This document shows positions 1 to 64,000 of a DNA stretch of 64,000 nucleotides, piece by piece. The DNA lies in the NCBI RefSeq assembly GCF_034479375.1, contig NZ_CP140155.1, positions 1,550,001 to 1,614,000 on the forward strand, in the 5' to 3' direction. The stretch is from Rhodopseudomonas palustris (GTDB lineage Bacteria; Pseudomonadota; Alphaproteobacteria; Rhizobiales; Xanthobacteraceae). The notes beneath the pieces are model-generated. The model did not search any database. It worked only from the letters and a program-made list of their open reading frames with translations, and was not told where the DNA came from. Made by a program: the position numbers and the translations under genes. Every line of letters begins with the position of its first letter. The first letter of the stretch is position 1.

Positions 1-2
1 AC

Positions 3-854
3 GACATCATCACCGCCGACGGCACCACGCTGCTCGGCGCCGACAACAAGGCCGGCATCGCCGAGATCATGGACGCGGTGGCGTTCCTGCTCGCGCATCC
101 GCAGATCAAGCACGGCACGCTCAAGATCCTGTTCACGCCGGACGAGGAGATCGGCCGCGGCGTCGACAAGGTCGATCTGGAGAAGCTCGGCGCCGATTTC
201 GCCTACACGATGGACGGCGAGACCGCCGGCAATATCGAGGACGAGACCTTCTCGGCCGACGGGGCGGTGGTCACCATTACCGGCGTCAGCGCCCATCCCG
301 GCTTCGCCAAGGGCAAGATCGAGCACGCCATCAAGATCGCCGCGGCGATCGTCGAGCGGCTGCCCAAGGATGCCTGCTCGCCGGAGACCACCGAGGGCCG
401 CGACGGCTTCCTGCATCCGATCGGCATCGCCGGCGCGCTCGAGCAGGCGACGCTGAGCTTCATCGTCCGCGACTTCACGGAAGAAGGGCTGCAGGAGAAG
501 GAAGCGCTGCTGCAGCGGATCGTCGACGAGGTGATGCGCGCCTACCCGCGCTCGACCGCGACCATCGAGATCAAGCAACAATACCGCAACATGAAGCAGG
601 TGCTCGACCGCCATCCCGAACTGGTCGCGAACGCCCGCGAGGCGATCGGCCGCGCCGGGCTCACGCCGGTCACGACGTCGATTCGCGGTGGCACCGACGG
701 CTCGCGGCTGTCGTTCATGGGACTGCCCTGCCCCAACATCTTCGCCGGTGAACACGCCTTCCACTCGCGGCTCGAATGGGTCAGCCGCCAGGACATGGAA
801 GCCGCAGTCCGCACCATCGTGCATCTGGCGATGATTTTCGAGGAGCGGGCGTAA
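3..854 (+). CDS. pepT: Peptidase T (tripeptide aminopeptidase), 5' end outside window
   Basis: M20-family zinc aminopeptidase that removes the N-terminal residue from tripeptides in the cytoplasm. The reading frame is already open at the left edge, so the N-terminal part is missing. The visible part starts with the family signature LLGADNKAGIAEI, whose Asp bridges the two metals. It continues with TPDEEIGRG, carrying the catalytic Glu pair, a central dimerisation (lid) domain around GVSAHPG, and a C-terminal metal-binding His near GEHAFHSR. These blocks are in PepT order and fit PepT better than ArgE or DapE. The stop is TAA. The next gene starts 211 bp later, so nothing suggests an operon with it. 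Confidence 0.9.
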   Translation, partial: DIITADGTTLLGADNKAGIAEIMDAVAFLLAHPQIKHGTLKILFTPDEEIGRGVDKVDLEKLGADFAYTMDGETAGNIEDETFSADGAVVTITGVSAHPGFAKGKIEHAIKIAAAIVERLPKDACSPETTEGRDGFLHPIGIAGALEQATLSFIVRDFTEEGLQEKEALLQRIVDEVMRAYPRSTATIEIKQQYRNMKQVLDRHPELVANAREAIGRAGLTPVTTSIRGGTDGSRLSFMGLPCPNIFAGEHAFHSRLEWVSRQDMEAAVRTIVHLAMIFEERA

Positions 855-1065
855 GCGCAGGCGCCACCTCGCCAGCCGCCATCGCCTCGAACGGTCCCTC
901 CCGCCCCACGAACCATCCGATCGTCCGCAGACGATTGGACGGAAGAATCAAGCCATCGCGCGTCTCGAAGTGTGGCGGATCGATGGACCCGCATTTGGGA
1001 ATCTGATCTGGGTTCCATGTCGCGCCCGGATATTCGGAGAGGGCGAGAAAGCGGAGATCCACCTG

Positions 1066-2304
1066 ATGGCTTGGGGACACCTTCCGTCGCTTCCGTCCGC
1101 AAGAGGATGGTCGGTCATCGCCGGCCTGTTGTGCGCGCCTTTGGTCCTGTCGGGATGCAAGGAGCAGAACAAATACGTGGCGCCGCCGCCCGCCAAGGTC
1201 ACCGTCGCCACGCCCACCCGCGCCCCGGTCACGCTCTATGCCGAATTCACCGGCAACACCGCCCCGGTCGCGTCGGTCGATCTTGAAGCCCGCGTGCAGG
1301 GCTTCCTCGAGAGCATCGACTACCGCGACGGCGAAGCGGTGAAGAAGGGCCGCGTGCTGTTCAAGATCGAACCTGCCCAGTATCAGGCCCAGGTCGATCT
1401 GCAGCAGGCCCAGCTCGACGGCGCCAAGGCCAAGCAGGTCAATGCGAAGCGCGAATACGACCGCCAGGCCACCCTCGGGCAGAAGGAGGTCGCCACCCAG
1501 CGCAATGTCGACGATGCCCAGACCAATCTGGCGTCGGCCAATGCCCAGGTCGCGGCCAGCGAGGCCTCGCTGGCGCTCGCCAAGACCTCCCTCGCCTATG
1601 CCACCGTGAGCGCGCCGTTCGACGGCGTGGTGACGCGCCGCCTCGCCAATATCGGCGCGCTGGTCGGCTCGTCCGGCCCGACCAAACTCGCCACCATCCT
1701 CCAGGTCGATCCGCTCTACGTCTATTTCAACATCACCGAACAGCAGCAGATCAATCTGCGCGACGCGCTCGCCAAACAGGGCAAGACCCTGAAGACCATG
1801 CGCGAAGACCGGATGGAATTGCCGATCCAGGTCGCACTGTCGGCCGACACCGCGTTCCAATATGTCGGCAAGGTCGACTACATCGCGCCGCAGGTCGACA
1901 CCGCCACCGGGACCCTGCAGTTGCGCGGCGAGCTGGAGAACAAGGACGTGGCTCTGGTGCCCGGCCTGTTCGTCCGGGTCCGCGTCCCCGTCGGCAAGAT
2001 CGACGACGCGCTGCTGGTCGACGACACCGCGGTGATGTCCAACCAGACCGGCAGCTACGTCATGGTGGTCGGCAAGAACGACGTCGTGGAGCAGCGCCAG
2101 GTGACCCCCGGGGCGCTGCAGGGGCAGTTGCGGGTCATCACCAAAGGGCTGTCCGCCGACGACAAGGTTGTGATCGGCGCGATCCAGCGCGCGGTGGCCG
2201 GCAACACCGTGGAGCCGGTGTCGGGCGCCATGGCGGCCGCTCCCACCGGCCCCAAGCCGGCCCCCGCAAGTCTGACGCCCGGAACCGGCGCGTCCAAGCC
2301 CTGA
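1066..2304 (+). CDS. RND efflux periplasmic adaptor (MexA/AcrA family lipoprotein)
   Basis: Membrane-fusion protein linking an inner-membrane RND pump to an outer-membrane channel. The open frame extends upstream to 970. ATG 1066 is preferred because GGAG lies 9 nt before it and it gives a clean lipoprotein signal ending in the lipobox LSGC, with the lipidated Cys near residue 26. Lipoyl/barrel-sandwich halves flank a long Gln/Ala-rich alpha-hairpin (about residues 100-180), followed by beta-barrel and membrane-proximal parts. The C-terminus is a Pro/Ala-rich tail typical of the HAE1 group. The pump gene follows after 27 bp, so the two form an operon. No outer-membrane factor gene is adjacent. 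Confidence 0.93.
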   Translation: MAWGHLPSLPSARGWSVIAGLLCAPLVLSGCKEQNKYVAPPPAKVTVATPTRAPVTLYAEFTGNTAPVASVDLEARVQGFLESIDYRDGEAVKKGRVLFKIEPAQYQAQVDLQQAQLDGAKAKQVNAKREYDRQATLGQKEVATQRNVDDAQTNLASANAQVAASEASLALAKTSLAYATVSAPFDGVVTRRLANIGALVGSSGPTKLATILQVDPLYVYFNITEQQQINLRDALAKQGKTLKTMREDRMELPIQVALSADTAFQYVGKVDYIAPQVDTATGTLQLRGELENKDVALVPGLFVRVRVPVGKIDDALLVDDTAVMSNQTGSYVMVVGKNDVVEQRQVTPGALQGQLRVITKGLSADDKVVIGAIQRAVAGNTVEPVSGAMAAAPTGPKPAPASLTPGTGASKP

Positions 2305-2331
2305 CCTCTCCGGCCCTCACGAGGCGTTGCC

Positions 2332-5300
2332 ATGTTCTCGCGCTTCTTCATCGAACGGCCGGTGCTTTCCAACACGCTGGCGTTTCTGATCATCCTGTTG
2401 GGCGCGCTGTCGCTGATGCGGCTGCCGGTGTCGCAATATCCCGACGTGGTGCCGCCCACCGTGGCGGTCACGGCGACCTATCCGGGCGCCAGCGCGCGCA
2501 CGGTGATGGATTCGGTGGCGCTGCCGATCGAGCAGCAGGTCAACGGCGTCGAAGGCATGATCTACATGCAGTCGACCAGCGCCAGTGACGGCAGCTACAG
2601 CCTCGTCGTCACCTTCGACATCGGCACCAATCCCGACATGGCGCAAGTGCTGGTGCAGAACCGCGTCTCGCTGGCGAGCGCGCAATTGCCGACCTCGGTG
2701 TCGACGCAGGGCCTCAACGTCAAGAAGAAGTCGACCGCGATCCTGCAATTCGTCAGCCTGTATTCGTCGGACGGCCAGTACGACAATCTGTTTCTCGCCA
2801 ACTACGCCAAGATCAACCTCGAAAACGAGCTGGCCCGACTGCCCGGGGTCGGCGACGTTTCGGTGCTCGGCTCCGGGTCCTATGCGATGCGGATCTGGCT
2901 CGATCCGGATCGTCTGCAGAGCTACGGCCTGACCCCGAGCGACGTGGTGTCCGCGATCCGACAGCAGAGCAGCGAGGTCACCGCCGGTCTGGTCGGCGGA
3001 CCGCCGACGCCCGAAATGGTGAACTTCCAATACGCGCTCGACGTCACCGGCCGCTTCAACGACGCCGCCGATTTCGAAAAGATCGTCGTCAAGGCGGTCG
3101 ACGAAGGCGGCGGCAAGCTCGTGCGCATCGGCGATATCGGCCGCGTCGAACTGGGGGCCGCCTCCTACGGGCAGACCGCCACGCTCGACGGCAAACCGTC
3201 CGCCGCGATCGCGATCTCGCTGTTGTCGGGCGCCAACGCGCTGACGGTCGCGCAATCGGTCAATGCCAAGATGGCCGAGATGGCGAAATCCTTCCCGGCC
3301 GGGCTCAACTACAAGGTGTCGTTCGACAGCACCAAGTTCATCACCGCCTCGGTCGACGAAGTCTACGAGACGCTGATCATCGCCGCCGTGCTGGTGCTGG
3401 TGGTGATTCTGCTGTTCCTGCAGGACTGGCGGGCGATGCTGGTGCCCGCCACCACCGTGCCGGTCACCATCATCGGCGCCTTCGCGGCGATGTCGATGAT
3501 GGGCTTCACCGTCAACACCACCAGCCTGTTCGCGCTGGTGCTGGCGATCGGCATCGTGGTCGACGACGCCATCGTCATCGTCGAGGGCGTCGCCCGGCAC
3601 ATCGCGGGCGGGATGTCGAGCCGCGACGCGGCCGTCAAGGCGATGTCGGAACTGTTCGGCCCGATCATCGGCATCACCCTGGTGCTGCTGGCGGTGTTCC
3701 TGCCGGCCGCGGCGCTGCCCGGGCTGACCGGCAAGATGTATCAGCAGTTCGCCCTGGTGATCGCCGCGACCGCGCTGATCTCGGCGGTCAACGCGGTGAC
3801 GCTGAAGCCGACGCAATGCGCGCTGTGGCTGCGCGCGCCGGTTCCGCCCGAGCAGCGCGCCTTCGTCTACCGCGCCTTCAACGCGGTCTATGCCCGCTGC
3901 GAGACCGCCTATGCGGCGCTGATCCGCAGGCTGGTCGCCTTCAGCATCCCCACGACGCTGGTCGGGCTCGCTTTGATCGGTGTCGCCTTCTACGGCCTGT
4001 CGCGGGTGCCGACGAGCTTCCTGCCGTCGGAGGATCAGGGCTATTTCATCGTCAGCCTGAAGCTGCCCGACGCCGCCTCGGCGCGGCGCACCGAAGCGGC
4101 GGTCGCCAAGGCGGTGGAGATCGTCAGGCAGACCGCGGGCGTCGAAAGCGTGATCGGGGTGTCGGGCATCTCGCCGCTCGACAACAATGCCACGCTGTAC
4201 AATGCCGGCATGCTCTATGTCGTGCTGCACGACTGGGACCAGCGCAAATCCAAGGATCTCGGCATCGATGCGATCGTCGCCAAGGTGCGTCAGGCGCTGC
4301 AGACCATCGACACCGCAACGGCGATCGTGCTGATGCCGCCGCCGATCCAGGGCGTCGGAAATTCCAGCGGCTTCACCATGATGGTGGAGATGAAGAACGG
4401 CAGCTCCGATTTCCTCGCGCTGCAGAACGCCGCCGGACAGCTCGCCGCCAACGCCTCGACCCAGACCGGCATCGCCAATGCCGCTTCGACCTTCAAGGGC
4501 AACGTCAAACAGTTGCGGCTGGTGGTCGACCGGATCAAGGCCGAGACGCTGGGCGTGACCGTCGGCCAGGTGTTCTCTGCGGTCGAGACCTATCTCGGTT
4601 CGACCTACGTCAATCAGTTCACCAAGTTCAACAACGTGTTCCAGGTCTATGTGCAGGCCGACGCGCCGTTCCGGCTGCAGCCCGGCGACGTGCTGAAGCT
4701 GAAGGTCAAGGGCGCCGGCGGGCAGATGGTGCCACTGGGAGCCGTCGCCTATCTCACCGACGACGTCGGGCCGCCGCTGGTGACGCTGTACAATCTCTAT
4801 CCCGCCGCGACGATCGTCGGCAGCCCGGCTTCGGGCTTCAGCTCCGGCGAGGCCATGACGCTGATGAGCGACGTCGCCGCCCATTCGCTACCGCCGTCGA
4901 TGGGTACCGCCTGGACCGGAATGTCGTATCAGGAACAGGTCGTCGGCAATCAGATCTACTACGTGTTCGCCGTCGCGCTGCTGCTGGTGTATTTCGTGCT
5001 CGCCGGCCAATACGAAAGCTGGCTGCAGCCGCTCGCGGTGATCCTCGCGGTGCCGCTGACGCTGCTCGGCACCGTGGCGGCGCTGGAGCTGTCGGGGCTG
5101 CCGAACGACCTCTACACCCAGATCGGCATCGTATTGCTGATCGCGCTCGCCGCCAAGAACGCCATCCTGATCGTCGAATATGCCCGCGAGAAATGCGCCG
5201 AGGGCCTGCCGGCCGCCGAAGCCGCGGTCGAAGCGGCGCGGCTGCGCTTCCGCCCGATCCTGATGACGTCGTTCGCCTTCATCTTCGGGATGTTGCCGCT

Positions 5301-5466
5301 GGCCTTCGCTTCCGGCGCCGGCGCCGGCGCGCGGACCTCGCTCGGCATCGCCGTGGTCGCCGGCATGCTGGCCTCCACCGGACTCGCGGTGCTGTTCGTG
5401 CCGGCGTTCTTCACGGTGCTGGAGCGAATCGGAGCGCGGCCGACCGTGGCTCCACCGGCCGGCTGA
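2332..5466 (+). CDS. RND multidrug efflux transporter, inner-membrane pump (HAE1/MexB family)
   Basis: Proton-driven trimeric exporter of hydrophobic compounds. At 1044 residues it has the usual full length. The N-terminus MFSRFFIERPVLSN is the family's cytoplasmic start and first helix. The proton-relay segment GIVVDDAIVIVE in TM4 has the paired Asp residues, and TM10 has the conserved Lys in ALAAKNAILIVEYARE. Twelve helices and two large periplasmic loops can be read from the hydrophobic blocks. ATG has GAGG upstream. It is cotranscribed with the adaptor gene. The substrate cannot be told from sequence. The minus strand carries a long open frame here that is a codon-bias shadow. Confidence 0.95.
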   Translation: MFSRFFIERPVLSNTLAFLIILLGALSLMRLPVSQYPDVVPPTVAVTATYPGASARTVMDSVALPIEQQVNGVEGMIYMQSTSASDGSYSLVVTFDIGTNPDMAQVLVQNRVSLASAQLPTSVSTQGLNVKKKSTAILQFVSLYSSDGQYDNLFLANYAKINLENELARLPGVGDVSVLGSGSYAMRIWLDPDRLQSYGLTPSDVVSAIRQQSSEVTAGLVGGPPTPEMVNFQYALDVTGRFNDAADFEKIVVKAVDEGGGKLVRIGDIGRVELGAASYGQTATLDGKPSAAIAISLLSGANALTVAQSVNAKMAEMAKSFPAGLNYKVSFDSTKFITASVDEVYETLIIAAVLVLVVILLFLQDWRAMLVPATTVPVTIIGAFAAMSMMGFTVNTTSLFALVLAIGIVVDDAIVIVEGVARHIAGGMSSRDAAVKAMSELFGPIIGITLVLLAVFLPAAALPGLTGKMYQQFALVIAATALISAVNAVTLKPTQCALWLRAPVPPEQRAFVYRAFNAVYARCETAYAALIRRLVAFSIPTTLVGLALIGVAFYGLSRVPTSFLPSEDQGYFIVSLKLPDAASARRTEAAVAKAVEIVRQTAGVESVIGVSGISPLDNNATLYNAGMLYVVLHDWDQRKSKDLGIDAIVAKVRQALQTIDTATAIVLMPPPIQGVGNSSGFTMMVEMKNGSSDFLALQNAAGQLAANASTQTGIANAASTFKGNVKQLRLVVDRIKAETLGVTVGQVFSAVETYLGSTYVNQFTKFNNVFQVYVQADAPFRLQPGDVLKLKVKGAGGQMVPLGAVAYLTDDVGPPLVTLYNLYPAATIVGSPASGFSSGEAMTLMSDVAAHSLPPSMGTAWTGMSYQEQVVGNQIYYVFAVALLLVYFVLAGQYESWLQPLAVILAVPLTLLGTVAALELSGLPNDLYTQIGIVLLIALAAKNAILIVEYAREKCAEGLPAAEAAVEAARLRFRPILMTSFAFIFGMLPLAFASGAGAGARTSLGIAVVAGMLASTGLAVLFVPAFFTVLERIGARPTVAPPAG

Positions 5467-5488
5467 GAGAGAGCCCGGCGGTTCGGAC

Positions 5489-5773
5489 TCAGTTCGACGG
5501 ATTGGCCGGCTTGGCGCGTTTCGCGGGCGCAGGCTTTGCGGCGGCCTTTTGCGCGTCGCCGCCACGCACATTGCCCCAGGGGTCGACCGGCCCGGTCGCA
5601 TTCGGCACGTTGCTGAGCGAGCGTTGATAGGCCTTCTCGGCCTGCTTCTCGGCCTCGATCTCGGTCCTGGATTTCTCCGGGTCCGGGTCGCCGTACTTCT
5701 GCATCGGCGCGGTCTGCCCGAAAGCCGACCCGGCCAGCAACGCGAAAACGACGACGGCGTAGACGATTCTCAT
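5489..5773 (-). CDS. Small exported protein of unknown function
   Basis: A 94-residue protein. The frame is open further upstream, but ATG 5773 follows a strong GGGAGGAG ribosome site and begins directly with a Sec signal peptide (MRIVYAVVVFALLAGSAFG, cleavage probably after Ala/Gly-Gln). The mature part is hydrophilic: a charged helix rich in Glu, Lys and Ala, then GPVDPWGNVRG, then a Lys/Pro/Ala-rich tail. I recognise the style of a small Bradyrhizobiaceae envelope protein but cannot assign a function. It converges with the RND pump gene, whose stop lies 22 bp away. Confidence 0.7.
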   Translation of the reverse strand: MRIVYAVVVFALLAGSAFGQTAPMQKYGDPDPEKSRTEIEAEKQAEKAYQRSLSNVPNATGPVDPWGNVRGGDAQKAAAKPAPAKRAKPANPSN

Positions 5774-5889
5774 GCGGCTCCTCCCGGCTCGACGACGCCT
5801 GCATATCACCACGCGAGCCGCGGCGCCATTCGGCGCGGGCCGCCCGCTCGGCTTGCGCAGACCACGACCGCCGGGCTAGATAGCCCCGC

Positions 5890-5966
5890 GGGCGGCTAGC
5901 TCAGCTGGTTAGAGCATCTCGTTTACACCGAGAGGGTCGGGAGTTCGAATCTCTCGCCGCCCACCA
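5890..5966 (+). tRNA. tRNA-Val (anticodon TAC)
   Basis: A complete cloverleaf is visible. The acceptor arms GGGCGGC and GCCGCCC pair. The D-arm is TAGCTCAGCTGGTTAGAGC. The anticodon stem TCTCG/CGAGA encloses TTTACAC with anticodon TAC. The T-arm contains GTTCGAATC. Discriminator A and CCA (5964-5966) are encoded. Confidence 0.97.
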
Positions 5967-6015
5967 CGCCCTGCCTTCCCCACGCCACGCCTTCCCGACA
6001 CACGTCCACCTCGCC

Positions 6016-6044
6016 AAACGCAAACGGCGCCCCGAAGGGCGCCG
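6016..6044 (-). terminator. Rho-independent terminator of lon
   Basis: An 8-bp G/C stem CGGCGCCC/GGGCGCCG closed by a UUCG tetraloop (read on the minus strand), followed by TTTGCGTTTGG. It lies just past the lon stop codon and before the tRNA-Val gene. Confidence 0.8.
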
Positions 6045-6071
6045 CTGATGTCGTTGTGAGGCTCGTGCCGC

Positions 6072-8510
<2,439 letters not shown>

Positions 8511-8663
8511 GGCCCGTTCCTTTCGTTGTGCCCCCTTGCTCGTGGCCCGCCCCCCGGCGCAGCCACCACAAGGTGCCGAGTGTACCGGCGCGTTTCGGCC
8601 GGTCAGGCCCCACTCGTCCGGATTTGAAGGCGAATCCTGATAACGCGTGTCATCGCCGTGACC

Positions 8664-8695
8664 ATTAGGTGGCTATCCGCCGGGGGGGTGTCAAG
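8664..8695 (-). promoter_or_regulatory. Candidate lon promoter, heat-shock-like
   Basis: On the minus strand CTTGAC is followed after about 18 nt by CACCTAAT. This roughly fits alphaproteobacterial RpoH-type elements (CTTGA then CC-rich/TAT). It lies about 150 bp upstream of the lon start, between the clpX terminator and lon. The remaining 8511-8663 shows no gene. The assignment is by eye only. Confidence 0.35.
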
Positions 8696-8741
8696 TCGTG
8701 GAAAAGGCGTTGCTTTGTCAGGCATGCGCGAGCAGAGGCAC

Positions 8742-8778
8742 AGACAGAAACGGGCTGCCGAGTGACCTCGGCAGCCCG
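8742..8778 (-). terminator. Rho-independent terminator of clpX
   Basis: A perfect 12-bp stem CGGGCTGCCGAG/CTCGGCAGCCCG (8751-8762 with 8767-8778) and a 4-nt loop, followed on the minus strand by TTTCTGTCTG. It lies 48 bp past the clpX stop. Confidence 0.8.
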
Positions 8779-8825
8779 GTATCGAAGGGCCTTTCGCACG
8801 GACGATTCCGGGCGGGCGGCACCCA

Positions 8826-10100
8826 TTATGCGCTGGCGCTGCTCTCCGCCGCGCGATCGGCGCGGTCGGCGTAGATGTAGAGCGGACGCGCCGTGCCGTC
8901 GACGACCTCGCGCGAGATCACGACTTCCTCGACGCCTTCGAGACCCGGCAGATCGAACATCGTCTCGAGCAGGATGCTCTCGAGGATCGACCGCAGGCCG
9001 CGGGCGCCGGTCTTGCGCTCGATCGCCTTGCGCGCCACCGCACCCAGCGCCTCGTCGGCGAAGGTGAGCTCGATGTTCTCCATCTCGAACAGCCGCTGAT
9101 ACTGTTTGACCAGCGCGTTCTTCGGGTCGGTCAGGATCTTCTTCAGCGAGGCCTCGTCCAGATCCTCGAGCGTCGCCACGACCGGCAGACGGCCGACGAA
9201 TTCCGGGATCAGGCCGTACTTCAGCAGATCCTCGGGCTCGACGTGGCGGAAGATCTCGCCGGTGCGGCGGTCTTCAGGCGCCAGCACCTGCGCGGCGAAA
9301 CCGATCGAGGTCGACCGGCCGCGCGCCGAGATGATCTTCTCGAGGCCCGCGAAGGCGCCGCCGCAGATGAACAGGATGTTGGTGGTGTCCACCTGCAGGA
9401 ATTCCTGCTGCGGATGCTTGCGGCCGCCCTGCGGCGGGACCGAAGCCACCGTGCCTTCCATGATCTTCAGCAGCGCCTGCTGGACGCCCTCGCCCGAGAC
9501 GTCGCGGGTGATCGAGGGATTGTCCGACTTGCGCGAGATCTTGTCGATTTCGTCGATATAGACGATGCCGCGCTGCGCCCGCTCGACATTGTAGTCGGCG
9601 GCCTGCAGCAGCTTCAGGATGATGTTCTCGACGTCCTCGCCGACATAGCCGGCTTCGGTCAGCGTCGTCGCATCTGCCATGGTGAACGGCACGTCGAGAA
9701 TCCGCGCCAGCGTCTGCGCCAGCAGCGTCTTGCCGGAGCCGGTCGGGCCGATCAGCAGGATGTTCGACTTCGCCAGCTCGACGTCGTTGTGCTTGGTCTG
9801 GTGATTGAGCCGCTTGTAGTGGTTGTGGACCGCGACCGAGAGCACCTTCTTCGCATGGTTCTGGCCGATCACGTAATCGTCGAGGACCTTGCAGATTTCC
9901 TTCGGGGTCGGGATGCCGTCGCGCGACTTCACCAGCGAGGATTTGTTCTCCTCCCGGATGATGTCCATGCACAGTTCCACGCACTCATCACAGATGAATA
10001 CCGTGGGGCCGGCGATCAGCTTGCGGACCTCGTGCTGGCTCTTTCCGCAGAACGAGCAGTACAGGGTGTTCTTTGAATCGCTCGTACCGACCTTACTCAT
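8826..10100 (-). CDS. clpX: ATP-dependent Clp protease ATP-binding subunit ClpX
   Basis: AAA+ unfoldase that feeds ClpP and also acts alone as a chaperone. The longest frame starts at 10289, but ATG 10100 has GGAG upstream and gives the family N-terminus [20 protein letters not shown]. The zinc-binding domain uses Cys15, Cys18, Cys37 and Cys40. Walker [13 protein letters not shown] and Walker [11 protein letters not shown] follow. The pore loop is GYVGED, and the ClpP-docking IGF-type loop is represented by STSIGFAA. Length is 424 residues, normal. clpP lies 383 bp upstream on the same strand. Confidence 0.98.
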
Positions 10101-10483
10101 TTCGTTCTCCGTCCGCAGTTCGGCCGTCTCTGGTGACCTCGTCTGCCGGCTGGACCCGGCAGATTTGGTATAAATGGAGCAAATCCCATACCAGAAAAGA
10201 CCCCCGCACTTCTGTGGCCGCACCAATCGCGACCGTTTCGAATCCCCCAAACACTTTCGTCGATCAGGTTCAGCCAACCATGCTGGCACCCGTCTATCAA
10301 GATTTCGCTAATCGGCAGCACGCTCAGGCGCGTGACAATAGCGTGATTTGCCGCGTGCGCGCGACCCCGCATTCCTGAAATCAGTGCAGAGTTGCGCGTT
10401 TGTCACGCGAGACAGGGACGAAAGCGGAACATCGAGGCTGTCCCTGAGGTTTTCACGAGGCTCTGACCCAACCGAGATCCCGA
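10101..10483. other. clpX-clpP intergenic region
   Basis: 383 bp without a supported gene. It must hold the clpX promoter on the minus strand, but no convincing -35/-10 pair was found. Two inverted repeats were seen. TGGTAT (10166-10171) and ATACCA (10188-10193) lie 66-88 bp upstream of the clpX start. CAGGGAC (10413-10419) and GTCCCTG (10440-10446) lie just past the clpP stop and may be a weak clpP terminator. Neither is strong. Confidence 0.4.
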
Positions 10484-11122
10484 TCAGGGCACCTTCGGAC
10501 CTGGCGCCGACTCCTCGGCGCGCTTGTCGATCACCTTGTCGACGATGCCGAAGTCGCGCGCCATCTCGGCGGTGAGGAACTTGTCGCGCTCCAGCGCGTC
10601 CTCGATCGCCTTGTAGGTCTGGCCGGTGTGGTGGACGTAAATCTCGTTCAGCCGCTTCTTCAGGTTCAGGATTTCCTGGGCGTGCAGCATGATGTCGGTG
10701 GCCTGGCCCTGGAACCCGCCGGACGGCTGATGCACCATGATCCGGGCGTTCGGCAGCGAGAACCGCATGTCCTTGTGGCCGGCGGCGAGCAGCAGCGAGC
10801 CCATCGAGGCGGCCTGGCCGGTGCACAGCGTCGACACCGGCGGGCGGATGAACTGCATGGTGTCGTAGATCGCCAGACCCGACGTCACCACCCCGCCCGG
10901 CGAGTTGATGTACATCGAGATTTCCTTCTTCGGATTCTCGGCTTCGAGAAACAGAAGCTGGGCCACGATCAAAGTCGACATGCCGTCCTCGACCGGTCCG
11001 GTCAGGAAGATGATCCGCTCTTTCAGGAGGCGCGAGAAGATGTCGTAGGCCCGTTCACCGCGGTTGGTCTGCTCGACCACCATCGGCACGAGGTTCATGT
11101 AGGTTTCCACCGGATCGCGCAT
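10484..11122 (-). CDS. clpP: ATP-dependent Clp protease proteolytic subunit ClpP
   Basis: Serine protease that forms the tetradecameric barrel partnered by ClpX and ClpA. Length is 212 residues. The catalytic triad can be placed: Ser106 in GQAASMGS, His131 in IMVHQPSGG, and Asp180 in [10 protein letters not shown]. The oxyanion/substrate segment [11 protein letters not shown] is intact. ATG 11122 starts [19 protein letters not shown], the usual short propeptide. It lies between tig and clpX on the minus strand, the standard order for this group. Confidence 0.98.
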
Positions 11123-11357
11123 AATTCACCTGAGGGTTGTCGAAGACGACGGCTCACGGGCCAGGACGAAGGGCTCCGCAGCGAGCGATCGTCCCGTGAT
11201 GCAGGACGTGAAGCGAGTGCTCAGATATGGGCCGATTGCGCGGCGACAAGGGTGAGACCCGTTTCTCGCCCGAGTTGATACTGATTCGGCAGGCAACGGC
11301 AAAACCGCCGGCCGGGATTCGGCCCGGTTTCACAGGGCATCGTTAACGCCGCCTCAC

Positions 11358-11397
11358 GACGCGAAACGGCCGCCGTGACGGGTGGTCACGGCGGCCG
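11358..11397 (-). terminator. Rho-independent terminator of tig
   Basis: A 13-bp perfect stem CGGCCGCCGTGAC/GTCACGGCGGCCG (11367-11379 with 11385-11397) with a 5-nt loop, followed on the minus strand by TTTCGC. It sits 22 bp beyond the tig stop. The remaining gap up to clpP holds no recognisable gene. Confidence 0.75.
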
Positions 11398-11418
11398 CTG
11401 GAATAGCTGTAGACTGGC

Positions 11419-12777
11419 TCAGGCGGCGGTCTTGTCGTCGTCGTCCTTGTACAGTTCCTCGCGGCTGACCGGCTTCTCGGTCACGGTGGCGAGCTCGAGG
11501 ATGAAATCGACGACCTTGTCCTCGTAGATCGGGGCGCGGAGCTGGGCCAGCGCCTCGTTGTTGCTGCGGTAGAAGTCCCAGACCTCCTTCTCGCGGCCCG
11601 GCATCTGCCGGGCGCGCTCGATCACGGCGCGGCTGACCTCGTCGTCGGTGACCTGGATCTTGTTCTTCTCGCCGATTTCCGACAGCACCAGGCCGAGCCG
11701 GACGCGGCGGTCGGCGATCTTGCGATATTCCTCGCGCGCCGCCTCTTCCGTGGTGTCCTCGTCGGCGAAGCTCTTGCCGTTCTGCTGCATCTCGGCGTTG
11801 ATCGACTGCCACATCACCGCGAATTCCTGCTCCACCAGCGAGGGCGGCGCGTCGAATTTGTGGGTCTCGTCGAGGCGGTCGAGCAACTGGCGCTTGACCC
11901 GCAGACGGGTGGCGCCGGCATATTCGGCGGCGAGGCGCGCCTTCGCGGCTTCCTTCAGCTTGTCGAGCGATTCCATGCCGAGTGTCTTGGCGAATTCGTC
12001 GTCGATGGTGACGTCCTGCGGCGCCTCGACCTTGGTCGCCGTGGTCTCGAACTCGGCCGGCTTGCCGGCCAGCGTCTCGCTGGCGTAATTGGCCGGGAAC
12101 GACACCTTGATGGTGCGGGTCTCGCCGACGCCGATGCCGACGAGCTGGTCCTCGAAGCCCGGGATGAAGCTGTTCGAGCCGATCACCACCGGAATGTCTT
12201 CGCCGGTGCCGCCGTCGAACGCGACACCGTCGATCGTGCCCTTGAACGACACCGTGACGCGGTCGCCGGTCTCGGCCTTGGCGCCCTCTGCCTTCTCGGC
12301 GTAAGCGCGGTTGGCCTCGGCGATCCGCTTGATCGCGTCGTCGACGTCGGAATCCGAAACCTCGACCACCGGCTTCTCGACCGAGAAGCTCTTGAAGTCG
12401 GCCAGTTCGATCGTCGGCACGACTTCGATCGCGACCGTATAGTTCAGGTCCGACTTGCCGGCGAGGATGTCCTCGACCACTTTCTGATCCTGCGGCATCG
12501 TGATCTTCGGCTCGGTGGCGAGGCGGAAGCCGCGCTCGGCGAAGATGCCGTCATTGGTCTCGCGCACCAGCTTGTCGATGGTCTCGGCGGCAACCGAGCG
12601 GCCATAGACGCGCTTCAGATGGCTGACCGGGACCTTGCCGGGACGGAAGCCATTGAGCTTCACCTTGTCCTTCAGGTCGACCAGACGCGCGTCGACCTGG
12701 GCGTCGATGTCCGCAGCCGGGACATTGACTTCGAATTCGCGCTTCAACCCGTCGGCGACGGTTTCCTTGACCTGCAT
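11419..12777 (-). CDS. tig: Trigger factor, ribosome-associated peptidyl-prolyl isomerase chaperone
   Basis: Binds the ribosome exit tunnel and shields nascent chains. Start ATG 12777 ([20 protein letters not shown]) was chosen over the longer frame because it matches the family N-terminus. The ribosome-binding loop GFRPGKVP is present near residue 45. The FKBP-type isomerase domain follows ([20 protein letters not shown], about residues 160-245), then the helical C-terminal arms. Length of 452 residues is normal. It is upstream of clpP-clpX-lon and has its own strong terminator. Confidence 0.97.
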
Positions 12778-12928
12778 GGCGTCGATCTTCTTCCGTGTGA
12801 CCCAGCCGGGCGGCTGGAGGTGTCGAGTGTTGCGATGCGCGGCGTCTCGCCTGCACCGGTGGCTTGGCGGGCGCGTGTCCCTGCGGACCCGGCCCACCGG
12901 AAATGCGTCATGAGCAAGAGCACTTGCG

Positions 12929-13013
<85 letters not shown>

Positions 13014-13162
13014 GAAGAGCATCATGTCCGGCCGCGATGCCGCGGGCGGCGGGCTTATAACATGACATATAGGTTGTGCATCAAGAAAATCCCGCTGCAC
13101 TGCGGCTTCCGCGGCGGCCCGCCGCAGTGGACAGCGCGGCCCGAACATGGTCCGCATCGACG

Positions 13163-14491
13163 ATGACCAACGCCCCCTTCCCGCTGTCGCGCCGCACCCT
13201 TCTCGCCGGCCTCGGCGGCGCCGCGCTCGCCGGCCTGCCGCTGCCTGGTGCCGCCCAGACGGCGGCGACCCGCAAGAGCCTGACGCTCCGCGCGAGCATC
13301 GGCAACACCGTGTTGAAAGCCGGCGGCGAGCCGGTGGCGCGGCCGATGCTGGCGCTCGCCGAAACCGTCGTGCTGCGGCGCGGCGACGAGGTTGCCGTGC
13401 GGTTCGAGAATGAGCTGAAGCAGCCGGCGCTGCTGAGCTGGCGCGGCCTCGATGGCGTCGCCGCCGCCGAACCGCTGATCGGCCGACAGCCGGTGCCGCC
13501 CGGCGGCAATGACAGTTTCGTGCTGCCGCTGCGCTCCGCCGGCACCCTGCTCGCCGATTTGCGCCTAACCGCCGACGGCGGCCCGGCGCCGATGCCGGCG
13601 CTGCCGCTGGTGGTGCAGGAGGCGACGCCGCCGCAGGTCGATGGCGACGAGGTCGTGCTGATCGAGGATGCAAGGCTCGGCAGCGACGGCCGGCCGCTCG
13701 CCGCCGGAACCGATTCCGGCGATACGCCATGGCTCTACACGATCAACGGCAAGCCGACCGCGGACATCGCGCTGCGCGCCAATGGCCGGTTCAGGCTCCG
13801 CTTCATCAACGCCTGCCAGCGCAATGTCATTGCTCTTAGAATCGACGATCACGACGTCCGGGTGATCGCCCTCGACAGCCAGCCGGCCGAACCCTTCCTG
13901 GCGCGCAACGGCACCCTGGTGCTGGCGCCCGGCACCCGCGTCGATGTGCTGCTCGATGCCACAAGGCCGCCGGGCTCGACCTCGGCGATCACGCTGCTCG
14001 ACGGCGGCAAGCCGACGCCGATCGCGAGACTTATCACGTCGAGCGAGCCGGCGCTGCGCCCCGCGCCGCGGCCACTGCCCGCGCCGCTGCCCGACAACGG
14101 CCTGCCGGCGCAGCTTCCGCTCGGCTCGGCGCTGCGGGTGGAGCTGCCGCTCGGCGCGCTGACGCCGGGACAGCTCGACTGGTTCGCGCCCGGCAAATTC
14201 TCCCCAGCCGCCGGCCCCGCGTTCCAGGTCAAGCGCGGCCGCACGGTGGTGCTGGCGCTGGTCAACCGCGCGACGATGCCGATGATCTTTCATCTGCACG
14301 GCCATCATTTCCGGCTGCTCGACCGGCTCGACGACGGCTGGAAGCCGTTCTGGCTGGACACGCTGGCGATCGACGCCGGCCAGACCCAGCGCATCGCCTT
14401 CGCCGCCGAGCATCCCGGCCTGTGGCTGATGGAAGCCTTCGCCGCGAAATGGTCGGCGCCGCGGTTGCTGCGGAGCTACCTCGTCACCTGA
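13163..14491 (+). CDS. Multicopper-oxidase-like exported protein with degenerate copper sites
   Basis: A three-cupredoxin-domain protein of 442 residues. ATG 13163 begins a Tat signal (SRRTLLAGLGGAALAG) with a probable AQT cleavage region, so it should be exported folded. The C-terminal block FHLHGHHFRLLDR (about residues 375-387) is the classical copper motif. However, the N-terminal HWHG position reads LSWRGLDG, and the C-terminal HCHxxxH block is replaced by HPGLWLMEAFAAKW, losing the type 1 Cys and the paired His. This resembles the non-enzymatic SufI/FtsP situation, so oxidase activity is doubtful. It converges with the NAD(P)HX repair gene 48 bp away. Confidence 0.8.
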   Translation: MTNAPFPLSRRTLLAGLGGAALAGLPLPGAAQTAATRKSLTLRASIGNTVLKAGGEPVARPMLALAETVVLRRGDEVAVRFENELKQPALLSWRGLDGVAAAEPLIGRQPVPPGGNDSFVLPLRSAGTLLADLRLTADGGPAPMPALPLVVQEATPPQVDGDEVVLIEDARLGSDGRPLAAGTDSGDTPWLYTINGKPTADIALRANGRFRLRFINACQRNVIALRIDDHDVRVIALDSQPAEPFLARNGTLVLAPGTRVDVLLDATRPPGSTSAITLLDGGKPTPIARLITSSEPALRPAPRPLPAPLPDNGLPAQLPLGSALRVELPLGALTPGQLDWFAPGKFSPAAGPAFQVKRGRTVVLALVNRATMPMIFHLHGHHFRLLDRLDDGWKPFWLDTLAIDAGQTQRIAFAAEHPGLWLMEAFAAKWSAPRLLRSYLVT

Positions 14492-14539
14492 GCTGCGAGG
14501 CCCAAGCCTCTCCAACTCCACGGTTTCGTGGAACCGGCC

Positions 14540-16039
14540 TCAGTATTCGATGCCGAGCCCGTCATACACCCGCCGGGTCACTGCCGGCAGCGTCTCGGTC
14601 AGGTCCTCCGCGATCAGCCCCGGCCCGGCCTCGCAGGCCGCCTCGCCGTGCATCCACACCCCGATGCAGGCCGCCTCGAACGCCGCCACCCGCTGAGCCA
14701 GCAGCCCGGTAATGATGCCGGTCAGCACGTCGCCGGCTCCGGCGGTGGCGAGCCAGGGCGGCGCGTTGAACGCGATCGCGGCGCGGCCGTCCGGCGACGC
14801 CACCACCGTGTCCGGCCCCTTGAGCAGCACCACGGCCCCGGAACGTTGCGCCGCTACGCGGACACGTTCGAGTTTCGAGCGAAGTGGATTTTTGTTGCTC
14901 ATATCACTGAAGAGTCGCGGGAATTCACCCTCATGCGGGGTGAGGATAACCTGTGGATTAGCGCCGGATTTGATCGCCTCGAACAGCGCTTCGGGATTGC
15001 CCGCGAAGGCCGTCAGCGCGTCGGCGTCGAGCACCGTGCCGGCGCCCGCGGCCAGCGCCGCCAGCACATTGCCGCGAGTCCGGTCATCGACGCCTGCGCC
15101 GGGACCGACGCCGACCGCGTTGAACCGCCGGTCCGCCAGCATCCCCGCCAATTCCTCCGGCGTGTCGATCGCCCGGACCATCACCGCGGTCAGCGCCGTG
15201 GCGTTCACCGCCAGCGCGTCGCGCGGCGACGCCAGCGTCACCAGCCCCGCACCGGCCCGCAGCGCCCCGCGCGCAGCGAGCCGCGCCGCCCCGGTCTGCG
15301 ACATTTCGCCGGAGATCACCACGGCATGGCCGCGGCCGTATTTGTGGCCGTCGGCGCGCGGCACCGGGAAATGCTGGAGCCACAGATCCGGATCGTTCTC
15401 GAAGGCCTGCGGCCTGATCTCGTCGAGCACCGCTGGATCGATGCCGATATCGGCGACCTTCAGCTTGCCGCAATACAGCCGCCCCGGCACCAGCAGATGC
15501 CCCGGTTTGCGGCGGAAGAACGTCACCGTCTCGCGCGCCTTGATCGCTGCGCCCAGCACCGCGCCGCTGGCGCCGTTGATGCCGCTCGGCAGATCGACGG
15601 CCAGCACCGGCACGCCGGTGGCGTTGACCGCCTCGATGATCTCCAGCGCCTGATCCTTCACCGGCCGATTGAGACCTGAGCCGAACAGCGCGTCGATGAT
15701 CAGCGACGGCGTCCCGATCGATTGCGGCAGGAACGGCAGCAACGGCCCCTTCCATTCCCGCGCCGCCAGCGCCGCATCGCCCTTCAGCGCGTCGCGTTCG
15801 CCGAGCAGCATGACGTGGACGGTACGGCCGAGCGCCACCAGTTCGGTGGCCGCGATCAGGCCGTCGCCGCCATTGTTGCCGGGACCGGCGATCACCAGGA
15901 TCGGCCCGGTCTCGGCCAGTTCGATCGCAGCCTGCGCGACGTGCCTCCCGGCATGCAGCATCAAGGCGAAGCCGGATGAACCCCAGGCGATCGTCAGCAG
16001 GTCTGCGCGGTCCATTTCAGCCGGCGTCAACAGCTCCAT
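14540..16039 (-). CDS. nnr: Bifunctional NAD(P)H-hydrate epimerase / ADP-dependent dehydratase
   Basis: Metabolite-repair enzyme that converts damaged hydrated NAD(P)H back to NAD(P)H. ATG 16039 (MELLTPAEMDRAD) with GGGA upstream is preferred to the longer frame from 16099. The N-terminal YjeF-type epimerase (about residues 1-215) shows GPGNNGGDGLIAA and PSGING. The C-terminal ribokinase-like dehydratase shows VGPGAG, LTPHEGEF and TAGAGDVLTGII, the latter with the catalytic Asp. Length of 499 residues matches the fused bacterial form. glnB diverges upstream across 413 bp. Confidence 0.95.
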   Translation of the reverse strand: MELLTPAEMDRADLLTIAWGSSGFALMLHAGRHVAQAAIELAETGPILVIAGPGNNGGDGLIAATELVALGRTVHVMLLGERDALKGDAALAAREWKGPLLPFLPQSIGTPSLIIDALFGSGLNRPVKDQALEIIEAVNATGVPVLAVDLPSGINGASGAVLGAAIKARETVTFFRRKPGHLLVPGRLYCGKLKVADIGIDPAVLDEIRPQAFENDPDLWLQHFPVPRADGHKYGRGHAVVISGEMSQTGAARLAARGALRAGAGLVTLASPRDALAVNATALTAVMVRAIDTPEELAGMLADRRFNAVGVGPGAGVDDRTRGNVLAALAAGAGTVLDADALTAFAGNPEALFEAIKSGANPQVILTPHEGEFPRLFSDMSNKNPLRSKLERVRVAAQRSGAVVLLKGPDTVVASPDGRAAIAFNAPPWLATAGAGDVLTGIITGLLAQRVAAFEAACIGVWMHGEAACEAGPGLIAEDLTETLPAVTRRVYDGLGIEY

Positions 16040-16233
16040 GCCCAATTCCCAGTACTCTCGCCTCACACAAAGGCAGCAGGCGCCCGAACGCGCCCACACC
16101 GCCCCATCGAATGCACATATAATAAGCTGATCGCCTCATCATTAGTCAGACGCGATCACCGCGAGTCTCCAAAGTCTACGCGGACGCGCTCTTAATAATC
16201 TGATAACGCTCCATAATCAGCCATATTGGCAAC

Positions 16234-16250
16234 TTGGCATGGACCCTGCT
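16234..16250 (+). promoter_or_regulatory. Sigma-54 promoter for glnB-glnA
   Basis: TTGGCATGGACCCTGCT has GG at 16236-16237 and GC at 16248-16249, with exactly 10 nt between them, the strict -24/-12 arrangement of RpoN promoters. It lies about 200 bp upstream of glnB, in the right orientation. In related rhizobia glnB is known to be driven by an NtrC/RpoN promoter together with a second one. The rest of the 413-bp gap (16040-16452) shows no gene, and no clear NtrC enhancer pair was recognised. Confidence 0.75.
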
Positions 16251-16452
16251 TTTACGGAAGCCATGTTTCGATCTCCCGCGCTCGCCGATCTCGGCGGGGT
16301 CTGCGCGCGACCGTCTCCGGTTTTCAGGCATGTCCGGACCGCAGACGGAGCTGCTCACCCATTCGGCCCGCGGTGTCATCGATCCACTGCGCAGCGCCGC
16401 GCAATCTGTCATACAACTGCCGAGTCACGTGGGAAGTCCGGGGAGAGTCTAA

Positions 16453-16791
<339 letters not shown>

Positions 16792-16828
16792 TCCATCGGC
16801 CTATCACCGTCCGCCTGATCGCATCACC

Positions 16829-16850
16829 TTGCGGCCGCGTGCGGCCGCAA
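16829..16850 (+). promoter_or_regulatory. Intercistronic hairpin between glnB and glnA
   Basis: TTGCGGCCGC and GCGGCCGCAA (16829-16838 with 16841-16850) form a strong G/C hairpin in the 110-bp glnB-glnA gap. No T-run follows, so it looks like an mRNA-stabilising, processing or partial-attenuation element and not a full terminator. Confidence 0.5.
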
Positions 16851-16901
16851 ACGCACGACCACCTTCAGCATTTACGACGACCTTAAGCACAAGGGGTACT
16901 C

Positions 16902-18311
16902 ATGACGACCGCCAAAGAAGTCCTGAAATCCATCAAGGACAACGACGTCAAATACGTCGATCTTCGTTTCACCGACCCGCGCGGCAAGTGGCAGCACGTC
17001 ACTTTCGACGTCAGCATGATCGACGAGGAAATCTTCGCCGAGGGCACGATGTTCGACGGCTCCTCGATCGCCGGCTGGAAGGCGATCAACGAGTCCGACA
17101 TGATGCTGATGCTCGATCCGACGACCGCGGTCATCGACCCGTTCTTCGCCGAGACCACCATGGTCATCACCTGCGACATCCTCGAGCCGTCGACCGGTGA
17201 GCCCTACAACCGCGACCCGCGCGGCATCGCCAAGAAGGCCGAGGCCCAGGTCAAGGCGATGGGCGTCGGCGACTCGGTATTCGTCGGCCCGGAAGCCGAG
17301 TTCTTCGTGTTCGACGACGTGCGCTATTCGTCGAGCCCGTACAACACCGGCTTCAAGCTCGACTCCTCCGAACTGCCCACCAACTCGGACACCGAATACG
17401 AAGGCGGCAATCTCGGCCACCGCATCCGCACCAAGGCCGGCTACTTCCCGGTCCCGCCGCAGGATTCGGTGCAGGACATGCGCTCGGAAATGCTCGGCGC
17501 GATGGCGCGGATGGGCGTCAAGGTGGAGAAGCATCACCACGAGGTCGCTTCCGCCCAGCACGAGCTCGGCATGAAGTTCGACACCCTCACCCACATGGCC
17601 GACCAGATGCAGATCTACAAATACTGCATCCATCAGGTCGCCCACATCTACGGCAAGACCGCGACCTTCATGCCGAAGCCGGTGTTCGGCGACAACGGCT
17701 CGGGCATGCACGTGCATCAGTCGATCTGGAAGGACGGCAAGCCGGTGTTCGCCGGCAACAAATATGCCGACCTGTCGGAGACCTGCCTGCACTACATCGG
17801 CGGCATCATCACCCACGCCAAGGCGATCAACGCCTTCACCAACCCGTCGACCAACTCCTACAAGCGTCTGGTCCCGGGCTATGAAGCCCCGGTGCTGCTG
17901 GCCTATTCGGCCCGCAACCGTTCGGCCTCCTGCCGCATCCCCTACACCACCTCGCCGAAGGCCAAGCGCGTCGAAGTCCGCTTCCCGGATCCGATGGCGA
18001 ACCCCTATCTCGCCTTCGCCGCGATGCTGATGGCCGGCCTCGACGGCATCAAGAACAAGATCGATCCGGGTCCGGCGATGGACAAGGACCTCTACGACCT
18101 GCCGAAGGAAGAGCTGAAGTCGATCCCGACCGTCTGCGGTTCGCTCCGCGAGGCGCTCGAGAACCTCGACAAGGACCGCGCCTTCCTCAAGGCCGGCGGC
18201 GTGTTCGACGACGACTTCATCGACGCCTATATCGAACTGAAGATGACCGAAGTGATGCGTTTCGAAATGACGCCGCACCCGGTCGAGTTCGACATGTACT
18301 ACTCGCAGTAA
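16902..18311 (+). CDS. glnA: Glutamine synthetase type I
   Basis: Dodecameric cytoplasmic enzyme that makes glutamine from glutamate, ammonia and ATP. Length of 469 residues is standard GSI-beta. Visible signatures are [18 protein letters not shown] near residues 50-67, the metal/glutamate motif [12 protein letters not shown], the ATP motif [16 protein letters not shown], and NRSASCRIP. The adenylylation Tyr398 lies in DLYDLPKEE, so activity should be covalently regulated. ATG follows AAGGGG. It is read with glnB from the RpoN promoter and possibly also from a promoter in the gap. Confidence 0.98.
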
Positions 18312-18353
18312 GCCGCGTATCGGCCGGATCGGCCGACAGGCTCGACAACAACT

Positions 18354-18381
18354 AAGGCGCCCCTCGCGGGGCGCCTTTTTT
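18354..18381 (+). terminator. Rho-independent terminator of glnA
   Basis: A 9-bp stem AGGCGCCCC/GGGGCGCCT with a TCGC loop followed by TTTTT, 43 bp past the glnA stop. This is the best intrinsic terminator in the window. The stretch from here to 18630 shows no gene. Confidence 0.92.
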
Positions 18382-18630
18382 CGTCGGGCGAACGGCCGCT
18401 CCATGCGGGCACGAACGAGGTACGCCTGCCTCCGTCAGCCGGTTCGACATGCGAGCAACGCCCTTCGCTTGCGGTCGACCGGCATCGCCTCGCCTACCGT
18501 GGCTGCCGGCTGGCCGTTGCTGACCGCGCGTCCCCGCCTCGCTGCTGTCCGCTCCCGACTGCCCACAGCCCGTTGCCTGCCACCCTCGCCCAAGCCGGCC
18601 GAGCAGCGGTTTGATCCATCTCAACGCCTC

Positions 18631-18646
18631 ATTCATTCGAATGAAT
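18631..18646. promoter_or_regulatory. Perfect 16-bp palindrome, likely TetR operator
   Basis: ATTCATTCGAATGAAT is a perfect dyad ending 16 bp before the first ATG of the TetR gene. Its A/T content stands out from the G/C-rich flanks. TetR family members usually bind such a palindrome in their own promoter, so autorepression of this regulator and its downstream partner is the simplest reading. Confidence 0.6.
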
Positions 18647-18662
18647 TAGGTCAGCCCATGAG

Positions 18663-19415
18663 ATGCTGACGATGATGCCGACGATGATGCCGAACAGACA
18701 CGCCGCAGACGACAGGCCCGTGGCACCGCCCGCCAGCGACACCCGCGCCCGCATGATCGAGGCGGCGATCGAGGTGTTCGGGTCGGTCGGCTACGACGGC
18801 GCCAGCACGCGCCAGTTGGCGGAGCGAGCCGGCGTCAACCAGGCGGCGATCCCCTACCATTTCGGCGGCAAGCGCGAGCTCTACCTCGCCGCCGCGCAGG
18901 CGATCGCCGACTACATGCGCTCCCGCATCGAGCCGCTGATCGACACGCTGCGCACCGCCAGCGTCGATCCGGTCGGCCACATCGACGCGGTGGTGATGCG
19001 CTTCTTCCAGTTCATCGCCGGCAACGCCGAGCCGGAAGCCTGGACGGTGTTCTTCGTGCGCTGCGAGCGCGACGCCGACGATGCGTTTCGCATCATCTAC
19101 TATCAATCCGTCGCGCGCTTTCAGAGCGCCCTGATCGCGGAAGTCGCCGCCGCGACCGGCCGTTCGCCGACCGACGAGGATCTGAAGATCCGCACCGCGA
19201 TCGTGCTCGGCGCAATCTCCAATTTCCGCACCCTGCGCAACGTCATGCTGAGTTCACTCGGCTGGGACACATTCGATGCCGAGCGGACACGGAAGCTCGA
19301 AATCGCCGTCCGTCGGCTGGCGCAGGCGGAGTTGTTCGGCATCCGCGCCGAGCATGAACCGATCGCCGAGCATTCGCCCCGCTCCGCCGGATCGCATCCA
19401 CCACCCACGGCCTGA
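18663..19415 (+). CDS. TetR-family transcriptional regulator (CerR/DUF1956-type C-terminus)
   Basis: DNA-binding repressor of 250 residues. After a Met/Pro-rich start, the helix-turn-helix domain runs from ARMIEAAIEVFGSVGYDGASTR through LAERAGVNQAAIPYHFGGKRELY (about residues 28-78). The C-terminal ligand domain has the FFVRCERDADDAFRIIYYQ segment seen in the CecR/CerR group. The start is uncertain: several in-frame ATGs occur between 18663 and 18687 and none has a strong ribosome site. A coiled-coil gene follows after 18 bp and is probably cotranscribed. The ligand cannot be inferred. Confidence 0.85.
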   Translation: MLTMMPTMMPNRHAADDRPVAPPASDTRARMIEAAIEVFGSVGYDGASTRQLAERAGVNQAAIPYHFGGKRELYLAAAQAIADYMRSRIEPLIDTLRTASVDPVGHIDAVVMRFFQFIAGNAEPEAWTVFFVRCERDADDAFRIIYYQSVARFQSALIAEVAAATGRSPTDEDLKIRTAIVLGAISNFRTLRNVMLSSLGWDTFDAERTRKLEIAVRRLAQAELFGIRAEHEPIAEHSPRSAGSHPPPTA

Positions 19416-19433
19416 CCCCAAAAGGAGGCTGCC

Positions 19434-20045
19434 ATGACGAAGCCCGATCTCACCCAAGCCTATCTGGAATGGACCAAGCAGAAACTCGACGAATCTGCCG
19501 CGACGCTCGCCAAGATCGAGGAAGCCGCCGCCAAGATCGGGGACGCGTCGAACGCGAAGGCTCAGGAAGCGCTGGCGCAACTGCGCACCGCGCGTGACGC
19601 CTTCCAGGCGCAAGTCAGCGCGCTGCAGGGCGACCTCGGAGCGTCCAAGCAAGCTACCGACGCGGCGATGTCGGCAGTCTCGGCGCAATGGAACGAAGTC
19701 GAGCTGGCGCTGCAAAAATTCCTCGGCACCGCCGGTGACCAGGCCGGCCTCGTCAAAGAGGCGCTCGCCGCCCGCGCCGAAGCCCAGCGCCAGGCTTTCG
19801 TGTCGTCGCTGGAAACGTTTCAGACCAGCGCCGCATCGGCGATCGAACAAGGCCGCAAGGAGATGGAATCGTCCATGCGCCGCTGGACCGAAGAGACCGA
19901 GAAGACGCTCGGCCCCAAGCTGACGCAGTTGTCGGCTGCCGGTGACGAGACATGGAACGCGCTGAAAGCCGGCCTCGACGAAACCGCCGCGGTGTACGAG
20001 AAGACCTGGGCGCGAATCTCGCAGGCGTTCTCGAAAGCCAAGTAA
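19434..20045 (+). CDS. Coiled-coil, phasin-like protein of unknown function
   Basis: A 203-residue, almost wholly helical protein. It is rich in Ala, Lys, Glu and Gln, with heptad-like spacing throughout and no signal peptide or membrane helix. ATG 19434 has an excellent AAAGGAGG site. Composition, length and repeated amphipathic helices recall phasins and other granule- or lipid-surface proteins, but I see no diagnostic phasin motif. It follows the TetR gene by 18 bp and is followed by a long hairpin, so the two form a transcription unit. It may be the target the TetR protein controls. Confidence 0.7.
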   Translation: MTKPDLTQAYLEWTKQKLDESAATLAKIEEAAAKIGDASNAKAQEALAQLRTARDAFQAQVSALQGDLGASKQATDAAMSAVSAQWNEVELALQKFLGTAGDQAGLVKEALAARAEAQRQAFVSSLETFQTSAASAIEQGRKEMESSMRRWTEETEKTLGPKLTQLSAAGDETWNALKAGLDETAAVYEKTWARISQAFSKAK

Positions 20046-20051
20046 CAGAAA

Positions 20052-20083
20052 CACGAACGGAGCCCGCGCGGGCGCCGTTCGTG
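20052..20083. terminator. Bidirectional hairpin between convergent genes
   Basis: CACGAACGG (20052-20060) pairs with CCGTTCGTG (20075-20083), with a further GCCCG/CGGGC inner stem. It lies 7 bp past the stop of the coiled-coil gene and before the DJ-1 gene, which ends on the other strand. There is no clear T-run on either side. Confidence 0.5.
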
Positions 20084-20119
20084 CTGGATGAAACCAGTCA
20101 GGCGCACGGCCGGTGCCGA

Positions 20120-20977
20120 CTACAACGTCTTGTTGCGCGCGAAGGCGGCGCGGCCGACGGCTTCTGCCTGTTTGAGAAAGTCGACGAACATCGGCTCGGT
20201 CAGCGCGCGCACCTCGGCCGGCGCACGCGCCGGCGTGCCGGCATCATAAGGCGGCTCCGGCGCATATTCGGCGATCAGTTGCGCCACCTCCGCATATTGA
20301 CGATCGCGCAACTGGCCGACCAGAGACAGCCCGAAATCGATCCCGGCGGTGACGCCGCCGCCGGTGATCCGGTTGCGGTCCCGCACCACCCGGCCCTCGC
20401 TCGGGATCGCGCCGAACACGGGCAATACTGGTTTGGCGGCCCAGTGCGAGGTGGCGCGGTAGCCGTCCAGCAATCCGGCCGCGCCGAGCACCAGCGATCC
20501 CGTGCAGACCGAGGTGATGAACCGCGCACGGCTGCCACGATCCCTGAGAAAGCGGATCGTCGCCTCGTCCTGCATCGCCGCCAGCGTCCCCTGCGTGCCG
20601 CCCGGCACGCAAACGATGTCGAGATCGGCCGGACACTCCGCGAACGTCGCCGACGGCACGAAGACGAGCCCGGTGTCGCTCTTCACCGGATCGCGCGTCT
20701 TGGCGACGATGTGCACCGTCGCCCCCATCAGCCCGGTCAGCATGTGATGCGGGCCGACCATGTCGAGCGCGGTGAACTCCGGATAGATCAGGAACGCGAT
20801 CTGCTCCTTGCCGATCCAATGCGCCGGCATCGCCGACATGTCGTGCGCCGGAGTCTCCGGCGCGGGTTTGCCCGGAGCCGACCGATCCGCCGCTTCAGCA
20901 GCGGTACGCTCGCCGACCGCGATCGCCGCGGCAGCCGAGGCCGCGGTTTGAGTGAACTGCCGCCTGGTCATCGACAT
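20120..20977 (-). CDS. Tat-exported DJ-1/PfpI (GATase1-like) family protein
   Basis: 285 residues. ATG 20977 (MSMTRRQFTQTAASAAAAIAVG) has GAGG upstream and forms a Tat signal peptide, so export is likely. This is unusual for a family that is mostly cytoplasmic. The fold begins at EQIAFLIYPEFTALDMVGPHHML, similar to isonitrile-hydratase-type members. The nucleophile elbow TSVCTGSLVLGAAGLLDG places the catalytic Cys near residue 157, followed by the usual ATSHW. It lies 8 bp downstream of the TonB-dependent receptor stop, so it is cotranscribed and may act in the periplasm on whatever the receptor imports. The substrate is unknown. Confidence 0.85.
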   Translation of the reverse strand: MSMTRRQFTQTAASAAAAIAVGERTAAEAADRSAPGKPAPETPAHDMSAMPAHWIGKEQIAFLIYPEFTALDMVGPHHMLTGLMGATVHIVAKTRDPVKSDTGLVFVPSATFAECPADLDIVCVPGGTQGTLAAMQDEATIRFLRDRGSRARFITSVCTGSLVLGAAGLLDGYRATSHWAAKPVLPVFGAIPSEGRVVRDRNRITGGGVTAGIDFGLSLVGQLRDRQYAEVAQLIAEYAPEPPYDAGTPARAPAEVRALTEPMFVDFLKQAEAVGRAAFARNKTL

Positions 20978-20985
20978 CGCGGACC

Positions 20986-23304
20986 TCAATTGAAGCGATA
21001 GCTGAGCTGGCCGTAGACCATTCGCGGCGCGCCCGGCGCCACCTGACCGCCGAGCCAGGCATAGGGCGTGAAGTACTCTTCCCCGGTCAGGTTCTTCAGC
21101 GCGATGAAGGCGCGGAAGCCGTCCTTCTCGTAGCCGATCTTGGCATCGACCGTGTAGTAGCCGTCGGTCTTCCACAGATTGGCGTTGTCGACATACTGGC
21201 TCGATGCCGCATAGACGCCGGCGCCTACGCTCCAACCCGGCAGCACGTTCGGATCGAACTTGTAATTCGCCCACACCCGCCCGGAATGTTCGGGCACGTA
21301 GGGCAGCTTGTTGCCGGCCGGGATGACGCCCGAGGAGTCGGTGAACGCTCCGGCGAAGGTCGCATCGGTGTAGCCGTAGCTGCCGAGGAAGCTCCAGTTG
21401 CGGTTCGGCTGCCAGGTCATGTCGGTCTCGAAGCCGCGCGATTTCTGCTGCGTCAGGCCGGCGACGCCGAGCGCGATGGTCACCGGCACGTTGTCACGAT
21501 GGATCTCGAACACCGCGACGCTGCCGGACAGTTCGGCACTGATATTGAACTTCAACCCCGCTTCGACTTGCTGCGACAACTCGGGCTCCGGCCGCGCGAC
21601 CGCCTGAGTGAATCCCGCCCAGCGCATGCCCTCGCTGTAGCTGGCATAGGCCGACAGCCCCTTGACCAGATCGACCACCACGCCGGCGCGCGGCAGCAAT
21701 TTCGTGGTGTCGGTGACGAAGGTCGACGGCACCACCAGCGCGTTCTCGGTGTAGCTGATGTCGATATTGGCGAGGCGCGCGCCGGCCAGCACATGGACAC
21801 GGTCGTACAGCGACGACTGCAATTGCGCGTAACCGCCCTTGGTGGTGTAGGTGTTGTCGAAGTTGAAATACGCCGCGTATTCCGCGCCGGCGCTCGGATT
21901 GGGCCGCGTGTACGGGATCGCGAACACCGGATTCTGCAGGTCGACCGCCGCCGGCGGGCACGCGAAGGTGGTCAGGAAGCAGGTGTTGCCGAGATTGTCG
22001 CCGGTCATGAAGCCGCGATCGGTGACGCGGCTGTAGTCCGCGCCGATCAGCAGCGTGTTGCGGCTGATCGCGGTGTCGAACTTCGCCTTGACGCTGGGAT
22101 TGATGGTGAATTCCTGCTGCTTCTGGAACACTTCGAGATTCGACAGCAGCCAGGTCGACGGCGCGAACGCCGGCACTGCACCGGTCGCATCGCCGCCGAA
22201 CGCCCATTGCGACAGCTGATCGAATTCCGACTGGCTCCAGCGCGCCTTGATGTTCGCGGACCACACCGAATTGAACTGATGATCGAGCGTGACGGTGGCG
22301 CCGTGCGTCTTCGAATAGCTCGGCTCGATGTTGGACGGCCCGATATACAGATCGCGGGCCGCGCGGAAGTCGCCCAGGATGGTGCCGTACACCGGCAGCC
22401 CCGGATAGGCCTGCTGTTGCTGACGCGACAGGAAGCCCTGGATCGTCAGCGTGGTGTCCTCGCGATTGGTCAGCGTCAGGGTCGGATTGATGCTGTAGCG
22501 CTTGGAGTCAAGCACATCGATGTAGCTCTTGTTGCCGGTGTACTCGCCGGTGACGCGGAACAGCGCGGTCTTGTCCTGGTTGAGCGGCTGGTTGATGTCG
22601 AAGAACGGGTTCCAGTACTGATAGCTGCCCAGCCCGATGCCGAATTCCTGGCTGGCCTTGTCGGTCGGCAGTTTCGAGACGACGTTGACCGCGCCGCCGA
22701 TCGGGGCGCCGGGGCCGCCGCCATAGAGGATCGCGTTCGGGCCCTTCAGCACCTCGATGCGCTCGACATTGACCAGCCCGTCGCGGTCGCCAGGGTTGTA
22801 CATGCTCACCATCCCGTCGCGCCAAAGTTCCGCAGAGAAGCCGCGGATCTTGAGCTGCTGCAGGTCGGTGTTGGCGATGACGAACGGATTGACCGCCTGG
22901 GCGTTGCTGACGTTCTGCACCGCCTCGGTGACCGTCACCGCGCCCTGCTGCTCGATGAGCTGGCGCGACACCACCTGGATCGATTGCGGGATCTGTTCGA
23001 TCGGGGTGTCGGTCCGGGTCGCAGACGACGCCGTGAGCGCGCGAATGCCCTGCACCGGTCCGGCGGTGGTCTGGATCACCGGCGCACCGCTGCTCGGCGG
23101 CGCGGTGCTGACCGCCGCCTGCGCCGGCGCCCGCGGAGCCGTGGCGCTCGCCTGGCGCTTCTTTGTCGGCTTTCGCGTCGGCGGCTCGACCACCACACTC
23201 GGCAGGCCGGTGTTGGCTTGGGTCGACGTTTGGGCAAAGGCAAGATCGGGGACCGTCACGGCAGCGACGGACGCAGCGCAAAGCGCGCTCAGAAAACGTT
23301 GCAT
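20986..23304 (-). CDS. TonB-dependent siderophore-type outer-membrane receptor
   Basis: 772-residue outer-membrane transporter. A Sec signal (MQRFLSALCAASVAAVTVPDLAFA) is followed by a Pro/Ala/Lys-rich segment, then the plug domain (TPIEQIPQSIQVVSRQLIEQQG, and later LKGPNAILYGGGPGAPIGGAVNVVSK). The 22-stranded barrel ends in the terminal aromatic pattern QLSYRFN, typical of outer-membrane assembly. The wording of the plug matches the FpvA/FhuE siderophore class more than copper or B12 receptors. It sits between a DUF2946-like gene and the exported DJ-1 gene in one minus-strand unit. No clear Fur or Irr site was found. Confidence 0.93.
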   Translation of the reverse strand: MQRFLSALCAASVAAVTVPDLAFAQTSTQANTGLPSVVVEPPTRKPTKKRQASATAPRAPAQAAVSTAPPSSGAPVIQTTAGPVQGIRALTASSATRTDTPIEQIPQSIQVVSRQLIEQQGAVTVTEAVQNVSNAQAVNPFVIANTDLQQLKIRGFSAELWRDGMVSMYNPGDRDGLVNVERIEVLKGPNAILYGGGPGAPIGGAVNVVSKLPTDKASQEFGIGLGSYQYWNPFFDINQPLNQDKTALFRVTGEYTGNKSYIDVLDSKRYSINPTLTLTNREDTTLTIQGFLSRQQQQAYPGLPVYGTILGDFRAARDLYIGPSNIEPSYSKTHGATVTLDHQFNSVWSANIKARWSQSEFDQLSQWAFGGDATGAVPAFAPSTWLLSNLEVFQKQQEFTINPSVKAKFDTAISRNTLLIGADYSRVTDRGFMTGDNLGNTCFLTTFACPPAAVDLQNPVFAIPYTRPNPSAGAEYAAYFNFDNTYTTKGGYAQLQSSLYDRVHVLAGARLANIDISYTENALVVPSTFVTDTTKLLPRAGVVVDLVKGLSAYASYSEGMRWAGFTQAVARPEPELSQQVEAGLKFNISAELSGSVAVFEIHRDNVPVTIALGVAGLTQQKSRGFETDMTWQPNRNWSFLGSYGYTDATFAGAFTDSSGVIPAGNKLPYVPEHSGRVWANYKFDPNVLPGWSVGAGVYAASSQYVDNANLWKTDGYYTVDAKIGYEKDGFRAFIALKNLTGEEYFTPYAWLGGQVAPGAPRMVYGQLSYRFN

Positions 23305-23345
23305 CGGGGGTACTCCAGCAAAGTGCGTCTAGCGAACGAAGTCAG

Positions 23346-23729
23346 CTAGGCGGCTTGCGGAGGGCCTTGTGAGCTGCGCGGCTCGAACCGATCCGCTTCG
23401 CGGATCGTCGATATGCTGTCGCTGCCGGAGCCAACGTCCAGCGAGGTCCTGAGAATCGCGACGACATCCGGCTCAGGCAGCGGGCCGGAGAGCGACGCGA
23501 ATGTGCAGATCGAACAGGTGACGTGATGGATCGGGGTGTTCGAATGGTCCGAGCCGTCGCCGGTCGGCGCAACGCTGCTCGAGCAGATCGTCGGAATCCC
23601 GATCGCGTCTGCGACCGCCATCTCGGTGGCGACCACGCCGGCCAACAGCAGTTGCACAACAAAAAGTTGGCCGGCGATGACGCCGACCGCCCTTCGAATG
23701 CCACCCTGACGTCGCCACCAGCCGATCAC
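23346..23729 (-). CDS. Small DUF2946-like protein with His/Cys motif
   Basis: 127 residues with an N-terminal hydrophobic segment (AVGVIAGQLFVVQLLLAGVVA) that can act as signal or anchor. A metal-ligand-like cluster HHVTCSICTFASL lies near residue 70, the arrangement seen in DUF2946-type small proteins next to TonB-dependent receptors. It ends 41 bp before the receptor start on the same strand, so it is probably the first gene of that unit. The function is unknown. The Cys/His pattern suggests metal binding in the periplasm, which is inference. Confidence 0.65.
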   Translation of the reverse strand: MIGWWRRQGGIRRAVGVIAGQLFVVQLLLAGVVATEMAVADAIGIPTICSSSVAPTGDGSDHSNTPIHHVTCSICTFASLSGPLPEPDVVAILRTSLDVGSGSDSISTIREADRFEPRSSQGPPQAA

Positions 23730-23805
23730 GCCCCACCCCCGAGGCGCGAATAGATCGCAATGTTAGTTGATTGTCGAGTCGGGGGCCGAAATCACCCCCA
23801 CCATC

Positions 23806-24441
23806 CTACAGCTCGCTGTCGTCGTCCTCGACGCCGCGCTCCGACGGGCCGGAGACGATCTCGTTGCGCAGGCGCTCGAAGCGGCGGCGGGTGCGGCGCT
23901 CGCGGGTGTCGATGAAGGCGATCGCCTCGGCGCGCGACAGCGGGCCGGCGACGATCGGCTGTGACGAGGTGCCGATGGTTTCGTCGACGTAGTAGCCGTC
24001 GTCTTCGTGCCGCACGCTCCATTTGAAGCGCAACGCCTCGAGCGGCCCCGGGCCGTGGCGCGTCAAGGCATCGAGATCCTCGGGCCCGGCATCGCTCACC
24101 ACGTCGGCCGGCTCGGGCTGCTCCGAAGAAGTCATGGTGATCTCGACGATCTCCACGGTCTCGATCTGCACCGAGACGACGTCGTCTGCCGCGGGGTCCC
24201 CGCCACCCTGCGCGGTCTCGTCCCGCGCGATCTCATCGAGCGCGGTGTCGTCGCGGGAAGTGTCGTCGCGAAAAGCGTCTTCGCGGGAGGTGTCGTCGGC
24301 GATGTCGTCCTGCGCAGCAACGTCCGAGGAAGCGTCGTCCCCTTTTTCGCCGCGCGCCTTCGCGTCCGGCTTCGGGGCCGGCTTTTCGAAGATGCTCGCG
24401 ATCACGGCCAGCGCCTGATCGGTCGGATCGTTGCCAGTCAC
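23806..24441 (-). CDS. Acidic hypothetical protein with short internal repeats
   Basis: 211 residues if translation starts at GTG 24441, which has GAGGGG 9 nt upstream. A longer frame begins at a TTG at 24480 with no ribosome site. Between about residues 45 and 80 the chain is a run of Asp/Arg/Thr repeats built on DDTSR. A hydrophobic beta-like segment (VSVQIETVEIVEITM) follows. The C-terminal part has a conserved look: LEALRFKWSVRHEDDGYYVDETIG and AEAIAFIDTRERRTRRRFERL. No signal peptide or membrane helix is present. No function is recognised. Confidence 0.65.
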   Translation of the reverse strand: MTGNDPTDQALAVIASIFEKPAPKPDAKARGEKGDDASSDVAAQDDIADDTSREDAFRDDTSRDDTALDEIARDETAQGGGDPAADDVVSVQIETVEIVEITMTSSEQPEPADVVSDAGPEDLDALTRHGPGPLEALRFKWSVRHEDDGYYVDETIGTSSQPIVAGPLSRAEAIAFIDTRERRTRRRFERLRNEIVSGPSERGVEDDDSEL

Positions 24442-24546
24442 GTCAAAGTCCCCCTCAAATACATACGAAATGACAGCCAAGGCGGCGCGTCAACGCCGAC
24501 CTTGGTCGTTTTGTTTCTGAGAATGCCGGCGAAAAGCTGGACTAAA

Positions 24547-25971
24547 TCAGGCGCAAACCGGTGGCCTGCGGCTTTTCCAGGGCCGTTCCCGTTCGAGCTG
24601 CGAAGCGAGACGCAACAGCGTCGCCTCGTCGCCGAACCGGCCCGCGAACATCATACCGATCGGCAGGCCACTCGCGGTCCACGCCAGCGGCACCGACATC
24701 GCCGGCTGGCCCGACATGTTGAACAGGCTGGTGCCGGGGATGTAGCGCCGCAGCAACGGACTGATCCCGGACAGATCGCTGGCCATGGTGTCGAGCTCGC
24801 CGATTTCGAGCGGCGGCAGGCACAGCGTCGGCGACAGGAAGACGTCGATATCGGCGAAGAAATCCGACAGCGCGTGCGAGATCCGAAACGCCGCGAGCTG
24901 CGCGGCGCAATAGTCGATGCCGCTGGCGCGGCCGGCATTGGCGGCGCTGGCGAGCGTCAGCTTCTCGAAGTCGCGATCGGTCACAGGGCGGCCGAGCACC
25001 TGCTCGGCGAGCTTCACCGTCAGCCCGGTATTGCAGGCAACGATGGTGGCGATCACGTCGGCCGGGTCGGCCGGCAGCTTCGGCGCGCGCTGTACAACGT
25101 GGTGGCCGAGGCCTTCCAGCATCTTCGCGGTATCGCGCACCGCGGCCGCGATCTCCGGATCGATGGCATCGCCATAAGTGGAGGCGTCGGTGAAGGCGAT
25201 CCGCAGCCGCCCCGGATCGCGGCCGACCTCTTGCGCGAACGGCCGCTCCGGCGCCGGCGCGACGTAGGGGCTCGACGGCTCGGGGCCATGCAGCGCATCC
25301 AGCATCGCCGCGCTGTCGCGCACGGTGATACTCACCACATGGCCGCAGGCGAAGCCGCCCCAGCCCTCGCCGCGATCCGGCCCGAGCGGATTGCGCGCCC
25401 GCGTCGGCTTCAGCCCGAACACGCCGCAGGCCGACGCCGGAATCCGGATCGACCCGCCGCCGTCGCTGGCATGCGCCACCGGCAGGATCCGCGCCGCCAC
25501 CGCCGCGGCGGCGCCGCCCGACGATCCGCCGGAGGAGTGATCGAGATTCCACGGATTGCGCGTCGGCCCGTGCAGCCGCGATTCCGTGGTCGGCATCAGC
25601 CCGAATTCCGGACTCGCGCTCTTGCCGAAGATCGTCACGCCCGAAGCGAGAAACCGGCCCGCCAGCGTGCCGGTGTGCGGCGCGACGAAGTCCTTGTACA
25701 GGCTGGCGCCGAAAGTGGTGCGGGTGCCGGCGAGCAGATCGAGATCCTTCAGCAGAAACGGCACGCCGGTGAACGGACCTTCGGGCAAGCCGTTGTCGAT
25801 CTGCTGTCGCGCATAGTCGTCATGCCGAACGACGACCGCGTTGAGCTTGTCGTCGAGCGCATCGGTCCGCGCGATCGCCTCGTCGAGCAGTTCACCGGGC
25901 GTGACCTGCTTGCGACGTACCAGCTCGGCGAGTCCGACGCCGTCGAAATCGCCGTACTCTTTCAATGCCAC
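24547..25971 (-). CDS. Amidase (amidase-signature family)
   Basis: Cytoplasmic Ser-Ser-Lys amide hydrolase of 474 residues. GTG 25971 is preferred because GGGGAGG lies 6 nt before it. The frame also opens at a TTG 15 nt earlier, inside that site. The catalytic Lys is in PFLLKDLD (about residue 77). The signature [27 protein letters not shown] carries the cis-Ser and nucleophilic Ser, and [10 protein letters not shown] follows. It is not GatA: no gatB or gatC is nearby and the C-terminal region is of the broad-substrate type. A palindromic repeat separates it from the dehydrogenase upstream. Confidence 0.92.
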
Positions 25972-26021
25972 GATGAGCCTCCCCAATTGTTATTTCGTGT
26001 GATGCAACGATCGTTGGTCGC

Positions 26022-26104
26022 CGTCATTGCGAGCGAAGCGAAGCAATCCAGACTCTCAGTGCACGGAGCTGGATTGCTTCGTCGCTACGCTCCTCGCAAT
26101 GACG
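26022..26104. repeat. 83-bp dispersed palindromic repeat, copy 1
   Basis: Begins CGTCATTGCGAGCGAAGCG and ends with its near reverse complement CGCTCCTCGCAATGACG. The inner arms CAATCCAG and CTGGATTG lie around a short centre containing CAGTGCACGG. A second copy of the same length lies at 30156-30238 inside the ABC transporter operon. This is a typical intergenic palindrome of Bradyrhizobium-like genomes. It lies between the dehydrogenase stop and the amidase start. Confidence 0.85.
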
Positions 26105-26122
26105 GGGCCGAGATTTGTCGAA

Positions 26123-27112
26123 CTAACCGAGCACGTCCTGATTGACGACATTCGCGGCGATCGGGGCGCCGTCGAGTGCGCTCAGCATGTTGCGCGCGGT
26201 CTGCTCGCCCATCCGGTCGAGCGCTTCGCGGGTGACGCCGGCGACGTGCGGGGCGATGATCACATTGGGCAGATCGAATAATTTGTGACCAAGCGGCGGC
26301 GGCTCCACCTCGAACACGTCGAGGCCTGCACCGGCGAGCCGGCCCGCGACCAGCGCGTCGTACAGCGCCTGCTCGACGACGATGCCGCCGCGCGCGGTGT
26401 TGATCAGATACGCCGTCGCCTTCATCTTCGCCAGCCGCGCAGCGTCGAACATCCCGGTGGTCTCCGGAGTCTTCGGGCAGTGCAGGCTGACGAAATCCGC
26501 GCGCGGCAGCATGGCGTCGAGATCGGAGAGCGGCTCGCAGCCGGCCGCTTCGATCGCCGCGGCGGGCACGTAGGGATCGTACACCAGCACGGTCATTTCC
26601 ATCGCGAGACAACGCTTGGCGGTGCGGGTGCCGATCCGGCCGAAGCCGACAATCAGCACGGTCTTGCCGAACAGGTCGAACGGCAACAGCCCGAGCCGCG
26701 TCGCCCAGGCGCCGGTCTTGACCAGCGCGTGCAGCTCGACGCCGCGCTTGGCCAGCGTCAACATCATGAACAGCGCCTGTTCGGCGACCGAGGGCGAATT
26801 CGCGGTGCCGGCGGTCATCAGCGGCACCTTGCGCTTCGACAGCGCCGGAACGTCGACCGCGTCGTAGCCGACGCCGATCCGCGCCACCACCTTCATGTCG
26901 CGGGACGCTTCCAGCTCGGCCTCGCCGAACCGCGTCGCGCCGAGCGCCACGCCGTGCACCGGCGCTTCCGCCTGCAGCAGCGCCTCGAAATCGGACGCCG
27001 AGATCATATTGGGGAATTCGATCACGTCGATGTCGGAGCGCTCGGCGAACAGCGCCCTTCCCGGTTCCGACAGCGATTCCGTGATCAGCAGTTTCTTCTT
27101 GTTGGTCGTCAT
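26123..27112 (-). CDS. D-2-hydroxyacid dehydrogenase (phosphoglycerate dehydrogenase-like)
   Basis: NAD(P)-dependent oxidoreductase of 329 residues. ATG 27112 (MTTNKKKLLITESLSEPG) was chosen. The upstream extension has no homologous look. The nucleotide-binding motif VGFGRIGTRTAKR lies near residues 150-162. The catalytic set is Arg in NTARGG, Glu in VFEVEPP and His in APHVAG. It lacks the ACT regulatory domain of true SerA enzymes. It lies 32 bp after the ABC ATPase gene and is the last gene of that operon, so it probably oxidises or reduces a sugar-acid-like metabolite of the imported substrate. Confidence 0.9.
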   Translation of the reverse strand: MTTNKKKLLITESLSEPGRALFAERSDIDVIEFPNMISASDFEALLQAEAPVHGVALGATRFGEAELEASRDMKVVARIGVGYDAVDVPALSKRKVPLMTAGTANSPSVAEQALFMMLTLAKRGVELHALVKTGAWATRLGLLPFDLFGKTVLIVGFGRIGTRTAKRCLAMEMTVLVYDPYVPAAAIEAAGCEPLSDLDAMLPRADFVSLHCPKTPETTGMFDAARLAKMKATAYLINTARGGIVVEQALYDALVAGRLAGAGLDVFEVEPPPLGHKLFDLPNVIIAPHVAGVTREALDRMGEQTARNMLSALDGAPIAANVVNQDVLG

Positions 27113-27144
27113 TCCAGCCCCGTGGACGTCTCTCTGTCCGGCCT

Positions 27145-28245
27145 TCAGATCACGAGGCCGGTCCCCTCGTCTATCAGGTGCATATTGTTGAGGTCCACCG
27201 CCAAACGCAACATGCCTCCATCCCGCGCCCCGGCATTCGGGCTGACGCGGCCGCAGACCTCGCTGCCGTTGAGATTGAAATAGATCAGCGTCTCCATCCC
27301 CATCGGCTCGGTGATGTCGAGCAGCGCGTCGAACGCCGCGACGCCGGGTTCCAGCGTCGCCCTGGCGTCGGCGATGTGCTCGGGGCGGATGCCGAGCTGC
27401 AATTTTTTGTCGCGGGCTATGCCGCGATAATGCGCCGCCTTCTGCTCCGGCACCGGCATCGCCAGCGTGTCCGACAGCCGGATCTGCAGCCGGCCGGCAT
27501 TCTCCTCCAAGGTGCAAGGAATGAAATTCATCGAAGGCGAGCCGATGAAGCCGGCGACGAAGCGCGTCGCCGGGCGGTGATACAATTCGTTCGGCGTGCC
27601 GACCTGCTCGATCCGCCCATTGTTCATCACCACGACGCGGTCCGCCAGCGTCATCGCCTCGACCTGGTCGTGGGTGACGTAGACCGTGGTGGTGCGCACT
27701 TTCTGGTGCACCCGCTTGATCTCGAACCGCATCTGCACGCGCAATTGCGCGTCGAGATTGGACAGCGGCTCGTCGAACAGGAACACTTTCGGATTGCGGA
27801 CGATGGCGCGGCCCATCGCGACGCGCTGGCGCTGGCCGCCGGAGAGCTGCTTCGGCTTGCGGTTGATCAGGTCGGTGATGTCCAGCATCCGCGCCGCCTC
27901 GTCGACGCGCTTCTTGATCTCGGCCTTGGGATATTTCTTCAGCCGCAGCCCGAACGACATGTTCTCCGCCACCGTCATGTGCGGATACAGCGCGTAGTTC
28001 TGGAACACCATGGCGATGTCGCGGTCCTTCGGCGGCACGTCGTTGACGACGTCTCCGCCGATCACGATGTCGCCGTCGGAGATGTCCTCGAGCCCGGCGA
28101 TCATCCGCAGCGTCGTCGACTTGCCGCAGCCCGAGGGTCCGACGAACACCACGAATTCCTTGTCGGGAATGTCGAGGTCGATGCCGCGGACGGCCTCGAC
28201 GTCGTCGTAGCGCTTCACCACCTTGCGCAAATTCACTTCAGCCAT
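27145..28245 (-). CDS. Sugar ABC transporter ATP-binding protein (MalK/UgpC type)
   Basis: 366-residue ATPase of a CUT1 carbohydrate importer. Walker [10 protein letters not shown] lies near residue 37. The signature [17 protein letters not shown] and Walker [15 protein letters not shown] follow, then the switch His in [12 protein letters not shown]. The C-terminal TOBE/regulatory domain of about 130 residues is present, as in MalK and UgpC. Its start lies 3 bp after the second permease stop, so translation is coupled. It supplies energy for the two permeases upstream. Confidence 0.95.
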
Positions 28246-28248
28246 GTG

Positions 28249-29163
28249 TCACCCTTTGGTTGCGCCCGCGGTGAGCCCCGCGATGTAGTAGTCCATCAGA
28301 AATGCGTAGATGATCAGCGGCGGCGCGGCGCCGAGCAGAGCGCCGGTCATGATCTGCCCCCAGTTGAACACGTCGCCCTTGATCAGCGTGGTGATGATGC
28401 CGACCGGCAGCACCAATTGATCGGTGGACGTGGTGAACACCAGCGGATACAGGAACTGCGCCCACGACACCGTGAAGGCGAAGATCGTCGCGGCGATGAT
28501 GCCGGGCAGCGCCACCGGAATGAAGATCCGCGTCAGCGTCTGGAACCACGACGCGCCGTCGATGATCGCGGCCTCGTCGAGCTCCTTCGGGATCGAGGCG
28601 AAATAGCCGATCATGATCCAGGTGCAGAACGGCACCGTCAGTGTCGGATAGATGATCAACAGCACGTACCAGCGGTTGATGAGCTGGATGCCGCTCCAGT
28701 CGCCGAAGGTGGCGAACATCTTGAACAGCGGGATGAACAGCAGCGTGTCCGGAATCAGATAGGTCAGGAACACGCCGGTGGCGAGCGTCGCCGAGCCCCA
28801 GAACCGCATCCGCGCCAACGCGAACGCCGCCGGCACGCTGATCAGCATGGTGATGGTGACGACGAAGATCGACACCATCGCCGAGTTGAAGAAGAACGTC
28901 AGGAACTGGTTCGACGTCAGCAACTGGATGTAGTTGCCGAGCGTCGGGTGGAACACCCACCACGGATTGGTCGCCGCCGAAATCTCCTGGCTGCTCTTGA
29001 GCGAGGTGATCAGCATGTACAGCGGCGGCACCAGCGAGAAAACGGCGAAGATCGTGAGAAAGAAGTACGACCATTTCAGCGCCCAGGCGCGGTCGCGGCT
29101 CATGCTGCCGTAGCCGGGATTGCGCCGCGGCGCGGCCTTGTCGATCGTGAGTGTCGAGGCCAT
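28249..29163 (-). CDS. Sugar ABC transporter permease (MalG/UgpE type)
   Basis: 304-residue inner-membrane subunit with six predicted helices. The EAA loop ELDEAAIIDGASWFQTLTRIFIPVALPG, which docks on the ATPase, is intact. The start ATG overlaps the stop of the first permease by one base (TGATG), indicating translational coupling. Together with the other permease it forms the translocation channel of a CUT1 importer. The substrate cannot be told from sequence. Confidence 0.95.
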   Translation of the reverse strand: MASTLTIDKAAPRRNPGYGSMSRDRAWALKWSYFFLTIFAVFSLVPPLYMLITSLKSSQEISAATNPWWVFHPTLGNYIQLLTSNQFLTFFFNSAMVSIFVVTITMLISVPAAFALARMRFWGSATLATGVFLTYLIPDTLLFIPLFKMFATFGDWSGIQLINRWYVLLIIYPTLTVPFCTWIMIGYFASIPKELDEAAIIDGASWFQTLTRIFIPVALPGIIAATIFAFTVSWAQFLYPLVFTTSTDQLVLPVGIITTLIKGDVFNWGQIMTGALLGAAPPLIIYAFLMDYYIAGLTAGATKG

Positions 29164-30101
29164 CAGCTTTCGTTCCCGCGCTTGTTGATGTCACGGAGGA
29201 TGAAGATCGCCGCGACGCCGAGGATCGGCAGCATGAACAGCGACACGCTGGCGCCGAGCGGAATGTCCGAACCCTCGATCCCGATCCGGAACGCCCAGGT
29301 CGCGAAGATGTGGGTGTGGTCGAGCGGGCCGCCGGCGGTGAGGATGCGGACGATGTCGAAATTGGCGAAAGTGACGATCAGCGAGAACAGCGTGGTGATG
29401 GCGATGATGTTTCGCATCATCGGCAGCGTCACATACCAGAGCTTCTGCCACCAATTGGCGCCGTCGATCGCCGCCGCTTCGTAGAGCTGCTCCGGCACCG
29501 ATTTCAGCGCCGCCAGATACATAATCATGAAGAACGGCGCGCCGTACCAGATATTGACCAGAATGACCGAGAATCGCGCCCAGGACGCGTCGCCGGTCCA
29601 CGGGATCGGGCCGATTCCGAACATCCCGAGCGTGTAGTTGAACGCCGAATAGGACGGGTCGAACAGCCACAGCCAGGCCAGCGTCGACATCGCCGGCGGG
29701 ATCACCCACGGCACCAGCAGCATGCCGCGCCATTTGCGCTGGCCCTTGGCCGGCACGTTGTGGACGAAATGCGCGACGATGAAGCCGAGCAGCGCCTTGA
29801 ACACCACGGCGGTGATCGCGAAGATGCAGCTCTGCTGCACCACCAGCCAGAAGGTGTCGCGTTTGAACAGGAACAGGAAATTGTCGAAGCCGACGAAGCG
29901 CTGCATCGACTTGTTCAGCGTCGACAGGTGCACCGCGTAGAACGCCGGATAGACCACCAGCACCCCGATCAGCACGATCAGCGGCAGCGCCATCAGGAAC
30001 GCCACCATCGATTTGCGCTTCATCATCGCCGCCAGCCCGCCGCGCCGGCGGCGGGTGGACGCCGCGGCGACCCTGCCCGGCTGGTACGGAATGTCGACCA
30101 T
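29163..30101 (-). CDS. Sugar ABC transporter permease (MalF/UgpA type)
   Basis: 312-residue inner-membrane subunit. A basic N-terminal tail (STRRRRGG) precedes helix 1 (VAFLMALPLIVLIGVLVV). The EAA loop QLYEAAAIDGANWWQKLWYVTLP is complete. ATG 30101 has AGGAGG upstream. A palindromic repeat of 83 bp lies between this gene and the binding-protein gene and may lower expression of the membrane components relative to the binding protein. Confidence 0.95.
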   Translation of the reverse strand: MVDIPYQPGRVAAASTRRRRGGLAAMMKRKSMVAFLMALPLIVLIGVLVVYPAFYAVHLSTLNKSMQRFVGFDNFLFLFKRDTFWLVVQQSCIFAITAVVFKALLGFIVAHFVHNVPAKGQRKWRGMLLVPWVIPPAMSTLAWLWLFDPSYSAFNYTLGMFGIGPIPWTGDASWARFSVILVNIWYGAPFFMIMYLAALKSVPEQLYEAAAIDGANWWQKLWYVTLPMMRNIIAITTLFSLIVTFANFDIVRILTAGGPLDHTHIFATWAFRIGIEGSDIPLGASVSLFMLPILGVAAIFILRDINKRGNES

Positions 30102-30155
30102 CGAAGGCTCCTCCTATGAATCGCCGGCATCGGCGCATTGCCGGCGGAATCTCCC

Positions 30156-30238
30156 CGTCATTGCGAGCGAAGCGAAGCAATCCAGCTCAGTGCACGGCGC
30201 GCCTGGATTGCTTCGTCGCTGCGCTCCTCGCAATGACG
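30156..30238. repeat. 83-bp dispersed palindromic repeat, copy 2
   Basis: Same family and length as 26022-26104: outer arms CGTCATTGCGAGCG/CGCTCCTCGCAATGACG and centre containing CTCAGTGCACGG. It is located within the ABC transporter operon, between the binding-protein stop and the first permease start. It would form a long hairpin in the mRNA. Confidence 0.85.
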
Positions 30239-30257
30239 GAAGGACGATTTTGGATCG

Positions 30258-31643
30258 TCAGCTTCGCATGAAGCCCTCGCACTCGCCTTCGGCCCAGGCG
30301 AGCGTCTTCTCCATCGCCTCGCCCTGATAGTGGCGCACGCACATCTTGGTCAGCGTCGCCTGGGCGTAGATCTGCTGCGCGATCTTCGGCGGCGCCGGCG
30401 ATGCGGCGATCGACAGCGTCTGGCGCTGATACGGATCGGGATAGCTGAACAGCGTGCCCTTCGGCGGCGCCTGCTCGGCCCAGACCTTGAGCTTGGTCAG
30501 GTTGGCGAAGGCCGGCAGGTCGTAGCCGCCCGACGCCGCCACCAGTTTCTCGATCGAGTCCGGCTGCGACAGGTGCCGCAGCAGGCTCTTGGCCGCCTCC
30601 TTGTTCTTGGAGAACGTCCAGGTGGTCCAGAAGAACGGCAGGAACGGCGCGTAGCGGCCCTTCGGCCCCTTCGGGAAGCCGTGGGTCCAGAGCTGCTCGG
30701 CGACCTGCGGCGCGTCGCGCTTGGCGACCGCCCAGGCGCTCGGCGGGTTCATGATCATCGCGCCGCGGCCGGACACGATCCATTTGTTGTTCGACGAATC
30801 GTCCCAGGCGGTGACGTCGGCCGGCAGGAACGCCATCAGCTTCTTGTAGAATTCGAGCACCTGACGGACCTCGTCGGTCTTCACCGTGACGTTGCCCTTG
30901 CTGTCGACGAGCTGCGCGCCGAACGCCTGGAAGAACGCGCCGGCGCTGTCGACGCTGTCGGAGGTCTCGCCGAGTCCGATGCCGAACGGCACGCCGGCCT
31001 TGTGGCAGGCCTCCGCCGCCTTCAGGAACGTCTCCATATTCCAGTCGTCGTCCTTCGGCTCGCTGCCGGCCGGGTACATCGCCTGGATGTCGAGATTGGC
31101 GTGCTTCTTCAACAGGTCGATGCGCGTGCACGGCCCCTTGATCTGGCTGCCGATGCAGGACGGCACCGCGAGCCATTTGCCGTCGCGCTTGGCGAGATAT
31201 TCGACGGTGTTGTTGACCTTGCCGTTCTGCTTGATCAGGTCTTCCATCAGGTCGTTGACGGGCTCGATCAGTTCGGCGTTGGCGTGCGGCCACCAGGTCG
31301 GCATCGACAGGATGTCGTGGCCGGATTTCGCCTGCGCCTCGGCTGCGATGGTGAGCAGGTTCTTGTTGCCCTGGCTCGGGATGTAGTCGATCGAGACCTC
31401 GACCTTCTCCTTCTCGCCCCATTGCTTGACGAGTTCGGTGCAGGTGTTGTTGGCGCCGGGGACCCAATGGTCCCAGAACCCCATCGTCAGTTTGCCGGCG
31501 GCGTGGGCGCCGCGGACGTAGGGTGCGGTGACCAGCGCCGCCGAAGTGATGGCGGTGGCGGCGACGAACTGGCGGCGGCTGAGCTTGGTCCGGGATTGGG
31601 CAGCGAGCGATCTTGCAGAGGGCGACACGGCATCATCCGACAT
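30258..31643 (-). CDS. Extracellular sugar-type solute-binding protein (Tat substrate)
   Basis: 461-residue periplasmic receptor of the CUT1 importer. ATG 31643 has AGGGAGGA 8 nt upstream. The signal peptide carries the twin-arginine motif LSRRQFVAATAITSAALV and ends near GAHA. The mature chain opens KLTMGFWDHWVPGANNT, in the manner of family 1 binding proteins, and has the SGRGAMIMNPPSAWAV segment typical of these lobes. It is first in the operon of SBP, two permeases, ATPase and dehydrogenase. The upstream direct repeats are a likely control site. Confidence 0.93.
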   Translation of the reverse strand: MSDDAVSPSARSLAAQSRTKLSRRQFVAATAITSAALVTAPYVRGAHAAGKLTMGFWDHWVPGANNTCTELVKQWGEKEKVEVSIDYIPSQGNKNLLTIAAEAQAKSGHDILSMPTWWPHANAELIEPVNDLMEDLIKQNGKVNNTVEYLAKRDGKWLAVPSCIGSQIKGPCTRIDLLKKHANLDIQAMYPAGSEPKDDDWNMETFLKAAEACHKAGVPFGIGLGETSDSVDSAGAFFQAFGAQLVDSKGNVTVKTDEVRQVLEFYKKLMAFLPADVTAWDDSSNNKWIVSGRGAMIMNPPSAWAVAKRDAPQVAEQLWTHGFPKGPKGRYAPFLPFFWTTWTFSKNKEAAKSLLRHLSQPDSIEKLVAASGGYDLPAFANLTKLKVWAEQAPPKGTLFSYPDPYQRQTLSIAASPAPPKIAQQIYAQATLTKMCVRHYQGEAMEKTLAWAEGECEGFMRS

Positions 31644-31803
31644 TTGGCATTCCTCCCTGGTGAGCCAATGCGATGGTCTGGGGCTTTGAAGCGCTCTCTT
31701 GGTTTTGGTGGCGCGGCTCTCGAGGCCGCTGGCGCCACGGACGCAGCATTCCGGTGTCGCGATGATCTGATCAGAATTGTTCGCGGCTGTCGAGAAATCA
31801 GAT

Positions 31804-31831
31804 TGATTAGTTGATCAAATGATTAGTTGAT
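31804..31831. promoter_or_regulatory. A/T-rich direct repeat upstream of the ABC operon, possible operator
   Basis: TGATTAGTTGAT occurs twice (31804-31815 and 31820-31831), a 12-bp direct repeat with a 16-bp period, and TTGATCAA lies across the first copy. It is 161-188 bp upstream of the binding-protein start. The surrounding 31644-31990 contains no gene. The spacing of about one and a half helical turns suits cooperative binding, but the regulator is not encoded nearby. Confidence 0.4.
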
Positions 31832-31990
31832 ACTTTTTGCAGAGCAACATCGCCATGCGATGCACAACGAGGTGGCGATTAGCACCGCTGTTTGCTCCCT
31901 CGCCGTCGCGGTGCGCTGCACACGTTGCTGATTGCGGTGCGGTCTACTTGCCGCGCGGCGGGGATGCCGCAGTCGCGAGACGAGACGGCC

Positions 31991-32890
31991 CTACGACCGC
32001 GTCGCCAGCGCGACGCCGGCGAGCGTCAGCACCAGGGCCGCGATCTGGCCGAGGCCGAGCGGCTCGTGCAGCGCGATCGCCGAGGCCACCACGCCGATCA
32101 CCGGCACCGACATGGTGCCGATCGCCGCGACCGAGGCCGACAGCCGCTGCAATGCGGCGAACCAGCACAGATAGGCCAGGCAGAACTGGATCAGCGTCAG
32201 ATAAGCCAGCCCCGCCCAGCCATAGGGCGACAGCGCGTCGAGCGACGGCACTTCGAAGGCGAAGCCGACCGCGGTCACCGGAATGCAGCCGAGCCCGATC
32301 TGCCACGCCGCCGAGGTCGCGCCCGGAAGCTTGATCGGGAACCGCTTCAGGAAGATGGTGCCGAGCGCGAAGCCGATCGCGCCGGTCAGCGCCAGCGCCA
32401 CGCCCGGCAGCTTCGCGGTGCTGGCGGCAAAGCCGTCCGCCCCCATCAGCGCCGCGATGCCGCCGAACCCCAACACCAGCGCCAGCACGCGCCGCCCCGT
32501 CGGCCGCTCGCCGAGCAGCGGCCACGCCAGCAGCGCGGTCCACACCGGCATCGAATAGCCGATCACCGCGGTCTCGCCGGCCGGCATCCATAAGAGCGCC
32601 AGCCCCATCACCACCATCCACAGCGTGACGTTGAAGAACGCCGACACCGCCAGCCGCCCCCACAGCGCCCGCGGCACAAGCAGCGAGTCGCCGCGCAGCG
32701 CCGCATAGGCGAACAGCAGCAGCGAGCCGGCCAGCCCGGGCAGGCCGCGCGCCGGCAGCGGCGGCCATTCCGAGATCACATATTTCGACACCGGCCAGGA
32801 CAGCCCCCACGCCACCGAGGTGACGGCGAGCAGGACGAGGCCGCCGGTCGCCACGCGCGGCGGCGCGGCGGCGGGAGATGGGTCGGACAT
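31991..32890 (-). CDS. EamA/DMT-family membrane transporter
   Basis: About 299 residues with ten predicted helices in two EamA repeats, the layout of drug/metabolite exporters such as RhtA or YdcZ relatives. ATG 32890 (MSDPSP) is chosen. A GTG three codons earlier is equally open, and neither has a strong ribosome site. The first repeat starts GGLVLLAVTSVAWGLSWPVSKY, and ERPTGRRVLALVLGFGGIAAL marks the inter-helix loop. It is divergent from nrdJ across about 650 bp. The substrate is unknown. Confidence 0.9.
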   Translation of the reverse strand: MSDPSPAAAPPRVATGGLVLLAVTSVAWGLSWPVSKYVISEWPPLPARGLPGLAGSLLLFAYAALRGDSLLVPRALWGRLAVSAFFNVTLWMVVMGLALLWMPAGETAVIGYSMPVWTALLAWPLLGERPTGRRVLALVLGFGGIAALMGADGFAASTAKLPGVALALTGAIGFALGTIFLKRFPIKLPGATSAAWQIGLGCIPVTAVGFAFEVPSLDALSPYGWAGLAYLTLIQFCLAYLCWFAALQRLSASVAAIGTMSVPVIGVVASAIALHEPLGLGQIAALVLTLAGVALATRS

Positions 32891-33034
32891 GGGGAACACC
32901 CGGCAGGAAGAACGGCGCCACCATGCCGGTATTGGCGTCCCGTCACCACCCGAAAAAGCGGTCCGGTGGCGCGGCGCGGTGAGTCGGCCATGGCAACCCC
33001 TTCGCGCGAAAATATACCTGCCCTGTGAACAGCG

Positions 33035-33099
33035 GGTGCAGTCCGGATTCCGACCCCGTCGGGCGAATTTTTACCCTTTGGAATCCGTGAGGACTCACC
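33035..33099. other. Long interrupted inverted repeat, possible structured RNA
   Basis: GGTG (33035-33038), AGTC (33040-33043) and CGGATTCC (33044-33051) pair in order with GGAATCCG (33080-33087), GACT (33092-33095) and CACC (33096-33099). This gives 16 bp with one small bulge on each side and a 28-nt loop. It is 145-210 bp upstream of the EamA start (minus strand) and upstream of the nrdJ promoter candidate. No T-run on either strand and no known riboswitch core recognised. The rest of 32891-33191 shows no gene. Confidence 0.45.
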
Positions 33100-33191
33100 G
33101 ATACTTGGGCCGATCAGGACGCGGCCGAGCCCCCTGTTTTCCACGTAGTTCCACCACATTTAGTATTTGATTCAGGAACCCGCACTATTGC

Positions 33192-33221
33192 TTGACGGGT
33201 CAGACGGAGTCGGCCTAGCTT
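33192..33221 (+). promoter_or_regulatory. Candidate nrdJ promoter
   Basis: TTGACG (33192-33197), 18 nt, then TAGCTT (33216-33221). The -35 element is a good match for the alphaproteobacterial housekeeping sigma factor and the -10 is weaker. It would start transcription near 33228, leaving an untranslated leader of about 317 nt before nrdJ. Confidence 0.45.
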
Positions 33222-33227
33222 TAGGGC

Positions 33228-33544
33228 CTGTCCGGCGAGGTGGTTTTTGGTCCCGCCGGACATTCCCAGAAGGGTACCGAGCCGACCACCTCCGACAAGC
33301 CTGACGGCACCGGGGTATGGGGTCATCTGTGCCCGAAACCGGCTGTTCGGGCGCAAAAGACGGGTCGCGAAACGGCTCGCATTGATGCGTGGGGCGTTAG
33401 AGGATCAGGGCCGCGGTTGAAGGCAATCGCGGGCGCTGCCTCCGAGACAGAACAGGGCCGGACCACGGCTCGCAGGCGAACCAAAAGGTTCGCGACCAAC
33501 AACTTTCGGGCCCACGGGGTCCGGCACATTGAACGGGGCACGAG
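33228..33544 (+). promoter_or_regulatory. Long structured 5' leader of nrdJ
   Basis: Several strong stems can be read. GTCCGGCG (33230-33237) pairs with CGCCGGAC (33254-33261). GAGGTGGT (33237-33244) can alternatively pair with ACCACCTC (33285-33292). GCCCGAA pairs with TTCGGGC near 33340-33360. GCCGGACC (33457-33464) pairs with GGTCCGGC (33518-33525), enclosing the hairpin GCGAACC-AAAA-GGTTCGC (33476-33493). The last stem ends about 20 nt before the start codon. The B12-riboswitch core (GCCACTG-type B12 box) was looked for and not seen. A conserved nrdJ leader RNA is known in bacteria; whether this belongs to it is open. Confidence 0.45.
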
Positions 33545-36500
33545 ATGAAGATCGAACGGCGCTACACCACCGACGGCCAGTCACCCTACGCGGCGATTCA
33601 GTTCCGGCTGACGACGAGCGAGATCCGCAATCCGGACGGCTCCGTGGTGTTCCGCCTCGAGAATGTCGAAGTGCCCGAGGCCTGGTCGCAGGTCGCCTCC
33701 GACGTGCTGGCGCAGAAATATTTCCGCAAGGCCGGCGTCGCCGCGCGCTTGAAGAGGGTCGAGGAAGAGACCGTGCCGTCCTGGCTGTGGCGCTCGGTGC
33801 CGGACACCGAGGCGCTCGCCGCCCTGCCCGAGGCCGAGCGCTTCGTTTCCGAACATTCCTCCAAGCAGGTGTTCGATCGCCTCGCCGGCTGCTGGACCTA
33901 TTGGGGTTGGAAGGGCGACTACTTCTCGTCCGAGGACGACGCCCGCGCGTTCTACGACGAGCTGCGCTACATGCTGGCGTCGCAGATGGTCGCGCCGAAT
34001 TCGCCGCAATGGTTCAACACCGGCCTGCACTGGGCCTACGGCGTCGACGGCCCCGGCCAGGGCCACTATTACGTCGACTACAAGACCGGCAAGCTGACCA
34101 AGTCGAAATCCGCCTACGAGCACCCGCAGCCGCACGCCTGCTTCATCCAGGGCATCGAGGACGACCTCGTCAACGAGGGCGGCATCATGGACCTGTGGGT
34201 GCGTGAGGCGCGGCTGTTCAAATACGGCTCCGGCACCGGCTCCAACTTCTCCCGCCTGCGCGGCGAAGGCGAGCGGCTGTCCGGCGGCGGCCGCTCCTCG
34301 GGCCTGATGAGCTTCCTCAAGATCGGCGACCGCGCCGCCGGCGCGATCAAGAGCGGCGGCACCACGCGGCGCGCCGCCAAGATGGTCGTGGTCGACGCCG
34401 ACCATCCGGATATCGAGGCCTATATCGACTGGAAGGTGAAGGAGGAGCAGAAGGTCGCCGCCCTCGTCACCGGCTCCAAGCTCAACCAGAAGCACCTCAA
34501 GGCGATCCTGAAGGCCTGCGTCAACTGCCAGGGCTCCGGCGACGACTGCTTCGACCCCGACAAGAACCCGGCGCTGCGCCGCGAGGTCAAGATCGCGCGC
34601 CGCGCGCTGGTCACCGACGCGATGATCAAGCGCGTCATCCAGTACGCCAAGCAGGGCTACAAGGAGATCGACTTCCCGATCTACGACACCGATTGGGATA
34701 GCGAGGCCTACCTCACCGTCTCCGGCCAGAACTCCAACAACTCGGTGTCGCTGAAGGACGACTTTTTGCGCGCGGTGGAGACGGATGGGGACTGGAATCT
34801 GACCAGCCGCACCACCAAAAAGGTGATGAAGACGCTGAAGGCCCGCGATCTCTGGGAGAAGATCGGCACCGCCGCCTGGGCCAGCGCCGATCCCGGCCTG
34901 CACTTCAACACCACGATGAACGACTGGCACACCTGCAAGGCCTCGGGCGACATTCGCGCGTCGAATCCGTGCTCGGAATACATGTTCCTCGACGACACCG
35001 CCTGCAATCTGGCCTCGGCCAACCTGCTGACCTTCTACGACACCACCGCCAATGTGTTCGACCTGCCCGCCTATGAGCATCTGTGCCGGCTGTGGACCGT
35101 GGTGCTGGAAATCTCGGTGCTGATGGCGCAGTTCCCGTCCAAGCAGATTGCGGAGCTGTCTTACGAGTTCCGCACGCTCGGCCTCGGCTTCGCCAATATC
35201 GGCGGCCTGCTGATGACCATGGGCCTCAGCTACGACTCCAAGGAAGGCCGCGCGCTGTGCGGCGCGCTCTCCGCAATCATGACCGGCGTATCGTATGCGA
35301 CCTCGGCCGAAATGGCCCAGAAGCTCGGCCCGTTCCCCGGCTACAAGAAGAACGCCGCCCATATGCTGCGCGTGATCCGCAATCACCGCCGCGCTGCCCA
35401 TGGCGAGAGCCGCGGCTATGAGGCGCTGTCGGTGGCCCCGGTGCCGCTCGACCATGCCGGCTGCCCGATCCCCGAAGCGATCGCGCATGCCAAAGCGGCG
35501 TGGGACCGCGCGCTCGAACTCGGCGAACTGCACGGCTATCGCAACGCGCAGGTCTCGGTGGTGGCGCCGACCGGCACCATCGGCCTCGTCATGGATTGCG
35601 ACACCACCGGCATCGAGCCCGATTTCGCGCTGGTGAAGTTCAAGAAGCTCGCCGGCGGCGGCTACTGGAAGATCATCAACCGCGCCGTGCCGGCGGCCTT
35701 GCGCATCCTCGGCTATCCGGAAAACCAGATCGCCGAGATCGAGGCCTACGCGGTCGGCCACGGCTCGCTCAGCAACGCGCCGGCGATCAACGTCTCGACG
35801 TTGAAGGCTAAGGGCTTCACCGACGAGGCGCTGGCGAAGGTCGAGGCCGCGCTGCCGACCGCCTTCGACATCAAATTCGCCTTCAACAAATGGACCTTCG
35901 GCGAGGACTTCCTGCGCGAGACGCTGAAGCTCGAAGCCGAGGCGATCGCCGCGCCGAACTTCGACCTGCTCGCCGCGATCGGCTTTTCCAAGCGCGAGAT
36001 CGAGGCCGCCAATATCCACATCTGCGGCGCCATGACCGTGGAAGGCGCGCCGCACCTGAAGGCCGAGCACTACAGCGTGTTCGATTGTGCCAATCCCTGC
36101 GGCAAGGTCGGCAAGCGCTATCTGTCGGTCGAGAGCCACATCCGGATGATGGCGGCGGCGCAGCCGTTCATCTCGGGTGCGATCTCTAAGACCATCAACA
36201 TGCCGAACGACGCCACGGTGGAGGATTGCAAGTCCGCCTACATGCTGTCGTGGAAGCTCGCGCTGAAGGCCAACGCGCTGTATCGCGACGGCTCGAAACT
36301 GTCGCAGCCGCTGAACTCGCAGCTGATTGCCGACGACGACGAGGACGACGACGCGCTCGACAATTTCCTGGAGAAGCCGATGGCGGCGCGCACCGCCCAG
36401 ATCTCCGAGAAGGTGGTGGAGCGCCTGGTCGAGCGCATCGTGGTGATGCGCGAGCGCGAGAAGATGCCGGATCGCCGCAAGGGTTACACCCAGAAGGCGG

Positions 36501-37321
36501 TGGTCGGCGGCCACAAGGTCTATCTGCGCACCGGCGAATATGACGACGGCCGGATCGGCGAGATCTTCATCGACATGCACAAGGAAGGCGCGGCCCTCCG
36601 CTCCTTCATCAACAATTTTGCGATCGCGGTGTCGCTCGGCCTGCAATACGGCGTGCCGCTCGAGGAATATGTCGACGCCTTCACCTTCACGAGGTTCGAG
36701 CCCGCCGGCCCGGTCCAGGGCAACGACTCGATCAAGTACGCGACCTCGATCCTCGACTACGTGTTCCGCGAACTCGCCGTCAGCTACATGGGCCGCTTCG
36801 ACCTCGCCCATGTCGACCCGAGCGAGACCGGCTTCGACGCCATCGGCAAGGGCGTCGACGAAGGCAAGGCGCCGGAAGGCTCCACGCCGGGCCAGCACGC
36901 CGCGACCAAATATCTGTCGAAGGGCCTCACCCGCTCGCGCACCGACAATCTGGTGGTGATGCGCAGCGCGCCGGCCGCGCCCGACGGCGGCTCAGCGCCG
37001 GTCAAGATGGCCTACTCGCAGCCGGACACCCACGCCAAGTCGACCTCCCGCATCGGCGACGTCCTCGAAGGCGCCACCGCGCTGAAGCAGGAAGCCGACC
37101 ACGATCTGTCGCCGACCGAAAAGCTCGAAGCCCTGCAATGGAGCCGCGCCGGCGCCGCCGCCGCGACCCAGCCCGCAGCCTCGAAAGCCGAACGCCGCGC
37201 CGAAGCCAAGGCGCGGGGCTACGAGGGCGACAGCTGCGGCGAATGCGGGAATTTCACGCTGGTGCGGAACGGGACTTGTATGAAGTGCGATACCTGCGGC
37301 AGCACGACGGGGTGTAGCTAA
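33545..37321 (+). CDS. nrdJ: Vitamin B12-dependent (class II) ribonucleotide reductase
   Basis: Reduces ribonucleotides to deoxyribonucleotides using adenosylcobalamin, so it works with or without oxygen. At 1258 residues it is the long alphaproteobacterial form. The N-terminus [21 protein letters not shown] is family-like. The catalytic region has [21 protein letters not shown] (about residues 474-494). Then [10 protein letters not shown] and later [27 protein letters not shown] in the C-terminal domain can be read. The last 30 residues carry four closely spaced Cys ([13 protein letters not shown]), a zinc-ribbon-like or redox-active tail. It is followed by its own terminator. Confidence 0.97.
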
Positions 37322-37342
37322 CTACCAATTCCACAAGCTGCA

Positions 37343-37366
37343 GGGCGGCGAGTAATCGCCGCCCTT
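37343..37366 (+). terminator. Terminator of nrdJ
   Basis: GGGCGGCGA (37343-37351) pairs with TCGCCGCCC (37356-37364) around GTAA, followed by TT. It lies 21 bp past the nrdJ stop. Beyond it base composition shifts to A/T-rich. Confidence 0.65.
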
Positions 37367-37499
37367 GAGGCCCGAATAGCTTTTATAACCGTTTATTTCC
37401 GTCCTGGGAGGCCCTGCAGAGCCAGCGCGCATCGGGAACGACTTTCCCTCCGGCTCCGCCCCCCGCATCTCGTAAACCTCCATTTAAATAGGTCAGACT

Positions 37500-38438
37500 G
37501 TGGCCAAACGACATATCAATCGACAGATCACGGCCTCATTCCACTACTTGGTCAAAACGGAAAAGAGCGAAAACAAGAACAAGGAACTTACTCAGACAGG
37601 ATTCACACTTGGTGAGTTCGAAACCATAAGAGCAAGAATCGCGAACACAACTCCTCTCGAGGTAAATAACGAGACGGTCGCCACAAGGATCAAACTTGGT
37701 CTCGACCTGCCGTTCACACACTACGAACTCGTTGAAAACCAGCTTCACTTCGGCGAATTTGAAGGAGCTTACTACGGCCAAGAATACCGCAACAATAAAC
37801 TCGGCACCATCTCTGCCGACAGTCTAAATCTACGGACTTTTCACTACCTACTCACCCGACTGCGAGACGGACGAATCTTAATTGGCGTGACCTACAATGG
37901 TCAATTTGGCGATTACGAAGGAATACGACAGTGCTTCAGCAACCTTCTAAAGTCCAACGCAACTGTCACATCCAAAACCATTAAGAGCATTTCCGACGAA
38001 ATTGGAAAGGGCGAGCCAGTTGAAATCAAGCTCACATTTCGGACAGCCCGAGAACGACCAGAGCGGAAGGGCCTATTCGGACGTTCAGGCGTGATCGCTA
38101 TTAAATCCACCGAATACGGCGAGGGATTTGGAGAAGAAGTCGCCAAAATGGCGAAACACGCCAAAGGAACATTGCCTGATCGAAAACGCTCCATAGCCGA
38201 CCTCGTTAATTCAAGCGAAATGATCGAATTGGATGACGACGACATCATCGCCGTTAGTGCATTGGTGCGAGAAGACGGAAGAGTTCGAACCGTGTACTTC
38301 CTTGGCGAGAATAACTTTTCAACCAAATATCCTCTTGATGTTGCCGTTTCGCCCGATGGCAAGGCGAACCGTTTGGAAGTTAAAGACGCACTAATCAAAC
38401 TGATGCGCACCAAGATCATCCCGCTGATCGGCGGATAA
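37500..38438 (+). CDS. Soluble protein of a two-gene A/T-rich cassette, RexA-like candidate
   Basis: 312 residues, GTG start with AGG 8 nt upstream, no signal peptide or membrane helix. Codon and base use are clearly A/T-richer than all flanking genes, so it was probably acquired. I do not recognise a firm family. Gross features recall lambda RexA: a short basic strand start, a mid-chain LRDGRILIGVTYNGQFGDYEGI followed by a beta segment EIKLTFRTA, and a C-terminal sensor-like block REDGRVRTVYFLGENN before a terminal helix. The partner membrane protein begins 3 bp after the stop, so they are translated together. An exclusion or abortive-infection role is inference. Confidence 0.6.
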   Translation: MAKRHINRQITASFHYLVKTEKSENKNKELTQTGFTLGEFETIRARIANTTPLEVNNETVATRIKLGLDLPFTHYELVENQLHFGEFEGAYYGQEYRNNKLGTISADSLNLRTFHYLLTRLRDGRILIGVTYNGQFGDYEGIRQCFSNLLKSNATVTSKTIKSISDEIGKGEPVEIKLTFRTARERPERKGLFGRSGVIAIKSTEYGEGFGEEVAKMAKHAKGTLPDRKRSIADLVNSSEMIELDDDDIIAVSALVREDGRVRTVYFLGENNFSTKYPLDVAVSPDGKANRLEVKDALIKLMRTKIIPLIGG

Positions 38439-38441
38439 GTC

Positions 38442-39032
38442 ATGTTGGCGCTAGTCAAAGCAAACTACAAGACATATCACAACTCGCGGACCGGAAGCCG
38501 TGAGGGCTACTTGATTCGACTATGCGGATCAGCGGTGGCGAGCCTCGCCGCTGCCTGCCTCCTTGATATCGCAGCAAATAGCGGAATGATGGTTACAGCA
38601 CTGAGCGTATTGACAGGATTTGTCTTTACCGCCCTTTGTTCCGACTACTCGCTCGCTGACGCCAAACTCCCACCACCCTCAGATGAGACGCGAAGGGCCG
38701 AACTTGAACGACTCGGCGCCTTGGCGGTGAACTTTCAGACGCGCTCCGCGTACTTCATCACCATTGCGATTTGCAGCCTTTGCCTGCTGGTGCTGATTAG
38801 CACTTCAGCATCATCCAATAGCATTCTGATGATTTTTGAGAAGAATCGTCTTCAGCTAGGCACCCCCTATCTACCGGAACTTCTTTCGATTGCCGGCAAC
38901 TCCATACGCGTAGCTCTATCGGGACTTGCCGCCTTCATGTTCATAGAATGTGTATACACGTTCTATCGCCTTTCCGAGACAACATTGGCCATCGTCGATG
39001 CTCGCAGAAGCTACCTACGCCCTGACTTCTGA
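38442..39032 (+). CDS. Four-helix membrane protein of the same cassette, RexB-like candidate
   Basis: 196 residues starting 3 bp after the RexA-like gene. Four hydrophobic helices are visible at about residues 27-45, 49-70, 103-124 and 155-177. A charged cytoplasmic-type loop (DETRRAELERLG) lies between helices 2 and 3. The last helix and tail, ALSGLAAFMFIECVYTFY then RLSETTL, resemble the last helix and tail of lambda RexB as I recall it. RexB also has four helices, but only 144 residues. It is A/T-rich like its partner. The likely role is an ion-leak or membrane effector triggered by the soluble protein. This is a hypothesis only. Confidence 0.6.
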   Translation: MLALVKANYKTYHNSRTGSREGYLIRLCGSAVASLAAACLLDIAANSGMMVTALSVLTGFVFTALCSDYSLADAKLPPPSDETRRAELERLGALAVNFQTRSAYFITIAICSLCLLVLISTSASSNSILMIFEKNRLQLGTPYLPELLSIAGNSIRVALSGLAAFMFIECVYTFYRLSETTLAIVDARRSYLRPDF

Positions 39033-39041
39033 GACGCAAGA

Positions 39042-39146
39042 GCTCGTAGGGCGGATTAGCTCGTAGGGCGGGTGAGCGTAGCGATACCCGGGACTTAGCA
39101 TGACTGGATAGCCGTCCCCGGATGGCGCTTCGCTTATCCGGGCTAC
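39042..39146. repeat. Palindromic intergenic repeat of the GTAGGGCGG family
   Basis: Two starts CTCGTAGGGCGG in tandem (39043 and 39060), then GGTGAGCGTAGCGATACCCGGG. After a spacer the partly complementary arm GGATGGCGCTTCGCTTATCCGGGCTACG follows. It directly precedes, and seems to have replaced, the 5' part of a DUF4160-type gene. Confidence 0.65.
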
Positions 39147-39151
39147 GGGGC

Positions 39152-39235
39152 TACGATGCCGCCGCCGTCGCGGACAACCGCGACCTGATCCTGAGAGCAT
39201 GGCATGACCATTTCGGCCACCAGCGTCCGCTTTGA
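39152..39235 (+). pseudogene. C-terminal remnant of a DUF4160-type gene
   Basis: An open stretch of 27 codons ending in TGA at 39233-39235 reads AVADNRDLILRAWHDHFGHQ near its end, which matches the usual C-terminus of DUF4160 proteins. No start or N-terminal part remains: a palindromic repeat abuts it at 39146. It overlaps the first codons of the DUF2442 gene in another frame, the same arrangement as in intact DUF4160-DUF2442 pairs. Confidence 0.6.
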
Positions 39236-39473
39236 CGATCATACAATGTGGGTCGAGTTGTCCGACGGTCGCACCCTCGGCGTGCCGCTGGCGTGGTTTC
39301 CGCGGCTATTGCGGGCAACGCCGGCCGAGCGCGCCGAGGTCGAATTGAGCCGCGTCGGCCTGCATTGGGAAGCGCTCGACGAGGACATCTCGGTCGCCGG
39401 CCTGCTGGCAGGCCGCGGCGACGTCACGCAAGCCTCGGAATCGGAGGCGTCGCTCGTAGCCCGTGCGGATTAG
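39204..39473 (+). CDS. DUF2442-family protein
   Basis: 89 residues. The core SVRFDDHTMWVELSDGRTLGVPLAWFPRLLRATPAERA, followed by GLHWEALDEDISVAGLL, is the diagnostic DUF2442 pattern. This family normally forms a small bicistronic toxin-antitoxin-like pair with DUF4160, which here survives only as a fragment. The last few residues and the stop codon are supplied by sequence that looks like half of an intergenic repeat (GTAGCCCGTGCGGATTAGCGG), so the native C-terminus may have been altered. Confidence 0.8.
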   Translation: MTISATSVRFDDHTMWVELSDGRTLGVPLAWFPRLLRATPAERAEVELSRVGLHWEALDEDISVAGLLAGRGDVTQASESEASLVARAD

Positions 39474-39560
39474 CGGAGCGTCATCCGCCATTCGACGCGC
39501 GGCGGCGCTGTCCGTAGCCTTGAAGGTAATTTAGCGTCCGAGCACACGCATAGCGGTTAG

Positions 39561-40214
39561 ATGATGAAAGGTCTTTCGATCAAGGTTCTGGTCGTTCTCG
39601 TCGTCCTTGGGGCCGTCCACGCGGCCTGGTTCGGGACGACGACTCGATCCGTCACGACGCGTCTCACGCCGACAAATTACGAGATGACCTACGCGATGGC
39701 GTGGGGGCTCGGGATGAAGGAGCGATTGACGCTGATGCAGGTCGGCGATTCCAAATCCTCCACATCCACGGATTGGATCGAGGTTTCGGATAAGCCTTAC
39801 AATTCGGGAGCCGTCGTCTACGCGCGCGACGACGGACAGGATTATTTGATTGGCATCAACTATGATATTTATCGCTTTCTCCCGGGGCGCGCGCTCTCCC
39901 GGCTGTCTTGCGACCGGGAGAGCTTTCTGGAACTAACCGCGTTTGCGAAGCAACTTGTCGGCCTGCGCTCAAAGGGGCAACGAGCCGACGACATCGACCC
40001 CGGTGCAAGACGCCGATTTGAAGTATTGCAGCCGGGCGATGCGAGCGGCTCCATCGCGACTAATCCGCCCTCCTCCAGATACTACTTCGGCCTGAGATAT
40101 CTCGGGCGGTTCGGGCTCGCGGCTGTATCAGGCAGCAGCGAACGCGAGATTCGCTTCGTACCCGCGGAGAGTAGCCCGGAGCCTCGCCTGGCTCTGCATG
40201 AAGCCTGCCCATAG
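39561..40214 (+). CDS. Hypothetical membrane-anchored or exported protein
   Basis: 217 residues. ATG 39561 (a second ATG follows immediately) starts a single N-terminal hydrophobic helix (LSIKVLVVLVVLGAVHAAWF) that is either a signal anchor or an uncleaved signal. The remainder is soluble and mixed alpha/beta with no motif I recognise. Base composition is lower in G/C than the core genes, as elsewhere in this accessory stretch. It stands alone between the DUF2442 gene and a toxin-antitoxin remnant. Confidence 0.55.
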   Translation: MMKGLSIKVLVVLVVLGAVHAAWFGTTTRSVTTRLTPTNYEMTYAMAWGLGMKERLTLMQVGDSKSSTSTDWIEVSDKPYNSGAVVYARDDGQDYLIGINYDIYRFLPGRALSRLSCDRESFLELTAFAKQLVGLRSKGQRADDIDPGARRRFEVLQPGDASGSIATNPPSSRYYFGLRYLGRFGLAAVSGSSEREIRFVPAESSPEPRLALHEACP

Positions 40215-40311
40215 TCGCGCGTCCTTCGACGCAGATCCTAGTCCGCCGCGCTCGATCCCGGCTCCGGAAGTGCCCTTTTGCCGCCTCGCCTTTGCTGCTA
40301 GGCTTGCGCTC

Positions 40312-40512
40312 ATGACCACTGCCGAGGACATCGAAAAGGCCGTCGAACGACTGCCGCCGCGCGAGTTGGCGCGGTTTCGGGCGTGGTTCGAGGCGTTCGA
40401 TGCGGAGCAGTTCGACGCCGCGATCGCCCGCGACGCGGAGGCCGGCAGGCTCGACGATCTCGCAGCCGAGGCGCTGGCCGCCCATCGCGCCGGCCAGTCG
40501 CGCGAGCTGTGA
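40312..40512 (+). CDS. Antitoxin of a RelE/ParE-type toxin-antitoxin pair
   Basis: 66 residues from ATG 40312. The longer upstream frame has no support. The sequence EDIEKAVERLPPRELARFRAWFEAFDAEQFD, then DAEAGRLDDLAAEALAAHRAG, is the common small helical antitoxin that precedes RelE-like toxins in proteobacteria. Its stop overlaps the toxin start (GTGA), the standard coupling. The toxin itself is truncated, so the pair is probably no longer functional as an addiction module. Confidence 0.8.
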   Translation: MTTAEDIEKAVERLPPRELARFRAWFEAFDAEQFDAAIARDAEAGRLDDLAAEALAAHRAGQSREL

Positions 40513-40640
40513 AGCACCTCGCCGCGCCGCGGTTCTGGGCGGCGTATGACGATCTCCCCGCGCCGATCAGGAAGCTCGCCGACGCGCAATATGCGCTGCT
40601 GAAGAGCGACCCGCGTCACCCCTCGCTGCAGCAAGCGTAG
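40509..40640 (+). pseudogene. RelE/ParE-type toxin, truncated by a palindromic repeat
   Basis: GTG 40509 overlaps the antitoxin stop by 2 bases. The reading MKHLAAPRFWAAYDDLP, then KLADAQYALLKSDPRHPSL, matches the N-terminal half of RelE-like toxins, which normally continue for about 40 residues with the catalytic beta-strands. Here the frame enters the palindromic repeat at 40635 and stops at TAG 40638-40640 after 43 codons. No remainder is found after the repeat. Confidence 0.8.
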
Positions 40641-40714
40641 GATGGGTTGAGCGAAGCGAAACCCATCGCTTCGTTCTGGCTGCCGTGGGTTTCGCTGCGC
40701 TCAACCCACGCTAC
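40635..40714. repeat. Palindromic repeat (GTAGGATGGGTT family) inside the toxin gene
   Basis: Starts GCGTAGGATGGGTTGAGCG and ends with the near-complement CGCTGCGCTCAACCCACGCTAC. The inner arms GCGAAACCCAT and GTGGGTTTCGC surround a short centre. It interrupts the RelE-type toxin and ends 15 bp before the HicB stop. Partial relatives occur at 39042-39146, 41462-41490 and near 41996. Confidence 0.8.
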
Positions 40715-40728
40715 AATTTCGCACCAAA

Positions 40729-41022
40729 CTACTCCGCCGCCGCCCTCGCCGCCTGCGGCCTGACGAACGCCACCACGGCGGCGGCGTCCGCCGTGAATTC
40801 CGGATCGTCGCGCAATTGTTCGAGGCTGCGCGGCTGCGGGATCGGGTCGCCGTCGGCGCGCAGCAGCGCGAGATGGCCGCCGAGCGCTTCGGCGGCGTTG
40901 TCGATCGCCTGCTCGAAGGTGTCGCCCGCCGAGATGCAACCGGGCACGTCGGGAAAGGCGACGCCGTAGGAGGTGTCGCGGTCCTTGTAGACCAGCGCGA
41001 GGTAGCCGGACGTTGCGCTCAC
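40729..41022 (-). CDS. hicB: HicB-family antitoxin
   Basis: 97 residues. The start is GTG 41022 with GGAGG 5 nt upstream. The HicB fold signature is clear: YLALVYKDRDTSYGVAFPDVPGCISAGDTFEQAIDNAAEALGGHL. It is short and lacks a long C-terminal DNA-binding extension. The last third is Ala-rich (AAVVAFVRPQAARAAAE). The hicA toxin upstream carries a frameshift, so HicB remains without a working partner. Confidence 0.88.
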   Translation of the reverse strand: MSATSGYLALVYKDRDTSYGVAFPDVPGCISAGDTFEQAIDNAAEALGGHLALLRADGDPIPQPRSLEQLRDDPEFTADAAAVVAFVRPQAARAAAE

Positions 41023-41032
41023 CGGACCTCCT

Positions 41033-41164
41033 TCAGGCCTGCCTGCCGAGTGACCGAACGGACGATCTTCGGATGCGGGACCGTCACCTTACCAGCTTTT
41101 ACCGGATGCTTGAAGTGGTGGTGACTGCCGGTCGCACCAATGAGGCGCCGCTACTTTTGATCAC
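41033..41164 (-). pseudogene. hicA: hicA toxin remnant, frameshifted
   Basis: GTG 41164 has a good GGAGG site 6 nt upstream and begins VIKSSGASLVR, a plausible HicA start. The conserved block TGSHHHFKHP, then KAGKVTVPHPK, with the catalytic His, lies in the next frame, ending at TGA 41033-41035. The switch is needed near 41130, where a base (or four) seems lost relative to the usual LVRxTGSHHH. Read straight through, the frame stops after about 20 codons. It lies 10 bp upstream of hicB. Confidence 0.75.
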
Positions 41165-41226
41165 CTTGTGTCCTCCCTGAACTCAATTAGACTGACTCTG
41201 GTTCGCAGATTTTGGAGATTACTGAA

Positions 41227-41451
41227 TTGGCCACTCATCGCGTTTTCCTCAGGACCCCTCCTTTAGAAGTCGGCCGAGCAGATGTTTGTATTGAAATCAA
41301 GAAGAACGAGAGCAAACTCGGTGAGCTAAAGATTTCAAACGGATCGGCAGTATGGTTTCCAAACGGCAACTCGTACGGCTACAAGCTCTCATGGTCAAAG
41401 GTTGCCGCCTTGTTTGAGGAACACGGAGCGAGCAAGGCCGAGACTCGATAA
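41227..41451 (+). CDS. Small conserved hypothetical protein
   Basis: 74 residues from a TTG start at 41227 that has GGAG 9 nt upstream. The same frame opens at a TTG at 41212, inside that site. The text VFLRTPPLEVGRADVCIEIK, then KLGELKISNGSAVWFP, and a final GYKLSWSKVAALFEEHG belongs to a widespread family of tiny beta-rich cytoplasmic proteins of unknown role that I recognise by pattern only. It is A/T-richer than core genes. Confidence 0.7.
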   Translation: MATHRVFLRTPPLEVGRADVCIEIKKNESKLGELKISNGSAVWFPNGNSYGYKLSWSKVAALFEEHGASKAETR

Positions 41452-41461
41452 GCGGAAGTCG

Positions 41462-41490
41462 CCCGGGTGAGCGAAGCGAAACCCATAACT
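41462..41490. repeat. Partial palindromic repeat
   Basis: GCCCGGGTGAGCGAAGCGAAACCCATAA is one arm of the repeat seen complete at 40635-40714, lying just after the small hypothetical gene. Confidence 0.5.
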
Positions 41491-41518
41491 CACCGCATCG
41501 CCGATTAGCCGTTCCGCC

Positions 41519-41863
41519 TCACCCCTTCAACCGCTTCTTGTACGCCACCGGGTCCATGTCGCGGATGTCGACGCTGAGGCTGACGATGTCGGGGCAGTGC
41601 TCGACTAGGGTCTGGCGCAGCGCGTTGGCGAGCGCTTCCTTCTGCTCCGGCGTGCGGCCGGCCAACAGGTACACGGCGAGATGCACGAAGCTGTCTCGCC
41701 GGCCAGCGACGAGATAATCGTCGAAGCCGCGGGCGCGGACCTTGATGTCGGCGGCGTGCATCACCCCGGTCGCCGCGGCGGCGACGGCGAGCCCGTCCAT
41801 CATCGGCGCGATGCGGTCGCGGTTAAGGTCGTCGCCCGAGTAATCGATCACGAGATGCGGCAT
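41519..41863 (-). CDS. 5-carboxymethyl-2-hydroxymuconate isomerase-like tautomerase
   Basis: 114 residues from ATG 41863 (MPHLVIDYSGD). The longer frame to 41929 is not supported. The Pro after the initiator Met is the catalytic base of the tautomerase superfamily once Met is removed. The CHMI pattern continues with IKVRARGFDDYLVAGRRDSFVHLAVYLLAGRTPEQK and ends SVDIRDMDPVAYKKR. In homoprotocatechuate breakdown this enzyme isomerises an aromatic-ring-cleavage product. No other genes of that pathway are nearby, so the actual substrate is uncertain. Confidence 0.88.
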   Translation of the reverse strand: MPHLVIDYSGDDLNRDRIAPMMDGLAVAAAATGVMHAADIKVRARGFDDYLVAGRRDSFVHLAVYLLAGRTPEQKEALANALRQTLVEHCPDIVSLSVDIRDMDPVAYKKRLKG

Positions 41864-41934
41864 CGCCCTGCTCCGGTTCGTCCACGCCAGTCCGGCGGCT
41901 GTTGTTGGCGCTCGCGCCGGCGCGGTCAAGCCCG

Positions 41935-42020
41935 CACGCCCCGGTCATTCCGCGATGCGCTGCGTGCGCCGGAATGACGAACGAGCAAGCATCGTCGTAG
42001 GGCGGGCAAAAGGCGCGCAG
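41935..42020. repeat. Two short intergenic palindromes
   Basis: GGTCATTCCGCGATGCGC with GTGCGCCGGAATGAC (about 41942-41978), then GTAGGGCGGGCAAAAGGCG from 41998, are reduced members of the repeat families seen at 44299-44418 and 39042-39146. The whole gap 41864-42167 shows no gene beyond these. Confidence 0.5.
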
Positions 42021-42167
42021 CGCCGTGCCACGTCGGGCGCCGCGACCTCGGGAAGCGCTGCGCTGCCCGCCGCGCCGGCGGCGCTTTCAACCATTCCTTA
42101 ACGATGCCGATATCGAAGCCCAGACGCCCCACTCACTTACCTATCAGTTGTTAGGAACTCGGCAGAC

Positions 42168-43316
42168 ATGGTGCCGGCCATGCCCCTTACGATGTTGTCC
42201 AGATACCTGCATCCTGATCCGCGGGTCCGGCGCGAGCTGGTCGATCTGCTCTACACCGCGCTGCCGCAGGTGATGGCGATCAGCGTCACCTCGGTGGTCG
42301 GCGCCGTGGCGCTGGCGGTGATCGACGGCGACCCCGGCTATGCGGTGATCGCGGCGCTGATCCTGATCACCGCCTCGGCCCGGATCGCCTCGCTGCTGCG
42401 CTACAAATCCCGCGCCGCGCAATTGTCCGATGCCGACGTGGTGCGCTGGGAGCGGATCTACGGCGCCGGCGCCTGCGCCTTCAGCCTCGCGCTCGGCGCG
42501 CTGTCCTATCGGACGCTGCATCTCGGCGACGCGCCCGGAGCCTGGCTGGCGTTCGGCCTGTCGATGTCGTTCTGCGTCGGCATGGTGTCGCGGGCGGCGA
42601 TCCGGCCCTGGGTCATTCTGACCGCTGCGGCGACCTTGCTGATGCCGACCGTCGTCGCCGGCCTGCTGCGTCCCGAGCTCGCCTACAATGTCGGCGCCGT
42701 GATGCTGATATTCTTCTGGCTCACCCTGCGCGAAGCCTCCAGGCATCTCAGCGCCGCCTTCGTCGAGCGCCTCGAAGCCCGGCATCGGCTGGCGCTGCAG
42801 GCGACCCACGACTTCCTCACCGGCCTGCCGAACCGCGCCGCGTTTCTGCAGTCGCTCGCCACCATCGGCGGCAATTTCGCCATCATCGCGATCGATCTCG
42901 ACGGCTTCAAACCGGTCAACGATCGCCACGGCCACAATGCCGGCGACGATCTGCTGCGCCAGGTCGCGGCGCGGCTGACCGACTGCGTCGGCGCCGGCGG
43001 CATCGCCGCGCGCTTCGGCGGCGACGAATTCATGCTGCTGAAGCCGGTCGCCGCCGGCGCGGACGGGCGCACCGAGGCGCTGGAGCTGGCGCGCAGGGCG
43101 GTGTTCGAGCTCTCGCTGCCGTATCGGCTGTCGGACCTGCCGGTGCGCATCGGCGCCAGCGCCGGCGTGCTCGTCGCCGACGGCGCGCTCGCCACCGGCG
43201 CGACGGCGCAATTGCTGGAGCGGGTCGACCGCGCCCTCTATGCCGCCAAGCGCGCCGGCGGGGCCACCGTCTGGTCGGACGCGGACGACGAGCCCGCCTA
43301 CAGCGCGGCGGTCTAG
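42168..43316 (+). CDS. Membrane-bound diguanylate cyclase (GGDEF)
   Basis: Makes cyclic di-GMP. 382 residues. The N-terminal half has five or six hydrophobic helices without a recognisable ligand domain. The GGDEF domain runs from about residue 215 (HDFLTGLPNRAAFLQ) with the active motif RFGGDEF near residues 282-288 and IAIDLDGFKPVNDRHGHNAGD upstream. The inhibitory I-site RxxD expected a few residues before the motif is absent. There is no EAL domain. ATG 42168 is used; ATG 42180 is an alternative. It stands alone with no operon partner. Confidence 0.92.
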   Translation: MVPAMPLTMLSRYLHPDPRVRRELVDLLYTALPQVMAISVTSVVGAVALAVIDGDPGYAVIAALILITASARIASLLRYKSRAAQLSDADVVRWERIYGAGACAFSLALGALSYRTLHLGDAPGAWLAFGLSMSFCVGMVSRAAIRPWVILTAAATLLMPTVVAGLLRPELAYNVGAVMLIFFWLTLREASRHLSAAFVERLEARHRLALQATHDFLTGLPNRAAFLQSLATIGGNFAIIAIDLDGFKPVNDRHGHNAGDDLLRQVAARLTDCVGAGGIAARFGGDEFMLLKPVAAGADGRTEALELARRAVFELSLPYRLSDLPVRIGASAGVLVADGALATGATAQLLERVDRALYAAKRAGGATVWSDADDEPAYSAAV

Positions 43317-43407
43317 ACATCCGGCCGCGCACCTCTTGCCATTCGCGGCGCGCGCGCCAATCTCAGCTTCCCGCCGCAACGACAATCCGAAACAGCCGGA
43401 GCCCCGC

Positions 43408-44283
43408 ATGACCGACGCCCCCTACACGCCGCCCAAAGTCTGGACCTGGGACAAGGAGAACGGCGGCCAATTCGCGTCGATCAACCGGCCCGTCGCCGGC
43501 GCGACGCACGACAAGGAACTGCCGGTCGGCCAGCATCCTTTGCAGCTCTATTCGCTGGCGACGCCGAACGGCCAGAAGGTCACGATCCTGCTCGAGGAAC
43601 TGCTGGCGCTCGGCCACAGCGGCGCCGAATACGACGCCTGGCTGATCAGGATCGGCGACGGCGATCAGTTCGGTTCCGGCTTCGTCGCGGTCAATCCGAA
43701 CTCCAAGATCCCGGCGCTGCTGGATCGCTCCGCCTCGCCGCCGATCCGCGTTTTCGAATCCGGCTCGATCCTGCTGTATCTCGCCGAGAAGTTCGGCGCG
43801 TTTCTGCCGAAGGATATTCCCGGCCGCACCGAGTGCCTGAACTGGCTGTTCTGGCAGATGGGTTCGGCGCCCTATCTCGGCGGCGGCTTCGGCCATTTCT
43901 ACGCCTACGCGCCGGAGAAATGGGAATATCCGATCAATCGCTTCGCAATGGAGGTGAAGCGCCAGCTCGACGTGCTCGACCGCCGTCTGGCGGACAGCGA
44001 ATATCTCGCCGGCGCGGACTACTCGATCGCCGACATTGCGGTGTGGCCTTGGTACGGCGGGCTCATCAACGGCGTGCTGTATAACGACAGCGCCACCTTC
44101 CTCGACGTCGGGAGCTACACCAACGTGCAGCGCTGGACCAAGGCGATCGGCTCGCGCCCCGCAGTGAAGCGCGGCCGCATCGTCAACCGCGTCACCGGCG
44201 ACCCGGCGAGCCAGCTCCACGAACGCCACGACGCCTCCGACTTCGAGACGAAGACGCAGGACAAGATCGCCAAGGCGAAGTAA
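43408..44283 (+). CDS. yghU: Glutathione-dependent disulfide-bond oxidoreductase (YghU type)
   Basis: Nu-class glutathione transferase of 291 residues, cytoplasmic. ATG 43408 starts MTDAPYTPPKVWTWDKENGGQFASINRP, the typical YghU opening. The thioredoxin-like domain contains LATPNGQKVTILLEEL (with the Asn/Thr-Pro-Asn-Gly active segment) and NPNSKIPALLD then ESGSILLYLAEKFG. The all-helical domain ends with the YSIADIAVWPWYG motif. The enzyme reduces disulfides with two bound glutathiones. It is a monocistronic gene followed by a palindromic repeat. Confidence 0.93.
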   Translation: MTDAPYTPPKVWTWDKENGGQFASINRPVAGATHDKELPVGQHPLQLYSLATPNGQKVTILLEELLALGHSGAEYDAWLIRIGDGDQFGSGFVAVNPNSKIPALLDRSASPPIRVFESGSILLYLAEKFGAFLPKDIPGRTECLNWLFWQMGSAPYLGGGFGHFYAYAPEKWEYPINRFAMEVKRQLDVLDRRLADSEYLAGADYSIADIAVWPWYGGLINGVLYNDSATFLDVGSYTNVQRWTKAIGSRPAVKRGRIVNRVTGDPASQLHERHDASDFETKTQDKIAKAK

Positions 44284-44298
44284 TCAACCGCACCGCAA

Positions 44299-44418
44299 CG
44301 TCATTCCGGGGCGCGCGCCAACGGCGCGCGAACCCGGAATCTCGAGCTGTTCTGTGCGCGGAATGCCACAACGTCGGGATTCCGGGTTCGCGAGCTACGC
44401 TCGCGCCCCGGAATGACG
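44299..44418. repeat. 120-bp palindromic repeat (CGTCATTCCGG family)
   Basis: Outer arms CGTCATTCCGGGGCGCG and CGCGCCCCGGAATGACG. The inner arms AACCCGGAATCTCG and CGGGATTCCGGGTTCG give a double-hairpin layout. It sits between two convergent genes. Confidence 0.8.
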
Positions 44419-44434
44419 GTGCAACAATCTCGCA

Positions 44435-44821
44435 CTACACGCCGTGGCGCGGCACCGTGACCTTGCCCTGCGTGGTGGCGATGCCCATCTCGAAACTGTC
44501 GGCGATGCGGCGGGCGCGGACGATGAATGCCGCGGCGATGTCCGGCGTGAACAGTTCACTGGCGGTGGCCTCGAACAACGCCAGCCAGCGGTCGAAATGC
44601 GCCGGCTCCAGCCCGAGCACCAGGTGCGGCCGCATCGGCCGGCCGCCGTAGCGCCCGGTCTTCAGCAGCATCGACGACCAGAAATCGGTGATCTGCGCGA
44701 TGTGATGATCCCAGTCCTCGACCGCGCGGTCGAAGATCGGGCCGATCAGATCGTCGTCGCGGGCCCGCGTGTAGAACGTGCGCACCATCGTGGCGATCTC
44801 GGCTTCGGTGATTTCGTGCAT
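44435..44821 (-). CDS. Group III truncated haemoglobin
   Basis: 128-residue 2-over-2 globin that binds haem and oxygen or nitric oxide. Group III features are clear: FYTRARDDDLIGPIFDRAVEDWDHHIAQITDFWSSMLLKTGRYGGRPMRPH, with the proximal His in PAHFDRWLALF. ATG 44821 is used; a GTG directly before it is possible. It starts 31 bp after the FMN-reductase gene on the same strand and may be cotranscribed. That pairing would suit redox maintenance of the haem, which is inference. Confidence 0.93.
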   Translation of the reverse strand: MHEITEAEIATMVRTFYTRARDDDLIGPIFDRAVEDWDHHIAQITDFWSSMLLKTGRYGGRPMRPHLVLGLEPAHFDRWLALFEATASELFTPDIAAAFIVRARRIADSFEMGIATTQGKVTVPRHGV

Positions 44822-44852
44822 CACCCGGATGTAGTGCGCGGCGCGGCCGCAC

Positions 44853-45443
44853 TCAATACGGCGGCTCGAGCTTTGCGCGCTGCGCCTTCGCGGCCTCGGC
44901 CCACCAGGCGAGATCCTCGGCGAAGCGCGGGAACGCGCGGGCCAGCGATTTGCCGGCGTCGCCCGTCGGCCGACCGTCGGCGTCGAGCGTCTGCGCGATC
45001 GGACCGACCGCGAGCGTCGACGAGATCACCACCATGCCCATTTCACTGAGCGTGCCGTGCCACGCGGTCGCCGCACGCACGCCGGAGAGGCGCCCGGCCG
45101 AATAGCTCGCGATCGCCGCCGGCCGCCAGAACCATTCTTCGAGAAAATGATCGGTGAGGTTCTTCAAGCCGGGCTGCAGCCCCCAATTATATTCGCCGGT
45201 GACGAACACGAAGCCGTCCGCCGCGCGGATTTTCGCAGCCAGCGTTTCCATCGCAGCGGGCGCCTCGCCTTTCGGATATTCCTTGTACATCCGGTCGAGC
45301 ATCGGCAGCCCGACCGCCTTGGCGTCGATCAGTTCGACATCGTCGCCGCGTGCACGCAGCTCCGCGACGATGTAGTTCGCGAGCCTGATGCCCATCCGGT
45401 CGGAGCGGTACGAGCCGTACAAAACCAGCAGGCGGTGGGCCAT
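44853..45443 (-). CDS. NADPH-dependent FMN reductase
   Basis: 196-residue flavodoxin-like oxidoreductase. ATG 45443 has AAGGAG upstream and gives MAHRLLVLYGSYRSDRMGIRLANYI, containing the phosphate-binding loop GSYRSDRMG. FVTGEYNWGLQPGLKNLTDHF is the FMN-contact segment of this family. It reduces flavin or quinone-type substrates using NAD(P)H. It lies just upstream of the truncated haemoglobin gene and 55 bp after the MOSC gene, so the three may form one unit. Confidence 0.9.
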   Translation of the reverse strand: MAHRLLVLYGSYRSDRMGIRLANYIVAELRARGDDVELIDAKAVGLPMLDRMYKEYPKGEAPAAMETLAAKIRAADGFVFVTGEYNWGLQPGLKNLTDHFLEEWFWRPAAIASYSAGRLSGVRAATAWHGTLSEMGMVVISSTLAVGPIAQTLDADGRPTGDAGKSLARAFPRFAEDLAWWAEAAKAQRAKLEPPY

Positions 45444-45498
45444 CGATCGGCTCCTTTGCAATGAAACGACAAACTCCGCGGCTCGACCCGTGCCACAT

Positions 45499-45996
45499 CT
45501 ACACGCGTTCGATCGGATCGCCGAGCCGGATCACTCCGCCCTCGCGAACGCGAGCAGTGAGGCCGCCGCGACCGCGCATCGCATTATAGCCGCCCGGCCC
45601 GAGCGTCTCTTCCATCCGGCTGCACGGCGCGCAATCCCCCGCGCCTTCGAGCAGCGCCGCGCCGATGAGAAACCGCTGTCCCTTCAGGGCCATGAGATTG
45701 ACGCCCCGGGTGACGAAATTTCGACGCAAGAGATCGGGAGCGACATCGTCGCGGCCGAGGAAGGCCGCGACGGCGGCGAGATCTTCCGCTGCGATCAGTG
45801 TGACCTGCCGCGCGCCGTCCGAGGCGGTGCGATAACGATCGCCATCGATGCCGCGACCGGCGATCAGCGTCGCCTGCGCGGCGATCAGCACCGGCGCGCG
45901 GCGGGCCGGGCGCAGCCCGATCCAGTCGAGCCGTCCCGGCCGCATCGGTGCGGTCATCAGCCGGCCGAGCGGCGTATCTGCTGCGAAAGACTTCAT
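45499..45996 (-). CDS. MOSC-domain protein
   Basis: 165 residues with a single MOSC (molybdenum cofactor sulfurase C-terminal) domain. The RGIDGDRY and RNFVTRGVNLM blocks are present, as is the invariant Cys region GDCAPCSRMEETLGPG. No beta-barrel extension or ferredoxin domain is attached. Such small MOSC proteins resemble YiiM and act on N-hydroxylated substrates or sulfur transfer. The exact role is not clear. It lies at the head of the minus-strand group of MOSC, FMN reductase and globin genes. Confidence 0.88.
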   Translation of the reverse strand: MKSFAADTPLGRLMTAPMRPGRLDWIGLRPARRAPVLIAAQATLIAGRGIDGDRYRTASDGARQVTLIAAEDLAAVAAFLGRDDVAPDLLRRNFVTRGVNLMALKGQRFLIGAALLEGAGDCAPCSRMEETLGPGGYNAMRGRGGLTARVREGGVIRLGDPIERV

Positions 45997-46053
45997 CCGG
46001 TGCTGGACAAGGCCGCGCCCCGGCGATGGTTCCCGACGGTCAGGATGTCCGCC

Positions 46054-46452
46054 TCAGGTCTTCGGCGGTTTCGGCAGCGCCTGGGCGAAGCCGTTGTAGC
46101 AGGCCAGTCGCTCGTCCTCCTCCTTGGTCAGGCGGCAGTCGGAAACCGCCTTGGCGGGCTTCTGTTTGGCGCCGGGCTTCGGCGTCTTCGGCTTCGGCGG
46201 ATAGATCGCGTCATAGCAGTCGAGCCGTTCCTTGCTGCCGTCCTCGATCTCGAGACAGCCCTGCAGCTGAGCCGCGATCGACGGCTTGCCGGCCGGATTG
46301 TTGGCACCGTTCCTGGCCGTCGCCTCGCCACGCGGCTTGACCTGCACCAGCGGCCGATCCCCGATCATCGGCGGCTTGCTCGGCGCCGTCGTGGTCTGCG
46401 CGAGCGCCGCGCTCGAAGCCAGCAGCGTCATCATGACAACCATCGTTCTCAT
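46054..46452 (-). CDS. Small exported protein with two Cys-ERL-Cys-Tyr modules
   Basis: 132 residues from ATG 46452, with a signal peptide MRTMVVMMTLLASSAALAQ. Two similar units are visible: GCLEIEDGSKERLDCYDAIYPP and DCRLTKEEDERLACYNGF. Each has a Cys pair about 12 residues apart, ending in ERLxCY. Between them is a Lys/Pro-rich linker. This pattern is frequent in small periplasmic proteins of alphaproteobacteria. Each pair probably forms a disulfide. No function can be assigned. Confidence 0.7.
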   Translation of the reverse strand: MRTMVVMMTLLASSAALAQTTTAPSKPPMIGDRPLVQVKPRGEATARNGANNPAGKPSIAAQLQGCLEIEDGSKERLDCYDAIYPPKPKTPKPGAKQKPAKAVSDCRLTKEEDERLACYNGFAQALPKPPKT

Positions 46453-46698
46453 CGAAATCCCCGTGGAAATGCGTGCGACCGGCGCAGCAGCGCCTTGCGG
46501 CAGTTGTTCAAAGACAATCGCTTCCTCAAATCCGAGCCCGGCAGCAACGTCAAGCGCATTGCCCGATGCTGCCCTGCGGTTTCCCACCGCAGGCCAGATC
46601 AGCGCAGCAATTGCGGCTTGTTTGCGGCGGAACCGGAACCGTCCCCGGCCGCGAGCCGCAGGTGGAAGGCGTGAGGTTTCTGCGATAATCAAGGCGCC

Positions 46699-46989
46699 AT
46701 GAGAACCCTGCTGATCGCCTTTGTCGTCGTCACATGGCCGCTCGCCGCAACGGCGCAAGCGTTGCTCCAAGGATCGCCCCAGGGACTGTCCCAGCAGTCG
46801 TCCAGGGGATTGTCGCAGGACGGGCGTCCGACGAAGCCGCTCGCCGCCCCCGCCCCGAAGCAGAGCAAGACCAATCCCTGTGCCGCATTCGGCCCAGGCT
46901 TCGTCCAGGTCGAGGGCAGCGCGACCTGCGTCAGGCTCGGCGGAAGCATCGGCGTCGGCGTCGGCGTCGGTAGTAGCAGCCGGCGCTGA
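46699..46989 (+). CDS. Small exported protein with a porin-like N-terminal signature
   Basis: 96 residues. The signal peptide MRTLLIAFVVVTWPLAATAQA is followed by a Gln/Ser-rich segment. The block NPCAAFGPGFVQVEGSATCVRLGGSIGVGVGVG then follows. The Cys-GxGF-ValxGs-x-TCxRxGG pattern is that of the N-terminal strand region of rhizobial type porins, which normally continue for about 400 residues. Here the protein ends in SSSRR. It may be a stand-alone small protein or a remnant. It is divergent from the Cys-module gene across about 250 bp. Confidence 0.6.
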   Translation: MRTLLIAFVVVTWPLAATAQALLQGSPQGLSQQSSRGLSQDGRPTKPLAAPAPKQSKTNPCAAFGPGFVQVEGSATCVRLGGSIGVGVGVGSSSRR

Positions 46990-47065
46990 TCGACGCTTAG
47001 GGGAACATTTATCACTGGCGCAGTTGTGACTGGCATGTGCACGGCGAATGCCGTGTGATTGCGAG

Positions 47066-47710
47066 ATGACAGATTTGCGACAGATCGACTCGAACCCCAC
47101 CAGCATCCCCGCCCGCTTGCAGAGCTGGCGGTTCGCGCCGCTCGCCGGGCTTGCGCTGCTGCTGGCCGGTCCCGGCATCGCAATCCAGCTCGACGTTCTG
47201 CCATTCTCCTACCGGATCCACGCTTTGCTGCTGGTCTCGGGGGTCTGCATCGGCCTGTGCCTGTGGGCCGGCGTGTCCTTCGCCGAGTTGGGATTCGGCA
47301 AGCCGCATCAATGGAGTCACTGGCTCGGCTGCGCGGCGGTCACACTCGCCATCGCCGCGGTGATGCTGCTGCAGACGCAGTTCTTCACCTTCGAGGCCAA
47401 GCCGCCGGCGTGGCTGAGCTTCGCGCCGTTCTATGTTCTGGTATCGAGCCCGTGCCAGGAAGTGGTGTGCCGCTCGATCCCGAAACTGATCACCGACAAG
47501 CTGTCGCGCGGCGGCTGGGCCTATGTGATGTATTCGGCGGCGATGTTCTCGCTGATCCACCTCTGCTACGGCGATCCGACGTTGCTGCTCAACACCTTCC
47601 TGCTCGGCGTGGTGTGGGGCGTTGCTTATCTGTGGATGCGGAACATCTGGCCGCTGATCGTCTCGCACGCCGCGATCGGCACGCTGGCCTTCGCGCTCGG
47701 GCTGGCCTGA
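47066..47710 (+). CDS. CPBP/Abi-family intramembrane protease-like protein
   Basis: About 214 residues with six to seven helices. The three CPBP motifs can be located: SPCQEVVCRS where the family has EExxxR, FSLIHL for the first catalytic His, and a final LIVSHAAIG. The first Glu of motif 1 is Gln here, which may reduce metalloprotease activity. ATG 47066 (MTDLRQID) is used. ATG 47048 is in frame and neither has a strong ribosome site. It is convergent with kup. Confidence 0.8.
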   Translation: MTDLRQIDSNPTSIPARLQSWRFAPLAGLALLLAGPGIAIQLDVLPFSYRIHALLLVSGVCIGLCLWAGVSFAELGFGKPHQWSHWLGCAAVTLAIAAVMLLQTQFFTFEAKPPAWLSFAPFYVLVSSPCQEVVCRSIPKLITDKLSRGGWAYVMYSAAMFSLIHLCYGDPTLLLNTFLLGVVWGVAYLWMRNIWPLIVSHAAIGTLAFALGLA

Positions 47711-47716
47711 GGGCCA

Positions 47717-47734
47717 ACGCGCGAGATCGCGCGT
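47717..47734. terminator. Short hairpin between convergent genes
   Basis: ACGCGCG (47717-47723) pairs with CGCGCGT (47728-47734) around AGAT, between the CPBP stop and the kup stop. There is no T-run. A possible weak bidirectional terminator. Confidence 0.4.
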
Positions 47735-47795
47735 CGTCCTCCCCTTCGTCTTGTCCCCTTCGTCTTGCCCTCGCCTGCGCGCGGCAAAGCCGCGA

Positions 47796-49658
47796 TCAGA
47801 TTTCGAGCTGGGTGCCGAGTTCGACGACGCGGTCGGTCGGGATCTTGAAGAAGGTCGTCGCCCGGGTCGCGTTCAGCGTCATGAAGGTGAACAGCCGCTC
47901 GCGCCACAACGCCATGCCCGGATTGAGACTCGGCACGAAGGTCTCGCGGCTGAGGAAGAACGAGGTCGACATCATGTTGAACTCGTGCCCGAACTGCTTG
48001 CACAGCGTCAGCGCCGCCGGAATGTCGGGGGTCTGCATGAAGCCGTAGCGGATGATCAGGCGATGGAAACCGTCGCCGATATCGGTCATGTGCACGCGCT
48101 CGCTGTCGGGCACATAGGGCGTGTCCGCGGTGGTCACGGTCGCCAGCACGACGCGCTGATGGACCGTCTGGTTGTGCTTGAGGTTGTGCAGCAGCGCCGG
48201 CGGCACCCCGTCGGTCGCGGCGGTCAGGAACACCGCGGTGCCGCGGGCCCGCGACACGTTGGGCCCGAGCGCGCGCAGCACCACGTCGAGCGGCACCGCC
48301 TGCTTCTTGAGCTGCTTGCGCACCAGCGCGCGGCCGCGCCGCCACGTCGTCAGCACCGTGAACGAGATGAAGCCGATGAACAGCGGGAACCAGCCGCCCT
48401 GCGCCACCTTGATGATGTTGGCGGCGAAGTAAGCGAAGTCGACCAGCAGCAGCGTGCCCGCCACGGCGATCACCAGCGCCATGTTCCAGCGCCACAACAG
48501 CGCCATCACGAATGCCACCAGAATGGTGTCGATCATCATCGTGCCGGTCACCGCGATGCCGTAGGCCGCCGCCAGGTTGCTCGACGACTGGAAGCCGATC
48601 ACCAGCGCCATCACCGCGAAGTACAAGGTCCAGTTGGTGAACGGCACGTAGATCTGGCCCGCCTCCTCGCCCGAAGTGTGCACGATCGTCATCCGCGGCA
48701 GCAGGCCGAGCTGGATCGCCTGCCGCGCCACCGAGAAGGCGCCGGAGATCACCGCCTGCGACGCGATCACGGTAGCCAGCGTCGCCAGCGCGACCATCGG
48801 CATCACCATCCATTCCGGTCCCATCCGGAAGAACGGATTCTGGATCGCCGACGGATCGGCGATCAACAGCGCGCCCTGGCCGAAATAGTTCAGCAGCAGC
48901 GCCGGCAGCACCAGGCCGAACCAGCCCAGCCGGATCGGAAACCGGCCGAAATGGCCCATGTCGGTGTACAGCGCCTCGCCGCCGGTGACCGCCAGCACAA
49001 CGGTGCCGAGCGCGTAGAAACTCATCAGCGGATGACGGATGACGAATTCGATCGCGAAGGTCGGACTGATCGCCTCCAGCACTTCCGGCGCACGGACGAT
49101 GTTGGCGATGCCGAGCAGCGCCAGCGTGACGAACCACATGCACATCACCGGGCCGAACAGGCGGCCGACCAGCCCGGTGCCGCGGGACTGGATCGCGAAC
49201 AACCCCGTCAGCACCACCGCGGTGATCGGCACGACATACGCTTTCAGGTCGGGCGTCACGACCTCGAGGCCCTCGACCGCGCTGAGCACCGAGATCGCCG
49301 GCGTGATCATGCTGTCGCCGTAGAACAGCGCCGCAGCGATCACGCCGAGCAGCATCAACGGATAGTGCACGCGCCGCCCGCGCGTCAGCTCGGTCACCAG
49401 CGCCAGCAGCGCGAGGCTGCCGCCTTCGCCGTGGTTGTCGGCACGCATGATGAGGATCACGTATTTCACCGTGACCAGCAGCATCACCGTCCAGAACACC
49501 AGCGACAACACGCCGAAGATGTTCTCCGGCGATACCGGGATCGGATGATGACCGGCGAAAGTCTCTTTCATGGCGTACAGCGGGCTGGTGCCGATGTCGC
49601 CGAAGACGACGCCGACTGCGCTGACCAGCAGCCCGACGCTGTTCTTGTGCCGGCTCAT
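47796..49658 (-). CDS. kup: Low-affinity potassium transport system protein Kup
   Basis: Proton-coupled potassium uptake protein of 620 residues. ATG 49658 (MSRHKNSVG) is chosen over the Arg-rich upstream extension. Helix 1 carries [19 protein letters not shown], the family signature with the Asp needed for transport. Twelve helices end near residue 430. A cytoplasmic C-terminal domain of about 190 residues follows, with GTAVFLT and HVPxT-like blocks. It is a single gene. The upstream 357-bp region shows no recognised regulatory RNA. Confidence 0.96.
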
Positions 49659-50015
49659 GCGTGCCCCCTGGCCGAGGTCGACCGGTCGACGGCGACGACA
49701 GGCGCGCGGCGCGCGCAGACGCCGGTCCAGGAGCAATCGCGCATCGCCCAGGCGATTCGGCCGGAATCCTGGTCCGGCCCCATGCTTCTGTTCATATCGG
49801 CAACGCCCCGTTGTTGACCCGGATCAGACAGCTGACTTCGCCGACCGCTCCCAGCCGTGATCCAATCATCGATTCGATACAAGAATTCTGCGCCGAACAG
49901 AATCGCGCCGGCCCCTGGAGCGGGATCCGGCGACGTGGATACCGGTCGGCTTGAAGAAAACGCGACAAATCAAGAATCTGGATCTCCAGTTCGGTTTTGT
50001 CGGACCGGAATTGCC
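49659..50015. other. Region upstream of kup with no recognised element
   Basis: 357 bp between the kup start and the stop of the Sel1-repeat gene, both on the minus strand. It must contain the kup promoter, but no convincing sigma-factor site, riboswitch or repeat was recognised. Short self-complementary stretches (for example GGTCGACCGGTCGACGG near 49676) are present. Confidence 0.4.
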
Positions 50016-50867
50016 CTAGAAGCAAAGGTTGGTCACGAGCCTTCCCTGCTTGTCCTTGATCGCGAACTGGCAATTCGCCCGCTTCAGCGCCGCAGCGGCA
50101 TCGGCGTTGCCGAGCGCGGCCGCCTTTTCGTAGAACGCTTTTGCAGCGCCCGAATCCTGTGTGCCGCCGCGCCCGCTCTGCGCAAAGGCCCCCATCCGCT
50201 CGAGCGCAGCCGGGTGGCCCTGGGCGGCCGCCTTCTCGAACAGCGCACGCGCGGCGACGTCGTCTTTCGGCCCCCCGACTCCCTCCGCCAGCATCATGCC
50301 GAGCTGATATTGCGCTTCGGCGTTGGTGTCCGCCCCCTTGGCCAGCAGTGCACGGGTTTTTCCGGCATCCGCCGGTGCACCGCCGCCCAGCGCTGCGAGA
50401 TTGCTGACGCCGCGCGGATTGCCGGCCTCGGCTGCGCGCTCGAACAATTGCCGGGCCTTGGCGTCGTCCCTGGCGACGCCGGCGCCGGACGCATAGGCGA
50501 CCCCGAGCTCGACCATGGCCGATGTGCTGCCCTTGTCGGCCGCCTTTCGAAACGCGGCGATCGCCTCCGCCGGCTGCTTGTTGGCCGCATAGGCCCGCCC
50601 CAGCGCATAGATCGCGCGACGCGAACCGGCGGCGTTGCGGCAATATCGGATTGCTGTCTCGACGTCGGCCGGCGCGATCTCGGCGACGCCCCTGACGCCG
50701 GCAGGCTTGTCCGGGTCAGCCGGATCGGCGGCGATACGGTCACACAGCACCAGGTCGGCGGATTGCGCCCGCGCCGGCGCGGCGGTGACCGGCAGCAGCA
50801 AGGTCGCAACGAATCCGCCGGCGATTCCCCGAGCGATCCAACGCGCGCCGCCTGCACATCTCGTCAT
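50016..50867 (-). CDS. Exported Sel1-repeat (TPR-like) protein
   Basis: 283 residues with an N-terminal signal (IARGIAGGFVATLLLPVTAAPARAQ). Five or six Sel1-type helical repeats of about 36 residues follow, for example AMVELGVAYASGAGVARDDAKARQLFERAAEAGNP and AQYQLGMMLAEGVGGPKDDVAARALFEKAAAQGHP. Such proteins act as periplasmic scaffolds for protein contacts. No enzymatic domain is present, and the C-terminal tail CQFAIKDKQGRLVTNLCF may form a disulfide. It stands alone, and the partner is unknown. Confidence 0.85.
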   Translation of the reverse strand: MTRCAGGARWIARGIAGGFVATLLLPVTAAPARAQSADLVLCDRIAADPADPDKPAGVRGVAEIAPADVETAIRYCRNAAGSRRAIYALGRAYAANKQPAEAIAAFRKAADKGSTSAMVELGVAYASGAGVARDDAKARQLFERAAEAGNPRGVSNLAALGGGAPADAGKTRALLAKGADTNAEAQYQLGMMLAEGVGGPKDDVAARALFEKAAAQGHPAALERMGAFAQSGRGGTQDSGAAKAFYEKAAALGNADAAAALKRANCQFAIKDKQGRLVTNLCF

Positions 50868-51133
50868 CGGCTTCCTGCCCCCTTGCGCCCTGGTTGCTTC
50901 GTCGCGGCTGCCGATCCGGCTGCTGACGTCGTCCTATACGCCCGTCGGCTCGCCCCGTTCCTCGCCGCGACCATGGCGGGAGCCGCGGCGGCCGGCAAAT
51001 CCCGTCCCCCGGATAACAGAAGAACGCGCCGCCCCCAACTCGACATCGGTCCGACAATAGCATCATCCCGGTCTCCGGGAACCAAGGCTGCCGCCGCTCG
51101 TTCAAAACGCATGCGTCACGAGGGACGACGGTA

Positions 51134-51307
51134 ATGACAATTCTGAAATGGGCCCTGATCTTTCTGGTGATCTCGGTCATCGCCGGCATCTTCGGCTTCA
51201 CCGGCATTTCCGCCGCCTCCGCCGATCTGGCCCGGATCCTGTTCTACATCTTCGCGGTGATCTTCATCATTCTGCTGATCCTCGGATTCACGATCTTCCG
51301 ATCGTAG
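51134..51307 (+). CDS. DUF1328-family small membrane protein
   Basis: 57 residues: [20 protein letters not shown], then [31 protein letters not shown]. Two transmembrane helices separated by the conserved GFTGIS/ASA-A-IAKILF-like turn are characteristic of the DUF1328 (YtjA) family. Stress-related envelope roles are suspected for the family but unproven. It is too short to be noticed by length alone. The 266 bp before it hold nothing else recognised. Confidence 0.85.
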
Positions 51308-51493
51308 CGGCGACGGCGTGACGCAGCCCTGCGGTCCGAGATGACGCAGGGCTGCCATGAACTGCGGATTGAATTGATCTGCCGCAATCGCCCCGGGGTT
51401 GGTATCGACCAAGGTCTCGGGCGTCCTGCCGATTCAATATTGCATTGCAGCATCGGCTCAACTAGGTATTCCCCAACAAACCCGGGGCGGTCG

Positions 51494-51790
51494 ATGAGCG
51501 AAGACTGGAATACGAAGTATGGCGTGCGCCGCGTGCGGCGCGATCCTCCCACGCTGGAGGAGGCGATTTTTGCCGCCATGGGTATCACCGACGATCTGGA
51601 ATCGCAGGCCGAGATTGCCGCGTCGCTGATGGGGCTGCCGGTCGAGCAGGTGCAGGGCGAAGTCCGCAAGGCCGGCCGTGCCGCCGCGCGCACGACCCGG
51701 GTGATCACCGGCGAACAAGGCAGCCAGCGTTCGGTGGTCGTCGAGCGGCGTGTGTCGCGCCGGGTGATCGGCAACGACAAGCGCGTCTGA
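51494..51790 (+). CDS. Hypothetical conserved small protein
   Basis: 98 residues from ATG 51494 (MSEDWNTKYGVRRVRRDPPTLEEAIFAA). The central helix-rich part (GITDDLESQAEIAASLMGLPVEQVQGEVRKA) looks like a compact helical domain, followed by a basic tail (RSVVVERRVSRRVIGNDKR). There is no signal peptide. The upstream frame to 51341 has no support. It resembles small conserved proteins of Bradyrhizobiaceae without known function. A nucleic-acid-binding role is conceivable from the basic tail, but that is speculation. Confidence 0.65.
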   Translation: MSEDWNTKYGVRRVRRDPPTLEEAIFAAMGITDDLESQAEIAASLMGLPVEQVQGEVRKAGRAAARTTRVITGEQGSQRSVVVERRVSRRVIGNDKRV

Positions 51791-51872
51791 GCGACGGACG
51801 ACGCGCCGGGCGTGCAGACCGCCTCGGCTTTCGAGTAGTCGCTTTCGAGTAGTCGATAGACAGAACAAGAAA

Positions 51873-51898
51873 ACGCCGCGGGCATCAGCACGCGGCGT
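51873..51898 (-). terminator. Terminator of the GNAT gene
   Basis: ACGCCGCG/CGCGGCGT stem (51873-51880 with 51891-51898), followed on the minus strand by TTTCTTGTTCTG. It lies 66 bp past the GNAT stop. Confidence 0.65.
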
Positions 51899-51963
51899 CG
51901 GCATTTTCAGAGTCGCATTCCACAGCGGCGTTCGGAATTCAGATTCTGAAATCCGAACAGGGC

Positions 51964-52584
51964 TCAGGCGGCGCGGTTGATACCCGACATTCTGAGAAAC
52001 AGATTCCAGCACGCCTGATTGAAATCGATCAGCGCACTCGCAGCGCCGGCCGGGATTTCGATCGTCGGCTGGCTGCCGGGCGCTGCTTGCTGCTTGAGAT
52101 CGATCGTGCCGGTCGACTCGCCCTGCCGGAACGTCAGGTGGGCGCCGAACTTGTTGGCCAGCGCGCGCATCGCCTGATTCTGCGATCCGGTGGTGATGCG
52201 TAGATTCTCGTAGCCGAGCGACCGCGCCACCTCCATCAACTGCTTGAACAGGATGCTGCCGATGCCCTTGCGCCGCAGATGGGCCTCGACGCTGAAGGCG
52301 ATCTCGGGCAGCGAGTCGGTCGACAGGTCGGGCTGATGCAATTCGGCCGCCGCATGGACCATGCCGTCCTCGGCGAAATAGGCGATGATGATGGTGCCGT
52401 CGCCGCCGCACTTCATGGCGTAGCGGTCGATGAAACCCTCGTCGGCATAGCCGTTGAACCGGTCACGCCGGCTCTCGGCATCCAGCCGCAGCATGTGGTC
52501 CCGGAGCAGCGGCAGTTCCTGGTTGATCAGCGACCTGATCGTCCCTTTGGAACCGGTGAGATCGGCGATGAGTGCGTCGTACAT
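51964..52584 (-). CDS. GNAT-family N-acetyltransferase
   Basis: 206 residues, cytoplasmic. The acetyl-CoA-binding motif A is seen as IAFSVEAHLRRKGIGSILFKQLMEVARSLGY (about residues 93-123), with motif B LRITTGSQNQAMRALANKFGAHLTF. The N-terminal half (LLRDHMLRLDAESRRDRFNGY) is seen in GNATs of this genus. ATG 52584 has GAGGAG upstream. The C-terminal extension after residue 160 is Ala/Pro-rich with a helical end. The acceptor substrate is unknown. A palindrome in its promoter region suggests dedicated control. Confidence 0.88.
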   Translation of the reverse strand: MYDALIADLTGSKGTIRSLINQELPLLRDHMLRLDAESRRDRFNGYADEGFIDRYAMKCGGDGTIIIAYFAEDGMVHAAAELHQPDLSTDSLPEIAFSVEAHLRRKGIGSILFKQLMEVARSLGYENLRITTGSQNQAMRALANKFGAHLTFRQGESTGTIDLKQQAAPGSQPTIEIPAGAASALIDFNQACWNLFLRMSGINRAA

Positions 52585-52647
52585 AGATTCACATCTCCTC
52601 TGGGGACGGCCCTCAAGGAGGCGTTCGATTCCCTAGACCGAAAGTAT

Positions 52648-52664
52648 ATTGTGCGACGCACAAT
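52648..52664. promoter_or_regulatory. Inverted repeat upstream of the GNAT gene, possible operator
   Basis: ATTGTGCG-A-CGCACAAT, a perfect 8-bp inverted repeat with one central base, 64-80 bp upstream of the GNAT start within an A/T-rich stretch. It fits an operator for a dimeric regulator. No specific family is assigned. Confidence 0.45.
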
Positions 52665-52851
52665 TAATTTCAAGATCAAATGGCGGGCACGCCAGGGAAA
52701 CGACTGGCGCACCGCCATCGAACTTCGCGAAAAAGGTATAATTCCAAGCCGCTTAACAAACCTTGAGCGAGCGCAAATTGACGCAGCAAGACGGTGTTGT
52801 TGCACCGCACTCTAGGGATCATACGGAGCCCTAGCTCCTCGTAAAAAGGTA

Positions 52852-53250
52852 TCAAAGAACCATCTGCGTCTGGGTGATCATCGCGACCAGCCGCCCCTCT
52901 TCGGTCTCGATCCGGGTTTGCCAGACCTGAGTCCGCCGCCCCCGATGCACCGGCGTCGCAATCGCGCGGACGGAGGTTCCCGCTTTGGCTGCGGCGATGA
53001 AATTGGTCTTGCTCTCGAGCGTGGTGGTGCCCTTGGCGTCGGCCGGCAGGTTGACGAAGGTCGCCGCGGCGCCGACCGTATCCGCCAGCGCCATCACTGC
53101 CCCGCCATGGATCGCATCGCCGAGCGTGCACAGCTCCGGGCGCACCAGCATGGTGGCGACCACCCGATCGGGCCCGGCCTCGACGAAACTGACGCCCATC
53201 AGGGCCGCAAACGGCAACGGTCGCGAATTGATCAGGTCGAGCGGCGTCAT
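52852..53250 (-). CDS. PaaI-family hot-dog thioesterase
   Basis: 132 residues from ATG 53250, which gives proper spacing to AAGGAGGG. The ATG at 53253 directly abuts that site. The hot-dog fold signature is DAIHGGAVMALADTVGAAAT (about residues 50-69), with the catalytic-loop HGG, followed by SKTNFIAAAKAGTSVRAIATPVHRGRRTQVWQTRI. Members hydrolyse small acyl-CoA or aromatic acyl-CoA thioesters. There is no phenylacetate or other catabolic operon nearby, so the substrate is open. Confidence 0.88.
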   Translation of the reverse strand: MTPLDLINSRPLPFAALMGVSFVEAGPDRVVATMLVRPELCTLGDAIHGGAVMALADTVGAAATFVNLPADAKGTTTLESKTNFIAAAKAGTSVRAIATPVHRGRRTQVWQTRIETEEGRLVAMITQTQMVL

Positions 53251-53311
53251 CATCCCTCCTTGCGGCCCGCATTCTCGCCGAGGGCGGCGCGGGCTCGGTG
53301 TGCGTCTGCAA

Positions 53312-53348
53312 GCGTTCGGCGGATCGTGCATGACGATCCGCCGAACGC
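53312..53348 (-). terminator. Strong hairpin downstream of the M20 peptidase gene
   Basis: A perfect 16-bp stem GCGTTCGGCGGATCGT/ACGATCCGCCGAACGC (53312-53327 with 53333-53348) with loop GCATG, 14 bp past the peptidase stop. The trailing bases on the minus strand are TTGCAG, so the U-run is poor, but the stem is exceptional. Confidence 0.6.
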
Positions 53349-53362
53349 AATTACCTGTCAGG

Positions 53363-54649
53363 TCATGCGCTAACCGGCTCGACGCCGCACCATTCGGCGA
53401 TGAACAGCGCGGTCGCCTTGGTGGATTGCCGCAGAGAGGCGAGATCGACATACTCGTTGAAGCCGTGCATCGCCGCGCCGCTGGCGCCGAAGCACAGGCT
53501 CGGAATATTGTAGTTCAACCCGTAGAACCGCGTATCGGTCAGCGCGGTGAAAACCAGATCCGGCGTCGCCCCGCCATAGACGGCGTCATAGGCCTTCCCG
53601 AACGCGGCTTCCGGCGCAGCGGAGTCTTTCAGCTCGTAGCCCTCGGAGAGGAAGCCCGACCACTCCACCTGCGGCGGATTGTTCGACAGGAAGCGATGAT
53701 CCCTCGCCGCGGCTGCGACGCAGGCGAGGATCTCGGCCTGATGATCGGCGACCGACCAGCCCGGCAGGATCGCGATGCGGCAGTCGACGTCGCACCAAGC
53801 CGGGACGCTGGACGCCCAGTCGCCGCCCTTGATGATGCCGGGGTTGAAGTTGATCGGATGCACGACGCTCTTGAAGTGAGGATCGCCCGCGGCGCGCTTG
53901 TTCCAATCCTCTTCGAGCTTCTCCAGCGCGTGAATCAGATGATAGGCCGCGGTGATCGCGTTGGAGCCGGAGCCGGCTTCGAACACGTGCACTGGAAATC
54001 CGCGCACTTTCAGACGAAACCAGATCACGCCGACCTGCGAGCGCACCATCTTTCCATCGGTCGGCTCCGGAATGAAGCAGCAGTCGGCGCGATAGCCGCG
54101 CTGCAGCGTCGACAACGCGCCGACGCCGGTGCTCTCCTCCTCGATCACCGACTGAAGGTGAATCCGCCCGGTCGGCGTCAGCCCTGCGGCCTTGATCGCG
54201 TCCAGCGCGTACAGCGCGCCGATCGTGCCCGATTTCATGTCGCAGGCGCCGCGGCCGTACATCCGGCCGTCCTTGATCACCGGCGAGAACGGCGGCGTGT
54301 CCCACATCTCCAGCGGCCCGGCCGGAACGACATCGCAATGTCCCTGCAGGATCAGCGACCGGCCCTGATTGTTGGCCGGGCGATAGGTGCCGACCACCGT
54401 GCGCGCCTTGGAGAAATCATGCTCGATCGGCCCGAAGCCGCGCAGATCCTTGAGGTCGTCGACATTGATGTGCCAGTCGTCGACCTCGTAGCCGCGTTGC
54501 CGGAGCAGATCGGCGATCATGTCCTGACAGGGACCCTCGGCACCCCGCGTACTCGGGATCGCGACGAAATCGCGCGTGGTGGCCAGTTGTGCGTCGAAGC
54601 CGGCATCGACAGCATCGAGAATTCGGCGGTGAAGGTCGGACACGCTCAT
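53363..54649 (-). CDS. M20-family peptidase (ArgE/DapE-type deacylase)
   Basis: 428-residue cytoplasmic metallohydrolase. Metal and catalytic residues are visible: LILQGHCDVVPAG (His and Asp), the Asp in YGRGACDMKSG, the general base Glu pair in VIEEESTGVGAL, and a late His in GAAMHGFNEYVDLAS. A dimerisation domain occupies about residues 200-320. Sequence style is that of the acetylornithine-deacetylase-like branch, but without arginine genes nearby. N-acyl amino acid or formyl-aminopyrimidine substrates are alternatives. It has its own strong hairpin downstream. Confidence 0.9.
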   Translation of the reverse strand: MSVSDLHRRILDAVDAGFDAQLATTRDFVAIPSTRGAEGPCQDMIADLLRQRGYEVDDWHINVDDLKDLRGFGPIEHDFSKARTVVGTYRPANNQGRSLILQGHCDVVPAGPLEMWDTPPFSPVIKDGRMYGRGACDMKSGTIGALYALDAIKAAGLTPTGRIHLQSVIEEESTGVGALSTLQRGYRADCCFIPEPTDGKMVRSQVGVIWFRLKVRGFPVHVFEAGSGSNAITAAYHLIHALEKLEEDWNKRAAGDPHFKSVVHPINFNPGIIKGGDWASSVPAWCDVDCRIAILPGWSVADHQAEILACVAAAARDHRFLSNNPPQVEWSGFLSEGYELKDSAAPEAAFGKAYDAVYGGATPDLVFTALTDTRFYGLNYNIPSLCFGASGAAMHGFNEYVDLASLRQSTKATALFIAEWCGVEPVSA

Positions 54650-54780
54650 GCGGCGGCTGCTCCATTGTTGTTGTTCGATCCGGCGGCCGCGATCAAACCA
54701 CAGATTGCCGGAATTTGCAGACAGTTTGGCCGGGCGTCCGAATCAAGCCATCGTTGCGCTCGGCGCATAAGGGAGATCAG

Positions 54781-55047
54781 ATGTCCGACGTTGGTGAAGT
54801 CCGCCCGCTTCGTTTCGCGATAATGCTGACGAGCGCCGTCACGCTGCTGACGCTCGCCGCGCCGGCGGCCGCGCAGCAACAGGTGTCGCGCGAGCAGGAC
54901 ATCGTCGATTTGCGGCTCGGCCAGAAGATTCAGGTCGACGACGGTTCGTGCCCGAACGGGCAGATCAAGGAAGTCATGGGCGCCACGCTCACCACGGCGG
55001 GCGTGACCTCGACGCGCAAATGCGTTCCGCGGCTGCAGCGGCGTTAG
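54781..55047 (+). CDS. Small exported conserved protein of Bradyrhizobiaceae type
   Basis: 88 residues from ATG 54781. The N-terminal hydrophobic segment FAIMLTSAVTLLTLAAPAAAQ is a signal peptide. The mature 55 residues, SREQDIVDLRLGQKIQVDDGSCPNGQIKEVMGATLTTAGVTSTRKCVPR, have a conserved look with a Cys pair likely forming a disulfide. I have the impression of a family common in Bradyrhizobium, but no function is known to me. It is followed by a repeat element, with no operon. Confidence 0.7.
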   Translation: MSDVGEVRPLRFAIMLTSAVTLLTLAAPAAAQQQVSREQDIVDLRLGQKIQVDDGSCPNGQIKEVMGATLTTAGVTSTRKCVPRLQRR

Positions 55048-55083
55048 GTCGGTGGCTTCGGAGACCGAGGTGTCGTGATCGTC

Positions 55084-55262
55084 GTCTGGAGCGGTTCATT
55101 GTTTGATTGAAGCGATATGTCCCTTGCCAGATGCACTGACTCCTCATCCTGAGGAGCCCGGCGAAGCCGGGCGTCTCGAAGGATGGGGCGACGCATGATG
55201 GCCAGCGGCGCATGGTTCGAGACGGCGCTTCGCGCCTCCTCACCATGAGGTTGTGCATGCGG
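55084..55262 (-). repeat. Dispersed repeat of about 165 bp, copy 1 (inverted relative to copy 2)
   Basis: Read on the minus strand it contains GAGGCGCGAAGCGCCGTC, TCGAACCATGCG, CATCCTTCGAGACGCCCGGC, TTCGCCGGGCTCCTCAGGATGAGGAGTC and ATATCGCTTCAATCAA. All recur in the same order at 61118-61282. Local palindromes (GAGGCGCGAAGCGCC and GCCCGGCTTCGCCGGGC) give a double hairpin. Confidence 0.8.
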
Positions 55263-55310
55263 CTAGGATCCCTGAACGCCAGCGCTGATTCCATCGGAAG
55301 CAGAACGGCT

Positions 55311-55706
55311 CTAGTCGGCCGGATCGAACATGCATTGCAGCGCCGGCTTCGCGATCAGCGTGAAGGTCGCGCTGATCTGCGACTGCTTGGCCGGGGGCAC
55401 CCATTCGCTCTGGATCGTCGGCACGCCGCTCTCGCGCATTCCGCGCAGCAGCGCCTCGCGCAGGTCACTATCCGGGACCGCCGCGGCGGCGTGATCGTGC
55501 AGACAGCCGCACACGGCGCGCGGATGCGTCCAGCGTCCGGCCATATGCGCGGTGCACTGGCGGATGAACTCGATCCGCGGATCCTGGACATTCAGCAGCG
55601 AGCGGGTCTGCGCCTGTGCGCCGGTTCCAGTCAGCAACGACGCACCGAGCACGATTGCGGCGCCGCCGCAGACCAGCGGCCACCGGCCGACACGAGAAAC
55701 CTTCAC
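55311..55706 (-). CDS. Small exported protein with conserved Cys residues
   Basis: 131 residues from GTG 55706, which has AGGTGAG about 9 nt upstream. The longer open frame is unsupported. The signal peptide GRWPLVCGGAAIVLGASLLTGTGAQA is followed by DPRIEFIRQCTAHMAGRWTHPRAVCGCLHDHAAAAVPD and a C-terminal KPALQCMF. Four Cys and several His in the mature part suggest disulfides or metal binding. Its ribosome site overlaps the stop codon of the upstream 61-residue gene, so they form a coupled pair. The function is unknown. Confidence 0.65.
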   Translation of the reverse strand: MKVSRVGRWPLVCGGAAIVLGASLLTGTGAQAQTRSLLNVQDPRIEFIRQCTAHMAGRWTHPRAVCGCLHDHAAAAVPDSDLREALLRGMRESGVPTIQSEWVPPAKQSQISATFTLIAKPALQCMFDPAD

Positions 55707-55717
55707 GTCGACAATTC

Positions 55718-55903
55718 TCACCTGGCCGCAACGAGGATGGGCGTGACCGCTTGTGCAATCGGCGAGCCGAGATCGGACGAACCGGAACCGAAGCCGATAT
55801 AGGAAAAGGCCCCGACTCCCGGCAGAGCACCTTGCGAAGAGCCGGCGACCGAGGGGCCGGCCACGACGAAGGCACAAGCGAGGATCAGGCTCAGGGTTCG
55901 CAT
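55718..55903 (-). CDS. Very small exported protein
   Basis: 61 residues from ATG 55903 with CGGAGA 7 nt upstream. The signal peptide is MRTLSLILACAFVVAGPSVAG. The mature part is about 40 residues, Gly/Ser-rich and uncharged (GALPGVGAFSYIGFGSGSSDLG), with a hydrophobic end. It is immediately followed by the Cys-rich exported gene, whose start is 11 bp beyond this stop. No function is recognised. Confidence 0.55.
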   Translation of the reverse strand: MRTLSLILACAFVVAGPSVAGSSQGALPGVGAFSYIGFGSGSSDLGSPIAQAVTPILVAAR

Positions 55904-56480
55904 CACGTATCTCCGTACCGGACGTCGGCGGCAACCGCCGCCTCTGTTGAGCGCTTGATAACCAAGGGCGGTTTCCGGATGTCTGCGTTCAAACGGAAAA
56001 TGGTTTCGTCGCCGGGCCGAATTGTTTCGTCGCGAGCGAGGCGACGAAACACAATGGCGGGCTCAGCCTCGTTCGACAGTTCCGCCGACGCGTTTTTTGA
56101 CCGCCGCCGGCCCCCTGCCCAAGTTGCAGCGGCATGCCATCAAATTGTCATCCGCAACGATTAGTGCGTATCCGGGTCGGGCGAGCGTCTCAATGCCGCA
56201 GCGCCCGGCGGCGGGCGGTCGATTTGCCCGATGTGCAGATTGTATTAAACTTGTTTCCATCGCGTACTTGGTACGAACGGCGCCGGTCGATAGAGAAGCG
56301 CCGACAGCGTGTCGAGGCATTCATGGTGCCGACCGACACGACGACCTGCCCGGGCCGATTTCACGCGAATAATGCGCGGCTCGAGACGACCGACCCCAGA
56401 CATCACCGCATCGACGCCCGGCGGCGGCCCGCAACAATTCCGGGCGATGCGCGTTAATTAGGCTTAGTGGAGGAGCGCAG
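55904..56480. other. Intergenic region with a hairpin, no supported gene
   Basis: 577 bp. A perfect stem TGTTTCGTCGC/GCGACGAAACA (56022-56032 with 56040-56050, loop GAGCGAG) is preceded by another TTTCGTCGCC at about 56003. Short frames here (for example 55979-56164) lack ribosome sites and family features. The promoter for the 56481 gene and for the divergent small exported genes must lie here, but no clear boxes were found. Confidence 0.4.
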
Positions 56481-56723
56481 ATGAAAACCGACGCGCGCGT
56501 GCCGAGCGTGACCGCACCCGGCGAACAGCCCGTTGCAGGTGGTATCACTGCTGCTGTCACCAGGATCCGCAATGTCGGATCGCCGGGAGAAATGGCGCTG
56601 CAGAACCTGTTCGGTCACCCGGCGACCCAGTCCATTCCCCAGGGCCTGGTCCGGCTGGTGGGCTATCGGGATCCGGCGGGTCCGGCGGTGACGAACCGCC
56701 CCTTCACGACGCAATCCCGCTAG
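56481..56723 (+). CDS. Hypothetical small protein
   Basis: 80 residues. ATG 56481 has GGAGGAG 5 nt upstream, the main support. The sequence (MKTDARVPSVTAPGEQPVAGGI, then AALQNLFGHPATQSIPQGLVRLVGYRD and PAGPAVTNRPF) is soluble, has no signal peptide and matches nothing I know. It is followed by a hairpin. It could be a genuine lineage-specific protein or a spurious frame with a lucky ribosome site. Confidence 0.45.
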   Translation: MKTDARVPSVTAPGEQPVAGGITAAVTRIRNVGSPGEMALQNLFGHPATQSIPQGLVRLVGYRDPAGPAVTNRPFTTQSR

Positions 56724-56755
56724 GTCCCGGCGGGAGGTGTAAGGCGCAGACGAAG

Positions 56756-56786
56756 CAGCGGAGCGACAGCATCTGCCGCTCCGCTG
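56756..56786. terminator. Hairpin between convergent genes
   Basis: CAGCGGAGCG (56756-56765) pairs with CGCTCCGCTG (56777-56786) around an 11-nt loop, between the 80-residue gene and the creA stop. There is no T-run. Confidence 0.4.
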
Positions 56787-56847
56787 GCAAATCGACCCGA
56801 TGACTTGAAACAGCCGGCTTGCAAGAAGCCGACTCGCAAAAAGCCGA

Positions 56848-57393
56848 CTATTTGAAAAAGTCGCTGCACTTCTGGACGGCGGGGTCAGCGGCGCCCCACG
56901 GCATGATCGGCACCGACGAGGTCGAGTTCTTCGGCGAGCCCTCGACCAGCCGGTCCGAGTAGACCATGTACACCAGCACGTTGCGCTTGGCGTCGCAGCC
57001 GCGAACGATCTGCATCTTCTTGAAGAACATCGAGCGCCGCTTGCTGAACATGTCGTCGCCCTGTTCGAGCTTGTCCTTGAACCGGATCGGACCGATCTGA
57101 CGGCACGCCAGCGAGATGTCGGAGACTTCGTCCGCCAGGCCGAGCCAACCCTTGAAGCCGCCCCGCTCCGGCACGGTGAAGTGACAGGCGACGCCCTGGA
57201 TCTCCGGGTCGTCGATCCCGTAGGTCGCCAGCTTGTCGTTGGGGCTGAGCAGCTTGAACACCGTCGAGCGACGGAAGATCAGATCGGGATCCTCCGCGGC
57301 GCCGGCCGGCGCGCTGGCCAGAGTGGTCACTGCCAGCGCGGCAAGCGCAGCGCATGTCAGGCGGGTCACAAGCGATCTGTGGCGAGGTCTCAT
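56848..57393 (-). CDS. creA: CreA-family periplasmic protein
   Basis: 181 residues from ATG 57393 with GGAGA upstream. A signal peptide (LTCAALAALAVTTLASAPAGA) precedes the CreA body: LIFRRSTVFKLLSPNDKLATYGIDDPEIQGVACHFT, then FGLADEVSDISLACRQ-like and the final VYMVYSDRLVEGSPKNSTSSVPIMPW. CreA is a conserved protein of unknown function in Gram-negative bacteria. There is no creBCD two-component system nearby. It diverges from the L,D-transpeptidase gene. Confidence 0.92.
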   Translation of the reverse strand: MRPRHRSLVTRLTCAALAALAVTTLASAPAGAAEDPDLIFRRSTVFKLLSPNDKLATYGIDDPEIQGVACHFTVPERGGFKGWLGLADEVSDISLACRQIGPIRFKDKLEQGDDMFSKRRSMFFKKMQIVRGCDAKRNVLVYMVYSDRLVEGSPKNSTSSVPIMPWGAADPAVQKCSDFFK

Positions 57394-57603
57394 CGAAATC
57401 TCCGTAAGCAGGCTGCCAGCCATGTGGGGGGCGACGAACCGTTGTGAAAGATGCCGGCGTCCTTCGACTCTCGTTTAACCTCCTGTGAAGCTTTTTTGTT
57501 AGGCTTGATTCAACTGCGCGGGAATACCGCGACGATGCTGGTGAATGAGTTTCGCGGTTGCGACACTCATCTGAGATCGCTCAAGAGATTCGAGGACCAC
57601 CGC

Positions 57604-59340
57604 GTGCGCCTGGAACAATCTTCAATCTCGCGCGGAGACGCTCCGCGAGCCGTGCAGAACAATCTCGGCCCCGGCTTGCTCTCCAAAGCCGCCTGGCGCG
57701 CCGGGATCCTGACGGCGGCGAGCGTGTTCGCGCTGTCCTCGGAGGCCCACGCTGCGAGCTGGTGGTGGCCCGAGGACGACGAAGCGGTCTACATCCCGGC
57801 GCAGCCGGCGCCCAAGCGGTATCAACGGAAGCAGCCGCGTCTCGACACCCGGCAGCATAAGCTGCTCGAAAAGCCGACCGCCAAACCGCAGGGGCCGCTG
57901 GTGATCTCGATCTCGATCGATCAGCAGAAGCTCCGCGTCTACGACGCCAACGGCGTCTTCGCCGAGACGCCGGTCTCGACCGGGATGCGCGGCCATTCCA
58001 CGCCGATGGGCGTGTTCAGCGTCATCCAGAAAAACAAATGGCACCGCTCCAACATCTACAGCGGCGCGCCGATGCCCTACATGCAGCGCATCACCTGGTC
58101 GGGGATTGCGCTTCATGCCGGCGTCATTCCGGGCTACCCGGCCTCGCACGGCTGCATCCGCATGCCGAACTCGTTCGCCATGAAGATGTGGGGCTGGACG
58201 AGGATGGGCGCCCGCGTGATCGTCACGCCCGGCGACATCACGCCGACCAATTTCACCCACGCTTTGCTGGCGACCAGGCGCACGCCGCCGATGGACGCGC
58301 CGATGGCCTCCGATCCGCCGAAGCCGAGCGTCTCGTCGAAATCCGACAAGGCCGCTGCGGCCGAGCCGGCCGGCGCCCCGGCTGCCGGTCTGCATCCGGA
58401 ACTGCGTGCCGGCATCCTGCTCGATACCCCCCGGCCGGTGAAGACCGCCGACGCCAGCGCGGCGGACCGCAGCGCAGCGCTCGTGCTGTCCGACTCGCAC
58501 GCGCAGGGAACCTCCTCGCCAGAACCGATGCCCGCGCTGAGCACGGCCAATGCCGAGGCGCACGCCGAGGCGACGGCGGGCGCGATCGCCGCCGACGAGG
58601 CCGCGGAGCAGACCGCGAGCGTCGCCAAGAATGTGGCTGACGCGACCAAAGCGCAGCCGGACGCCGGCGACCCGGCGACGACTGCCGCGGTTGCGCCCCC
58701 GGGCCCACAACCCGCCCACCTATCGAGCCCGCCCGCGACCGAAAAAACGCCTTCTTCCAAAGAGAAGGCGCCGGACGTTCAGTCTGCGGATAAGGTCGGC
58801 GGCGCCCCCAATGCCGACAGCGAAAGCACCAGCCCCGACAAGGATCAGTCTCGCGTCAGTGATCCGGACGCGGCGCCGGCGGCGGAATTGCCGGCGGCCA
58901 AGCGCGGCGGCGGCCAGATCGCCGTGTTCGTCAGCGGCAAGGACAAGAAGCTCTACGTCCGGCAGAACATGACCCCGCTGTTCGACGTTCCGGTCGAGAT
59001 CGCGGCCGGCGAGCGCCCGCTCGGCACGCACGTGTTCACCGCCGAACTGGCGAAGGACGACGGCATCCGCTGGACGGTGGTGTCGCTGCCGGCCTCCCGA
59101 CGGGCCAGTGATTCGAGCGATTCCCGCCGTTCAAAGAAGGCTTTGCCGACGCCGGTGAAAGCATCGCAGGAAACAGACGGTCCGGCCGCGGCGCTGGATC
59201 GTCTGACGATTCCCCCGGAGGCGATGGCGCGAATCACCGAAGCGGTCACGACCGGCGCATCGCTGATCATCTCCGATCAGGGCATCACCGCGAGCGGCGA
59301 AACCGGCCGGGGGACCGATTTCATCATCGGCCTTCGGTAG
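57604..59340 (+). CDS. L,D-transpeptidase (YkuD) with long linker and second C-terminal module
   Basis: Peptidoglycan cross-linking or lipoprotein-attaching enzyme. GTG 57604 has GAGG 7 nt upstream and leads into a signal/anchor helix (AAWRAGILTAASVFALSSEAHA). Upstream in-frame ATG 57535 is the alternative. The YkuD domain (LVISISIDQQKLRVYDANGVF to VIVTPGD) has the catalytic SHGCIRMPNSFA. About 220 residues of Ala/Pro/Ser/Asp-rich low-complexity linker follow. Then comes a second beta-rich block (QIAVFVSGKDKKLYVRQNMTPLFDVPVEI to IRWTVVSLP) that looks like the N-terminal half of another YkuD fold without its catalytic motif. Total 578 residues. Confidence 0.85.
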   Translation: MRLEQSSISRGDAPRAVQNNLGPGLLSKAAWRAGILTAASVFALSSEAHAASWWWPEDDEAVYIPAQPAPKRYQRKQPRLDTRQHKLLEKPTAKPQGPLVISISIDQQKLRVYDANGVFAETPVSTGMRGHSTPMGVFSVIQKNKWHRSNIYSGAPMPYMQRITWSGIALHAGVIPGYPASHGCIRMPNSFAMKMWGWTRMGARVIVTPGDITPTNFTHALLATRRTPPMDAPMASDPPKPSVSSKSDKAAAAEPAGAPAAGLHPELRAGILLDTPRPVKTADASAADRSAALVLSDSHAQGTSSPEPMPALSTANAEAHAEATAGAIAADEAAEQTASVAKNVADATKAQPDAGDPATTAAVAPPGPQPAHLSSPPATEKTPSSKEKAPDVQSADKVGGAPNADSESTSPDKDQSRVSDPDAAPAAELPAAKRGGGQIAVFVSGKDKKLYVRQNMTPLFDVPVEIAAGERPLGTHVFTAELAKDDGIRWTVVSLPASRRASDSSDSRRSKKALPTPVKASQETDGPAAALDRLTIPPEAMARITEAVTTGASLIISDQGITASGETGRGTDFIIGLR

Positions 59341-59557
59341 CCCGGTCCTCCGCCTCCGCCGCTGCGCGGTCCTGCCCGATTTCGCCCGCCGACCGCTGTG
59401 CGTCTGCAGGCGTTCGAATCTGCGGGCAACTCGACGCGGGGGCCGAATAACCGTTGCCCGGACCGGTTTTCTGCCTCTAGTTTGACGGCAAAATGCGCGC
59501 GCTTCTGCCGTTTCGGCACGTTGCGCTGGCGGCAGACGACGGCGGAAGGACACAGAC

Positions 59558-60499
59558 ATGCGGATAGCAACGGGTCTCCTGGTCGCGAGTGCGGTCTCAT
59601 TGGCTGCAGCCGGCGCAGCCTGGTCGCAGGCGGCGCCGAAGACCACCGGGGCGACCGCACAGCCGGCGCCGCAACAGGCCGCGCCCGCCCCCGCCCCCGC
59701 GCCCGCCAAACAGGCCTGTGCCAATCCCGACGCGATCGGCGTCGGCCGCGTGGTCGAGATCGACACCACGGGCGGCCCGGGCTTCGGATTCGAGCATTTC
59801 AAGCAGCTCGACTTCCTGCGCGACAAGGAGGTCGTGCTCACCTTCGACGACGGCCCGTGGCCGGGCAACACGCCGGCGGTGCTGAAGGCGCTGGCCGATC
59901 ACTGCACCAAGGCGATCTTCTTCCCGATCGGCAAACACGCCACCTATTATCCGGAGATCCTCAAGCAGGTCGCGGCGGCCGGGCACACCATCGGCTCGCA
60001 CACCTGGTCGCACGCCAACCTCTCGAACAAGAAGCTGAGCGAAGACCAGCGCAAGGACGAGATCGAGAAGGGCTTCGCCGCCGTGAAATGGGCGCTCGGC
60101 GCCGCGCCGTCGCCGTTCTTCCGCTTCCCGGCGCTGCGGCATCCGCCCGAAATGGTCACCTATCTCGGCACCCGCAACGTCTCGATGTTCTCCTGCGATC
60201 TGGACTCGTTCGACTTCAAGGCGCGCAAGCCGCAGCAGGTCGTCGACACCGTGATGACCAAGGTCGACAAGCTCGGCAAGGGCATCATCCTGATGCACGA
60301 CTTCCAGAAGAGCACCGCCGAGGCGCTGCCCGAATTGCTGCGGCGCCTGAAGGAAGGCGGCTACAAGGTCGTGCAGATGAAGGCCAAGGCGCCGGTCGTG
60401 ACGATGGCCAAATACGACGACGAACTCGCCAAGAGCAACGCGTTGCCGACCGTCAGTTCCCGTCCGGTAAGCTCCGTCGTCCAGACCATCTCCGAGTGA
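59558..60499 (+). CDS. Exported polysaccharide deacetylase (NodB-like)
   Basis: 313 residues. A signal peptide (MRIATGLLVASAVSLAAAGAAWSQ) is followed by a Pro/Ala-rich spacer. The NodB homology domain has motif 1 LTFDDGP (Asp pair), motif 2 SHTWSHANL (zinc His), motif 3 FFRFPALRHP, and the late LMHDFQKSTAEALPELL. All metal and catalytic positions of carbohydrate esterase family 4 are present. It probably removes acetyl groups from peptidoglycan or another envelope glycan. It follows the L,D-transpeptidase by 217 bp on the same strand. Confidence 0.93.
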   Translation: MRIATGLLVASAVSLAAAGAAWSQAAPKTTGATAQPAPQQAAPAPAPAPAKQACANPDAIGVGRVVEIDTTGGPGFGFEHFKQLDFLRDKEVVLTFDDGPWPGNTPAVLKALADHCTKAIFFPIGKHATYYPEILKQVAAAGHTIGSHTWSHANLSNKKLSEDQRKDEIEKGFAAVKWALGAAPSPFFRFPALRHPPEMVTYLGTRNVSMFSCDLDSFDFKARKPQQVVDTVMTKVDKLGKGIILMHDFQKSTAEALPELLRRLKEGGYKVVQMKAKAPVVTMAKYDDELAKSNALPTVSSRPVSSVVQTISE

Positions 60500-60536
60500 T
60501 CGGACACCGCTTGCGCTGTTGTCCTCTGGAGACCCG

Positions 60537-61103
60537 ATGACGGGCGCGCCGGCGCTGCGAATCGAAGGCTTCGTGATCGTCTCCGCCGAGGGCCATCTCG
60601 CGGACGCCTCCGGCATGATGCCGGAAGCGTTGAAATTCCCGGGCGACCAGCGGTTCTTTTCGGAGGCGCTCGACCGCGCCGCGCTGATCGTCCACGGCCG
60701 CAATTCGTTCGAGGACCAGCCGAACTCGCCGAAGCGCAAGCGGCTGCTGGTGACACGGCAGATTGCGAGCCTTGCGCCCGACGAAGCCAACCCCAATGCG
60801 GTGCGCTGGAATCCTGCAGGCGCATCGTTCGAGCAGGCCTGCGCGCACATCGGCGTGCAGTCCGGCATGGTCGCGATCATCGGCGGGCCGGACGTGTTCG
60901 CGATGTTCTTCGATCGCTACGATACGTTCTGGCTGTCGGAAGCGCCGCGGGTGCGTCTGCCCGGCGGCGAGCCGTGCTTTCCCGGCGTGCCCGCGCGAAC
61001 GCCGCAACAGCTTCTCGCCGCCCATGGCCTCACAGCGGCGGATCGGATCCTGCTCGACGCCGACCATGATGTCGGCGTCACCCCGTGGCGTCGGACTAAA
61101 TAG
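60537..61103 (+). CDS. Dihydrofolate-reductase-like (RibD C-terminal) protein
   Basis: 188 residues from ATG 60537 with TGGAGA 6 nt upstream. The fold signature is partial: IEGFVIVSAEGHLADASG at the start, LIVHGRNSFED for the nucleotide-binding strand, MVAIIGGPDVFAMFFDRYDTFWLSEAPRVRLPGG at the end, as in RibD_C/DHFR-like stand-alone proteins. The true substrate is unknown. It is not folA, since the DHFR Trp/Asp active site is missing. It begins 37 bp after the deacetylase stop and could be cotranscribed. Confidence 0.8.
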   Translation: MTGAPALRIEGFVIVSAEGHLADASGMMPEALKFPGDQRFFSEALDRAALIVHGRNSFEDQPNSPKRKRLLVTRQIASLAPDEANPNAVRWNPAGASFEQACAHIGVQSGMVAIIGGPDVFAMFFDRYDTFWLSEAPRVRLPGGEPCFPGVPARTPQQLLAAHGLTAADRILLDADHDVGVTPWRRTK

Positions 61104-61117
61104 TCACACGACAGGCA

Positions 61118-61282
61118 CAAGCTCATGGCAAAGAGGCGCGAAGCGCCGTCTCGAACCATGCGTCACGGGCCCTGCGTCGCCGCATCCTTCGAGACGCCCG
61201 GCTTCGCCGGGCTCCTCAGGATGAGGAGTCCGTGTATCTGGCAACGGCCATATCGCTTCAATCAATCGATGAGCCGCTCTAA
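61118..61282 (+). repeat. Dispersed repeat of about 165 bp, copy 2 (inverted relative to copy 1)
   Basis: Same order of blocks as 55084-55262 read on the other strand, from CAAGCTCATGGCAAAGAGGC through GCCCGGCTTCGCCGGGC to CGATGAGCCGCTCTAAA. Its last bases contain the stop codon of doxX (TAG on the minus strand, 61279-61281). Confidence 0.8.
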
Positions 61283-61731
61283 ACCTCGGTGTGGGTCGAC
61301 TCGACGTTGCGAGCGCCGCGACCGATGCCGGCGATGATGAACAATCCGCCGATCAGCGACAGGTTCTTCAGCGCGAGGTTCATGTTGATCTGCGCGTCGG
61401 CGCCGGCCTGGTTCCAGAAATCATGGTAGTAATAGATCTTCGTTGCAACGAACAGGATCAGGACCAGCGAGAAGAACCGCGCGCCGAAGTTCAACGCGAT
61501 CATCAGACCGCACACCAGTTCGGTGACGCCGGCCGCGATCGCCAGCATCTGCGCGAACGGCATGCCGCCGGCCAGCCCCTCGAGCTGTGACGTGTAGGTC
61601 GCCAGCATCTCCGGAATGACGATCTTCTGCGTCATCTGAGTGGTCGCGGCGACGTCGAGCAGCTTGCTGGCTCCGGAGAAGATGAACAGCACGGAAAACA
61701 GGAAGCGCCCGAGAGCGATGAAGGCAGGCAT
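61279..61731 (-). CDS. DoxX-family membrane protein
   Basis: 150 residues from ATG 61731 with four predicted helices. The opening helix FIALGRFLFSVLFIFSGASKLLD, with conserved Arg, Ser-Gly and Lys positions, and the later LVCGLMIALNFGARFFSLVLILFVATKIYYYHDFW are typical of DoxX. The family is membrane-embedded and redox- or quinone-related in some members. The role here is unknown. The stop codon lies inside the end of a dispersed repeat, so the native C-terminus may have been changed slightly. Confidence 0.88.
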   Translation of the reverse strand: MPAFIALGRFLFSVLFIFSGASKLLDVAATTQMTQKIVIPEMLATYTSQLEGLAGGMPFAQMLAIAAGVTELVCGLMIALNFGARFFSLVLILFVATKIYYYHDFWNQAGADAQINMNLALKNLSLIGGLFIIAGIGRGARNVESTHTEV

Positions 61732-61903
61732 TTTCGACCCCACTGGCAACGGAAAAAGCGGCGCAGACGCGCCGCAAGTATGAGGGGTCGACTGACGCTT
61801 TTCAAACGGTCAAATGATGGCGCGAAGTCTTACGCACCACGACGAGCCCGTTTAGGGCCAGGTGATACCCGCTTGCGTCGGTCAACGCGTCGGAAAAATA
61901 CGC

Positions 61904-64000
61904 TCAGCCGAACAGCGTCCGCTGAGTCCGCCCTGCCCGTTCCTGCGCCTCGACCACCGCAACGGCCGTCATGTTCAGGATGCCACGCGCGGTCACCGAC
62001 GGCGTCAGGATATGCGCCGGCCGCGCCGGCCCGATCAGGATCGGCCCTACCGGCAACGCGTCGCCCAGCACCTTGATCATCTGGTAGGCGACGTTCGCGG
62101 TATCGAGATTCGGCATGATCAGCACGTTGGCGCCGCCTTCGAGCCGGGAATGCGGCAGGATCAGTTCGCGCGCACTTTGCGACAGCGCGGTGTCGCCCTG
62201 CATTTCGCCGTCGGCCTCGATCTCCGGATGCCGCTCGGCGAGGATCGCCGTGGCGCGCCGCATCTTCATCGACGAGTCGGTCGGATAGCTGCCGAAATCC
62301 GAATGCGACAGAAATGCGATCCGCGGCTTGATGTTGAAGCGCTGGACGTGGACTGCGGCGAGCGCGGCCACCTCGGCCAGTTCCTCCGCGGTCGGATTGG
62401 GCCGCACCTGGGTGTCGGCGATGAAGATGGCGCCCTTGCTGGTGATCAGCAGCGCCAGCGCCGCGTAGTCCGAAACGCCGGGCAGCGAGCCGATCACGTC
62501 ACGCACATGACGCAGATGATTCATGTAGCGGCCGTCGAGGCCGCAGATCATCGCATCGGCCTCGCCGCGCGCCACCGCGAGCGCGGCGATCACGGTCGAA
62601 TTGGTGCGCACCACCGTGCGCGCCGCGGCCGGCGTCACGCCGGCGCGGCCGGCGATGTCGATATAGGACTGCACGTAGGAACGGTAGCGCGGATCGTCCT
62701 GCGGATTGACCAGGTCGAAATCCTCGCCGGGCTTGATCGACAGGCCGGAGCGCTTGATCCGCGCCTCGACCACCGAGGGCCGCCCGACCAGGATCGGCCG
62801 CGCCAGCTTTTCCTCGAGGATCACCTGCACGGCGTGCAGCACGCGCTCGTCCTCGCCCTCGGCGTAGATCACCCGCACCGGCTGCGTCTTCGCCTTGGCG
62901 AACAGCGGCTTCATCACCAGGCCGGAGCGGAACGCGAAGCGCTCGAGCTGGGCGTAGTAATCGTCGAACGAGGTGATCGGCCGGGTCGCGACGCCGGAAT
63001 CCATCGCCGCCATCGCCACCGCGGGCGCGATCCGCAGAATCAGCCGCGGATCGAACGGACTCGGGATCAGCGATCCCTCGCCGAAGCCGAGCACTTCGTC
63101 GGTGTCGAGGCTGCCCGCCACCGGATCGGCCGGCGGATCGCGCGCGAGCTGGGCGATCGCATCGACCGCGGCGATCTTCATCTCTTCATTGATCGCGGTG
63201 GCGCCGACATCGAGCGCGCCGCGGAAGATGTAGGGAAAGCACAGGACGTTGTTGACCTGGTTCGGAAAGTCCGAGCGTCCGGTGCAGATCAGCGCGTCGG
63301 GACGCGCCTTGCGAACCTCGTCCGGCATGATCTCCGGCGTCGGATTGGCGAGCGCCATCACCAGCGGCTTGTCGGCCATCTGCTTGACCATCTCGGGGGT
63401 CAGCACTTTCGGGCCGGAGAGACCGAGAAATACGTCGGCGCCGCCGATCACGTCGGCGAGCGTCCGCTTGTCGGTCTTCTGCGCATAGACCTCTTTCCAG
63501 CGGTCCATCAGCACGTTGCGGCCTTCGTAGACGAGGCCTTCGAGGTCGCAGACCCAGATGTTCTTGCGCTGCGCGCCGAGCGACACCAGCAGGTTCAGAC
63601 AGGCCAAGGCCGCGGCGCCGGCGCCAGCGGTGACGATCTTGATCTCGCTGAGCTCCTTGCCCTTCAGCAGCAGCGCGTTCTTGACCGCGGCGCCGACGAT
63701 GATCGCAGTGCCGTGCTGATCATCGTGAAACACCGGGATCTTCATGCGCTCCTTGAGCTGCGCCTCGATCTCGAAACACTCCGGCCCCTTGATGTCTTCG
63801 AGATTGATGCCGCCGAAGGTCGGCTCCAGCGCCGCCACCGTCTCGACCACGCGCTCGACCGTGTCGGCCGCGATCTCGATGTCGAACACGTTGATGTCGG
63901 CGAACTTCTTGAACAGGACCGCCTTGCCCTCCATCACCGGCTTGGAAGCGAGCGGACCGATATTGCCGAGACCGAGCACCGCGGTGCCGTTGGTGACCAC
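61904..64000 (-). CDS. maeB: NADP-dependent malic enzyme with phosphotransacetylase-like domain, 5' end outside window
   Basis: Oxidatively decarboxylates malate to pyruvate. The frame is open at the right edge, so the N-terminal part is missing. The visible N-terminal portion has the malic enzyme core: [64 protein letters not shown] and [21 protein letters not shown] (nucleotide-binding). From about residue 360 of the visible part a phosphotransacetylase-like domain follows ([33 protein letters not shown] to the end). In the MaeB type this domain does not transfer acetyl groups but mediates acetyl-CoA control. Confidence 0.96.

What the first reader, a model, noticed from the sequence alone, without database searches (positions are those of the whole stretch)
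37500..39032. A/T-rich two-gene cassette with RexA/RexB-like architecture, candidate phage-exclusion system
Seen in sequence: two genes 3 bp apart with far lower G/C than all neighbours, wedged between the nrdJ terminator and a repeat-filled region. The first encodes a soluble 312-residue protein and the second a 196-residue protein with four clear membrane helices. Established: in lambda, soluble RexA activates the four-helix membrane protein RexB, which depolarises the cell on infection. Inference: gene order, size classes, the DGR-IGVTY-like mid-segment, the late EDGRVRTVYFLGENN block, and the final helix VALSGLAAFMFIECVYTFYRLSETTL of the membrane protein (compared with RexB from memory only) suggest a chromosomal relative or analogue of RexAB outside lambdoid phage. 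If true, it is a stand-alone abortive-infection module in an alphaproteobacterium.
Basis: partly seen in the sequence, partly recalled or inferred. Interest (0 to 1): 0.85.

Follow-up and report, generated by a model that had tools for sequence, protein, structure and literature searches.

The report
RexAB-type phage-exclusion gene pair
A foreign-looking pair of bacterial genes, one soluble protein and one four-helix membrane protein, is probably a remote relative of known prophage suicide-defence modules and sits at a chromosomal site where related bacteria carry other anti-phage genes.

Summary
In detail: gene A (37500-38438, 312 aa, soluble) and gene B (38442-39032, 196 aa, four membrane helices) are 3 nt apart and A/T-rich. 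No Pfam, NCBIfam, PHROG or PADLOC family matches. Homologues of A are rare; those with a placed host are alphaproteobacterial; a B-type gene follows in 7 of 7 loci with DNA beyond A. The window and Nitrobacter pairs lie directly 3' of nrdJ; some others lie among phage or recombinase genes. All 15 other genomes held of the genus have nrdJ and lack A; 14 of 15 carry another defence-associated gene within about 4 kb. A distant pair family (L074/L075) links A to proven RexAB-type sensors, CarolAnn gp44 and Sbash gp30 (A-L074/75: E 4.7e-5; L074/75-CarolAnn: E 3.3e-7; 40 column-shuffles each far below). Lambda RexA/RexB were not reached by sequence, nor RexA by fold; CarolAnn and lambda also miss each other here. 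Best reading: a new branch of RexAB-type abortive infection, sensor A triggering membrane effector B. Phage activity is untested.

The parts
   Evidence: ORF; its 3' end is found in 16 of 16 genus genomes held; in 8 relatives compared, identity ends at or near its stop codon
37322..37499 (.). intergenic stretch with a perfect 10-bp inverted repeat (37342-37365)
   Evidence: read; not listed by the consensus terminator scan; no promoter-like site listed here
37500..38438 (+). gene A: soluble 312-aa protein, predicted infection sensor; remote relative of CarolAnn gp44 / Sbash gp30
   Evidence: homologues; profile link through L074/L075; model, pLDDT 73, pTM 0.67; four phage-protein fold matches
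38442..39032 (+). gene B: 196-aa protein with four membrane helices, predicted membrane-damaging effector
   Evidence: hydropathy; strong B hits track A; profile link to L074/L075 B
39041..39146 (.). repeat element starting 9 nt after B; related copies occur in the nrdJ-side stretches of 11 of 15 congeners
   Evidence: (7 places in own genome at E<=0.001)

Best explanation
Genes A and B are a two-gene abortive-infection module of the RexAB type, in a branch whose placed hosts are all Alphaproteobacteria. Protein A stays in the cytosol and senses an intracellular sign of phage infection (a phage protein or nucleoprotein; inferred from CarolAnn and Sbash). It then switches on protein B, which sits in the inner membrane as four helices, probably oligomeric, with both ends and a charged central loop in the cytosol (helices computed; orientation and oligomer inferred). 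Activated B leaks or permeabilises the membrane, growth stops and the phage is not released. The pair moves with phages and by replacement at chromosomal hotspots; in this genome it occupies the 3' side of nrdJ. Shown by computation: gene pair, linkage, hotspot, phage-gene neighbours in some relatives, remote kinship of A. Inferred: sensing, activation, membrane damage, defence.
For: Linkage: a B-type gene starts within 3 nt of, or overlaps, the end of A in 7 of 7 A loci with DNA beyond A (window, L002, L003, L005, L007, L008, L009); L003 shows only the first 81 residues of B before a stop near the contig end; L010/L011 (one contig), L012 and L013 end at or inside A and were not counted. Searched independently over the 397 order genomes, strong B hits (E 2e-72 or better) are the same three genomes that have A. 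Location: within about 4 kb 3' of nrdJ, 14 of 15 congeners hold other defence-associated genes, including AbiH, AbiTii, AIPR/AbiU, ThsB, SIR2, BrxC/D and AAA_15. Phage neighbours: L005, L011 and L012 have terminase and tape-measure genes upstream; L074 lies by a phage portal gene. Kinship: A-profile to L074/L075 Prob 68, E 4.7e-5, 219 columns, score 41.3 against at most 21.0 in 40 column-shuffles; L074/L075 to CarolAnn/Sbash/Sejanus Prob 93, E 3.3e-7, 278 columns, score 56.0 against at most 23.5. B to L074/L075 B Prob 96, E 1.1e-8. Helix layout of B resembles CarolAnn gp43 and Sbash gp31. Those two systems are experimentally supported exclusion modules (PMC6426606, PMC6426596, passages seen), and in the P. 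putida pair the membrane protein is the toxic effector (PMC12894663, parts 1, 2 and 4 of 9 read). Fold: four uncharacterised tailed-phage proteins match the A model at E 1.2e-10 to 2.4e-5.
Against: Direct comparison of A with the CarolAnn family is not significant (Prob 0.5), so the link rests on one intermediate family of two sequences; of these, L074 alone matches A well (E 2.1e-5) but L075 alone hardly (Prob 3, E 0.015). B is not linked directly to gp43/gp31 (only the L074/L075 B profile gives a weak hint, E 0.013, score 21.3 vs shuffle maximum 14.2), and column-shuffles are a lenient null for membrane proteins. One of the three weak B hits (L073) has a partner unrelated to A. No match to lambda RexA or RexB by any test, and the A model matched no solved structure at E<=0.001. 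The window pair shows no prophage around it in the 33.5-43.4 kb that I read (not scanned with phage models). No phage or toxicity data are known to me for any homologue of A found here.
Confidence: 0.62

Rival explanations
1. Inverted roles, as described for mycobacteriophage Butters gp30/gp31: the soluble protein A is the anti-phage effector and the membrane protein B only anchors or restrains it.
For: PMC12894663 (introduction) cites Butters as a RexAB-type pair in which the cytosolic partner is the effector; A is the better conserved partner (72% vs 56% identity to Nitrobacter).
Against: A links to CarolAnn/Sbash sensors, whose published model has the membrane protein as effector. I did not compare with Butters sequences; the Butters paper was seen only as a search listing.
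Confidence: 0.12
2. A Kiwa-like membrane complex (KwaA four-helix, KwaB soluble DNA-binding; recalled) that senses phage attachment and blocks phage DNA replication or transcription without membrane damage.
For: Size classes and a four-helix plus soluble pair also fit KwaA/KwaB (recalled).
Against: No PADLOC model matched A or B at E<=10; the Foldseek PDB list showed no Kiwa entry among the 50 rows printed of 1005; the profile link goes to CarolAnn/Sbash.
Confidence: 0.08
3. A toxin-antitoxin or addiction pair (B toxin, A antitoxin or regulator) that stabilises prophages and islands rather than stopping phages.
For: Mobile context (resolvase-type gene L055, integrase-type gene L056) and a putative membrane toxin.
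Against: Presence at a site whose other occupants are mainly defence-associated genes; kinship to defence sensors.
Confidence: 0.1
4. Not defence: a phage cargo or host membrane process unrelated to infection.
For: No function is known to me for any close homologue; no named family matched.
Against: Hotspot, phage neighbours and remote kinship all point to defence.
Confidence: 0.08

Closest known systems
CarolAnn gp44/gp43 and Sbash gp30/gp31 (prophage exclusion, Gordonia and Mycobacterium phages)
   Same: Two-gene order soluble then membrane; four hydropathy peaks with a charged central loop of 29-31 residues against 33-39 in the B family; remote profile kinship of the soluble partner through L074/L075; phage-borne, as some relatives of the window pair are.
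   Different: Sensors about 60 residues longer, no significant direct sequence match; the CarolAnn pair is next to the immunity repressor, the window pair is chromosomal beside nrdJ. The third member used, Sejanus gp45, shows only three peaks.
Lambda RexA/RexB
   Same: Gene order, soluble plus four-helix partner, inferred sensor-effector logic.
   Different: No sequence or profile relation, no RexA fold match in the rows shown; RexB is 144 aa against 196.
Pseudomonas putida RexABpp (PP_5643/PP_5644, PMC12894663)
   Same: Two genes, soluble sensor and four-helix effector, in a prophage (paper).
   Different: I did not obtain its sequence, so kinship was not tested; it was tied to lambda RexA by HHpred in that paper, and no such tie was found for gene A with my smaller profiles.
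Kiwa (KwaA/KwaB)
   Same: Size classes only (recalled).
   Different: No PADLOC match at E<=10.

Membership tests
RexAB-type exclusion modules, CarolAnn/Sbash branch | Soluble partner homologous to CarolAnn gp44 / Sbash gp30 | tested here: met
   Only through the L074/L075 family: A2-A9 E 4.7e-5, A9-A7 E 3.3e-7; merged A2+A9 vs A7 Prob 20, E 0.0011; A2 vs merged A9+A7 Prob 58, E 1e-4. Direct A2-A7 not significant.
RexAB-type exclusion modules, CarolAnn/Sbash branch | Membrane partner with four helices encoded immediately downstream | tested here: met
   7 of 7 loci with DNA beyond A have a B-type gene start (one truncated, L003); four peaks in 6 of 6 complete B proteins.
RexAB-type exclusion modules, CarolAnn/Sbash branch | Membrane partner homologous to gp43/gp31 | tested here: inconclusive
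   Direct no; L074/L075 B vs gp43/gp31 family score 21.3, E 0.013, above 40 of 40 shuffles (max 14.2).
RexAB-type exclusion modules, CarolAnn/Sbash branch | Both genes needed to exclude phages; soluble partner dimeric and DNA-binding | not testable with these tools
   Needs experiment.
Lambda RexA/RexB (PF15969/PF15968) | A matches the RexA model or lambda RexA profile | tested here: not met
   Control: CarolAnn, Sbash and Sejanus also fail PF15969 and the lambda profile.
Lambda RexA/RexB (PF15969/PF15968) | B matches the RexB model or lambda RexB | tested here: not met
Lambda RexA/RexB (PF15969/PF15968) | A has the RexA (RdgC-like) two-domain fold | tested here: inconclusive
   Model pLDDT 73 from 5 sequences; Foldseek PDB 0 matches at E<=0.001, 8TWQ not in the 50 of 1005 rows shown; the second aligner was unavailable.
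Kiwa | Matches KwaA/KwaB defence models | tested here: not met
   PADLOC, 0 families at E<=10 for A and B; that the library holds Kiwa models is recalled.

The most novel reading that the evidence does not exclude
RexAB-type exclusion is a broad sensor plus four-helix-effector superfamily reaching across phyla, of which this alphaproteobacterial clade is an undescribed branch, and the 3' side of nrdJ in this genus is a dedicated exchange site where small defence operons, this one included, are swapped against each other.
Probability: 0.5. Interest if true: 0.68.

Novelty: new variant of a known kind. Interest (0 to 1): 0.58.

Why it matters
Lambda RexAB was one of the first abortive-infection systems described, yet how it is triggered is still unknown (PMC12894663). 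A branch in Alphaproteobacteria, with a family that bridges it to actinobacterial phage systems, gives a set for finding conserved sensing and pore residues and for testing whether the sensor-effector logic is general. The nrdJ side, occupied by different defence-associated genes in nearly every genome of the genus, is a compact place to look for new systems.

Tried and rejected
Family libraries: no match for A or B beyond chance level. Solved-structure sequence searches: chance-level matches only. Direct profile comparison with lambda RexA/RexB and with CarolAnn gp44/gp43: nothing; the known lambda-CarolAnn relation also failed, so these tests are insensitive rather than negative. Phage records: no tblastn match to A, B, the G553 A or the L075 A in 50,697 records, at E limits 0.1, 1, 0.1 and 0.01. 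IMG/VR: single-protein queries found nothing; alignments found L010/L011, L012 and L013. L073: its B-like gene sits beside a 311-aa protein unrelated to A in hhalign, so it was not used as support. Promoter and terminator scans: at chance level. Survey samples overlap and all include the window genome: family 2 of 198, order 3 of 397, class 1 of 385, phylum 2 of 398, genus 1 of 16; family of G553 1 of 20 and family of G1130 1 of 105, each only the known one. Other phyla were sampled only by the single-protein scan. Only 8 of the 15 congeners were fetched at first (closest ones); the other 7 followed so that the count covers all. In the congener not counted (G156, L051) the 247-aa protein had only weak PADLOC matches and was not scanned with Pfam. 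Proteins scanned at the site were chosen from ORF lists, not every ORF was scanned; L060 and L064 were scanned with Pfam only, the first L052 gene with PADLOC only.

Full report
What is there. Gene A (37500-38438, GTG start, 312 aa) and gene B (38442-39032, 196 aa) lie 3 nt apart on the + strand, just after nrdJ (33545-37321). Their GC is 0.47-0.54 against 0.61-0.73 upstream. B has four hydropathy peaks, A none. No Pfam, PADLOC, PHROG or NCBIfam model matched beyond chance. The window genome is one contig of 5.3 Mb holding one copy of A. Its genus is not named by the tools; G102 of the same family matches in contig number and coordinates the Nitrobacter winogradskyi record of L002. I suspect Rhodopseudomonas, but no call shows it.

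Homologues and linkage. A is rare. Distinct finds: Nitrobacter L002 (72% identity), a Rhodobacteraceae MAG L003 (52%), Sinorhizobium plasmid L005 (28%, three strains), unnamed alphaproteobacteria G573, G553, G1130, and IMG/VR contigs L010/L011, L012, L013, whose hosts I did not establish. Survey counts, window genome included: 2 of 198 in the family, 3 of 397 in the order, 1 of 385 in the class, 2 of 398 in the phylum, 1 of 16 in the genus; samples overlap. None in 50,697 phage records. Where DNA beyond A is held, a B-type gene starts within 3 nt of the end of A or overlaps it in 7 of 7 loci; in L003 it is cut by a stop after 81 residues, near the contig end. Three contigs end at or inside A and say nothing. 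Searching the same number of order genomes (397) with B alone gave three strong hits, exactly the three genomes with A, and three weak ones.

Selection and transfer. Between the window and Nitrobacter, A has pN 0.17 and pS 0.82, B pN 0.29 and pS 0.78, whereas nrdJ has pS 0.40. So both genes are under purifying selection, and they have diverged at silent sites far more than their host gene. I infer separate acquisition or exchange at the same site rather than simple inheritance.

The nrdJ site is a defence hotspot. All 16 genomes held of the genus have the nrdJ end, only the window genome has A. In the 8 relatives compared by blastn, identity to the window stops at or near the nrdJ stop codon (37314-37319 in seven, 37367 in one) and A/B gave no hit. 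ORFs next to nrdJ in all 15 relatives were scanned in part with Pfam and PADLOC. Found within about 4 kb: BrxC/D-SngB (L047), AAA_15 ATPases (L048, L060, L064), AIPR/AbiU (L049, with a second further on; L061), AbiTii (L050), AbiH with PDC-S15 (L052), SIR2 with a sub-threshold STAND match (L053), SIR2 of ThsA type (L054), RelA_SpoT PDC-S33 (L058), DUF5343 with Swt1-HEPN, PDC-M34 (L059), ThsB TIR (L062), SLATT with ThsB TIR (L063). L051 had only weak PADLOC capP/RmrA matches. That is 14 of 15. AAA_15 ATPases are a broad family, so those 3 of the 14 are the weakest. I ran no matched control of other gene ends. A search for nrdJ, defence island and hotspot (any two) listed 10 of 116 papers, none of the ten with nrdJ.

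Phage neighbours. L005, L011 and L012 have terminase large subunit and tape-measure genes upstream of A; the stored contigs of L011 and L012 end right after A. L008/L056 has an integrase-type gene next door and L007/L055 a resolvase-type one. L009/L057 places the pair directly after a uvrB-like gene (my reading). L003 has ordinary-looking genes upstream. The window pair itself has no evident prophage around it in what I read (33.5-43.4 kb).

Link to proven systems. The three weak B hits each sit beside a soluble protein of 307-315 aa. Those in L074 and L075 are 49% identical, and L074 lies near a phage portal gene (PF04860). Their joint A-profile matches the window family (Prob 68, E 4.7e-5, 219 columns; L074 alone E 2.1e-5, L075 alone only E 0.015) and matches CarolAnn gp44 / Sbash gp30 / Sejanus gp46 (Prob 93, E 3.3e-7, 278 columns). 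Against the window family, eight unrelated proteins and four reversed alignments scored at most 16.8; 40 column-shuffles per comparison reached 21.0 and 23.5 against observed 41.3 and 56.0. Window-family plus L074/L075 against CarolAnn gives Prob 20, E 0.0011; window family against L074/L075 plus CarolAnn gives Prob 58, E 1e-4; window family against CarolAnn directly is not significant. For B, the window family matches L074/L075 B (Prob 96, E 1.1e-8; shuffles at most 20.6; three unrelated proteins at most 15.9); L074/L075 B against gp43/gp31 is only suggestive (E 0.013; score 21.3, shuffles at most 14.2), and the direct comparison shows nothing. The third weak hit, L073, has a B-like protein (E 6e-5) with an unrelated partner.

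Lambda. No profile test reaches RexA or RexB. CarolAnn fails too, against the lambda profile and against Pfam RexA (134), although its authors report a shared DUF4747 motif. The A model (pLDDT 73, pTM 0.67, five sequences) found no PDB match at E<=0.001; 50 of 1005 rows were shown and 8TWQ was not among them. In predicted viral structures it found four at E 1.2e-10 to 2.4e-5, all uncharacterised tailed-phage proteins of 277-322 residues, with TM-scores of 0.30-0.45. So the fold is phage-associated, but a RexA-like fold is unproven.

Mechanism. Published: CarolAnn and Sbash pairs exclude phages and are modelled as a sensor activating a four-helix channel (PMC6426606, PMC6426596, passages); in P. 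putida, overproduced RexApp triggers RexBpp, with membrane permeability in a subpopulation but no detected depolarisation (PMC12894663, parts 1, 2 and 4 of 9); purified RexA homologues dimerise and bind DNA non-specifically (PMC11077077, passages). By kinship and architecture I assign A as sensor and B as membrane effector. Every functional step for this pair is inferred.

Verdict. A real, conserved, mobile two-gene module, most likely a new branch of RexAB-type abortive infection, not a demonstrated relative of lambda RexAB itself. A search for any three of RexA, RexB, Alphaproteobacteria, Rhodopseudomonas and Rhizobium listed 8 of 174 papers, none of the eight with RexA or RexB.

Noticed in passing
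window 37322 onward and L047-L054, L058-L064: The 3' side of nrdJ is a variable site with a defence-associated gene in 14 of 15 congeners; it looks like a genus-wide defence hotspot.
   Followed up: yes
window 39041-39146; L049 2487-2596 and L059 1832-1938 (both oriented with nrdJ on +): A repeat element directly follows the cargo genes in the window and in these relatives, with matches in the stretches of 11 of 15 congeners; it could be the seam used for exchange.
   Followed up: partly
L073 1915-3388: A B-like membrane protein is paired with an unrelated 311-aa soluble protein, suggesting that this effector type is combined with different sensors.
   Followed up: partly
L009 1489-3007 / L057 9579-11097: In G1130 the pair lies directly 3' of a uvrB-like gene as an A/T-rich insert, possibly another such hotspot.
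   Followed up: no
window 39204-39473 and 40729-41022 (- strand): Small genes that look like a DUF2442 protein and a HicB-like antitoxin (names recalled); similar DNA recurs in other order at the same site in L049, L050, L051 and L052.
   Followed up: no
L063 3945-5324: SLATT-domain membrane protein next to a ThsB-type TIR protein at the nrdJ site, a further two-gene defence candidate.
   Followed up: no
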